In this document: positions 1 through 39,974 of the stretch, in pieces | Numbering within the stretch: the first letter of the stretch is position 1 | How the letters are laid out: each line of letters starts with the position of its first letter | Assembly (NCBI GenBank): GCA_023263995.1 | Contig: JALQTQ010000006.1 | Coordinates: 1-39,974 of the forward strand | Length of the DNA: 39,974 nt | DNA from: Akkermansiaceae bacterium | GTDB taxonomy: Bacteria; Verrucomicrobiota; Verrucomicrobiia; Verrucomicrobiales; Akkermansiaceae | Direction of reading: 5' to 3' | Program-made: the position numbers and the translations under genes | Notes under the pieces: generated by a model | Told to the model about the DNA's origin: nothing | What the model saw: the letters and a program-made list of their open reading frames with translations, nothing else | Database searches by the model: none

Positions 1-52
1 GGATAAAATCGCCTCGACGCGATTTCTTCACCCATCTACCACAGGGGCAGAG

Positions 53-565
53 ATGGCGACCGGACTATCGAACAAACTAGCGGGGCAGATTGGCGAATAC
101 CTGGTTTGCGCTGAACTTGGGCGTCGAGGGCTGATTGCGACCACATTTACTGGCAACGTTCCCGAGTATGACCTCTTGGTATGCAACCACGCTCTGGGTA
201 CTGTCCCGGTTCAGGTGAAGACGACTCGAGGGAACAACTGGCCAAGCAGTGCAGATCGCTGGTTAAATCTGGAGATCGACGACAAGAGCAAGAGACAGAT
301 CAATCATGGCCCCATAGAGATCAGTAATCCCGACCTTATTTTCGTTTGCGTGGCCTTGGGGAAGGAACGATCCAGGGACAGGTTCTTCATTTGTCGCAAG
401 CGGGATATCCAAGCTGCGTGCATCGCCTCGTACAAACGATGGATGGATCCAAAAGGATGGATCAGGCCCCGTAATTACAAGTCACTCGACAATCGTTATC
501 TGATCGAGGACATGCTGAAATACGAGGAGAATTGGGAACTCATTGAAGAACAGCTCAACGGGTAG
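53..565 (+). CDS. PD-(D/E)XK nuclease-like protein
   Basis: A 170-residue protein with the layout of a small restriction-endonuclease-like fold. Glu15 lies in an N-terminal helix (GQIGEYLVCAELGRRG), Asp40 in EYDLLV, and Gln54-Val-Lys56 follows on the next strand, matching the E...D...(E/Q)xK pattern of PD-(D/E)XK nucleases. Families of this shape include Holliday-junction-resolvase-like and DUF4365-like proteins; which one applies cannot be told from the sequence. There is no signal peptide or membrane segment, so it should be cytoplasmic and act on nucleic acid. The ATG at 53 follows a purine-rich stretch (aggggcagag) that can serve as ribosome binding site. It stands alone on the plus strand next to two unrecognised minus-strand genes and an IS110 element, so it is probably part of an accessory island. 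The fold call is fairly sure; the substrate is unknown. Confidence 0.7.
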   Translation: MATGLSNKLAGQIGEYLVCAELGRRGLIATTFTGNVPEYDLLVCNHALGTVPVQVKTTRGNNWPSSADRWLNLEIDDKSKRQINHGPIEISNPDLIFVCVALGKERSRDRFFICRKRDIQAACIASYKRWMDPKGWIRPRNYKSLDNRYLIEDMLKYEENWELIEEQLNG

Positions 566-619
566 TAGGCGTGAGACGGAGGGAAAAACAGGCGAGTGAA
601 TCAGACCCTCCGCAGAGCT

Positions 620-844
620 TCACCGTTTTCTCAGCTTCCGGATCATCGCGACGAGCGACAGGATGCCGACCAGCAGGCCGACACCCAGGGAAGCCACCCG
701 CAGGTGCCACTCGATTTGCTGCTGCATCGAGGTGATGACTCCGAGGACGGGAGAGGCGGTGCCAACAATGCCGCGAAGGACGAAGTCGATGTCTACGGGA
801 TGGCGCATCGGTTGAGGGGCGGTGTCAATCGCCGCCCTCTTCAA
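620..844 (-). CDS. Small membrane protein, possibly holin-like
   Basis: A 74-residue frame begins at a TTG (844) 6 bp after the stop of the upstream minus-strand gene; an internal ATG at 808 would give 62 residues. The C-terminal part is a clear hydrophobic helix (VASLGVGLLVGILSLVAMI) followed by a basic tail (RKLRKR). A weaker hydrophobic stretch (FVLRGIVGTASPVLGVI) lies before it. A short protein with one or two helices and a positive tail resembles small phage holins and similar membrane proteins, but no family signature is visible. Its tight coupling to the 851-1441 gene suggests the two are cotranscribed. The function is not recognised. Confidence 0.45.
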   Translation of the reverse strand: MKRAAIDTAPQPMRHPVDIDFVLRGIVGTASPVLGVITSMQQQIEWHLRVASLGVGLLVGILSLVAMIRKLRKR

Positions 845-850
845 ATGAGG

Positions 851-1441
851 TCAGTATTTGATCCGCTGCATCGGTAGTTTGTCGCCTTCGAAGGGGACGA
901 TTTCACGGATGGTCACCACGCCGCTGCCGGACGACGGGCTCCCGAGCGAGTCGAGCGAGGCCACGACGCGTGCACTGTTGGCCTGGAAGGCATTGGGCCC
1001 ACCGCTGTGGTTGATCTCCTGCCAGATGGAGATGATCGTGTGACCGTTGCTCGGCTTGTAGAAGAGGCTCAGGTCATCCCCTTTGTGGAAGAAGATGAAC
1101 TTCACGTTGGTGATCGCGCCGATGTTGGCCCAGGCCGATTGCGAGGCGGTGCCTCCCTTGCGGAGTTCAATGATTCGGGCTTCGATGTTGGAGCCATTCT
1201 TCCGGACTTCGAAGCCCGCGTAGTGGGTGTCTTTGATCGTGCTGTTGGTGCCGAAGAAGGCGCTGAAGACCTGCTCGGTGGACAGGGTCACCGGGTCGAG
1301 ATCAAGGAACAGGCCCCGGTATCGCTCGGTTGCAAAGGAGATGGTGTTGCCAGAGTCGAGTAGCGGCCACTCGAACTGGAGGGCGGCCTGGCTGCCGTTG
1401 GTCGAATCAGCAAATCGTCTTACTTGTTCCGTTTGAGACAT
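851..1441 (-). CDS. Unrecognised 196-aa protein
   Basis: The protein is soluble-looking, rich in beta-prone and polar residues, with no signal peptide or transmembrane helix. It begins MSQTEQVRRFADSTNGS from an ATG at 1441 preceded by a weak GGCGAG element. The composition (many Ser/Thr/Asn/Gly and alternating hydrophobics, for example VKFIFFHKGDDLSLFYK) suggests a beta-sandwich or structural protein. It is followed directly by a small membrane protein. A phage-derived or contractile-particle cassette is one possible reading of the pair, but nothing in the sequence proves it. No family is recognised. Confidence 0.5.
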   Translation of the reverse strand: MSQTEQVRRFADSTNGSQAALQFEWPLLDSGNTISFATERYRGLFLDLDPVTLSTEQVFSAFFGTNSTIKDTHYAGFEVRKNGSNIEARIIELRKGGTASQSAWANIGAITNVKFIFFHKGDDLSLFYKPSNGHTIISIWQEINHSGGPNAFQANSARVVASLDSLGSPSSGSGVVTIREIVPFEGDKLPMQRIKY

Positions 1442-1492
1442 CGTCTCGCCATGTCGGAGGTGGCTCGTCTATCTTCTTCGTGAACCGCTAGG

Positions 1493-1526
1493 GCGTCCTT
1501 CCGAGGTGGCCACCTCGGAAAGACGC
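1493..1526. repeat. 34-bp near-perfect palindrome
   Basis: Two 17-bp arms meet without a spacer. The core 1501-1518 (ccgaggtggccacctcgg) is a perfect 18-bp palindrome, and the outer bases 1493-1500 and 1519-1526 pair except for one mismatch. It lies between the start of the minus-strand gene at 1441 and the structured region upstream of the IS110 transposase. No T-run follows on either strand, so it is not a typical terminator. It could be an operator, a REP-like target site of the IS, or part of the IS left end. Confidence 0.75.
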
Positions 1527-1718
1527 AAGAGAGGTCAGACCGTAAATCGTCTCGTGAAATTTCCCTTCACGTTGCCAGCTTGGTCGGCCTCTCTTTTCGC
1601 ATTCAGATCTCGAACAGTTGATTGTGCCAAGATCCATTTCCATGAATCTTCGAGCCCGAAATCGTAAAACCGAGAATGAGGCATCCTCTGTGGTTTTCAA
1701 ACCCATAACTTCACAAAA
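1527..1718 (+). ncRNA. Candidate IS110 bridge RNA region
   Basis: The transposase 5' flank holds nested inverted repeats. The outer stem pairs 1528-1534 (agagagg) with 1588-1594 (cctctct) and continues with 1538-1541 (gacc) against 1582-1585 (ggtc). Inside it, cgtgaa (1553-1558) and ttcacg (1566-1571) form a perfect 6-bp hairpin with a 7-nt loop. IS110 recombinases are known to use a bridge RNA transcribed from the non-coding end next to the transposase, with internal loops that read target and donor DNA. Location and folding fit; the guide pairings with the flanks were not worked out, and the extent given is the whole upstream flank, not a mapped transcript. Confidence 0.5.
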
Positions 1719-2675
1719 ATGATTCCTCACAATTCGACCAATTGGGTCGGCATCGACGTCTCAAAGAGACAACTCGACCTCGCCTCATTACTCCCAATCA
1801 CAAAGCTTCCCAAGACTTTGCCAAACACCCCTCAAGGGCATCAGAAGCTACTCAGAATCCTTTCCTCTCAACCGGACTCAAAGGTCATTCTTGAATCGAC
1901 TGGTGGCTATGAACAGGGGCTTCTCCAGGCTCTCAGTGATCAAGGTATCCACGCTTCTCGGATCAATCCACTTCATGCCCGTTCCTTTGCCAGAGCGACG
2001 GGATTGCTTGCAAAAACGGACCAACTTGACGCCCAGATTCTCGTCCAATATGGCGCGGCTCTTCAACCAGCGGCAACGGCTCCACTCGACCCAGAACGCC
2101 AACAACTTCAAGACCTCTTAAAGTATCGTCAGCATCTTTACGATCAGCTTCATCGTGAAAAAATGCAGCTTGAACATGAGCACGGCAAAACGGTGATACG
2201 CATGATCAAAACTCGCATCAAGAGCCTTGAAAAACAAATCACCCAGCTCGCCCAAGAAGCCGAGGAGATGGCAAGAAACGCACCTACCCTTGCCCCCCTC
2301 CTAGAGATCCTGACAGGGGTGAAAGGGGTGGCCGCCTTAACTGCTCTTTCCCTTTTAGCTGCCATGCCGGAACTGGGACATCTGACTCGCAAGCAAGTGG
2401 CCGCCCTTGCTGGGGTTGCTCCCATGAACTACGACAGCGGAACGATGCGAGGGCAGCGTCGGGTCAAAGGAGGTCGTCGAGAGGTCCGCAAGGCGCTCTA
2501 CATGGCAAGTCTCAGCGCCGCACGCCATGAACCCACCCTGAAAGATTTTTACGAGACTCTCAAGAAAAATGGGAAACCAACCAAGGTTGCATTGACTGCG
2601 GTCATGCGAAAACTCCTCATTCATCTTAATGCATTGATTAGAAGGCATTTTCAGGAATCTCAGCAAGTTTCTTAA
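1719..2675 (+). CDS. IS110-family transposase (DEDD recombinase)
   Basis: A 318-residue protein with both halves of an IS110 recombinase. The N-terminal RuvC-like DEDD domain shows Asp13 (GIDVSK), Glu59 (ESTGGYE), and Asp101/Asp104 (KTDQLDA). A coiled helical linker follows (about 125-190). The C-terminal Transposase_20 domain contains a helix-hairpin-helix-like LTGVKGVAALTALSLLA and GVAPMNYDSG with the expected catalytic Ser240, then a basic GQRRVKGGRREVRKALYMAS segment. Length and motif order are typical and no frameshift is seen, so the enzyme is probably active. It starts at ATG 1719, directly after the structured 5' region. Codon use is visibly less GC-rich than neighbouring genes. Confidence 0.95.
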   Translation: MIPHNSTNWVGIDVSKRQLDLASLLPITKLPKTLPNTPQGHQKLLRILSSQPDSKVILESTGGYEQGLLQALSDQGIHASRINPLHARSFARATGLLAKTDQLDAQILVQYGAALQPAATAPLDPERQQLQDLLKYRQHLYDQLHREKMQLEHEHGKTVIRMIKTRIKSLEKQITQLAQEAEEMARNAPTLAPLLEILTGVKGVAALTALSLLAAMPELGHLTRKQVAALAGVAPMNYDSGTMRGQRRVKGGRREVRKALYMASLSAARHEPTLKDFYETLKKNGKPTKVALTAVMRKLLIHLNALIRRHFQESQQVS

Positions 2676-2692
2676 AAAAATCAAAAACACAG

Positions 2693-2737
2693 TTGCTGGC
2701 ATTATGTTTGCTGGGCATTATGTTTGTTATGTTTGGG
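2693..2737 (+). repeat. Short tandem direct repeats at IS right side
   Basis: The sequence ttgctggcattatgtttg (2693-2710) is repeated with one inserted G at 2708-2726, and a third partial copy (ttatgtttggg) follows at 2728-2738. The unit is about 15-16 bp around cattatgtttg. It lies in the 3' flank of the transposase gene just before the duplicated gene fragment, so it may mark the right end of the IS or a slippage scar at its junction. Confidence 0.7.
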
Positions 2738-2742
2738 TTGGG

Positions 2743-2849
2743 ATCTCGAGGAAAGGAAAGTCCTCATCTTCCTGTGCCGGAAAAGCCAGCTTGACCATGT
2801 GGGCACTTTGCCGGGCGGACCAGCGGTTGACGGCCTGACTGCTTGGTTC
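2743..2849 (-). pseudogene. 107-bp duplicated fragment of the large exported-protein gene
   Basis: These bases match 5654-5760 almost exactly: about 103 of 107 positions are the same without gaps, and the match stops abruptly at both ends. On the minus strand it encodes the peptide QAVNRWSARQSAHMVKLAFP and its neighbours, as found in the middle of the large exported protein at 3775-6570. Here it has no start, no continuing reading frame and no partner sequence on either side, so it is a gene scrap. It sits between the IS110 element and the end of the minus-strand operon. It could be the remnant of a former paralogue or a copy left by a rearrangement at the IS. Confidence 0.85.
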
Positions 2850-2887
2850 CTGATTCTGAGAACGAGTCCCGCACTCACCGCCGTCCT

Positions 2888-3778
2888 TCATCTCGGTTTA
2901 CGAAGCTTCCAGTATCCTGCGGCCAAGAGCACCAGCCCAAGGGTCACCACCAGCCAAAACATCCCGTGCTGACGATCACTTCCAGAATCGGCGAGCGGTT
3001 CTACCGGAGCTTCCCCGCGTTCCTTCGGTCGGGATGCCTGATTCTGTCTCCTTGCCTTGCTCTCAATCTCCGCCCGGAGCTTTTGAAATTTCGGAAGGAG
3101 ATTCCCCTCGTTGTCATACGAAGAGACGAGGTAGGTGAACTTCTGCACTTCGGGGTCATACCCACGGTGCGGGCCGGGAATGGGCAGATGCTGCCACTTG
3201 GGAGGAAGTTGGATCGAGTAGGTGCCCCCCCATTCATTGTAACGGCGCAAACCCTGACCTCTTTTGTATTCCTGTGAGAAATGGACAAAAATCTGGATTT
3301 GTCCGAGAACCGCTTTCCCATTCAAGCTGACTTTGAGATCCCGGTCTGAGAATTGAACAGAGGCTCCTGCATGATCCCAATCCGGCATCCCGGGCTCTTT
3401 CTCGGGCCTGCCGATGACACCTTCTTTGCGGGAAGTCTTCAACACCACGCCAAGATCAACTGCCATCTGATTCAGACGATCGAGAGCTTCCGGCGGATAC
3501 GGGCTTTCTTCGTAGGAGATCGTGCCATGAAGGAGCTTTCCATCCGGCGAACAGGTCATGGTCAACTCGCCGCGTTCAAAAAAGAGACTGCGATTGGTTC
3601 CCTCAAAACGAACGCGCGTGGCATAAAGATAGATTTTGATTCCGCTTCCCATGTGCCCGGAAGGATAAAACCCCTGTTCGTAAAGGTCCTCCACCCGAGG
3701 CTCGACTTTTAGGAGGAGTTCGCGCGTCGAGGCTTCCAGCGAGAGCATCAGGGATAAAAAAATCAGAGCAGCTTTCAT
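2888..3778 (-). CDS. Exported protein with C-terminal membrane anchor
   Basis: A 296-residue protein of unrecognised family. It starts with a short signal peptide (MKAALIFLSLMLSLEAS) and ends with a transmembrane helix (about 273-290, MFWLVVTLGLVLLAAGYW) followed by a basic tail (KLRKPR). The body should therefore be extracytoplasmic with the C-terminus inside. The stretch before the anchor (about 240-272) is polar and charged, a likely linker. The body is mixed alpha/beta without obvious catalytic motifs. Its ATG overlaps the stop of the upstream gene in an ATGA (3775-3778), so it is translationally coupled to the large exported protein and probably works with it. It is the last gene of the minus-strand operon. 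Confidence 0.8.
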   Translation of the reverse strand: MKAALIFLSLMLSLEASTRELLLKVEPRVEDLYEQGFYPSGHMGSGIKIYLYATRVRFEGTNRSLFFERGELTMTCSPDGKLLHGTISYEESPYPPEALDRLNQMAVDLGVVLKTSRKEGVIGRPEKEPGMPDWDHAGASVQFSDRDLKVSLNGKAVLGQIQIFVHFSQEYKRGQGLRRYNEWGGTYSIQLPPKWQHLPIPGPHRGYDPEVQKFTYLVSSYDNEGNLLPKFQKLRAEIESKARRQNQASRPKERGEAPVEPLADSGSDRQHGMFWLVVTLGLVLLAAGYWKLRKPR

Positions 3779-6570
3779 TGTTTTCGGGGAGCTTCGAGGT
3801 GATCGGCCACCTTGATGGGAGCACCAAGAATGGGGAGGATTCTGGAGAACTCTTTCCCTCGTTCAGCCAAAAGGGGCATCACGGTCGTCTGCTTAAAATC
3901 GTCCGACTTGAGGCTCCAAGCTTTGATCACCCCATCGGATTGATAGAGTGCGTTGGGTAGGCCAGACTCGACCCACTCCCATCGTCGGCCTTGACTTCCG
4001 ATGTTCTCGGTGCCCCCGTGAATCGCAGTGAATCGAACGCATCCGTCGAATGGCGATGGGGAAAGCGGTCCCGTCGCCCCAAGGAGAAGTCCGTTATGAA
4101 CGTTCCCCATTTTAACGTAGGCAGGCTGAATTACCCTATTCTGTTCCTGATTAGCGATTTTCCTTCCCGACTCAATCAGGAGCAGATTGACACTCTGCAA
4201 GGAGTCTCCGTTCAGAAGGCGGGCACTTGCTTCAGCGATAATCTCCCAGGCAGAAAGAACATCTTCTTTGAGATTTTCCTGATCTCCGTTATCGTTTCGG
4301 TAGACGTAATCAATCGCATGAAACCCGCTTCTCAAGAATGCCTCATGCTGCCAGGCCAAATCAGCAAAGATCAAATAGCCTCCATGAAAAAGAGCGTATT
4401 GAAACTGCTGTAATCCATCGGCCGTTAAAGCTGATAACCCTGACTGCGTTCCGACGATATCAGCTGCAAACGAGAAATCCTCAATCCCATACTGGAGATC
4501 GCTCAAGCCCGCAATCACCTGACAACCCACAGTCCTTGCCAACCCAGCCCAATCCAACGCCCGATCGGTATCCCAACACTGTCGGTAGTAGTCGTAATAC
4601 TCAGACATGGTTTCGATATTGTCGGTGTAGGAGAATCCACCTCCGAGATAATTTCCCACATTAATCTCATTGGATCCATACGGGACCAGCTCAGCCGGTT
4701 GACCAGGAGTGAGCTGGACCTGGTGATAGCCCAGCGGATCATCGTGGGTTTGTAAGCGGATCAAATACCGCAAGTCCATTTGCCATTGCAGCTTCGTCTG
4801 CTGTGTTGCGACCAGAAACGTCTGCTCATACGCCACATCGATGGTCCCTTTCTTCAATCGCCATTCCAGGGTGATTTTCCCCGGCCGCACGCCTTCCATC
4901 CAGAACTGGGCATTGTCGGGAATTTGCGAGGCTGAGCCATAGACGCTTTCACTTGGTTTCTTGTTGATGCCGCGAGTGACCAGATTGACGGGATCAAGGG
5001 TTTCGAAGTCATAGGGCTCGATCCCGTAGTAGTCGCCAAACTTTTCGTCCCCCCACTTGGCATAAAAGCGGACCTGCCCGCTCTCCGGGCGTCCGATGTC
5101 CGGGTCGAGGCGGTCGAGCTTTCTGATCGTGACCTCGGCTCCGTCCCAGAAGTGATCGGGCATGGCGGTGGGATGGATGCCAAACCATCCCGGATAGAGG
5201 TCGTCGGTGACGCGTTCGTCGTCGAGATAAAGGCCATCAAGATGGTCGCGTTCGGTATCGAGCCGGAGTTCTGAATTGCCCGATCCGGTTTTGCGATCCA
5301 CGTCCGGAATGTCGTCGCAATCGGGAATGGCGTAGCCGGTGGTCGGGTCGATGCGCCCTTCATCAAAATCAGAGTTCACCGCCAGCACTTCCGGAGCCTT
5401 CAGGACCGGGATGAGTCGCCGCAGGGTGGTGCGATAGTTGCCTGCGGGGACCAGCTCAACATCCGGTCGCACTTCGAGGGTGTTGGAACTGCGCTGCCCG
5501 GCCGGGACGGTCATGGTGCGGAGGGTGACCCCCGCTTCCTCCACCCCACTCCCGGTGATGCCGAAGAGCCGGATCTCGTAGTCGCGGTCACTTTCACCGT
5601 CGAGTCGGGGAAGCTGATAAGCGGTCAGGGTCTCCTGCACCGAATAGGTCGGAATCTCGAGGAAAGGAAAGTCCTCATCTTTCTCTGCCGGAAAAGCCAG
5701 CTTGACCATGTGGGCACTTTGCCGGGCCGACCAGCGGTTGACGGCCTGACCGCTTGGTTCGGGATCGACCTGGGCATGGGTCATCCCGAGGCTGATCGAC
5801 TGTTTCCAGTTCTTGAGGCGATCGGTGAAGGAGAATTTCCGGCTCAACCCTTCCCCATCGAGTGGAAACTCAAAGGAGGCATTTGCCTGTCGGAAGTCTG
5901 CCAAGGGGACTGGTTGCAGGATGGGTCCGCCAAGGGTCGGCTGGCTCCAGAATTGTTGGGTCCAGGTCCCCGGAATCGGAGCTCCCTGCGCCTGCATCAC
6001 TTCGCTGAACAGATAAACCGACTCGTAGACCTGAGTGAGCAAGAGGGGTCCAGCCTGGGCAATCTCATCCGATCCCGGCTGATCGGCGGTGTTGGGATCG
6101 AGGCCCAGGGTCGTTTCATCGAGATCGATGATGCCATCGCCGTCGAGGTCCACGAGGTATTTCACGTCTTCCTCATAGACCAGCGGATCACTCCCAAGGA
6201 CACAAACTTCGTAATCATCGGAAGCCCCGTCGCCATCAGCATCGCCCACGGGAGCATTGGCCATCCACCGGATGCGGAGATACATCGCGGTCGCTGAATC
6301 ATCGCAGTCATACCAGAACGGGACCAGTTGATCCTGGCCCCGGTGGGAGAAGTCGAGGTATTCCCAGTGCGTCAGGTCGGTGGAGAACTGGACGAAGTAG
6401 GCCGCATCGAGTTCCCCGTACCAAGTGAGGTCAAAGCCGCTGGGATCGTCGGGAACGAGGATGGGATTGCTGTGATGGGGGCCGCTGGCCTGCCCGGATC
6501 CCGGTGACGCGGTCAGGAAAAGACCCAGAAGCCAACCGGCCCGGCCTGATTTGTGAAATGGTGCACGCAT
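3775..6570 (-). CDS. Large exported protein with calcium-binding DxDGDG loops
   Basis: The ATG at 6570 gives 931 residues and places a signal peptide at the N-terminus (MRAPFHKSGRAGWLLGLFLT...). An upstream in-frame start at 6633 would add 21 polar residues and bury the signal. The chosen start lies 4 bp after the stop of the preceding short frame, with an AAGG close by. Early in the protein is a Y-F-V-Q-F-S-T-D-L-T-H-W motif common in exported Verrucomicrobia proteins. Two thrombospondin-type-3-like calcium loops follow, DADGDGASDD (from residue 110) and DLDGDGIIDLDE (from 141). The remaining 750 residues are not recognised; the acidic, aromatic-rich composition suggests beta domains. A segment encoded by 5654-5760 is duplicated as a scrap at 2743-2849. 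The protein is probably secreted or on the cell surface. Confidence 0.8.
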   Translation of the reverse strand: MRAPFHKSGRAGWLLGLFLTASPGSGQASGPHHSNPILVPDDPSGFDLTWYGELDAAYFVQFSTDLTHWEYLDFSHRGQDQLVPFWYDCDDSATAMYLRIRWMANAPVGDADGDGASDDYEVCVLGSDPLVYEEDVKYLVDLDGDGIIDLDETTLGLDPNTADQPGSDEIAQAGPLLLTQVYESVYLFSEVMQAQGAPIPGTWTQQFWSQPTLGGPILQPVPLADFRQANASFEFPLDGEGLSRKFSFTDRLKNWKQSISLGMTHAQVDPEPSGQAVNRWSARQSAHMVKLAFPAEKDEDFPFLEIPTYSVQETLTAYQLPRLDGESDRDYEIRLFGITGSGVEEAGVTLRTMTVPAGQRSSNTLEVRPDVELVPAGNYRTTLRRLIPVLKAPEVLAVNSDFDEGRIDPTTGYAIPDCDDIPDVDRKTGSGNSELRLDTERDHLDGLYLDDERVTDDLYPGWFGIHPTAMPDHFWDGAEVTIRKLDRLDPDIGRPESGQVRFYAKWGDEKFGDYYGIEPYDFETLDPVNLVTRGINKKPSESVYGSASQIPDNAQFWMEGVRPGKITLEWRLKKGTIDVAYEQTFLVATQQTKLQWQMDLRYLIRLQTHDDPLGYHQVQLTPGQPAELVPYGSNEINVGNYLGGGFSYTDNIETMSEYYDYYRQCWDTDRALDWAGLARTVGCQVIAGLSDLQYGIEDFSFAADIVGTQSGLSALTADGLQQFQYALFHGGYLIFADLAWQHEAFLRSGFHAIDYVYRNDNGDQENLKEDVLSAWEIIAEASARLLNGDSLQSVNLLLIESGRKIANQEQNRVIQPAYVKMGNVHNGLLLGATGPLSPSPFDGCVRFTAIHGGTENIGSQGRRWEWVESGLPNALYQSDGVIKAWSLKSDDFKQTTVMPLLAERGKEFSRILPILGAPIKVADHLEAPRKQ

Positions 6571-6574
6571 GACC

Positions 6575-6772
6575 TTAGCGGTTGGAGTTGGCGGCTCTTT
6601 CTCCCGCTTCGACGGGCTGGGGCTTGATGCCATAACGAATCACCAGGTCCTTCGGCTGGCGCTTTTCGGCCTCCAGCCGGGCCTGCCGGGCTTGGTCAAC
6701 CCGCTTTCGCTCCTCCCGATGGAATCTCAACTCGGCCTGATGCGAAGCGACATGGCGGTGGAGAGCCCGCAT
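6575..6772 (-). CDS. Short basic frame, likely 3' part of the interrupted upstream gene
   Basis: Read from ATG 6772 this is a 65-residue, highly charged, probably helical protein (HREERKRVDQARQARLEAEK). The frame is continuous with the upstream gene: only one TGA (6803-6805) separates them, and the 10 codons between that stop and this ATG are also open and proline-rich like the preceding sequence. The stop at 6575 lies 4 bp before the ATG of the large exported protein, as expected for a coupled operon gene. No ribosome binding site is evident before the ATG at 6772. So either this is the C-terminal tail of a gene broken by a nonsense mutation, or a small reinitiated cistron. Confidence 0.45.
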   Translation of the reverse strand: MRALHRHVASHQAELRFHREERKRVDQARQARLEAEKRQPKDLVIRYGIKPQPVEAGERAANSNR

Positions 6773-6802
6773 GAAGAGTCTGGCGGCGGGATCAGGGGGG
6801 TA

Positions 6803-7381
6803 TCACTCCGCTCCCAGCGGGGGCAAGAGGTGATAGGCGGGGGCACTCTCGGCCGCCGCACGAAGGGATGACGGCGGCCTCGTGTCGGAATCCACCCGAT
6901 CCGGATCCAGGCTGCCGGGGAGGCAAATCAAGCGATAGCGGGTGCCATCAGCCACAAAACTGAACCCGGTGCCAAAGAGCGACCAATCAAGATTGGACCA
7001 ACACCGGTGGCGCTGCATCCCTGCCTTCTCGCTGGTCGACCACCAGGTGACCAGGGAGCGGCCATCGGGACCAGTGGCCGGATGGACCACGAAGCTCCGC
7101 TCTTCAAGCGGGGCGCGGCCGGGGTGATGCTCCGGCATCTTGTCAGGGGCGACAACGGGCACTGGTTCAACCTCGGGAGCCCCTTTGCTCGACGGGTGAT
7201 CAAAGACCACCTCTTCCATGATAATTTCACGGCCCCGCTCAATCAGGGCCGTCCGTTTCACCACGCGAGGATGGGCAGACGGGGGATCCGAGTCCTGACC
7301 CACCGTCCAAGAAAGGGACAGAGCAAAAAAGGAACCGACCAACAAGACTAACCGCTGCGGGAGTCTTCTTAATTGTCTCAT
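6803..7381 (-). CDS. Exported protein ending at an in-frame TGA
   Basis: A 192-residue product with an N-terminal signal peptide (MRQLRRLPQRLVLLVGSFFALSLSW..., cleavage near residue 29). The mature part is proline- and arginine-rich at first, then contains a compact segment with several Trp and two Cys (HRCWSNLDWSLFGTGFSFVA...RYRLICLP). No family is recognised. It is the first gene of the minus-strand operon and its promoter should lie in 7382-7560. The TGA stop at 6803-6805 is followed by an open continuation in the same frame for another 75 codons with similar composition, so the product may be truncated relative to an ancestral protein of about 267 residues. Confidence 0.7.
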   Translation of the reverse strand: MRQLRRLPQRLVLLVGSFFALSLSWTVGQDSDPPSAHPRVVKRTALIERGREIIMEEVVFDHPSSKGAPEVEPVPVVAPDKMPEHHPGRAPLEERSFVVHPATGPDGRSLVTWWSTSEKAGMQRHRCWSNLDWSLFGTGFSFVADGTRYRLICLPGSLDPDRVDSDTRPPSSLRAAAESAPAYHLLPPLGAE

Positions 7382-7560
7382 TTTCAGTTTCTAATCCCAA
7401 AACACATTCCCGCAAGTGAGAGTGAGAAAATATCTAAAAAACACCGGTCTAATGATCAGGAAAAGGATGGCCTTCAGGTGCGCGCCGGCGCTCCGACGCT
7501 CAAATCCTCCCGGGTTTTTGCTACAAATCAGGCGTTTTGGCCGTATCTTTCCACGTCGAC
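7382..7560. promoter_or_regulatory. Divergent intergenic region
   Basis: This 179-bp stretch separates the minus-strand exported-protein operon from the plus-strand DUF1549/DUF1553 operon and must hold promoters for both. The left part (about 7382-7465) is AT-richer than the neighbours; the right part contains a GC-rich segment around 7480-7500. I could not assign a convincing -35/-10 pair on either strand. Confidence 0.45.
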
Positions 7561-10434
7561 ATGATCCGGAAATTCCTCGCCCTGATCCTTGCTCTCCCGG
7601 TGGCTTCCACGCTGGCCCGGGAGGAGCCACGCATTGATTTCAACGAGCAAATCCGCCCGCTTCTGACCAAGAACTGCACCACCTGCCACGGCGGGGTGAA
7701 GAAGGCGGGTGACGTCTCCTTTCTCTATCGCGAAGACGTGCTCGGCAAGGGCGAATCGGGCCGACCGGTGGTCGTTCCCGGCAAACCCGGGGAATCCGAA
7801 TTGCTGCGCCGGATCAGGACCGACGATCCGGACGACCGCATGCCGCCGCCGGATCACCATCCCGAGCCCCTGCCACCGGGCGACGTCGCCTTGTTCGAGA
7901 AATGGATCGCGCAAGGTGCCGAGTGGGGCGACCACTGGGCCTACGTCAAACCGACCGAACCGGCCCGACCCGAGGTGAAGGACCCCGCCTGGCCCCGGAC
8001 CTCGTTCGATCACTTCATCCTCGCTCGCCTGGAAGCGGAGGAATTGAAGCCGGCCCCGCCGGCCCCGCCCGCTGACTGGCTGCGCCGAGTCAGCCTCGAC
8101 CTCACCGGACTGCCCCCGACCTTGGAAGAACGCGACGCCTTTGAGACCGCCGCCGCGCAGGACTTGGAGCAGGCAAAGGCCGAAGCTGTCGACCGCCTGC
8201 TCGCCTCGCCGACTTACGGGGAACACCTCGCTGCGATGTGGCTCGACCTGGCCCGCTACTCCGACACCTTCGGGCTGGAAAAGGACCCTCATCGGGACAT
8301 CTGGCCCTACCGGGACTGGGTCATCCGGGCCTTCAACGAGGACCTTCCCTTCGACCTGTTCACCATCAAGCAACTCGCCGGAGACCTCATCGAAGACCCC
8401 GCGCCCGATGACCTCATCGCGACCGCCTTTCACCGCAACACCCAGAACAACACCGAGGGCGGAACCGACGACGAGGAGTGGCGCATGGCCGCGGTGATGG
8501 ACCGGGTGAGCACCACTTGGACCGCCTGGAATGCCACCACCTTCGCCTGCGTGCAGTGTCACTCGCATCCCTACGAGCCCATTCCGCACGAGGACTACTA
8601 CCGCTTCCTCACCCTCTTCGACCAATCGGAAGACATCGATCAGAACAACGATTGGCCCAAGACCAAGGTCGCCCACGACCCGGCAAGGCAGGGCGAAGCG
8701 GTGGCCCTGGAAAAGGAAATCGCCACCACCCGGAAGGCTCTCAACAACCGCGCCCGCGAAGTCGCCGGGCAAATCAAGGACTGGTCGCTTTTCAAATCCA
8801 CCTCGGCAGCGGCCCAACCCGACACCGGAAAGGTCGCGCAAAATGACCAGGGCGACTTCCTTTCCTCCGGGACCAACCCCACCCGTGCGGTCTTCACCCT
8901 GACCGGAGAGGCCAGCCCCTTCGCGGCCCTTCGCTTCCAGATCCTCCCGCTCTCGGATGACCCGAAGCAATGGGAGGAGCAAGGCGCGGTCGCATCCCAG
9001 ATCGAGGCTCACCTGGTGAAGTCCGATGGTTCTCGTACTGTCATTTCCTTCTCCGAGGTCGTGGCTGATTTCCTCGCCGGGCCCTATGATCCGAACGACA
9101 GCCTGAAGAAGGGCGCCAGTGGATTCGGCGAATTCCCCACCATGAAGCAACCCCGCACGGCGTGGCTGGTTCCGACGGAACCCGTCGTCCCCGCCGAAGG
9201 CGACCAGCTCGAACTCACCATCCGTCACGCGGCGGTGTGCAATGGCAACAACCAGAACTGTGTGCTGCGCCGCTTTAGCGTCGAGCTCTCCAACGATCCG
9301 TCCCTCGTTTCCTTCCTCAACCGTCCGGAACGCGCCGCCGCCTGGCAGACCCTCGATGAGCTCCGGAAGCGCTACCAGGCCATCCCCGGGATGACCATCC
9401 CCGTGATGCGGGAACGCAGCGAAGCCGCCCGCCGTCCCACCCGCCTCTTCATTCGCGGCAACCGCAGCACCCTCGACGAGCTGGTCCAGCCCGGCTTACC
9501 TACCCTCTTCGGGGAAAAGGCAAAGGCTGCGGACCGCCTCGACATGGCCCGCTGGCTCGTCGGGCCGGACAACCCCCTCGCCGCCCGGGTGCTCGCCAAT
9601 CGGCTCTGGGCCTCGATGTTCGGCATCGGCCTTGTGGAAACGCTCGAGGACTTCGGCAGCTCGGGCACCCTGCCCAGCCACCCCGAACTCCTCGACCACC
9701 TCGCCCTGCGCCTGCGGGACCACCATCAATGGCACCTCAAGCCCTTCCTGCGCGAGATCGCCCTGTCCGCGACCTACGGGCAGGACAACAAGACCGACTC
9801 CTCTCTTCTGCAACGCGACCCCCGCAACCGCCTCCTCGCCCGCGGACCGCGGCAACGTCTCACCGCCGAGATGGTTCGCGACCAGGCTCTGGTCGTCTCC
9901 GGCCTCCTCACCGAGCAAGTCGGCGGCAAGCCGGTCTACCCGCCGCAACCCGACGGCATCTGGCGCAGCGTTTACAACGGCCAGACCTGGACCACCTCGA
10001 CCGGCCCCGACCGCTACCGCCGCGCCATTTACACCTACCGCAAGCGCACCTCGGGATACCCGGCGTTCCTCACCTTCGACGCCCCCACCGGCGACGTCTG
10101 CACCGCCCGCCGCATCGCCACCAACACCCCGCTGCAGGCGCTGGTGACCCTCAACGACCCGGCTCACCTGGAATTCGCGCAAGCCCTCGCCCGTCGCATG
10201 GCCGCCCACGCCCCCGACCTCCCGCCCCGCCTTGCCCACGGATGGGAAATCGTCACCCTGGAAGTCCCCGATCCCGAGACCCTCGACACCCTGACCCGCC
10301 TCTACCAGGACGCCCTCGCCGAGATCAAGGCCAACCCCGGCGACACCGCCAAGCTGGCCGACTCACCAGAGCAGGCCGCCCTGGTTCTGGTCGCCAACAC
10401 CATCCTCAACTCCGACGCCGCCCTGAACCGATGA
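7561..10434 (+). CDS. PSCyt1-DUF1549-DUF1553 cytochrome-like protein
   Basis: A 957-residue exported protein. The ATG at 7561 is chosen over an upstream TTG at 7537 because it places the signal peptide (MIRKFLALILALPVASTLA) at the N-terminus. The planctomycete cytochrome C domain (PSCyt1) follows with a haem-binding motif Cys39-Thr-Thr-Cys42-His43 and a distal MPPP segment. DUF1549 (PSCyt2) comes next, with FDHFILARLE and LTGLPPT signatures and a second CxxCH, Cys330-Val-Gln-Cys333-His334. DUF1553 (PSD1) fills the C-terminal third (LVGPDNPLAARVLANRLW; RRIATNTPLQALVTLNDP). Such proteins are abundant in Planctomycetes and Verrucomicrobia and usually precede a DUF1501 gene, as here, with an ATGA overlap. 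Their biochemical role is unsettled; a periplasmic redox role linked to polymer breakdown is inferred in the field. Confidence 0.93.
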   Translation: MIRKFLALILALPVASTLAREEPRIDFNEQIRPLLTKNCTTCHGGVKKAGDVSFLYREDVLGKGESGRPVVVPGKPGESELLRRIRTDDPDDRMPPPDHHPEPLPPGDVALFEKWIAQGAEWGDHWAYVKPTEPARPEVKDPAWPRTSFDHFILARLEAEELKPAPPAPPADWLRRVSLDLTGLPPTLEERDAFETAAAQDLEQAKAEAVDRLLASPTYGEHLAAMWLDLARYSDTFGLEKDPHRDIWPYRDWVIRAFNEDLPFDLFTIKQLAGDLIEDPAPDDLIATAFHRNTQNNTEGGTDDEEWRMAAVMDRVSTTWTAWNATTFACVQCHSHPYEPIPHEDYYRFLTLFDQSEDIDQNNDWPKTKVAHDPARQGEAVALEKEIATTRKALNNRAREVAGQIKDWSLFKSTSAAAQPDTGKVAQNDQGDFLSSGTNPTRAVFTLTGEASPFAALRFQILPLSDDPKQWEEQGAVASQIEAHLVKSDGSRTVISFSEVVADFLAGPYDPNDSLKKGASGFGEFPTMKQPRTAWLVPTEPVVPAEGDQLELTIRHAAVCNGNNQNCVLRRFSVELSNDPSLVSFLNRPERAAAWQTLDELRKRYQAIPGMTIPVMRERSEAARRPTRLFIRGNRSTLDELVQPGLPTLFGEKAKAADRLDMARWLVGPDNPLAARVLANRLWASMFGIGLVETLEDFGSSGTLPSHPELLDHLALRLRDHHQWHLKPFLREIALSATYGQDNKTDSSLLQRDPRNRLLARGPRQRLTAEMVRDQALVVSGLLTEQVGGKPVYPPQPDGIWRSVYNGQTWTTSTGPDRYRRAIYTYRKRTSGYPAFLTFDAPTGDVCTARRIATNTPLQALVTLNDPAHLEFAQALARRMAAHAPDLPPRLAHGWEIVTLEVPDPETLDTLTRLYQDALAEIKANPGDTAKLADSPEQAALVLVANTILNSDAALNR

Positions 10435-11909
10435 TCGACGCCTCCCAGCAACTCCAGCACGACCACCTCCAGCACCAGACCCGACGCCATTTCCTGCATC
10501 AGGGATCGCTCGGGCTGGCCGGGATGTGGCTCGCCAGCCAAAGCGGGACGGTCTCCGCCGCCTCCCTCGCCAAGGACCCCGCCCAACCCTTTGCGCCCGC
10601 CCCTTCACACTTCGCCCCCAAGGCCAAGCGGGTCATCTACCTCCACATGGCCGGTGGCCCCAGCCAGCTCGAACTCTTCGACCACAAACCCGAGCTGACC
10701 AAATACGACGGCAAGGACTGCCCCGCTGAGTTCCTCGAAGGCAAGCAGTTCGCCTTCATCCAGGGTGTTCCCAAGATGCTCGCCTCGGTCTTTCCCTTCC
10801 ATCAGGCCGGCCAGTCGGGCCAATGGATCTCCGACCGCCTGCCCCATTTTGAGAAGGTCATCGATGAGGTGTGCGTCATCAAGTCGATGTGGTCGGACCA
10901 GTTCAACCACGCCCCCGCCCAGCTCCTCCTCCACACCGGCAGCCAAAATCCCGGGAGTCCGTCGGCCGGGGCCTGGACGACCTACGGACTCGGAAGCGAA
11001 AACCAGAACCTCCCCGGCTTCATCGCCCTGACCTCGGGCGGCAAGAACCCCGACGCCGGCAAGTCGGTCTGGGGATCGGGCTTCCTGCCCTCGGTCTACC
11101 AGGGGGTGCAATGCCGGTCCGAGGGCGACCCCGTCCTCTTCCTCGGCAACCCCGAGGGGGTTTCCCGCAACCTGCGGCGACGCTCGCTCGACGCCCTCTC
11201 GGAGCTCAACCAACGCATCGCCACCGAGGTCGGCGACCCGGAAACCCTCACGCGCATCGCGCAATATGAGATGGCCTTCCGGATGCAGATGCACGCCTCT
11301 GAAGCCTTCGACATCTCCAAGGAACCCAAGCACGTTCACGAGGCCTACGCCACCCAACCCGGGCGTGAGTCATTCGCCAACAACTGCCTCCTCGCCCGTC
11401 GCCTCGCCGAGCGCGGGGTCCGCTTCATCCAACTTTTCGACTGGGGCTGGGACTCCCATGGCACCGGACCCAACACCGACCTGCGCGATGGCTTCGTCAA
11501 GAAGTGTCAGGAGATCGACCAACCGATCGCCGCGCTCCTCACCGACCTCAAACAACGGGGCCTCCTCGACGACACCCTCGTCATCTGGTCCGGGGAATTC
11601 GGCCGCACCCCCATGCGGGAAAACCGCGGGGGAAAAACGATGCGCAATGTCGGTCGCGACCACCACCCCGCCGCCTACTCGCTCTGGATGGCCGGAGGCG
11701 GGGTGAAGCCTGGCTTCTCGTATGGCGAAACCGATCCCCTCGGATACGAGGCCGCCATCGACCCGGTGAGCGCCCATGACCTGCACGCCACCCTGATGCA
11801 ACTCCTCGGCTTCGACCACAAACGCTTCACCTACCCTTTCCAGGGCCTCGAACAACGCCTCACCAACGTGACCAAATCATCGCGGATCCTGCACGAAGTC
11901 ATCGCGTGA
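10431..11909 (+). CDS. DUF1501 protein with Tat-type signal
   Basis: A 492-residue protein whose ATG overlaps the stop of the DUF1549/DUF1553 gene (ATGA at 10431-10434). The N-terminus carries a twin-arginine motif (Arg18-Arg19 in TRRHFLHQGSLGLAGM), suggesting folded export through Tat. The body shows DUF1501 hallmarks: IYLHMAGGPSQLELFDHKP near the start, NNCLLARRLAERGVRFIQL and WDSHG in the middle, and LVIWSGEFGRTP and GRDHHP near the end. DUF1501 belongs to the alkaline-phosphatase/sulfatase-like superfamily, so a hydrolase with metal centre is plausible, but no substrate is known. The upstream reading frame that extends this one back to 9729 is a GC-rich artefact inside the preceding gene. 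The gene pair is a standard planctomycete/verrucomicrobial unit. Confidence 0.92.
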   Translation: MIDASQQLQHDHLQHQTRRHFLHQGSLGLAGMWLASQSGTVSAASLAKDPAQPFAPAPSHFAPKAKRVIYLHMAGGPSQLELFDHKPELTKYDGKDCPAEFLEGKQFAFIQGVPKMLASVFPFHQAGQSGQWISDRLPHFEKVIDEVCVIKSMWSDQFNHAPAQLLLHTGSQNPGSPSAGAWTTYGLGSENQNLPGFIALTSGGKNPDAGKSVWGSGFLPSVYQGVQCRSEGDPVLFLGNPEGVSRNLRRRSLDALSELNQRIATEVGDPETLTRIAQYEMAFRMQMHASEAFDISKEPKHVHEAYATQPGRESFANNCLLARRLAERGVRFIQLFDWGWDSHGTGPNTDLRDGFVKKCQEIDQPIAALLTDLKQRGLLDDTLVIWSGEFGRTPMRENRGGKTMRNVGRDHHPAAYSLWMAGGGVKPGFSYGETDPLGYEAAIDPVSAHDLHATLMQLLGFDHKRFTYPFQGLEQRLTNVTKSSRILHEVIA

Positions 11910-11956
11910 TTTGTAGATTCACCCCACCCCTGGTTCGTGCTATCAGACCGGCTATC

Positions 11957-13117
11957 GTGAAAAAGAACGTCCTCATCCATCTCGCCTGGGGCTTGATTGC
12001 GGTCGTCACCTTTGTGACGGGGCAGCGCCTTGCCTCATCATCCGAGGAAGAACAGGAGACTTCGTCGGAACGATCCTCCACCACCTTTCCCACACGCCGA
12101 GCGGCGCGAGGGGAAGAAAACGACGAAAACGGGAACCCGTCGGGCCGCCGCTCCCGGGCGGACGGAAGGACAACGAACGGAGACCTTCCCCTTACCGAAG
12201 TGGCCACCCATTTCAAGACTGGCAATCTCGTCGAACGCCGACTCGCCTTCGCCGAAATCCTCAAGAGACTCACCCCGGAGAATGCCCGTGAGCTCCGCGA
12301 ACTCGTCGCTGACCTGCCCCAGGACTCTCCGGAATTCCGCGAATTTCACTATGCTTGGGGCGCGGTCGCCGGTCAGGATGCGGTGATCCATGGCAAGGAG
12401 ACTCCCAAGAGGGACATGGCGGCGGCTTTGGCCGGATGGGCCTCAAAAGATCCGACATCAGCCATGACCTATTTCGATTCACTGAGTCCCGCCGAGCAAA
12501 ACAACGGGGCCCTGATGAAGTGGGGGGCCGCCTTCGGGCTGGCCGATGCCGACCCGTCCCTTGCCGCCGAATTTGCCGCGATCCGTGCTGAGGGAGGCGA
12601 CAAGGACGCGGCCAAGATGATCAACATCGCCTCCGCAGCCATCCTCCGCAATGACGATCCCGAACAAGCGGCCCGATGGGCCTCGGACCTACCCGGCGGG
12701 GAATTGCAAAACACCGCCTTTCGCCATCTCGCCGGGGAGTATGCCAAGGAAGACCCGAATCAAGCGGTGGCCTGGGCCTCAGACCTGCCCGCCGGGGAGG
12801 GACGGGATCACGCCCTCGGCACGTCCTTTCACCACTGGGCCAACCGGAACGTTCAGGAGGCCGCCAAGGCCATCGAGGCCCTGCCCGCCCCGGACCGCGA
12901 CGCCGCCACCTACGGATACGCCACCAGCGTGGTACACAAGGACCCGGCCATCGGAGTGGAATGGGCCGCCAACATTCAGGACCCGGACAAACGAAACCGG
13001 GCCCTCGTGGACACCGGGCGCGTCTTTTACCAACGCGACCAGGAAGCGGCCCGGCAATGGCTCACCGAGTCCGGTCTTCCGGAAGCGACGGTGCAGGAGA
13101 TCACGAAGGGGAAGTAG
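11957..13117 (+). CDS. Membrane-anchored repeat protein, tandem copy 1
   Basis: A GTG at 11957 is chosen as start because it gives an N-terminus (KKNVLIHLAWGLIAVVTFVTG) collinear with that of the paralogue at 13210 (KPSHLIHLVWAIVAVAAFLIG); an in-frame GTG at 11906 would add 17 residues overlapping the previous gene's stop. The 386-residue product has one N-terminal transmembrane helix, then a Ser/Glu/Arg-rich linker (about residues 25-75). The rest is helical repeats of about 32-35 residues with the pattern D-P-x-x-A-x-x-W-A-x-x-L-P-x-G-x-x-x-x-A. This resembles TPR/HEAT-like solenoids and is probably a protein-binding surface outside the membrane. About half of the residues in the C-terminal repeats match the next gene. 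The role is unknown. Confidence 0.75.
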   Translation: MKKNVLIHLAWGLIAVVTFVTGQRLASSSEEEQETSSERSSTTFPTRRAARGEENDENGNPSGRRSRADGRTTNGDLPLTEVATHFKTGNLVERRLAFAEILKRLTPENARELRELVADLPQDSPEFREFHYAWGAVAGQDAVIHGKETPKRDMAAALAGWASKDPTSAMTYFDSLSPAEQNNGALMKWGAAFGLADADPSLAAEFAAIRAEGGDKDAAKMINIASAAILRNDDPEQAARWASDLPGGELQNTAFRHLAGEYAKEDPNQAVAWASDLPAGEGRDHALGTSFHHWANRNVQEAAKAIEALPAPDRDAATYGYATSVVHKDPAIGVEWAANIQDPDKRNRALVDTGRVFYQRDQEAARQWLTESGLPEATVQEITKGK

Positions 13118-13209
13118 GGAGCCTCACCAGGCCTTCCTGATGCGGGTGATCCGAAAGATCGCCCAGACCCTGCACGTTCTTTAGTCGTCCGCTCCCTGCA
13201 CCCTACCTC

Positions 13210-14409
13210 ATGAAACCGTCCCACCTCATTCATCTCGTCTGGGCCATTGTGGCCGTCGCCGCCTTCCTGATTGGCTCCCGTCACCAAGATTCCGGAGACA
13301 GCGACGAGAGCCAGGTCAATGGGGAATCCGGGGTCAACGGTCGAGGTCTCTCCAGCCGCTCACGCGTTGACTCCGAAGGACCCGGAAGCCGCCGTGGAGT
13401 CGCCCGCGAGGGAGGCAATTTTGGTTCATTCGACGAATCGCCAACCGGCAACCTCAGCGAAAGTGAAATCCGCCAACTTGGTCTCGACCTCAAGGCGGCC
13501 CGTTCCCCCTTGGAACGCCGCGAAATTTTCGACCATATCCTCCGCAACCTCACCGCCGAAAATGCCAAACTGCTGCGTGAGCAAATTGTGCATCTTGATT
13601 CCAACAGCTCCGAATTTCGGGACTTTCACTATCAATGGGGCGCCATTGCGGGGCAAGAGGCGGTCCTTCACGGGGCAGAGACCGAAGAGCGTGACATGGC
13701 GACCACCTTGGCCGGATGGGCATCAGCCAACCCGGAAGCAGCCCTCGCCTACTTCAATGGCCTGGAGCCCGACCAGCAAAATGGCAGCGGCTTAAAATGG
13801 GGAGCCATTTCAGGGCTGGCGCAAGTCGACCCGAACCTCGCAGTGCAATTCGCGATGGACCGCCAACAGGCGGGGGACCGGGAGGCAACTCGCCTCGTCG
13901 ATTACCTCGCGCGCGAAGTCATCAAATCCGGTGATCCGGCCAATGCGGCCAGCTGGGCCACCACCCTACCCGCTGGCGACCTGCAAGATGCCGCAGTCCG
14001 TCGGGTCGCCGAGGAATACGCCGAAGAAAATCCGATTGCCGCCATCGACTGGGCCAACAGCCTCCCCGAAGGCAACGGCAAGAACCGCGCTCTGGAGGAG
14101 TCCTTTTCCGAATGGGCACGCGAAAACCCCCAAGCCGCTGCCGATCGGCTCTCGGCTCTTCCCGATTCGCCCGAAAGGGATGCCGCCACCTACGGATATG
14201 CCAGACGAGTGGCGTGGGAAGACCCGGTGGCGGGAATCGAGTGGGCCAACACGATTGCCGACGATGGGACCCGCACCCGGGCCCTCATGGATACCGGCCG
14301 GACTTACTTTCGTCGGGACGCGGAGGCGGCCAAGAATTGGCTTCCCAACAGCGGCCTCAATGAAAAGCAACAGAAGGACCTCCTCTCTCTCATCCGCCGC
14401 CGGGGTTAA
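13210..14409 (+). CDS. Membrane-anchored repeat protein, tandem copy 2
   Basis: A 399-residue paralogue of the preceding gene, 92 bp downstream. It shares the N-terminal transmembrane anchor, a low-complexity Ser/Gly/Arg linker, and the same series of helical repeats, for example DPANAASWATTLPAGDLQDA and NPIAAIDWANSLPEGNGKNR. The motif RDAATYGYA occurs at the same place in both copies. The first copy ends earlier, and this one adds a short basic tail (RRRG). The final TAA overlaps the stop of the convergent histidine kinase gene (14406-14409). The two genes look like a tandem duplication that has diverged to roughly half identity, so they are old and probably both functional. No catalytic motif is seen. 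Confidence 0.8.
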   Translation: MKPSHLIHLVWAIVAVAAFLIGSRHQDSGDSDESQVNGESGVNGRGLSSRSRVDSEGPGSRRGVAREGGNFGSFDESPTGNLSESEIRQLGLDLKAARSPLERREIFDHILRNLTAENAKLLREQIVHLDSNSSEFRDFHYQWGAIAGQEAVLHGAETEERDMATTLAGWASANPEAALAYFNGLEPDQQNGSGLKWGAISGLAQVDPNLAVQFAMDRQQAGDREATRLVDYLAREVIKSGDPANAASWATTLPAGDLQDAAVRRVAEEYAEENPIAAIDWANSLPEGNGKNRALEESFSEWARENPQAAADRLSALPDSPERDAATYGYARRVAWEDPVAGIEWANTIADDGTRTRALMDTGRTYFRRDAEAAKNWLPNSGLNEKQQKDLLSLIRRRG

Positions 14410-16994
14410 GCCGCAAAATGGTCAAGCTGCCGGGCCGCCTGTTCGAGCGCGATGATCAATTCCTGCAAGGCCTCGTCGTTTGTCGGATGATGCGAGAGGG
14501 CATCCAGAGATTGGCCCACTGATTCGAGCGGAAAGGTGGCAAGAGCGGTGGTGAGCCGATGCCTGATTTTTGAGACCACCTCGGCGAGCATCTCCACCGG
14601 CGACTTTTGTAGTTCGAGAACCGCTTGCCGCAATTCTCGAGCCATCAAGGAAGCCAAACGGGCTTTCTTCTCCGTGTCGTCCGGATGGACCCGCACCAAG
14701 GCTTCGGAAAAGCCCGATTCCAAGGCCGCCGAAAGGACTTTGATCAAGTCTTCCCGCGTGAAAGGCTTGAGCAAGACGTCCCGGATCCCGGTGTCCTTCA
14801 ACCCGTCGTTCGCCGCCGCCGTCACCTGAGCGGTCACCAAAATCAGTGACGGCTCAGAACCATCTGCCGCCATCTTCCTGGCCAGCTCAATTCCCGAACC
14901 ATCGGGCAACTGCAAATCCAACATCACGAGGTCAAAGGTTTCCCCTCGAAAGCGGGCCAACCCAGCCGCGGCGGTTTCAACGCAGACCAAGTCAATTCCA
15001 CTTCCTTCGAGACTCAGGGCCATGACTTCCTGATTCGAGAGAGTGTCCTCGACATAGAGGATCCGCTTCCCATAGGCCCATCCCGCCTTCCGGTCGCGAT
15101 CCGGCTTCGCCCCTGCCTCTTCCGGCTCGGTCCGAGGATAGGGCAGCTCAAATCGAAAGACCGCTCCCCCACCGTCCGGGCACTCCAACACCAAGACGCC
15201 CCCCTGCTGCTCAACCAATTGACGCGAGACCGGGAGTCCCAGTCCGGCTCCCGCTCCACGGCCGTCGCCTTCGCTGACAAAAGGCTTGAAAATCGTCTCC
15301 CACCGCGTCTCCGGCACGCCCGGTCCGGAGTCGGCCACCTTGCCAATCAAGCAGCCATCCTCGTAGGAAAGTTCGAGCGACACCTTGCCCTCCTCGGTGA
15401 ATTTCAAGGCGTTCGAAAGAAGGTTGTTCAAGACTTGCCGCAGGCGCACCGCGTCCCCCCGCACCCAGAGACTCGACGGCAAGGCCAGCTCGAGCCCCAG
15501 GCCTTTCGCCATCGCTGTGGGACGGAAAACCCCGGCCACCTCGCGTCCCACTCCGGCAGCATCAAAGGCCTCCTCAGCGAAACTCACACCCCCCTCGTGC
15601 AGCCGGGTGTAATCCAGCGCGGTATTCAAAAGATCCATCAGATTGTTGATCGAGGAATGCAAGGACGACAGGATGGGGCGCTGTCTTGCCTGCGGCTCGT
15701 TGGCTTCAAGCGCCCTCACCAGCCCCACGATGGCATTCATCGGGGTCCGGATCTCATGGCTCATCACCGCCAGGAAATGATCCTTGGCCGCTTCCGCCTC
15801 CTCCGCTTCCACACGGGCCCGATGCAGTTCGCCCACCTGCTCACGCACCTTCACCGCCATCTCTTCGAAGCGTTCGATGGCAACCCCGATCTCATCCCGA
15901 GTCGCATCGCCCACCCTCACTTCACCATCGCGCCGGGCATCAAAGCGTCGCAAGGCCCGCGACAGGCGCGCCAGCCTCCTCGAAAAAAACGAGGCAATGA
16001 CCAAAGCCAGCAAGGCCCCCCCCAGCCCCGCTGAGACTGTGATCCACCAACCTCGGGTGCGCGCCCGCGCCAACACCGGACGCCAGGCCTCATCGCGCAA
16101 GGACGCCTGCAGACGGAGCCTTCGCGGCGGCCACTCGCCCGCCTCCAAATTCCGCATGACGGTCAACCCTTCTTCCTCCCGCTTTTGTGAAAAACGAACC
16201 CCGTGCCCCAAATCCGTCCCAAACACCGCCTCCTCGTCAGGATGCATGAGAAAATCCCCTTTTTCATCTCCCAAAAACACCTCGGCCTCGGGTGAAGCCA
16301 ATCGCCGTAACTCCATGAAAAGAAGACTGACATCGGCATTGATGATCAACATCACTTCCTCTCCAGGCTCCACCCGGATCCGGATGGCTGCCCGAATCGT
16401 CGGAAGAATCGGCTGCGTGATTTTCCCATACTCGCGATTCAAGTTGATCTCGGATAAGAAAACCTCACCCGGCGGAACCTTGAGGGCTTCCTGAAAGTAA
16501 TCCCGCCCGCCCTTGGCCTGCAACTGCCCGAGCGGCGTGACCCGTAGGTCTTCCCCCCGACGATCCAGCCTCAAAATCTCCCGCCCTTCGTTCTCCCCCG
16601 AACTCTCAAGCAACCGCATCTGGATATAGTTCGGCTTTCCCGCAAAGACCGCCCGGAATCCATCCTCGACCAGCGCACGCCAGCGTCCCTCGTCCTCCGC
16701 TCCCCGGGCTTCGAGAAACTCCCGCACCACCGGCGACCGCGAGGCGGCCCGGGCATCTTCCTCCAAGGTCTGCAGCCAGGTCTGCAATCGCAACTCAATC
16801 ACGCGAGCATCCTGCTCGACCGTCTCGCGCCACCCCTCCAGCAACTGCTCCCGCGTGTCTCGATAAGAAATCCACCCCGACCCCCCTACCGCCAAGGCCA
16901 GCACGACCGCCCACACCACCGCAAAACGGACCGCCATGGAATGCCGCCAGCTCACTTTGGACCGATCTAAGAAATCCTCCGCCACCCTAAGCAA
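14406..16994 (-). CDS. Hybrid sensor histidine kinase (HK-REC-Hpt-like)
   Basis: An 862-residue membrane kinase. A transmembrane helix near 22-40 is followed by a periplasmic sensor of about 270 residues with a Cache-like layout (YIQMRLL, GRDYFQEAL, and GDFLMHPDEEAVFG). A second helix lies at about 316-336, then a HAMP-like linker and a short coiled coil. HisKA has His413 in SHEIRTPMNAIVG. The HATPase domain has the N box (NNLLSNALKFT, 523-533), DSGPGV (555-560), IFKPF, and GAGLGL. A receiver domain (about 642-758) has Glu649/Asp650, phosphoacceptor Asp693 and Lys743. The C-terminal helix bundle (about 775-860) contains RHRLTTAL with His812 where Hpt domains carry their histidine. All residues for a phosphorelay seem present. 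The ligand and partner regulator are not evident. The gene is divergent from the haloperoxidase. Confidence 0.93.
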   Translation of the reverse strand: MLRVAEDFLDRSKVSWRHSMAVRFAVVWAVVLALAVGGSGWISYRDTREQLLEGWRETVEQDARVIELRLQTWLQTLEEDARAASRSPVVREFLEARGAEDEGRWRALVEDGFRAVFAGKPNYIQMRLLESSGENEGREILRLDRRGEDLRVTPLGQLQAKGGRDYFQEALKVPPGEVFLSEINLNREYGKITQPILPTIRAAIRIRVEPGEEVMLIINADVSLLFMELRRLASPEAEVFLGDEKGDFLMHPDEEAVFGTDLGHGVRFSQKREEEGLTVMRNLEAGEWPPRRLRLQASLRDEAWRPVLARARTRGWWITVSAGLGGALLALVIASFFSRRLARLSRALRRFDARRDGEVRVGDATRDEIGVAIERFEEMAVKVREQVGELHRARVEAEEAEAAKDHFLAVMSHEIRTPMNAIVGLVRALEANEPQARQRPILSSLHSSINNLMDLLNTALDYTRLHEGGVSFAEEAFDAAGVGREVAGVFRPTAMAKGLGLELALPSSLWVRGDAVRLRQVLNNLLSNALKFTEEGKVSLELSYEDGCLIGKVADSGPGVPETRWETIFKPFVSEGDGRGAGAGLGLPVSRQLVEQQGGVLVLECPDGGGAVFRFELPYPRTEPEEAGAKPDRDRKAGWAYGKRILYVEDTLSNQEVMALSLEGSGIDLVCVETAAAGLARFRGETFDLVMLDLQLPDGSGIELARKMAADGSEPSLILVTAQVTAAANDGLKDTGIRDVLLKPFTREDLIKVLSAALESGFSEALVRVHPDDTEKKARLASLMARELRQAVLELQKSPVEMLAEVVSKIRHRLTTALATFPLESVGQSLDALSHHPTNDEALQELIIALEQAARQLDHFAA

Positions 16995-17139
16995 GTCTGC
17001 AACGATCCCCCGGCGCTGGCAATAGCCACTTGCCCCCCCAAGCGATCCATCCCGGCAAAACTGCCGCTGATCATTTCATCTTGTCGATTCATCCATCAAA
17101 GCGTGCCCGATTTCAGACTGGCACGTATCATGAAGCTCT
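16995..17139. promoter_or_regulatory. Divergent intergenic region of kinase and haloperoxidase
   Basis: A 145-bp spacer between the start of the minus-strand histidine kinase and the plus-strand haloperoxidase; promoters for both must lie here or overlap the gene starts. A weak GAAG element precedes the haloperoxidase ATG. No convincing -35/-10 pair or operator was identified. Confidence 0.4.
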
Positions 17140-18699
17140 ATGTCCACACGCAAAATACCCCTGACCCGGCTCGCCCTCGCCGCCGCCGTCCTCCTCGCCG
17201 CCCCCTCGTCGGCCCAAAAGGTTCCCGGACTGAAACCCGGCGAACACCAACCATCGGCCGCCTACCGCTGGCTCGAGATTGTCCTCGAGGCCTCGGCCCG
17301 CGACGTCGAACGCGTCGGTGCCATGCCCACCATCCTTTCCCGCCAGATGGCCATTCCCTGCACGGCCATGTTCAATGCCTGGGCCGCCTACGACGACAAG
17401 GCCGTGGGCACCGAATACGGCAGCAAACTCCGCCGCCCCAAAGACGAGCGCACCCAGAAGAACAAGGAAACGGCCATCGCCTACGCGACCTACCGCACCG
17501 CGGTCGATCAACTCCCCCACTTCAAGGACTACCTCACCGGGGAAATGAAAAAGATGGGCTACGATCCGATGGACCAATCGATGGATTCCGCCACTCCGGT
17601 CGGCATCGGCAACCTCGTCGCCCAAGCCCTTCTCAAGCGCCGGCACCACGACGGAGCCAACCAACTGGGGGACGAAGCCGGATCAAACGGCGAGCCTTAC
17701 TCGGACTACACGATGTATCGCCCGGTCAACACCCCCGACAAGATCGTGGATCCCGACCGCTGGCAGCCCATTCCCTTCGTCAATGACGATGGCACCACCT
17801 TCGCCCCCGGATTCCTCACCCCGCACTGGTATCGGGTGAAGCCTTTTGCTCTCGAAAGTGCCCACCAGTTCCGTCCCGGGCCGCCGCCTCTCGCCGGTGA
17901 AAACCAACTCCTCAAGGAAGTCCTCGAGTGCATCGACTTCAACGCTTCTCTCACGCCCGAACAGAAGGCCATCGTGGAATTCATGCGCGACGGCCCCCGC
18001 TCGACCGGTCAGTCCGGCCACTGGCTCCGTTTTGCGATGGCCGTTTCGCAGCGCGACAAGAACGAGCTCGACCGCGACGTGAAGCTCTTCTTCGCCATCG
18101 GCAACACCGCCCTTGACGCCTTCATCGCGGCTTGGGACTCGAAGCGCTACTTTGACAGCTCCCGCCCCTGGACCCTCGTCCGCTACTACTTCACCGGCAA
18201 GACCATCCAGGGTTGGGCCGGCCCCGGCAAGGGCGTGGTCAACATCCCCGGCGAGAAATGGCACCCCTACTCGCCCGCCAACTTCGTCACCCCTCCCTTC
18301 CCCGGATACGTCTCCGGCCACAGTGCGGTCAGCGGGGCCTGCGCCCGCATGCTCAAACACTTCACCGGCTCCGACCACTGCGGCCTGGTGGAACCCCGCA
18401 CGGCCGGCGAAATCACCGAGGAGGGATTCAGCTGCCAGAAAATGCAGCAACTCCACGGCAAATCGCTCGCCGAAATGATCGGGGGCGACGCCCACAAGTC
18501 CTGCGACGTCACCCTGCAACTGCCCACCTTCACCGAGGTCGCCGAACTGGCCGGCATCTCCCGGGTCCTCGGCGGATATCACATCCAGGCCGACAACGTG
18601 GAAGGCCTCAAGCTGGGCCGCAACGTCTCCGACTTCATCTGGCCGGAAATCCAGAAATACTTCGACGGCACCGCCAAAGGCTCGATGGCCTCGAATTGA
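17140..18699 (+). CDS. Vanadium-dependent haloperoxidase / PAP2-like protein
   Basis: A 519-residue exported protein with a signal peptide (MSTRKIPLTRLALAAAVLLAAPSSAQ). The vanadate-binding (or phosphatase) residues can be read: Lys335 and Arg342 in KRYFDSSRPW, His394 in GYVSGHSAVSGA, and Arg475 and His481 in SRVLGGYHIQAD. The Lys-Arg spacing of 7 and the final Arg-His spacing of 6 agree with fungal and algal vanadium haloperoxidases. Members oxidise halides with hydrogen peroxide in the periplasm or outside the cell; the acid phosphatase PAP2 relatives share the site, so the activity is inferred. The gene is monocistronic: divergent from the kinase upstream and closed by a strong terminator at 18720-18765. 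Confidence 0.9.
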   Translation: MSTRKIPLTRLALAAAVLLAAPSSAQKVPGLKPGEHQPSAAYRWLEIVLEASARDVERVGAMPTILSRQMAIPCTAMFNAWAAYDDKAVGTEYGSKLRRPKDERTQKNKETAIAYATYRTAVDQLPHFKDYLTGEMKKMGYDPMDQSMDSATPVGIGNLVAQALLKRRHHDGANQLGDEAGSNGEPYSDYTMYRPVNTPDKIVDPDRWQPIPFVNDDGTTFAPGFLTPHWYRVKPFALESAHQFRPGPPPLAGENQLLKEVLECIDFNASLTPEQKAIVEFMRDGPRSTGQSGHWLRFAMAVSQRDKNELDRDVKLFFAIGNTALDAFIAAWDSKRYFDSSRPWTLVRYYFTGKTIQGWAGPGKGVVNIPGEKWHPYSPANFVTPPFPGYVSGHSAVSGACARMLKHFTGSDHCGLVEPRTAGEITEEGFSCQKMQQLHGKSLAEMIGGDAHKSCDVTLQLPTFTEVAELAGISRVLGGYHIQADNVEGLKLGRNVSDFIWPEIQKYFDGTAKGSMASN

Positions 18700-18719
18700 T
18701 TCGTTCGTGCGTGTTAGGG

Positions 18720-18765
18720 TCACCCGCCAACCGCTTCCCTCCTGCGGTTGGCGGGTGATTTTTTT
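18720..18765 (+). terminator. Rho-independent terminator of the haloperoxidase gene
   Basis: A perfect 15-bp stem (18720-18734, tcacccgccaaccgc, with 18744-18758) encloses a 9-nt loop and is followed by seven T residues (18759-18765). It lies 21 bp after the haloperoxidase stop and 46 bp before the LytTR regulator, so the regulator needs its own promoter or readthrough. Confidence 0.95.
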
Positions 18766-18810
18766 CATCCTTCAAATTTCCCTGTCCAGATCTCAGAGTT
18801 CACGGAAACC

Positions 18811-19497
18811 ATGAAGTGCCTCGTTGTTGACGACGACCCCCTCACTTGCGATCTCGTCGAAGGTTACCTCGAGCAGATTGGAGGCCTTGATTACTGCCTC
18901 AAGATCAACGACGGCTCCACCGCCCTCCAGCTCCTCGCCGCCGAATCCTTCGACGTGGTCTTCCTCGACCTCCAGCTGCCGGGCATCGATGGCGTCTCCC
19001 TCCTCAAGGCCCTCAGCCGCGACACCCCTGTCATCATCATCAGTGCCGATGATCAGTTCGGGGCCGAAAGCTACCAGTTCGACGTCGTCGACTACCTCGT
19101 CAAACCCCTTGAGTTCAGCCGCTTCGCCAAGGCGGTTCTCAAGCTGAAAACCCGGAGCACCGATTCTCCCACTCCCCCGGACGACGCCCTCTTTCTCAAG
19201 GACAATACCACCATTCACCGCATCGACCTCGCCCGTCTCCGCTACATCGAATCCCAGGGCAACTACGCATCCTTCGTCTTCGAGGACGGCAAGCCCATCC
19301 TCAGCCTGATCACCCTCTCCAAACTGCTCACGCTCCTCCCCGACCACTTCATGCGCATCCACCGCTCCTACATCGTCAATCTCCACACCATTCGGCAAAT
19401 CGACGGCAACCAGCTCGACCCCGGCACCGGCCAGAAACTCCCCATCAGCAAATCCCACCGCGAGGAACTCCACGAAAAACTCAAGATCATCAATTGA
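18811..19497 (+). CDS. LytTR-family response regulator
   Basis: A 228-residue two-domain regulator. The receiver domain (1-120) has the acidic pocket Asp7/Asp8, phosphoacceptor Asp53 (VVFLDLQLPG), a Ser in IIISADD and Lys98 (LVKPLEF). The LytTR DNA-binding domain (about 125-225) shows RLRYIESQGNYASFVF and FMRIHRSYIVNLHTI, the usual signatures. The start ATG at 18811 is preceded by GGAA at a proper distance; longer in-frame versions would begin inside the terminator stem. It probably responds to a histidine kinase; no kinase is adjacent on this strand, and the hybrid kinase at 14406-16994 is separated by the haloperoxidase gene. LytTR regulators often control their own or neighbouring exported-product genes; the target is unknown. 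Confidence 0.95.
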   Translation: MKCLVVDDDPLTCDLVEGYLEQIGGLDYCLKINDGSTALQLLAAESFDVVFLDLQLPGIDGVSLLKALSRDTPVIIISADDQFGAESYQFDVVDYLVKPLEFSRFAKAVLKLKTRSTDSPTPPDDALFLKDNTTIHRIDLARLRYIESQGNYASFVFEDGKPILSLITLSKLLTLLPDHFMRIHRSYIVNLHTIRQIDGNQLDPGTGQKLPISKSHREELHEKLKIIN

Positions 19498-19590
19498 TCA
19501 TCTCTTGCGGTGGCCATGCCGCGAAAAGCAAATTCCCGCAATGAGTTTCAAGACAATGAAGGCACCTTCTTTGGGTTCATCAACAGGATG

Positions 19591-19661
19591 AGCCAGACGG
19601 AAGGCTGGCTTGTTGACAGCAACAAGCCAATCGCTCTGGTAAAGGAAATCAGGTGGCTTGT
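19591..19661. repeat. Overlapping inverted repeats between convergent genes
   Basis: A perfect 10-bp stem (19606-19615, tggcttgttg, with 19620-19629) closes a 4-nt loop. The upstream agccag (19591-19596) can instead pair with ctggct (19605-19610), and acaagcca (19622-19629) can instead pair with a further tggcttgt at 19654-19661. The hairpins are mutually exclusive. They sit between the convergent LytTR and ammonium transporter genes. There is no T-run on either strand, so a bidirectional terminator is possible but not typical. Confidence 0.6.
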
Positions 19662-19698
19662 CAGGCGAAGTCATCTGTCGCTTGAGCCAAGGAGAATC

Positions 19699-21009
19699 TT
19701 AGAATTCGCTGTAGGCGTCCTCTCCGTGCTCGGTGAGATCCATGCCGCGGTCTTCTTGTTCGTCCTCAACGCGAATGCCGATGAGAGCCTTGGTGACCAG
19801 CATGATGATGACGGTGGCTACCGCTGACCAGACGGCCGTTACCCCGATGCCGGTGAGCTGGATGCCCAGCTGTTTGCCTATGGGCTCCAAATTGCCCAGA
19901 CCACCCAGGGATTTCTGGCCAAAGAATGATAGCAAGATAGTGCCGAGAATTCCGCCGACACCGTGAACGGCAAAGACGTCAAGGGAATCATCGATTTTCA
20001 GCTTAATACGGATCAGGTTCACCGCGTAATAGCAGACGATGGCGGCAATGGCGCCGATGGCGATGGAACCCATGGGCCCGACGTTGCCGGAAGCAGGCGT
20101 GATAGTGGCGAGTCCCGCGATCAAGCCGGTGACCATGCCCACCAAGCTGGCTTTGCCGTTGCAAATACGCTCCATGATTCCCCACACGCCCGCAGCGGTG
20201 GCCGCGGACAAATGGGTCACGAGCATGGACATGCCAGCCCCTTGCCCGGCGCTGACTTGACTACCGGCGTTGAAGCCGAACCAGCCGACCCACAACATGG
20301 AGGCACCGATGTATACCATCCCGGGGTTGTGAGGGGGGTGTGGGTGCTCGGGGAAGCCACGGCGACGGCCCAGTATGATGGCCATCACGAGGGCGCTGAC
20401 CCCAGCTGTCGTGTGAACCACGATGCCTCCAGCAAGGTCCTGTATCCCCATTTCGGCGAGCCACCCGCCACCCCAGCACCAATGGCAGACGGGAGCGTAA
20501 ACGAGAATAAGCCAGAGGGCGGAGAAGACGAGAATGGCGCTGAACTTCATGCGCTCAACAACGGCTCCCACATAGAGTGCGGGGGTGATGATGGCAAAAG
20601 TCATCTGGAACATGATGAAGAGCGTTTCGGGCAGGGTGCCCGAGGTAGTGTCCGTGGTGACGCCCTTGAGAAAAGCGGTATCCAGATTGCCAATCCAGCC
20701 GCCGTTGCCTCCCTTGAAAGCGAGGCTGTAAAGGCATACCACCCACAAAACAGAGGCCATGAAAGCAATGCCAGAGCACTGGGCCATGACGGAGAGAACG
20801 TTTTTGGAGCGCACCAGACCACCATAGAAGAGGGCGAGGCCGGGCATCGTCATCAACAAGACGAGGGCAGTGGCAGTGAGGATCCAGGAGGTGTCACCTG
20901 AGTCGGTGGCGGCTACCGCAACCGCTTCCTCTGCGGATACTGCCGTAACGGTCACAAAAAATAAAAAGAGGAAGGTGACGATTTTTTTAAGGCGGTAATC
21001 TGAGTTCAT
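19699..21009 (-). CDS. amtB: Ammonium transporter (Amt/MEP family)
   Basis: The ATG at 21009 gives 436 residues and begins with a signal-like hydrophobic segment (YRLKKIVTFLFLFFVTVTAVSA), as in AmtB proteins with cleaved leaders; an in-frame start at 21054 would add 15 polar residues. About eleven transmembrane helices follow. The pore signature is present: the twin histidines lie in VHTTAGVSALV and VHGVGGILGTIL, and family motifs LVLLMTMPGLALFYGG, VGWFGFNAGS and GNVGPMGSIAIGAIA are clear. The protein is a trimeric channel moving ammonium/ammonia into the cell. The usual neighbour glnK (PII) is absent in this window, and no sigma-54 promoter was found upstream. The C-terminal tail (VEDEQEDRGMDLTEHGEDAYSEF) resembles the PII-interacting tail of AmtB. 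Confidence 0.96.
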   Translation of the reverse strand: MNSDYRLKKIVTFLFLFFVTVTAVSAEEAVAVAATDSGDTSWILTATALVLLMTMPGLALFYGGLVRSKNVLSVMAQCSGIAFMASVLWVVCLYSLAFKGGNGGWIGNLDTAFLKGVTTDTTSGTLPETLFIMFQMTFAIITPALYVGAVVERMKFSAILVFSALWLILVYAPVCHWCWGGGWLAEMGIQDLAGGIVVHTTAGVSALVMAIILGRRRGFPEHPHPPHNPGMVYIGASMLWVGWFGFNAGSQVSAGQGAGMSMLVTHLSAATAAGVWGIMERICNGKASLVGMVTGLIAGLATITPASGNVGPMGSIAIGAIAAIVCYYAVNLIRIKLKIDDSLDVFAVHGVGGILGTILLSFFGQKSLGGLGNLEPIGKQLGIQLTGIGVTAVWSAVATVIIMLVTKALIGIRVEDEQEDRGMDLTEHGEDAYSEF

Positions 21010-21511
21010 GGTCCGGTATGTATCTGGGTGGTGTGAGCTGGGCAAAAGAGTCATGTGAGGGCCCCACCAAGTTCTGTGCTCACTTCAGAGATGCCTCAAA
21101 ATGGGAGCGGGAGATGCTCTGCCCAGACTTTTTGATGTCAAGTTTCTTCACTGTGATGAGAGAGGCTTTATCAAAATTGGGGATGGCAGCAGCTTGTGCA
21201 AGTTTGCCAGAGAAGGATCTCTCTGGGTGAGCAATCGACCAGGGACAAGCGAGGTCGAATCAAATGCGCAGACTCTTTTCAGCGGATGGGGAAACAAAAG
21301 GATTGGGAATTTGACTCACAGGACCACGACGGAAGATCCCCCTTTTTCTCCAATGAGCTTATCCGCCCGTCCTGACCGACCTTATCTCCAAAAGCAAATT
21401 CCGAGCAATCTCGATCTGAAACCGAAGTGCTCGGAACAAGAAAAGGCACGATTGATAGAACGTGCCTTGTCGATGATCTAACCCAAAAACCAGGCCCCCT
21501 TGCTGCACCTA
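21010..21511. other. 502-bp intergenic region without a supported gene
   Basis: The stretch lies between the start of the ammonium transporter and the stop of the PEP-CTERM gene, both on the minus strand. It is less GC-rich than the genes around it. It should carry the amtB promoter (right next to 21009) and the terminator hairpin of the PEP-CTERM gene at 21438-21468. A plus-strand frame of 126 codons (21101-21481) has no ribosome binding site, an erratic composition and no recognisable motif, so it is not called. Confidence 0.6.
21438..21468 (-). terminator. Probable terminator of the PEP-CTERM gene
   Basis: On the minus strand a perfect 8-bp stem (aaggcacg, 21468-21461, with 21450-21443) encloses a 10-nt loop and runs into a T-rich stretch (ttttcttg). 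It lies about 44 bp downstream of the PEP-CTERM stop at 21512. The T-run is interrupted, so this is a moderate call. Confidence 0.5.
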
Positions 21512-22207
21512 TCAACGGCGGCGCCGAGCTAACATCGTCGTCGCGATGCAAAGGAGCAGAGGAAGCGCTGACGAAGGCTCGGGAATGGCAGAAACAGGGG
21601 AAGCAACAGCGCGAATCAGGGCATTTCCCGCGAAACCGAGCGAAGTAAATGTCCCGCCAAGCTCCGCAGTCCCGAGGTTGTTGAGATCCAACGGTGTCCC
21701 CGATGTATTGGCAAAAATCCAGCTCACTCCCGCATCACTGCTGGTATCCCGCGCCACAGCATAGTTCCCCAAGCCACCCGTTTCGATGTGTTGGAATCCC
21801 ACGAAGAAGTTGTCCCCAACCGGGATGGTCGTCGGGGTGCTAAAAGGGAAACTGACAAATGTATCTGTGTGAGAATTGGCCACGACTCCCGCGACAGAAT
21901 TCAGCACTTGAGCATCGGCCGGATTTCCATCGTTGTTGGGGTCACTCCAAATGGCAGCAAGGACCGGAGAACCATCTGCCGGGGCATCGCTGCTGGAATT
22001 CGCACCGAATGCGATTTGGAGACCCGTGATCTTCTCCATCCCTGATACCGAAGTAAACTGATTGAGCCAGACAATATCTGAATTAATGCTCATTCCAAGA
22101 GAACTCTCGCCGGAGCCATCGTCGACGGAGTAAACATCGGCCGAGGTTGGCAGGGTTGCAACGAGGAGAACCTGGGAAATTCGGCGGGTAAGTTGCTGTG
22201 CAGTCAC
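21512..22207 (-). CDS. PEP-CTERM exported protein
   Basis: From a GTG at 22207 with AGGA four bases before it, the product has 231 residues; a TTG at 22219 is an alternative start. The N-terminus (TAQQLTRRISQVLLVATLPTSA) acts as signal peptide. The mature part is a Ser/Thr/Asn/Gly-rich beta domain (VDDGSGESSLGMSINSDIV..., FFVGFQHIETGGLGNYAVA) of the kind found in exported adhesin-like proteins. The C-terminus is a PEP-CTERM sorting tag: AIPEPSSALPLLLCIATTML followed by ARRRR, that is Pro-Glu-Pro, hydrophobic helix and basic end. PEP-CTERM proteins are processed by exosortases and sent to the surface or extracellular polymer; no exosortase gene is in this window. The ligand of the domain is unknown. 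Confidence 0.85.
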   Translation of the reverse strand: MTAQQLTRRISQVLLVATLPTSADVYSVDDGSGESSLGMSINSDIVWLNQFTSVSGMEKITGLQIAFGANSSSDAPADGSPVLAAIWSDPNNDGNPADAQVLNSVAGVVANSHTDTFVSFPFSTPTTIPVGDNFFVGFQHIETGGLGNYAVARDTSSDAGVSWIFANTSGTPLDLNNLGTAELGGTFTSLGFAGNALIRAVASPVSAIPEPSSALPLLLCIATTMLARRRR

Positions 22208-22521
22208 CCCGTCCTGCAATTATCTGAAAAAAAGGTATCAACGCAAAAATTCCTTTTTTTTCGTCCGAGAAACAAGGCGTTCGCTAAAAAAATTAGCGAC
22301 CAGACCCAGCGTCGTGAAACCCTGAAAAAAACACCCCAGTTTATCTGCGAGAGAGGACACTTGGCTTGTCACCCTGTTTTTCTCGGGGACCTTCCCCCTA
22401 GACAGCATCTCATATTCACCAGCGTTCCCTCTTTCCTTTTCCCAAATTCCCCCCTATTTCGCCGTCGCCGAGGGGCACTTTCGCCCTTCACCATCCACCC
22501 TTCACCAGTCACATTCCCCCC
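22208..22521. promoter_or_regulatory. Divergent intergenic region upstream of lepA
   Basis: This 314-bp stretch separates the minus-strand PEP-CTERM gene from lepA and must contain both promoters. It holds A/T-rich tracts near 22225-22260 and a small perfect inverted repeat, tcgctaa (22281-22287) and ttagcga (22293-22299) around five A residues. That repeat is a possible operator or weak hairpin. No other gene is seen. Confidence 0.4.
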
Positions 22522-24321
22522 GTGTCCGTCGAACTCACCCGCAATTTTTCCATCATCGCGCACATCGATCATGGCAAGACCACCTTGTCCGATCGTCTCC
22601 TCGAGCACACCCAGACCATCAGCGAGCGCGAGTCCCAAGCCCAACTTCTCGATGCCATGGACCTGGAGCGGGAAAAGGGCATTACCATCAAATCCCACCC
22701 GGTGACGATGCTCTACAAGGCCAAGGACGGCAAAACCTACAAGCTCAACCTCCTCGACACCCCGGGGCATGTCGACTTTTCCTACGAGGTTTCCCGCTCC
22801 CTCGCGGCCTGCGAAGGGGCCATTCTTATCATCGATGCCGCCCAAGGCGTGGAAGCCCAGACCATGGCCAACGTCAACCTCGCTCTTGACCAGGACCTCG
22901 CCATCGTCCCCGTCCTCAACAAGATCGATCTCCCCGCCGCTGACGTTGACAAATGTCGGCAGCAACTCGAAGACATCCTCGCCATCCCCGGCGATCACGG
23001 CATCCCGGCCTCGGCCAAAATGGGCATCGGAATCGAGGACATCCTCGAGGCTGTCGTCGAACTCGTCCCGCCACCCACCGGCAACGAAGACGGACTGCTG
23101 CGCGCGTCGGTTTTCGATTCGCTTTATGACTCTTATCGCGGCGTCATTTCCTACGTCCGCGTGATGTCAGGCGAGGTCAGGAAGGGCGACAAGATCAAAC
23201 TTTTCCACACCCCCAACTCCTACGAGATCAAGGAGGTCGGTCACTTCACCCCGAAGATGGTCAAGACCGAATCCCTCCAGACCGGGGACGTGGGCTACCT
23301 CATCGCCAACATGAAGTCGTCGGCTGAAGTCAAGATCGGCGACACCATCACCCACAAGGACAGGCCCTGCCCCGAGCCCCTGCCCGGCTTCAAGGAGATC
23401 CGCCCCATGGTTTTTTCCGGCATCTACCCGGTCGATACCTCCGACTACGAGGCCCTTAAGACCGCGATGGGCAAGCTCCAGATCAACGACGCCGCCTTCA
23501 CCTTCCAGACCGAATCCTCGACCGCGCTCGGCTTCGGCTTCCGCTGCGGCTTCCTCGGTCTCCTCCACATGGAGATCATCCAGGAACGACTCCGCCGCGA
23601 GTTCGACATGGATGTCATCTCGACCTACCCGAGCGTGATCTACGAGGTCACCAAGACCGATGGCGAGGAACTCATCATCGACAACCCGACCTACCTGCCG
23701 GAAATGCAGGAAATCGTGGAAATTCGCGAGCCCATGGTGCGCATTTTCGTCATGGTCCCCGGAGACTACATCGGCGACATCATGCAGCTCATCGCCGAGA
23801 AGCGCGGCGACCTTGAAAACACCGAAACCATCGACCAGTCCCGCGTCATGCTCACCGCCCTGGTGCCGCTGGCCGACATCCTCGTTGACTTCAACGACCG
23901 CCTCAAATCAATGACCCGCGGGTACGGCTCGATGGATTACGAGCACGCCGGCTACCGGGCTGCCAAGATGGTCAAGATGGACATGCTCATCGCCGGCGAA
24001 CCGGTCGAGGCCTTCTCGACCATCGTGCACCGGGACAAGGCACAAGGCCGCGGCCGTGAACTCGCCAAAAAGCTCAAGGAGGTCATTCCCCCGCAAATGT
24101 TCGTGGTCGCCATCCAAGCCGCCATCGGCGGCAACATCATCGCGCGCGAAAGTATCTCCGCGATGCGCAAGAACGTGACCGCGAAGTGCTACGGCGGCGA
24201 CATTTCCCGGAAGCGCAAGCTCCTCGAGAAACAGAAAAAGGGAAAAGCCAAGATGAAAGCCTTCGGCAAGGTCAACATCCCCCAGGACGCCTTCATCAAG
24301 GTCCTGAAATCGGGGGATTGA
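22522..24321 (+). CDS. lepA: Elongation factor 4 (LepA), translational GTPase
   Basis: A 599-residue protein, the usual length for EF-4. The GTPase domain shows G1 AHIDHGKTT (13-21), the EREKGITIK switch I segment, G3 DTPGHVDF (79-86) and G4 NKID (133-136). Domain II, two alpha/beta modules (GFRCGFLGLLHMEIIQERL is a family hallmark) and the LepA-specific C-terminal domain with its basic end (GGDISRKRKLLEKQKKGKAKMK) follow. The GTG start at 22522 gives an N-terminus (SVELTRNFSIIAHIDHG) collinear with E. coli LepA. EF-4 binds the ribosome and affects initiation and back-translocation. The gene is not followed by a signal peptidase gene as it is in E. coli. It is preceded by the divergent intergenic region. 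Confidence 0.98.
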   Translation: MSVELTRNFSIIAHIDHGKTTLSDRLLEHTQTISERESQAQLLDAMDLEREKGITIKSHPVTMLYKAKDGKTYKLNLLDTPGHVDFSYEVSRSLAACEGAILIIDAAQGVEAQTMANVNLALDQDLAIVPVLNKIDLPAADVDKCRQQLEDILAIPGDHGIPASAKMGIGIEDILEAVVELVPPPTGNEDGLLRASVFDSLYDSYRGVISYVRVMSGEVRKGDKIKLFHTPNSYEIKEVGHFTPKMVKTESLQTGDVGYLIANMKSSAEVKIGDTITHKDRPCPEPLPGFKEIRPMVFSGIYPVDTSDYEALKTAMGKLQINDAAFTFQTESSTALGFGFRCGFLGLLHMEIIQERLRREFDMDVISTYPSVIYEVTKTDGEELIIDNPTYLPEMQEIVEIREPMVRIFVMVPGDYIGDIMQLIAEKRGDLENTETIDQSRVMLTALVPLADILVDFNDRLKSMTRGYGSMDYEHAGYRAAKMVKMDMLIAGEPVEAFSTIVHRDKAQGRGRELAKKLKEVIPPQMFVVAIQAAIGGNIIARESISAMRKNVTAKCYGGDISRKRKLLEKQKKGKAKMKAFGKVNIPQDAFIKVLKSGD

Positions 24322-24572
24322 TGCCGCTGACCTCCATCAATTGGGAATGCTCGGGCTGGGAGGTAATCAGGCGCAAAGGTGCTCAATCCCCCCGTTGTCG
24401 AAATGAGTCGCACCTCAAGGGCCTTGCCTTTGAAGGGGATCGGGTGGCCCCCCAGGGGGATCCTGGAGATCTCATCGCTCTCGTCCCCTCGCGATTCCCG
24501 CCGGGCGGTTTCGGGAACCCCTAAAAGGGCCAAATCCCTTCGATCAGCAGAAATTCCAGCTTGAGAGAGGTT

Positions 24573-24647
24573 TGGAGGCGGAGGCGAGAATCGAACTCGC
24601 GAATACAGGTTTTGCAAACCCGCGCCTTACCACTTGGCTACTCCGCC
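24573..24647 (-). tRNA. tRNA-Cys (anticodon GCA)
   Basis: The 75-nt sequence folds as a tRNA. Acceptor 5' strand ggcggag (24647-24641) pairs with 3' strand ctccgcc (24583-24577). The D arm is gccaagtggtaaggc, and the anticodon stem cgggt/acctg surrounds loop ttgcaaa with anticodon GCA. The T arm contains gttcgat. The discriminator base is U, the known identity base for tRNA-Cys, and the CCA end is encoded (24575-24573). It lies downstream of lepA on the opposite strand. Confidence 0.95.
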
Positions 24648-24829
24648 GTCACGGCAGGTTGTTAGTCTCCCGCTTCCAGCCTGTCAACCTCATCATTTCA
24701 AGATTCTCCCTACGATTGATGCGCGCGGTGCTTCCATCCTCAAGCGTGATGGACGGCTCCAGCCAGCCCTCAAAGCCTGCAAATTCGGCTCTTTCCCGTA
24801 AACCCGGTCTTTGCTAGCTTTCCGCCCCC

Positions 24830-26968
24830 ATGAACCACCTCCGTCGTTTTTTGGGCACCCTGATTGCGGGTGCGCTCATCGCCTTCGCTCCGGCTCAGTC
24901 ACCGGAAGAGTTGGCGAAACTCGATCCCGGTGGTCTCTACTACCAAGCTTGGGTTCTCGTCAAACAGGCCGAGGAATTGGAAAAGCAGGAGAATTACGTG
25001 GAGGCTTTCGCGAAATACCGGAAGGCCCGGACTTTCTTCGATGTCATCATCATCAACAACCCGGATTTCCCGCAGCGTGAGGGCTTGAAATGGCGCAACG
25101 AGAATACCACCGCAGCGATGGAACGCATCCACGCCAAGGCCCTTGCCCAGGAGAAGGAACGGCAGACTGCAAACGCCACGCCGCTTCTGGAAATCCCGGG
25201 AGCGACCAAGACTCCACTCAGCGTGCCTCCAAAGGTCGACCCCTCTGGAACCGAGTCGGCCCGGGTCCGGGAGTTGCAAAACAAAATTGCCGACCTCGGC
25301 CGTAAGCTGGCGAGCCGCCCGAATAATCGCGATCTCGAATCGGCCCGAATCCGGCAGCAGATTCGGGATCTCGAGGCCCAACTGACCGCCCTTTCCACTT
25401 CTCCCCTACGCGACCAGGTGGCCGAGTTGAACCGGCAGATCATGCAGCTCAAGAACGAGCGTGATGCCATGGCGGCAGCCCGTGACCGCGCCCTCACCGA
25501 AAAACTCCGCACCCTGCGCAGCCTTGAAGCCACGCAAGCCAGTCTTGCCGCTGCCAATGCCGAGGTCAAACGACTCACCGCGGTCATCGAAAAGCAATCC
25601 GAGGTTAACGGCTCGGTGGTCAAGGGGCAGCGCGAACAGATCGAAAAACTCAAGGCCACGATCGCCGAAAAGGACGAACTGATGGCTCGTAAAAACGAGC
25701 TCGTCACTTCGCTCCAAACCCGCCTCGCCCAGTCTGAGCAAATGGTCGTCCAACTCCGTCAAGAACGCGACACTCTCGTCGAGGAACGCGACCAAATGAA
25801 GGTCCTCCTCAAGATCAATGAAGCGGATCGGGTGCAAGAACTCATCAGCCAGAACGTCAACCTCAGCAAGCAACTCAATGAGGCCCGGGCCAATCTCGAG
25901 CTCGTCGAAAAGGACGCGAGCGCTTCGAACGAAAAAATCCTCTTCGCCAAGCAAGCCCTCGTGGTGGCGAAGGCCAAGATCCAAAATCTCCAGCAATCCA
26001 ACGCTCAGGCCAATCTCAGCCTGCAACGAATGGAAAAGCGCCTTGAGCAAACCGAAAGCGACCTCTTGGCGCAGCTCAATGGGAAGGAACTGAACCAACG
26101 AGGCAAGGCCGAAATTGCCATGCTTCGTAAGGTGGTCGATAAATACAAGGCGAAGATTGTGGCCCAAAAAGGAGCGGCTGAGCTGATCTTGGAGCAAAGC
26201 GAGAAGCTGGCCGAAAAAGACGATGATTGGCGCAGGGCGGTCGCCATCATCAAGGGTGAAGAACGGGTCGACCTCACCCTGGAGGAAATGGAGGTCCTCG
26301 ACCGGGCCGGCAATCCGAGCCTCACCAGCGAGATCCGACCCACGGCGGAAGAACTCGCGACCGGCACCTCGCGCCTTCGCGCCGCCAAGGAGAACCTCGC
26401 GAACATTTCCAACCGCCTCTATTCCCGGGGCGATTTTGAAGCCGCCCGCGGAACGCTCGAACTGATCATCGAGCAAGACCCGGGAGCCTGGGAAGCGATG
26501 ATCAACTTGGGCATCGTCGACCTCCGTCTGAACGACCCGTCCGCCGCCGCCAAGCAGTTCCGCAAGGCCATTCTCTACGCCGGTGACCGCAAGATCCCCT
26601 ATGCCCACTTCATGCTCGGAGACTCACTCTACCGGGTCGAATTGTTCGACGACGCCGAAGAGGAACTGCGCCGCTCCCTTTCCCTCGAGCCGGACAATGC
26701 CAAGGCCCACATTCTTCTCGGCAATATCGCTGGAAAGACCGAACGCTTTCAGGAGGCCGCTGATCACTTCCGCGAAGCCATTTCCCAGGATCCCAACCTC
26801 TTCGAACCCTTCATCAATCTGGCCATCCTCAGTCTGAAGAATGATGACATGGACGAAGCCCGTGAGCTCTATCAACAATATCTCATGAAAGGCGGCCCCG
26901 CCCGTCCAACCTTCGAGGACCGCCTCAAGACCACCTCTCCCGAAGTTCCCGCCGACAATCAGCCATGA
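24830..26968 (+). CDS. Exported coiled-coil and TPR protein
   Basis: A 712-residue protein. A signal peptide (MNHLRRFLGTLIAGALIAFAPAQ) is followed by a short helical repeat (about 38-75; YYQAWVLVKQAEELEKQENYVEAFAKYRKA) and a Thr/Pro-rich spacer. A long coiled coil covers about residues 145-490 (heptads of LRD/LKE with almost no Pro). Several TPR units fill about 545-700 (YSRGDFEAARGTLELIIEQDP, PSAAAKQFRKAILYA, AKAHILLGNIAGKTERFQEA). It is probably a periplasmic scaffold that organises other envelope proteins. Its stop overlaps the start of the next gene in an ATGA (26965-26968), which argues for a common role with the downstream lipoprotein. No enzyme motif is seen. The coiled coil and TPRs are sure, the partner is not. 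Confidence 0.85.
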   Translation: MNHLRRFLGTLIAGALIAFAPAQSPEELAKLDPGGLYYQAWVLVKQAEELEKQENYVEAFAKYRKARTFFDVIIINNPDFPQREGLKWRNENTTAAMERIHAKALAQEKERQTANATPLLEIPGATKTPLSVPPKVDPSGTESARVRELQNKIADLGRKLASRPNNRDLESARIRQQIRDLEAQLTALSTSPLRDQVAELNRQIMQLKNERDAMAAARDRALTEKLRTLRSLEATQASLAAANAEVKRLTAVIEKQSEVNGSVVKGQREQIEKLKATIAEKDELMARKNELVTSLQTRLAQSEQMVVQLRQERDTLVEERDQMKVLLKINEADRVQELISQNVNLSKQLNEARANLELVEKDASASNEKILFAKQALVVAKAKIQNLQQSNAQANLSLQRMEKRLEQTESDLLAQLNGKELNQRGKAEIAMLRKVVDKYKAKIVAQKGAAELILEQSEKLAEKDDDWRRAVAIIKGEERVDLTLEEMEVLDRAGNPSLTSEIRPTAEELATGTSRLRAAKENLANISNRLYSRGDFEAARGTLELIIEQDPGAWEAMINLGIVDLRLNDPSAAAKQFRKAILYAGDRKIPYAHFMLGDSLYRVELFDDAEEELRRSLSLEPDNAKAHILLGNIAGKTERFQEAADHFREAISQDPNLFEPFINLAILSLKNDDMDEARELYQQYLMKGGPARPTFEDRLKTTSPEVPADNQP

Positions 26969-27417
26969 AATCCCTCTTTTCTCTCCTGCTCTTTCCTTTC
27001 CTGCTCGTCTCCTGCGCCCAAGACTCGCTCACCGGCGATGCTTACTCACGGTCGCAAGCGGGACAAATGCAGACCGTTCAGGCCGGACGCATCACCTCCC
27101 TTCGCCCCGTCCGCATCGAGGGTGGCACCGGGGGCGGCTCCTTGCTGGGTTCAGTCGCAGGAGGGTTCTTGGGGCGGGAAATCGGTCACGGAGCCGGACG
27201 CACTGCAGCCACCATCGGGGGAGCGGTCTTGGGAGGAGCGATCGGCTCGCGAACCCAAAAGAAGCTCGCCGGACGCCCGGGCATCGAGATCGGAGTGACC
27301 CTCGACCGCGGCCAGGAAATCTCAGTGGTTCAAGAAATCAATCCCCGAGAGCCCTTTGCCGTGGGCGATCGCGTCCGTGTCCTGAGCGGTCGTGGCAGCA
27401 CCAAGGTGTCGCACTGA
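26965..27417 (+). CDS. Glycine-zipper lipoprotein (SlyB/17-kDa antigen-like)
   Basis: A 150-residue lipoprotein with signal peptide MKSLFSLLLFPFLLVSC and lipobox Leu-Val-Ser-Cys17. After a Ser/Gln-rich segment comes a glycine-zipper hairpin (GGTGGGSLLGSVAGGFLGRE and AATIGGAVLGGAIGSRTQKK) that forms two packed helices in the outer membrane, as in Rickettsia 17-kDa antigen and SlyB/Pcp lipoproteins. The C-terminus is a small beta domain (IEIGVTLDRGQEISVVQEI). Such lipoproteins stabilise the outer membrane. The ATGA overlap with the coiled-coil/TPR gene implies the two are made together. Confidence 0.9.
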   Translation: MKSLFSLLLFPFLLVSCAQDSLTGDAYSRSQAGQMQTVQAGRITSLRPVRIEGGTGGGSLLGSVAGGFLGREIGHGAGRTAATIGGAVLGGAIGSRTQKKLAGRPGIEIGVTLDRGQEISVVQEINPREPFAVGDRVRVLSGRGSTKVSH

Positions 27418-27484
27418 AGAGCCCCGCTGGTCCGTGACGCAATTCTCCTTGGAGACCCGCTTGCCCTCGGGCTAAGGTTCCCCC

Positions 27485-28903
27485 GTGGCCAGATCCTACC
27501 TCGACGACGATTTTCTCCTGCTCTCGGAAACCGCCCGCCGGCTCTTTCATGGGACCGCCCGAGACCTTCCCATCATCGACTACCACACTCATCTTCCCCC
27601 TGATGAGGTAGACCGGGACCAGCGCTGGGATAACATCACCACCTTGTGGCTTGGACACGACCACTACAAATGGCGGGCGATGCGAGCCAATGGCATCCCC
27701 GAGTCCCACATCACGGGCGGGGCCAGCCCCAAAGAGAAATTCCTGGCTTACGCCCAGACCATTTCCAACAGCCTGCGCAATCCGCTCTACGACTGGACCC
27801 ATCTCGAACTGCGCCGCTGCTTCGGCATCGAGACCCTTCTCGGCCCCGATACGGCCGATGAGATCTGGACCCGCTGTAACGAACGTCTGACTGAAGCCGA
27901 CTTCTCCGCCCGAGGCCTTCTTCGCAAGTTTCGGGTCGATTGCGTCGGCACCACCGATGATCCGACCGACGACCTCCGGCATCACACCGCCACCAATGCT
28001 TCGGACTGTCCGACCAAGATTTACCCGACTTTCCGTCCCGACAAAGCCTTCTTCGTCGACCGCCCAACCCTGCTCAACCCTTGGCTCGACCAGCTCGGCG
28101 CGGGCATTGCGACCTTCGCCGAGCTCCTCGCGGCCCTGCGCAAACGATTCGACTTCTTTGACCAGCAGGGGTGCCGCCTCACCGACCACGGGATGCGATA
28201 CGCCCTTGCCCACCCCTGTGATGAAAGCGCAGCCGACCGCATTCTCGCCAAAACGCGCAATGGGGAAGCGGCCAGCGAGCGTGAGACCGACGCCTTTGGT
28301 GCCCTCATCATGTTCCACGTCGGGCAGTGGGCTGCCGAAAAGAACTGGACCATGCAGCTGCATCTTGGACCCAAGCGAAATCCCAACACCCGCCTCTTCC
28401 AGCAACTGGGACCGGACTCGGGATTCGACACCATCGGCGACTGGCCGCAGGGCGAAGCCCTCCTGTCCTTCCTCGATTCCCTGAGTAAGATCAACAAGCT
28501 ACCCAAGACCATCGTCTACAATCTCAACCCCCGCGACAATGCGGTCCTCGCCGCTGCCTGTGGTTCCTTCCAGGAAGGACCGGTGCGCTCAAAGGTGCAA
28601 TTTGGCTCCGGGTGGTGGTTCAACGACACCCTCCAAGGCATGGCAGACCAAATCAACACCCTCTCGGCGATCGGCCTTCTCTCCCACTTCGTGGGGATGC
28701 TCACCGACTCCCGCTCCTTCCTCTCCTTCCCACGGCACGAATATTTCCGCCGCCTCCTCTGCAACATCGTCGGCCAAGATGTGGAGGACGGAAAGCTCCC
28801 GAACGACCAACAGCTCCTCAGCAATTTTATCGGGAACATCTGTTTCCACAACGCCCAAGCCTACTTTGGATTCCCGCACCATAACGAAAACCTCATCGCC
28901 TGA
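27485..28903 (+). CDS. uxaC: Glucuronate isomerase
   Basis: A 472-residue protein with the signature of UxaC (uronate isomerase, amidohydrolase fold): IIDYHTHLPPDEV near the N-terminus with His34 and His36, WLGHDHYKWRAMRANGI, WTHLELRRCFGI, and the C-terminal GSGWWFNDTLQGMADQ and RSFLSFPRHEYFRRLLCNIVG. The enzyme interconverts D-glucuronate and D-fructuronate (and D-galacturonate and D-tagaturonate), the first step of hexuronate catabolism. Start is a GTG at 27485 with an AGG upstream. No other uronate genes are adjacent, so it stands alone here. The length equals that of known UxaC proteins. Confidence 0.97.
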   Translation: MARSYLDDDFLLLSETARRLFHGTARDLPIIDYHTHLPPDEVDRDQRWDNITTLWLGHDHYKWRAMRANGIPESHITGGASPKEKFLAYAQTISNSLRNPLYDWTHLELRRCFGIETLLGPDTADEIWTRCNERLTEADFSARGLLRKFRVDCVGTTDDPTDDLRHHTATNASDCPTKIYPTFRPDKAFFVDRPTLLNPWLDQLGAGIATFAELLAALRKRFDFFDQQGCRLTDHGMRYALAHPCDESAADRILAKTRNGEAASERETDAFGALIMFHVGQWAAEKNWTMQLHLGPKRNPNTRLFQQLGPDSGFDTIGDWPQGEALLSFLDSLSKINKLPKTIVYNLNPRDNAVLAAACGSFQEGPVRSKVQFGSGWWFNDTLQGMADQINTLSAIGLLSHFVGMLTDSRSFLSFPRHEYFRRLLCNIVGQDVEDGKLPNDQQLLSNFIGNICFHNAQAYFGFPHHNENLIA

Positions 28904-29179
28904 GCCGCTTCTCGGTCGTCCTCATTCAACACCCGAGCTCGACCACGCCCCCCCAAGGCCCTTGCGGCCAAAAGGGTCGGGCTCCTTTTCCACCGTAGAC
29001 GTCGATGGTGCGCCTCCCCTCGCCGTTCAAAAACCCAGCAGGACTCTCAACGAGGACAGATGCCAAGCCAAAGTAAGTCTTCCTCCAATCAACCAAGCCC
29101 CCCTCGTGGTGAGAACCGGCTGACCAGTTGATAAACAGCACCTTTCCTGCGAGTAACCATCACGTTTTCTTTTGCTGCC

Positions 29180-30868
29180 ATGTTTCATAAACTCAAACAC
29201 CTATTCTTCTGGCTCTCCGGAGCCGGAGCCGAAACCTTGGAACGCTGCCCCAACTGGGAACAACGCAAGTATGTCGCCTTCGGGGCGACCGTGCTCGTTC
29301 CCTGCGCCTTCGCCTTCATCGCCTGCGCCTACGCCCTCTCGACCCTCACCGACAATGGTCTCGTCATCTTTCCGGTGGCCCTCGTCTGGGCCTTGATCAT
29401 CCTGACCATCGACCGCGCCCTCCTCGCGGGATACCGGCCCTTTCTTTCCTGGACCCGCAAGCTCTCCCAATTTGCCCTCCGCCTCGGAGTGGCCATTCTG
29501 ATGGGCCTGACCATCGCCCACCCGCTCGTCCTCCTCCTCTTCAGCGACACTATCAGCTCGGTTATCGAAGACGACCGAGCGGTGGAAATCGAGGAAGCGC
29601 GCACCCAGTTTACCGAAACCAAGGAGGGGGTGCGCACCGAAATCAACCGCCTCGAAGACGCCATCGCGGGACAACGCGAAAAGTGGACCGAAAGCTTCCA
29701 GGCCAGGTTCATCATCCAGGACCACGGCAAGAGCGAGGACGCGATCCCCGGTCTCACGACCGAACAACAGCAGGAGCTCGATGAGGCGGTGGGCGAAGCC
29801 ATTTCCCCTTTCAAGGAACGACTCGACGTCGTGCAAACCCAATTCGACGAACTCTCGCCACAGTATGCCAAGCTCCAGACCGAGCTGTCCTACTGGCAAA
29901 CGGAATACGAACGGGAACTCAACGGGCAACGCTCCGGACTCGTCGGGGAAGGTCCTCGGGCCCGCTCGATCAAGGCCGATCAACTCGAACCACGCCGCGC
30001 GGAATCCCAGCGCCTTGCCGGACTCCTCGAACACCTGAGCGCCGAGAAGGCCATGCTGCAAACGCAGATCCGCACTGCCGAAGCCGGAGCGATCGAGGCC
30101 TTCGAAATGCGCATGGCCGAAATCGAAGCAGCCAACCGCGCCGAAGACGAACGCGTCGCCGCCCTGAAGCGGCAGGTCGAAGAAGACCAGGCCCAAGCCT
30201 TCGTGACCCAGCAAAATGCCCTCCGCGACACCATCAAACAGCAAATCGACTCGCTCCTCGCCGAGCAACAACTGGCCAAAAACGAACTTGCCGCGGTGGG
30301 CGAGGAAGAGCGCAAACGCCTCACTGCTCTGCGCGAGGAACCCCGCCGCGATGTCCTCACCCAGACCCTCGCCTTGCACCACCTCTTCGAAGAGGGTGCC
30401 GAAGGCGGGGAATTCGCCTTTTACACCTACCTCATCCTGACCGCCCTTTTCATGCTGGTCGACACCATCCCGCTGGTGGTGAAGTTCTTCACCAAACCAG
30501 GTCCTTACGATACCCTGGTGGACCGCGATGAAATCTCCTTCGACTCCGAACACAAAAGCTTCAAAACGAGCAACGGCCGCTACCAGGCCGAACTCGGGGG
30601 CGGAGCCCTCACCGGGATGACCCGCAACAAGCGGCTCGAAGATTCCCTCGTCAGCGGGATCGAGCACTCCCACGCCGCCCGCGAATTCCTCGATTCCCTC
30701 ATCGCAATGGAGAAATCCTTTGCCGAGAAAATGCGTCTTGAGGAGGAGGAACACGCCAACTCCGGCCCCGAAAAACTGGCCATGCTCGAAAAAATGAAGG
30801 CCAATTTTTACCAAGATCTCCACCACCGCATGGAGATTTTCTTCAAGAAAGAAGCTCCCCAAGGGTAA
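29180..30868 (+). CDS. DUF4407-type membrane coiled-coil protein
   Basis: A 562-residue membrane protein. It begins with FFWLSGAGAETLERCPNWEQRKY, then two or three helices (about 36-85), the motif IDRALLAGYRP typical of DUF4407, and another helix (about 100-125). A long coiled coil extends from about 130 to 400, rich in Glu/Gln/Arg. A final helix (FYTYLILTALFMLVDTIPLVVKFF) and a charged C-terminus follow. DUF4407 proteins have no settled function; they are inner-membrane proteins with large extramembrane coils. It lies 275 bp downstream of uxaC and 217 bp upstream of the Bat operon, so it is probably a separate transcription unit. Confidence 0.8.
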   Translation: MFHKLKHLFFWLSGAGAETLERCPNWEQRKYVAFGATVLVPCAFAFIACAYALSTLTDNGLVIFPVALVWALIILTIDRALLAGYRPFLSWTRKLSQFALRLGVAILMGLTIAHPLVLLLFSDTISSVIEDDRAVEIEEARTQFTETKEGVRTEINRLEDAIAGQREKWTESFQARFIIQDHGKSEDAIPGLTTEQQQELDEAVGEAISPFKERLDVVQTQFDELSPQYAKLQTELSYWQTEYERELNGQRSGLVGEGPRARSIKADQLEPRRAESQRLAGLLEHLSAEKAMLQTQIRTAEAGAIEAFEMRMAEIEAANRAEDERVAALKRQVEEDQAQAFVTQQNALRDTIKQQIDSLLAEQQLAKNELAAVGEEERKRLTALREEPRRDVLTQTLALHHLFEEGAEGGEFAFYTYLILTALFMLVDTIPLVVKFFTKPGPYDTLVDRDEISFDSEHKSFKTSNGRYQAELGGGALTGMTRNKRLEDSLVSGIEHSHAAREFLDSLIAMEKSFAEKMRLEEEEHANSGPEKLAMLEKMKANFYQDLHHRMEIFFKKEAPQG

Positions 30869-31085
30869 GCTCTCTCAGGGTGAGTCCGGGAGCAACTGCC
30901 TCCCAAGCGAACTCCCGCCCCATTCATTTCGCCCGCCGGTTTTTCCCGAAAAGCGAAGTCGCTCTTTCACCGGGTGGTGCTACGCTCGGGCTGACTCAAA
31001 ATTTGAGAAAATCCGTCCTGCCCTGTCGCTCTCACTTGCGAAAATCTTTTTGTAGCCAACCTGCCCGCCCCACCTTGACCCACTG

Positions 31086-32120
31086 ATGTCGGACCTTGCC
31101 TTCGCCCACCCTCACGTCCTCTGGCTCCTCATCCCCCTCACCGGGGGGCTGATCTGGCGGTGGCTCGACACCCCGGCCTCGATCGCGGTTTCTTCAACCA
31201 GCCATTACACCAAATCCAGGCCTCCGCGCTATTTTGCCCCCCGCCACCTCCTCCTCTCACTGGAAGTGCTCGCCGCTGCCGCCTTCATCGTGGCCCTCGC
31301 CCGTCCCCAGGCCGATGTCGAACTGATGCCCGTGACCAAGGAGGGCACCGACATCATGCTCGTCCTCGACTACTCCAACAGCATGGACGCCTTCGACCCT
31401 CCAAGCTCGATGGTCGACTCCACGGTTCGCCAGGCCATTGCCGACGGCAGGCTGAAGGATCGCCTCGGAGTCGCCCGCGATCAAATCAACCGCTTCATTC
31501 AACGCCGCTCGGGCGACCGCATCGGACTCGTCATTTTCGGCCACCAAGGTTTCACCGCGGTCTCCCCCACTCCGGATCACGATTACCTCACGGCCTACGT
31601 CCGGACCTTGCAAAATTCCCTCCTGAGTCAGGCCGAACGCGGCACCAACATCGCGGGCGGCATCAGCGAGGCCATCAACGCCCTCAAGGATTTCACGGAA
31701 ACCCGCCGCACCATCGTCCTCATCACCGATGGCGATCACACCGTGCCCGACCCGGTTTTCACCCCGACCGAAGCAGCCGAAGCAGCCAAGAAAAAGGACA
31801 TCACCATCCACACCGTAGGCATCGGCAGTGACGATCCCTTCCTCCTCAGCGACCTCGCCCGCATGGGAGCGACTATCCGATTCGACACCCGCAATCTCGA
31901 AAACATCGCTGCCATCACCGGGGGCCGCTTTTTTCGGGCCAAAGACAATAAGGGCTTCGAGGAAGTCATGAACACCATCGACTCGCTCGAGAAGACCTCC
32001 AAACAGCGCCCCGCCCTGAACTACCAGCGTGATCTTTATCCCAACCTCCTCACCGCCGGATTGACCTCACTGACGGCGGCCTTCCTCCTCCGCCACACCC
32101 TTCTTCGCGAAATCTCCTGA
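31086..32120 (+). CDS. batA: BatA-type VWA membrane protein
   Basis: A 344-residue protein with the BatA layout. An N-terminal hairpin of helices (about 9-25 and 54-72, HVLWLLIPLTGGLIWRW and LLLSLEVLAAAAFIVAL) is followed by a VWA domain with an intact metal-ion-dependent adhesion site: Asp95-x-Ser97-x-Ser99 in LDYSNSMD, a downstream Thr in ERGTNIAGGI, and Asp in LITDGDHT. A last helix (NLLTAGLTSLTAAFLLRHTLL) ends the protein. BatA belongs to the Bacteroides aerotolerance group of envelope proteins, usually next to MoxR ATPase and DUF58 genes; neither is seen here. The next gene begins 15 bp downstream. Confidence 0.88.
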   Translation: MSDLAFAHPHVLWLLIPLTGGLIWRWLDTPASIAVSSTSHYTKSRPPRYFAPRHLLLSLEVLAAAAFIVALARPQADVELMPVTKEGTDIMLVLDYSNSMDAFDPPSSMVDSTVRQAIADGRLKDRLGVARDQINRFIQRRSGDRIGLVIFGHQGFTAVSPTPDHDYLTAYVRTLQNSLLSQAERGTNIAGGISEAINALKDFTETRRTIVLITDGDHTVPDPVFTPTEAAEAAKKKDITIHTVGIGSDDPFLLSDLARMGATIRFDTRNLENIAAITGGRFFRAKDNKGFEEVMNTIDSLEKTSKQRPALNYQRDLYPNLLTAGLTSLTAAFLLRHTLLREIS

Positions 32121-32135
32121 CCCTCTTCGGAACCC

Positions 32136-34700
32136 ATGGAATTTCTCTCCCTCCACAATCTCATCTGGGTCCTTCCCATCATCATCGCCGCCATCTCGGC
32201 CGCCGCTTGGTCCTACCGGCAGCGCAAAAAGGCGGTGGCCCTGCTCACCCAAAATGCCCAGTCCTGCCACCTCATGACCAACGCCTCTCCGGTGCGACGC
32301 CACCTTCTTGCCACCGTCCTGCTGGCCTCAATCATTCTGGCGGGTTTTGCCGCCCTCCGTCCCAGCGGTGGTACCACCTTGACCGAATACCAACGCCCGG
32401 CCAAAAACCTCACCATCCTCCTCGATGTCTCAAACTCGATGACCGCTGTCGATGGCGTCGGGATCAGCCGATTCGAGGCCGCCCGACTTTTCCTCCGCGC
32501 CCTTATTGAGAGCCGACCCACCGACCGCATCGGCATGATTTCGTTCGCTGGCAACACCTTCATCGAGTCGCCAGTTACCCTTGATCACTCGATCCTCCTC
32601 AAGCGACTGGGTCAGGCCAAACCCGGAGCTCCCTTTGTCCCCGGAACCAACATCACCGGAGCACTCGAGGAAGCCCGGGCCCTCCTCACCGAGACTCCTC
32701 CTCCCGGCTCGGCAATCCTCGTCTTCTCGGACGGCGACAACGTCACCGGATCGGACCCCAAGGAGATTCTTGCCGACCTCAAAAAGAAGAACATCCCCGT
32801 CCTTTCCGTGGCCTTCGGACAAAACGGGCTCGAAGCCATCGTCCCCGGCAGCGACCTCAAAACACGCGCCAACCACGACACCCTCCGCCAACTTTCCGAC
32901 GCCACCGACGGGCTCTTCCTGGCAGCCTCCCCCAAAGATGTCGACACCCAAGTGGCCCAACTCGGCACCCGCATCGACACGATCACCCTCGATGGGGAAA
33001 ATATCGCCACCGAGCTCTTCGAACGCCCCTACGACCTATACGCCTGGTTTCTCTCCGTCGCCCTCTTCTGTCTCATGATCCACCTCTTCCTTCCCCTCCG
33101 GACCAAACGCTGGCACCCGCTGACCGCCAGCCTGCCCCTCATTTTTGCCCTGCCTTCCGAGCTCCAGGCCGAACAATTCAACACCTACGCCGAAGCCCTC
33201 GAGGCGGCCCGGGCCGATGAACGACCGGTCGCGGTCATCTTCATCGGGTCCGATTGGTCCCCACTTTCGATCAGCTTTGAAAAGGAGATCCTCTCCCACC
33301 CAGTCTTCCAAAAATGGGCCGAGACCTCGGTGGCCTGGACCCTCGTCGATCTCCCCCGGGTCGGCCTGAGCGACGAGGAACGCCGCAACCGACGGGAGTT
33401 CATGGCGAAACTCAAGGTCGAAACCTTCCCCATGGCGGTCTTCCTCGACGACAAGGAAAACCAACTCGGAACCCTGACCCACGACCCCGAAGGCCCCAGT
33501 TCTTGGACCAGGCGTGCCGACGCCATCATCGCGGGTGACACTGCCGCCGGAGACACCGCGGCCTCCGCCAGTTACCTTCCCGAGGAGGTTCGTCAGAGCC
33601 TGGAAGACGAATCCCTCACCGACGAACAACGCAGCGTCCGCTACTACAACAAAGCCCTTGAAATCGAAAAAGCCGAGCCCGAACTAACCCTGGAATCCAA
33701 GGATCGCTTCGAACTCCTCATCGACCTCTACACTCGTGCGGCCGAGGCCGCCCCGACACCCCGCAAGGACCTCATCTTCCCGGCCCGCCTCCGTCTTGCT
33801 CACCTCCACCATCGCATGGGGCTCACCCAATTGCCCAAGTCCGAACAGGAACTGGGCATGATGTCGATGGCCAAGCAGACCGACCCCATCAATCTCCTCA
33901 AACGAGCCAAAAAATCATTCCAAAGTGCCCTCCGCATTTACAAAAATGCCGCCCCCCTCAATCCGGGCAGCGAGGAGCTCAGCAATAATCTCGCCCTCGC
34001 CTACCAAAACGTCAGCCGGACCCAAGCCTACCTCGACTTCTTCGAGGCCTACCAAAAGGCGATCGAAACCACCAGCATCGCCCTCGATCAGGAAAAGGCC
34101 TTCGCCGCGAGCCTGCGACGTGAGGTGAACACGCGACTCGAAATCAACAAGGAGGCGATCGCGGAGTCGGCCCGTGCCATCCAAGAGCTCATTGCCAAGG
34201 CCGAAGCCATCGAGGATAGCCCAACCATCCTGCCCGCCGAGGGACTCAAGGACTACCGCCTCGCCGACGAGGACATCGTCCTCGCCCCCTCGCCCCACCG
34301 CGAACGCAACCTCGAACAAGCGGCTGAGCATATCCAAGACGCCCTCGACCACCTCATTGACCCGCAGCAAATGCAGCCTCAGCAGGGTGAAGGCGAGAGC
34401 GAAGATCAAGGCGAGGGCGAAGGAGAAGAGGAAGGCCAAGATGAGGGTGAGAACGAAGGCGGCCGCCAGCGTGACCTCCAAGAAGACAACCCGCAGGGCG
34501 ACCGCCCCGAAGGAGAACAACCCGGTGGTGAGGAAGGCGAGCAACCAGAACCAAAGGGAGAAGGAGGGGAAGATCCGACCGAAAATGATCTCAAAAGAGC
34601 CGAAAAGGAAGGAGGCGATCTCCGCCAGCGCCTCCTGCGCCGCGAACAAAACGAGTATTTCCGCCGGGGGAGACCCGTCCCTCGCGGCAAGGGCCACTAG
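32136..34700 (+). CDS. BatB-thioredoxin-like-BatC fusion protein
   Basis: An 854-residue fusion. Residues 1-320 are a BatB-like VWA module: two N-terminal helices, MIDAS Asp97-x-Ser99-x-Ser101 (LLDVSNSM), FSDGDNVTG, and a closing helix (about 303-320). A signal-peptide-like stretch follows (329-345, LTASLPLIFALPSELQA) and may mark an old gene start. Residues 363-466 fit a thioredoxin-like domain of the type FxGSDWCxxC, but here Ser375-Pro-Leu-Ser378 replaces the two cysteines; the cis-Pro region (ETFPMAVFLDD) is kept. TPR-like helices follow to about 740. The tail (about 750-830) is a Glu/Gly/Gln-rich low-complexity region like that of BatC. The module is membrane-anchored with most of the mass probably in the periplasm. 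Confidence 0.85.
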   Translation: MEFLSLHNLIWVLPIIIAAISAAAWSYRQRKKAVALLTQNAQSCHLMTNASPVRRHLLATVLLASIILAGFAALRPSGGTTLTEYQRPAKNLTILLDVSNSMTAVDGVGISRFEAARLFLRALIESRPTDRIGMISFAGNTFIESPVTLDHSILLKRLGQAKPGAPFVPGTNITGALEEARALLTETPPPGSAILVFSDGDNVTGSDPKEILADLKKKNIPVLSVAFGQNGLEAIVPGSDLKTRANHDTLRQLSDATDGLFLAASPKDVDTQVAQLGTRIDTITLDGENIATELFERPYDLYAWFLSVALFCLMIHLFLPLRTKRWHPLTASLPLIFALPSELQAEQFNTYAEALEAARADERPVAVIFIGSDWSPLSISFEKEILSHPVFQKWAETSVAWTLVDLPRVGLSDEERRNRREFMAKLKVETFPMAVFLDDKENQLGTLTHDPEGPSSWTRRADAIIAGDTAAGDTAASASYLPEEVRQSLEDESLTDEQRSVRYYNKALEIEKAEPELTLESKDRFELLIDLYTRAAEAAPTPRKDLIFPARLRLAHLHHRMGLTQLPKSEQELGMMSMAKQTDPINLLKRAKKSFQSALRIYKNAAPLNPGSEELSNNLALAYQNVSRTQAYLDFFEAYQKAIETTSIALDQEKAFAASLRREVNTRLEINKEAIAESARAIQELIAKAEAIEDSPTILPAEGLKDYRLADEDIVLAPSPHRERNLEQAAEHIQDALDHLIDPQQMQPQQGEGESEDQGEGEGEEEGQDEGENEGGRQRDLQEDNPQGDRPEGEQPGGEEGEQPEPKGEGGEDPTENDLKRAEKEGGDLRQRLLRREQNEYFRRGRPVPRGKGH

Positions 34701-34721
34701 GAGCAACCGTCCTCATCCGCC

Positions 34722-37019
34722 ATGATCTTCCGGTTCTTCTTTGTCCTTGTCCTCCTCTTCCCGCTCTTTGCGTGGTCTCAGGATTACACGGTTTACCGTC
34801 CCCCCTCAACGATCACGGTGGACCGGCTCGAAAGCATCAGCATCGTCACCAAAGCCGAAATGGAACTGGGCGCCCTCCCCGACCACCCCAAGATCACCTG
34901 GCTCGGTTACTCCAGCATCCGCCTGCCCAACAATCGCTTCGGCGAAATGCAGACCGACAACCGCATTTCCTTCATCGCCAAGGCCCCCGGTCTCATCGAA
35001 TTCCCACCCATTCCCATCGTTCTCGAAAACAAGGAATTCTTCATCCGCATCGGCGAGGTTCGCGCCGAAACCAACCCAGCCTCGAAAACCGACACCACCC
35101 TCCAAATCCTCTGGAATGAACAAACCGAAATCCCGAAGGAAGTCCACCTCGGGGAAGCCGTCGAGGTGCAGTTTGTGGCTTTCGTCGGGGAAGCCAGCGA
35201 TGGGTCGATCAGCCCTTATTTTTCTCAACCGTCGAACCGCGTCGAGGGAGCCCGCTGGCATCAATACGTCCGCTACTCGGGACGCAAGCCCATCCCCAGC
35301 GACTACTTCCGGACCTACTCACAGTCGTTCTTCAGCCGATACAGTGAGCCGGAAAACTACCGACAAACGACCGAGGAAATCGATGGGAAATATTACCACA
35401 TGCGCATCTACAAAGCGCGCCTCTATTTCACCAAACCTGGTAAGGCCACCGGCCATCTGAGCATGACCCTTGGCACCACCCGTAGCACCCGGAGCCACCG
35501 CACCCACGTCATTCCGTTCGAGATCAACGTGGTTCCCCTTCCCCCTCTTCCGAACGACCAAGCCTTCAACACCGGCCTCATCGGCGACTTCGAAATCGAG
35601 GCCAGCTACCATCCCGCCGAGCCGCTTCCCGAGCAACCCTTGCAAGTCCGACTCACCCTGAGCGGGCAGGGCAATCCCAACCTGCGTAACGAATTCGACT
35701 TTTCAGCCGACGGATTTCCCTCGAGCGAAAGCGAATTCTACCCTCGGGTCGGCAGCAACTACGACTTCTGGGAGGCGGATTTTACCCAGACGCTCTTCCC
35801 CACCGGGAAAGTCGGCACCCTTCCGCCGATTCTTCTGGCTTCCTTCGACACCGTGGCCGACCAGTGGCGCTACCACGAGGTGAGCCCCGCCCTGACCCTG
35901 CCCGGCTTTGACAAACTCTCCGATGCCCTTCGTCCCAAATCCACCCCCGGCCCTGTCATCACCCGACCCATCTTGCTCAATCTTCCACCTGCCACCTTCG
36001 CGGCCTTCGCCTTCGCACCGCTTCTCCCCTTTCTCTTCAGTTTCGCCAAAAAACGGCTCGATTCCCGCGACCCCGAACAGAAGAAAAGGGAGCGCACCCT
36101 CCGCAAGCTCATCAAGGACTTCCAGTCGGGACACGGATCCGCCGAGGCCATCGATGAACAACTCCTCCCCATCCTACGCCATCACCTCGACCTTCCCAGC
36201 GGGGCCACCGTGCGAGAAATTGCCGACGCCCTCGATGACCCGCAACTGGCGGCCTCACTCGCAACCCACGCCGAGTCGTCCTTTTCCGCCAATGGCCGCT
36301 CCGTCGATTACCCTGCCCTCGCCCGCCAACTGGCCAAGCTCGCGCTCGTGGCTCTCCTCTTTCTCGGTTCCCTCCAAGCCGCCACTCTTGCCGAGGCCAA
36401 CGCGACCTTTGAGAAGGCCAACTACCGTCAGGCCATCACTGACTATCAGGCCCTCCTCGCTGCCGACCCGAACCGGCCGGGTCTGCACTTCAACCTCGCC
36501 CAAGCCTACCTCTCCGCCAACGAGCCAGCCCGCGCCCTCGCCTCCTGCCACACCGCCCTCCTTCTCGATCCTCTCGATTCGGAAGCACGAGACCTGATGG
36601 CCAAGATCCGAGAACGTCAGGGCGACCTCACGGTGGCCCGCAACCGTTTCCTCGACCTCCGCCCCGACCAATGGATCCTCGTCTCGGCCTCCATTTGGGT
36701 CGCGGCTTTCCTCTGGTTCGGCGTCCGCAAATTCCGCCTCCTTCCACGCTGGCCCGGCGTTGCCCTCGCCCTCCTCGCCCTTCTCTTCCTCGGCTCCGCC
36801 ACCTGGCGACAGATACACGACTACGCCCCGGAGCAATACATGGTCCTCGCCGACGAACTCCCCCGCGAACCGAAGGCCGGCACCCCCGACTGGAGTTACC
36901 CCGCTCTGCGCGCCGGTCAACTCGTGCAAGTCAGCGAAATCAACGAAACCCACGCCCGGGTCCGCTCGGAAGACGGCAGCTTCTGGCTCCCCGTCCGCGA
37001 ACTCCAACAAGTCTGGTAA
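34722..37019 (+). CDS. BatD-BatE fusion protein
   Basis: A 765-residue exported membrane protein. A signal peptide (MIFRFFFVLVLLFPLFAWSQ) precedes a BatD-type domain, mostly beta sandwiches (PPSTITVDRLESISIVTKAE..., FDTVADQWRYHEVSPALTLPGF). A helix (PATFAAFAFAPLLPFLFSF) follows. Then a second signal-like helix (QLAKLALVALLFLGSLQAA) leads into TPR units (ANATFEKANYRQAITDYQAL, LHFNLAQAYLSANEPARALA), further helices (about 640-655 and 670-690), and a C-terminal SH3-like domain (LRAGQLVQVSEINETHARVR). The second half matches BatE, whose usual leader seems retained inside. The gene starts 21 bp after the BatB fusion, and its stop touches the next start. BatD/BatE are envelope proteins of unknown mechanism linked to oxidative stress tolerance in Bacteroides. 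Confidence 0.83.
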   Translation: MIFRFFFVLVLLFPLFAWSQDYTVYRPPSTITVDRLESISIVTKAEMELGALPDHPKITWLGYSSIRLPNNRFGEMQTDNRISFIAKAPGLIEFPPIPIVLENKEFFIRIGEVRAETNPASKTDTTLQILWNEQTEIPKEVHLGEAVEVQFVAFVGEASDGSISPYFSQPSNRVEGARWHQYVRYSGRKPIPSDYFRTYSQSFFSRYSEPENYRQTTEEIDGKYYHMRIYKARLYFTKPGKATGHLSMTLGTTRSTRSHRTHVIPFEINVVPLPPLPNDQAFNTGLIGDFEIEASYHPAEPLPEQPLQVRLTLSGQGNPNLRNEFDFSADGFPSSESEFYPRVGSNYDFWEADFTQTLFPTGKVGTLPPILLASFDTVADQWRYHEVSPALTLPGFDKLSDALRPKSTPGPVITRPILLNLPPATFAAFAFAPLLPFLFSFAKKRLDSRDPEQKKRERTLRKLIKDFQSGHGSAEAIDEQLLPILRHHLDLPSGATVREIADALDDPQLAASLATHAESSFSANGRSVDYPALARQLAKLALVALLFLGSLQAATLAEANATFEKANYRQAITDYQALLAADPNRPGLHFNLAQAYLSANEPARALASCHTALLLDPLDSEARDLMAKIRERQGDLTVARNRFLDLRPDQWILVSASIWVAAFLWFGVRKFRLLPRWPGVALALLALLFLGSATWRQIHDYAPEQYMVLADELPREPKAGTPDWSYPALRAGQLVQVSEINETHARVRSEDGSFWLPVRELQQVW

Positions 37020-38696
37020 ATGAAAGCCCGCCTCTTTCTCCTCGCTCTTCTCACTCCACTCCTCCCGGCCCAGGATCCCACCTGGACAGCCAACAACGAG
37101 GCCGCCCTCCAGCAATCACTCAACGCCCTCGCAACCTCCCTGCCCCAGCACACCGTCCTCGTCGGACGCACCAGTTCGACTGACACCTGCGTCGCGGTGG
37201 TCATCGATCGCGCCGGTCACCTCCTTGCTCCCTTCATCCCTGCCGTCGACCAGAGTGACGCCCCCTACCTCCTCTATTTATCCGACGGATCACGTCTCTC
37301 CCTCACCACCGTCAAGGAGCTTCCGAGGCGCTCACTTGCCCTGCTCAAGATGGAGAATCCACCCGGCAACCTCCTCCCCATACGCGTCGCCCGGATCACC
37401 AACCACACCGTGGTCCTTCCCACCTGCGCCCCCATTGCTTCCCTCGGCGAACCAGCTTCCCTCTTCATCGATCACCTCGAATTTCCCCCGCCCGCCGAGG
37501 CCCCGGCCTTCCGGCTCGATGGCATCTTTTACCGCCCCGGCACTCCCGTGCTCGACCCCAGCGGAGCCCTCATTGGCACCACCTTGCAACCGCGCGATAG
37601 CAGCACCCCGGCCCTCATGATCGCCAACCTGCGGCCCGAAATTCCCGAGCTCGCACCCCTGCTGGCCGAAGAGAGTGAATCCGACCTTCCCGATCTCCCC
37701 GAAGCTCCGGAAGCCACCAAGGAAGAAATCAAGGAGCTGACCGAATCCCCGCTCACCGGGGCCCGCCAGCGCTTCTTCCAGACCACCCACCCCGCACGCA
37801 TGCCCTGCGTCCTCATTTCCAACGAGGGAGCGCAGGCCACCCACTCCGTCATCGGAACCATCGTGGGAACCGACGGACTTATCCTGACGAAAGCCTCGGA
37901 ACTCGGCCCAGCTCTGAGCGTTCGGTATGACGGACGCACCTACCCCGCCGCCCTACTGGCCACCGACGAAGTGACCGACCTCGCCCTCGTCGGCATCGAA
38001 GCCTCCAACCTTCCGGTCGTTCGCTGGTTTGACACCCGTCCCAGTGCGGGCACCACGGTGGCCGCTCCCATTCTACTGCAGGAATCCACCGAAGAAATGC
38101 TTTCCGAACCAACTTCCCGGGTGGGCACCTTCAGCCACCTCTTCAAGGAAAACACACCACCGGTCCACGCCACCAGCCAAGTCACCAGCTTGGGCCTGAC
38201 CACCGAGCAAATTGATTCCAAAGTGACCGTGGCCGCCCTGGCCCCCGAAACCCCGGCTTACGAATCGGGCCTCTCACCCGGTGATGTCATCACCCGGATT
38301 GATCAAACGACGATCTCCTCCCGTGCCGACCTCACCACCTTTCTCAACCGCTGCGAGGTCGGACAAGAGGTTGCAGTCGAAGTCACCCGCGGTGAAGCCT
38401 CCAAAACCTTCACCCTTCCGCTGATCAGCCCTCTCCTCCTGCCTCCGTCGACAGGAGTGTCGCTCGATCAAGGCATCTCGATGATTCCCAGTGTCCGCCG
38501 CGCCCCCTTCCCGGATGTCCTGGTCCACACCGTTCCCCTCAATGCCTGGGATTGTGGTTCCCCCCTCTTCGACCGACAGGGCCGCGCCCTCGGGCTCAAC
38601 ATCGCGGCAGTGGCCCCAGCCCGCTCTTTCGCCCTTCCTCCCGCCACAGTCCGCCAGGCCCTCGAGCGCCTTCTTGCCAAAACCCGCGCCTTTTGA
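37020..38696 (+). CDS. Degenerate trypsin-like/PDZ exported protein
   Basis: A 558-residue protein whose ATG follows the previous stop directly (TAAATG). A signal peptide (MKARLFLLALLTPLLPAQ) is followed by a divergent protease-like N-terminal half (GTPVLDPSGALIGTTL near 174-189). The second half has a trypsin-like core (SVIGTIVGTDGLILTKASEL; VTDLALVGIEA with Asp320) and a PDZ domain (about 388-470, AYESGLSPGDVITRI). The catalytic His position in LILTKASEL is not His. After the PDZ domain, NAWDCGSPLFDRQGRALGLNIA occupies the place of the GDSGGPL segment, with Cys512 where Ser is expected. It is therefore probably an inactive protease serving as adaptor or sensor. An intact HtrA-like protease follows 6 bp downstream. 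Confidence 0.82.
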   Translation: MKARLFLLALLTPLLPAQDPTWTANNEAALQQSLNALATSLPQHTVLVGRTSSTDTCVAVVIDRAGHLLAPFIPAVDQSDAPYLLYLSDGSRLSLTTVKELPRRSLALLKMENPPGNLLPIRVARITNHTVVLPTCAPIASLGEPASLFIDHLEFPPPAEAPAFRLDGIFYRPGTPVLDPSGALIGTTLQPRDSSTPALMIANLRPEIPELAPLLAEESESDLPDLPEAPEATKEEIKELTESPLTGARQRFFQTTHPARMPCVLISNEGAQATHSVIGTIVGTDGLILTKASELGPALSVRYDGRTYPAALLATDEVTDLALVGIEASNLPVVRWFDTRPSAGTTVAAPILLQESTEEMLSEPTSRVGTFSHLFKENTPPVHATSQVTSLGLTTEQIDSKVTVAALAPETPAYESGLSPGDVITRIDQTTISSRADLTTFLNRCEVGQEVAVEVTRGEASKTFTLPLISPLLLPPSTGVSLDQGISMIPSVRRAPFPDVLVHTVPLNAWDCGSPLFDRQGRALGLNIAAVAPARSFALPPATVRQALERLLAKTRAF

Positions 38697-38702
38697 TTCC
38701 CG

Positions 38703-39974
38703 ATGAAGTCCCTCGTCTTTCTTTTTCTCTCGACCGTCTTCCTCGCTGCCCAAACCCCGGAGGAACTCGACCGGATCCTGCGTAAGCTTGCGCCTGACCT
38801 TGTGGACGCCACCGTCGCGATCATGCTCGATGGTGGTTCCGGGTCCGGCGTCATCGTCTCGCCCACGGGCCTCGTGATCACCGCCGCGCACGTCACCAAC
38901 GAACCGGGCAAGCAGATGAAGGTCCTTCTTTCCGACGGACGGGAACTCGATGCGACCAGTCTCGGAGTGGACCACGGCACCGATGGAGCCCTTCTCCAAA
39001 TCAATGCCCCGGGCCCCTTTCCACACCGTCCGTATGTCAAAACAAGAACCTACCAAATCGGCGACTGGGCCATCGCCACCGGCCACCCTGGCGGCCCGGT
39101 CATCGGCCGTTCCTCACCCCTGCGCCTCGGCCGGATCAGCGAAGCCGGTATCAAAAGTGGCTTCGAGGACGCGATCACCACGGACGCCACCGTGATCTCG
39201 GGCGACTCCGGCGGCCCGCTCTACAATCTCCAAGGTGAGGTCATCGGCATCAATAGCAACATCAGCATGTCCTGGCGCATCAACAAACACGTCCCCCTCC
39301 CCGCCATCGTGGCGAAATGGGATGCCCTCCTCGCCGGCGAGTCCTTCGGAAGGCCGGTCCGGGCCCAGCAGGATATCGGTGATCCTTTCGATGAACCTTA
39401 CGCCGCGCTCCGCCGGAAATTCGAAGAGGCCCTGGCCGAGCATTCCGACGACCCGGAAGCTGCCGCCCTGCTCAAACGGCCCCGCCTCCTCGACCCGCAT
39501 CACATGCAAAGGTTTCTCGACCGCTGGGAGCCCGATCCGGAAGCCCCGCGAGCTCCCCACTATGGTTTCACTTTGGAAGCCCGGGCCACCCGCATTCAAT
39601 CCGTGGTGCCCGAAAGCCCTGCAGCCCGCAGCCCCCTTGCAATCGGCGATGTCATCACCTCGGTCAATGGCACCCCGGTCGCCAGCACGACCGCCCTGGC
39701 CCTGCAACTCCAGAAAGGCGGCCCCGCCACTCTGACCACCAGCGACGGAAAATCAGTCACCCTCAAACCAGAAGAGGTCGTGGCCCGACGCCACTTCCCC
39801 CAACCAGTCGCGGGCGTCATCGACATGATAATCATCGAGCCCACCGACGCAGAAAGTGAGACTCCGGAACGCCTTCCCAACCAAGAGTTCCTCGCTGACC
39901 TTGAGCCCCTTCGCGATCAATTTCGTAATGCCATCATCCCGCTGAAAAACCCCGCAGGCCGCATCCTTGCCCAT
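38703..39974 (+). CDS. HtrA/DegP-like serine protease (3' end outside window)
   Basis: The gene is open to the window end; 424 codons are present without a stop. A signal peptide (MKSLVFLFLSTVFLAAQ) precedes an S1C trypsin-like domain with an intact triad: His63 in LVITAAHVTN, Asp94 in GTDGALL, and Ser169 in SGDSGGPLYN with IGINSN after it. Beyond about residue 290 comes a PDZ-like domain (VVPESPAARSPLAIGDVITSVNGTPVASTTAL). HtrA proteins degrade misfolded or regulated envelope proteins. The ATG at 38703 lies 6 bp after the stop of the degenerate protease gene, so they belong to one operon with the Bat genes. A second PDZ or other domain may follow past the end. Confidence 0.93.
   Translation, partial: MKSLVFLFLSTVFLAAQTPEELDRILRKLAPDLVDATVAIMLDGGSGSGVIVSPTGLVITAAHVTNEPGKQMKVLLSDGRELDATSLGVDHGTDGALLQINAPGPFPHRPYVKTRTYQIGDWAIATGHPGGPVIGRSSPLRLGRISEAGIKSGFEDAITTDATVISGDSGGPLYNLQGEVIGINSNISMSWRINKHVPLPAIVAKWDALLAGESFGRPVRAQQDIGDPFDEPYAALRRKFEEALAEHSDDPEAAALLKRPRLLDPHHMQRFLDRWEPDPEAPRAPHYGFTLEARATRIQSVVPESPAARSPLAIGDVITSVNGTPVASTTALALQLQKGGPATLTTSDGKSVTLKPEEVVARRHFPQPVAGVIDMIIIEPTDAESETPERLPNQEFLADLEPLRDQFRNAIIPLKNPAGRILAH

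What the first reader, a model, noticed from the sequence alone, without database searches (positions are those of the whole stretch)
1527..1718. Candidate bridge RNA upstream of the IS110 transposase
The transposase 5' flank folds into an outer stem (1528-1541 with 1582-1594) and a perfect inner hairpin (1553-1571). IS110-family recombinases are known to be guided by a bridge RNA from this position, and the long 5' versus short 3' flank fits the IS110 subgroup. If the loops match the flanks and the IS ends, this is a new programmable recombinase/RNA pair from Verrucomicrobiota.
Basis: partly seen in the sequence, partly recalled or inferred. Interest (0 to 1): 0.62.

Follow-up and report, generated by a model that had tools for sequence, protein, structure and literature searches.

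The report
IS110 element with its bridge RNA
This is an ordinary-looking IS110 jumping gene that carries, just upstream of its recombinase, an RNA whose loops match both the DNA it jumped into and its own ends, so it is a new member of the known bridge-RNA-guided recombinases rather than a new kind of system.

Summary
The RNA runs ~1490 to ~1690 as three stem-loops: a 5' stem-loop (1493-1526), a target-binding loop (1527-1595) and a donor-binding loop (~1606-1678); fold z = -5.2. The element is 1419-2697 (1,279 bp) with CT cores at both ends, a 298-nt left end and a ~20-nt right end, as in the IS110 group. The left target guide matches the left flank 10/11 plus one G-U; the right target guide pairs with CTGGCA of the right flank; the left donor guide matches the right end (ACAGTTG). 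A covariance model of the donor loop, built only from 20 relatives, finds this site as its only significant hit in the 3.85-Mb host assembly. Across 15 elements, loops match their own flanks far better than each other's (0/20,000 permutations). Catalytic DEDD and Ser are present. Not shown: transcription, activity, an independent empty site, a junction promoter. Donor-guide pairing is imperfect at the first core base. It is a new member of a known kind.

The parts
1419..2697 (+). IS110-group insertion sequence, 1,279 bp counting a CT core at each end (1419-1420 and 2696-2697)
   Evidence: right end by homology with relatives (ACAGTTG-CT); left end inferred from guide match and best of 20 CTs tested; no independent empty site found
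1719..2675 (+). IS110 recombinase, 318 aa, DEDD RuvC-like domain plus Transposase_20 domain; intact frame
   Evidence: Pfam PF01548 1.8e-20 and PF02371 1.5e-18; PDB homologues ISCro4 4.6e-35 and IS621 2.3e-33, with the catalytic D, E, D, D and SG aligned
1493..1526 (+). 5' stem-loop of the bridge RNA (near-perfect palindrome GCGTCCTTCCGAGGTGGCCACCTCGGAAAGACGC)
   Evidence: fold; palindromes at the same place in several relatives, e.g. L031, L037, L047, L049, L054
   Evidence: fold
1542..1552 (+). left target guide GUAAAUCGUCU, matching left flank GCAAATCGTCT (1410-1420) 10/11 plus one G-U
   Evidence: score 10.5/11, not reached by any of 2,306 other CT-ending 11-mers on the + strand at 3000-39900
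1571..1578 (+). right target guide GUUGCCAG, pairing with CTGGCA(TT) at 2696-2703
   Evidence: 6 contiguous pairs; 31 nt 5' of the donor-loop anchor, the same offset (29-33 nt) as in relatives
1606..1678 (+). donor-binding stem-loop (DBL)
   Evidence: hit of covariance model R1 built from relatives only: 28.2 bits, E 4.9e-6 in the window and the only hit with E <= 0.001 in the genome
1614..1620 (+). left donor guide ACAGUUG, matching the element's right end ACAGTTG (2689-2695)
1664..1667 (+). right donor guide GUAA, pairing with TTAC (1420-1423) at the left end; weak on its own
   Evidence: position by alignment with relatives' ACAAG/CTTGT; not significant alone
1410..1420 (+). left target half plus CT core, inside the interrupted minus-strand gene
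   Evidence: sequence
2696..2703 (+). CT core plus right target half
   Evidence: sequence

Best explanation
1419-2697 is an IS110-group insertion sequence. Its left non-coding end encodes a bridge RNA (about 1490-1690) with a 5' stem-loop, a target-binding loop and a donor-binding loop. The RNA is expected to bind the 318-aa recombinase. The target loop would pair with GCAAATCGT-CT-GGCA at the insertion site (here the 5' end of a minus-strand gene), and the donor loop with the RE-LE junction ACAGTTG-CT-TAC of the excised circle. The recombinase would then join them at the CT core by a DEDD/serine mechanism, as in IS621. Shown here: sequence, structure, conservation, guide-flank matching and catalytic residues. 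Inferred from IS621: transcription, protein binding, and recombination.
For: Pfam and PDB homology to IS621 and ISCro4 recombinases. Three-stem-loop fold, z -5.2. Donor loop conserved in 20 relatives: 91% of cells paired, 6 of 8 pairs with double-sided changes, covariation 0.446 against at most 0.152 for slid controls. Held-out model finds the window at 28.2 bits against 14.2 for the next hit in the window, and is the only hit with E <= 0.001 in the host assembly. Target guides match own flanks better than swapped flanks in 15 elements, 0/20,000 permutations for left and right, and still 0/20,000 without the window. Donor left guide covaries with the right end, 0/20,000. Right guide at a constant 29-33 nt from the donor anchor in 12 of 15 elements as best site, window at 31.
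Against: No transcript data. The window's left end rests largely on the guide match itself, because no second copy or empty site exists in the genus or order sampled. First core base of both donor guides is not complementary (LDG AU, RDG AA against core CT). Right-flank pairing is only 6 bp and the right donor guide 4 bp, neither strong alone. No convincing sigma-70 promoter at the RE-LE junction in this element.
Confidence: 0.93

Rival explanations
1. The element is a decayed IS110 copy: the bridge RNA is genuine by descent but no longer works (degenerate junction promoter, core mismatches in the donor loop).
For: Both donor guides mismatch the first core base; best junction promoter 7 of 12, reached by 99% of shuffles; single copy in the assembly.
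Against: Open 318-aa frame with catalytic residues aligned; target guide still matches the flank almost perfectly; several multi-copy relatives also fail the sigma-70 consensus scan; IS621 tolerates other first core bases (PMC11208158), and relatives' donor guides also vary at that base.
Confidence: 0.25
2. The structured 5' flank is a cis-acting leader that only regulates transposase expression, not a guide RNA.
For: It lies directly upstream of the ORF and includes strong hairpins; earlier work on IS110 elements proposed regulation by non-coding ends (PMC11208160).
Against: A leader would not be expected to match the insertion-site flanks, which differ from element to element, nor to show a donor loop that covaries with the far end of the element.
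Confidence: 0.04
3. The hairpins are a chance or host feature (terminator, REP-type palindrome) with no relation to the IS.
For: The palindrome 1493-1526 resembles a host repeat at first sight.
Against: The palindrome occurs once in the assembly (only its own reverse complement); it lies inside the element ends; fold z -5.2; held-out model hit.
Confidence: 0.02

Closest known systems
IS621 bridge RNA/recombinase (IS110 group, E. coli; PMC11208160, PMC11208158)
   Same: DEDD plus Tnp domains with catalytic Ser; long left end carrying a 5' stem-loop, then target loop, then donor loop; CT core; guide order left guide then right guide in each loop
   Different: Recombinase only distantly related (phmmer 119 bits); different target; first core base not matched by the donor guides; no clear junction promoter
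ISCro4 (IS110 group, PDB 9t56)
   Same: Closest solved recombinase by sequence (E 4.6e-35)
   Different: Its RNA and target were not compared here
ISEc21 seekRNA (IS110 family, PMC11187229)
   Same: Non-coding region upstream of the transposase; bottom-strand match precedes top-strand complement
   Different: Described there as a short processed target-guide RNA; RNA ends are unknown for this element
Multi-copy relatives found here (G040, G177, G282, G432; 35-37% protein identity)
   Same: Same donor-loop motif, CT cores, guide geometry
   Different: Different targets; some have a longer 5' stem-loop with a conserved inner loop

Membership tests
[quoted passage not shown]
   both above the curated cut-offs
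IS110-family recombinase | Catalytic D11/E60/D102/D105 and S241 of IS621 | tested here: met
   gidvsk, lestggye, ktdqlda and ydsgt align with IS621 gid, ieatgty, ktdtvda and yesg; residues named in PMC11208158
IS110 group (not IS1111) | Long left end, short right end, RNA upstream of the transposase | tested here: met
   LE 298 nt; right end about 20 nt between the stop codon and the CT core
IS110 group (not IS1111) | No long (7-17 bp) sub-terminal inverted repeats, which mark IS1111 | not tested
   no systematic search for sub-terminal repeats was made
[quoted passage not shown]
   donor loop by held-out model
Bridge RNA | First loop complementary to both target strands, left guide then right guide, including the core | tested here: met
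Bridge RNA | Second loop complementary to donor ends (LD and RD) | tested here: inconclusive
   left guide 7 nt met; right guide only 4 nt and first core base mismatched, so partly met for this element; met across relatives
Bridge RNA | sigma-70-like promoter reconstituted at the RE-LE junction | tested here: inconclusive
   no good match in this element; host promoter rules unknown
Bridge RNA | RNA expressed, bound by the recombinase and required for recombination | not testable with these tools
   needs RNA-seq and recombination assays
Any curated Rfam family | match to a curated Rfam 15 family at its gathering score | tested here: not met
   only a tRNA in the whole window; two chance-level matches in the element

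The most novel reading that the evidence does not exclude
The donor loop of this element reads a core other than CT at its first base (AT/TT-like), so the element may tolerate or prefer unlike cores in its target and donor loops; this would be a natural variant of the core-matching rule.
Probability: 0.08. Interest if true: 0.4.

Novelty: new member of a known kind. Interest (0 to 1): 0.3.

Why it matters
It adds one complete, naturally reprogrammed recombinase/bridge-RNA pair, with a predicted target and donor sequence that can be tested directly. The relatives found on the way (about 20 elements, several multi-copy) extend the usable diversity of compact bridge recombinases. It does not change the concept.

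Tried and rejected
Rfam search, strict and permissive: no bridge RNA family matched. A second copy in the host assembly: none. Close relatives of the transposase in IMG/VR: none. Empty target site via the interrupted gene in the genus and 387 genomes of the order: the gene was found nowhere else. Junction promoter by consensus: not convincing. The idea that palindrome 1493-1526 is a host REP element that served as the target was rejected, because it is unique in the assembly and lies inside the element. First-pass end comparison of multi-copy relatives failed for minus-strand copies until the loci were oriented (corrected).

Full report
Observation. The region 1527-1718 folds with the outer stem and the perfect inner hairpin at the positions given. 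Alone it is only moderately more stable than shuffles (z -2.8). With the palindrome just upstream the 203-nt stretch 1488-1690 forms three successive stem-loops, z -5.2, 0 of 200 shuffles as stable, and MFE and centroid structures agree.

The protein. ORF 1719-2675 (318 aa) matches DEDD_Tnp_IS110 and Transposase_20. The solved IS621 and ISCro4 recombinases are its relatives in the PDB, and the DEDD positions and the SG serine align. IS621 residues D11, E60, D102, D105 and S241 are the catalytic set (PMC11208158).

Relatives and ends. The genome searches gave about 20 usable relatives at 32-44% identity, several in multiple copies. Copies in one genome share sequence up to CT-bounded ends and diverge outside. 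Nearly all usable relatives share a right end of the type ACAGTTG-CT (or ACCGTTG-CT, ACCGCTG-CT, AGAGTTG-CT, TAGTTGA-CT) a short way past the stop codon, and most share a left end CT-TGTAT. In the window the right end is ACAGTTG-CT (2689-2697), fixed by this homology. The left end, GCAAATCGT-CT-TACTTG (1410-1426), is inferred: of 20 CT dinucleotides in 1200-1500, 1419 gives the best match to the target loop, 10.5 of 11, the next best being 8.5. None of 2,306 other CT-ending 11-mers on the + strand of the window (3000-39900) reached it. The element is then 1,279 bp with both CT copies counted, left end 298 nt. Removing it joins the flanks into one open frame that contains a start MPSKHNARRFADSTNG, which is consistent with insertion into the 5' end of a gene. 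No independent empty site was found.

Guides. Following the IS621 rule (PMC11208160; left guide has the sequence of the top strand, right guide is complementary to it, core included in both), the target loop reads GUAAAUCGUCU ... GUUGCCAG. This matches GCAAATCGT-CT (10 of 11 identical plus one G-U) and pairs with CT-GGCA. The donor loop reads ACAGUUG ... GUAA, matching ACAGTTG at the right end and pairing with TTAC at the left end. The first core base is not complementary in either donor guide. In IS621 the first core base is the less conserved one and other bases are tolerated (PMC11208158).

Is this more than chance? Among 15 non-redundant elements, own flanks match the loop region better than swapped flanks: left 0.87 against 0.71, right 0.88 against 0.73, 0 of 20,000 permutations for each. 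The result stands without the window (0 of 20,000), and with the core letters removed (0 and 4 of 20,000). The left donor guide covaries with the right end (0 of 20,000) and the right donor guide with the left end (5 of 20,000). The best right-target-guide site lies 29-33 nt before the donor-loop anchor in 12 of 15 elements, and at 31 nt in the window. For the window alone the right guide (P about 0.04) and the right donor guide (about 0.33) are weak. The left ends of several relatives were read by eye from the shared CT-TG start, so small errors in individual flanks are possible; they would be expected to weaken, not create, the signal.

Structure conservation. The donor loop of 20 relatives, the window left out, shows two helices with 91% of cells paired and double-sided changes at 6 of 8 pairs; slid controls pair 20-44% of cells, and RNAalifold predicts the same helices unprompted. 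A covariance model from these relatives finds window 1606-1678 at 28.2 bits, next hit in the window 14.2, and in the whole 3.85-Mb assembly only this place has E <= 0.001. It also finds further relatives not used in its making (L029 and L032). Rfam has no matching family.

Conclusion. It is an IS110-group element with its bridge RNA. The RNA extends further 5' than stated and ends before the transposase start. What remains inferred is transcription, binding and activity. The weak junction promoter and the donor core mismatch leave room for a decayed copy. The concept and mechanism are known from IS621 and from seekRNA work (PMC11187229), so this is a new member of a known kind.

Noticed in passing
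window 2736-2849 and 5647-5760: A 114-bp stretch just right of the element is 95% identical to part of the 952-aa minus-strand ORF (3775-6633): a duplicated gene fragment beside the insertion.
   Followed up: partly
window 2698-2730: Right flank holds imperfect repeats of GGCATTATGTTTG / GGGCATTATGTTTG / TTATGTTTG, so part of the target half-site is itself repeated.
   Followed up: no
window 1410-1441: The left end of the IS supplies an in-frame ATG (1441, minus strand) to the interrupted gene, so the gene may still be translated with a swapped N-terminus; the gene has no Pfam match and no relative in 387 genomes of the order.
   Followed up: partly
L038, L042, L045, L046, left ends: A subset of relatives has a long 5' stem-loop with a conserved inner sequence CCGAGAATGGGCC...GCTCGTCGGAGG in place of the simple palindrome; it looks like a sub-type of the bridge RNA 5' domain.
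   Followed up: no
L005, just left of the element (about 2170-2220): In the Ktedonobacterales relative the element follows directly on what looks like the 3' end of a tRNA gene, so its target may be a tRNA 3' end; no tRNA scan was run.
   Followed up: no
L043, upstream of the match: Part of the left end (CCCCCTCGTATCTTGCCAGTATGCTATTCTAG...) is present twice in tandem, and no usual right end was found.
   Followed up: no
L037, L040, L041, L050: Contigs end at or just beyond the element ends, as expected if repeated IS copies broke the assemblies.
   Followed up: no
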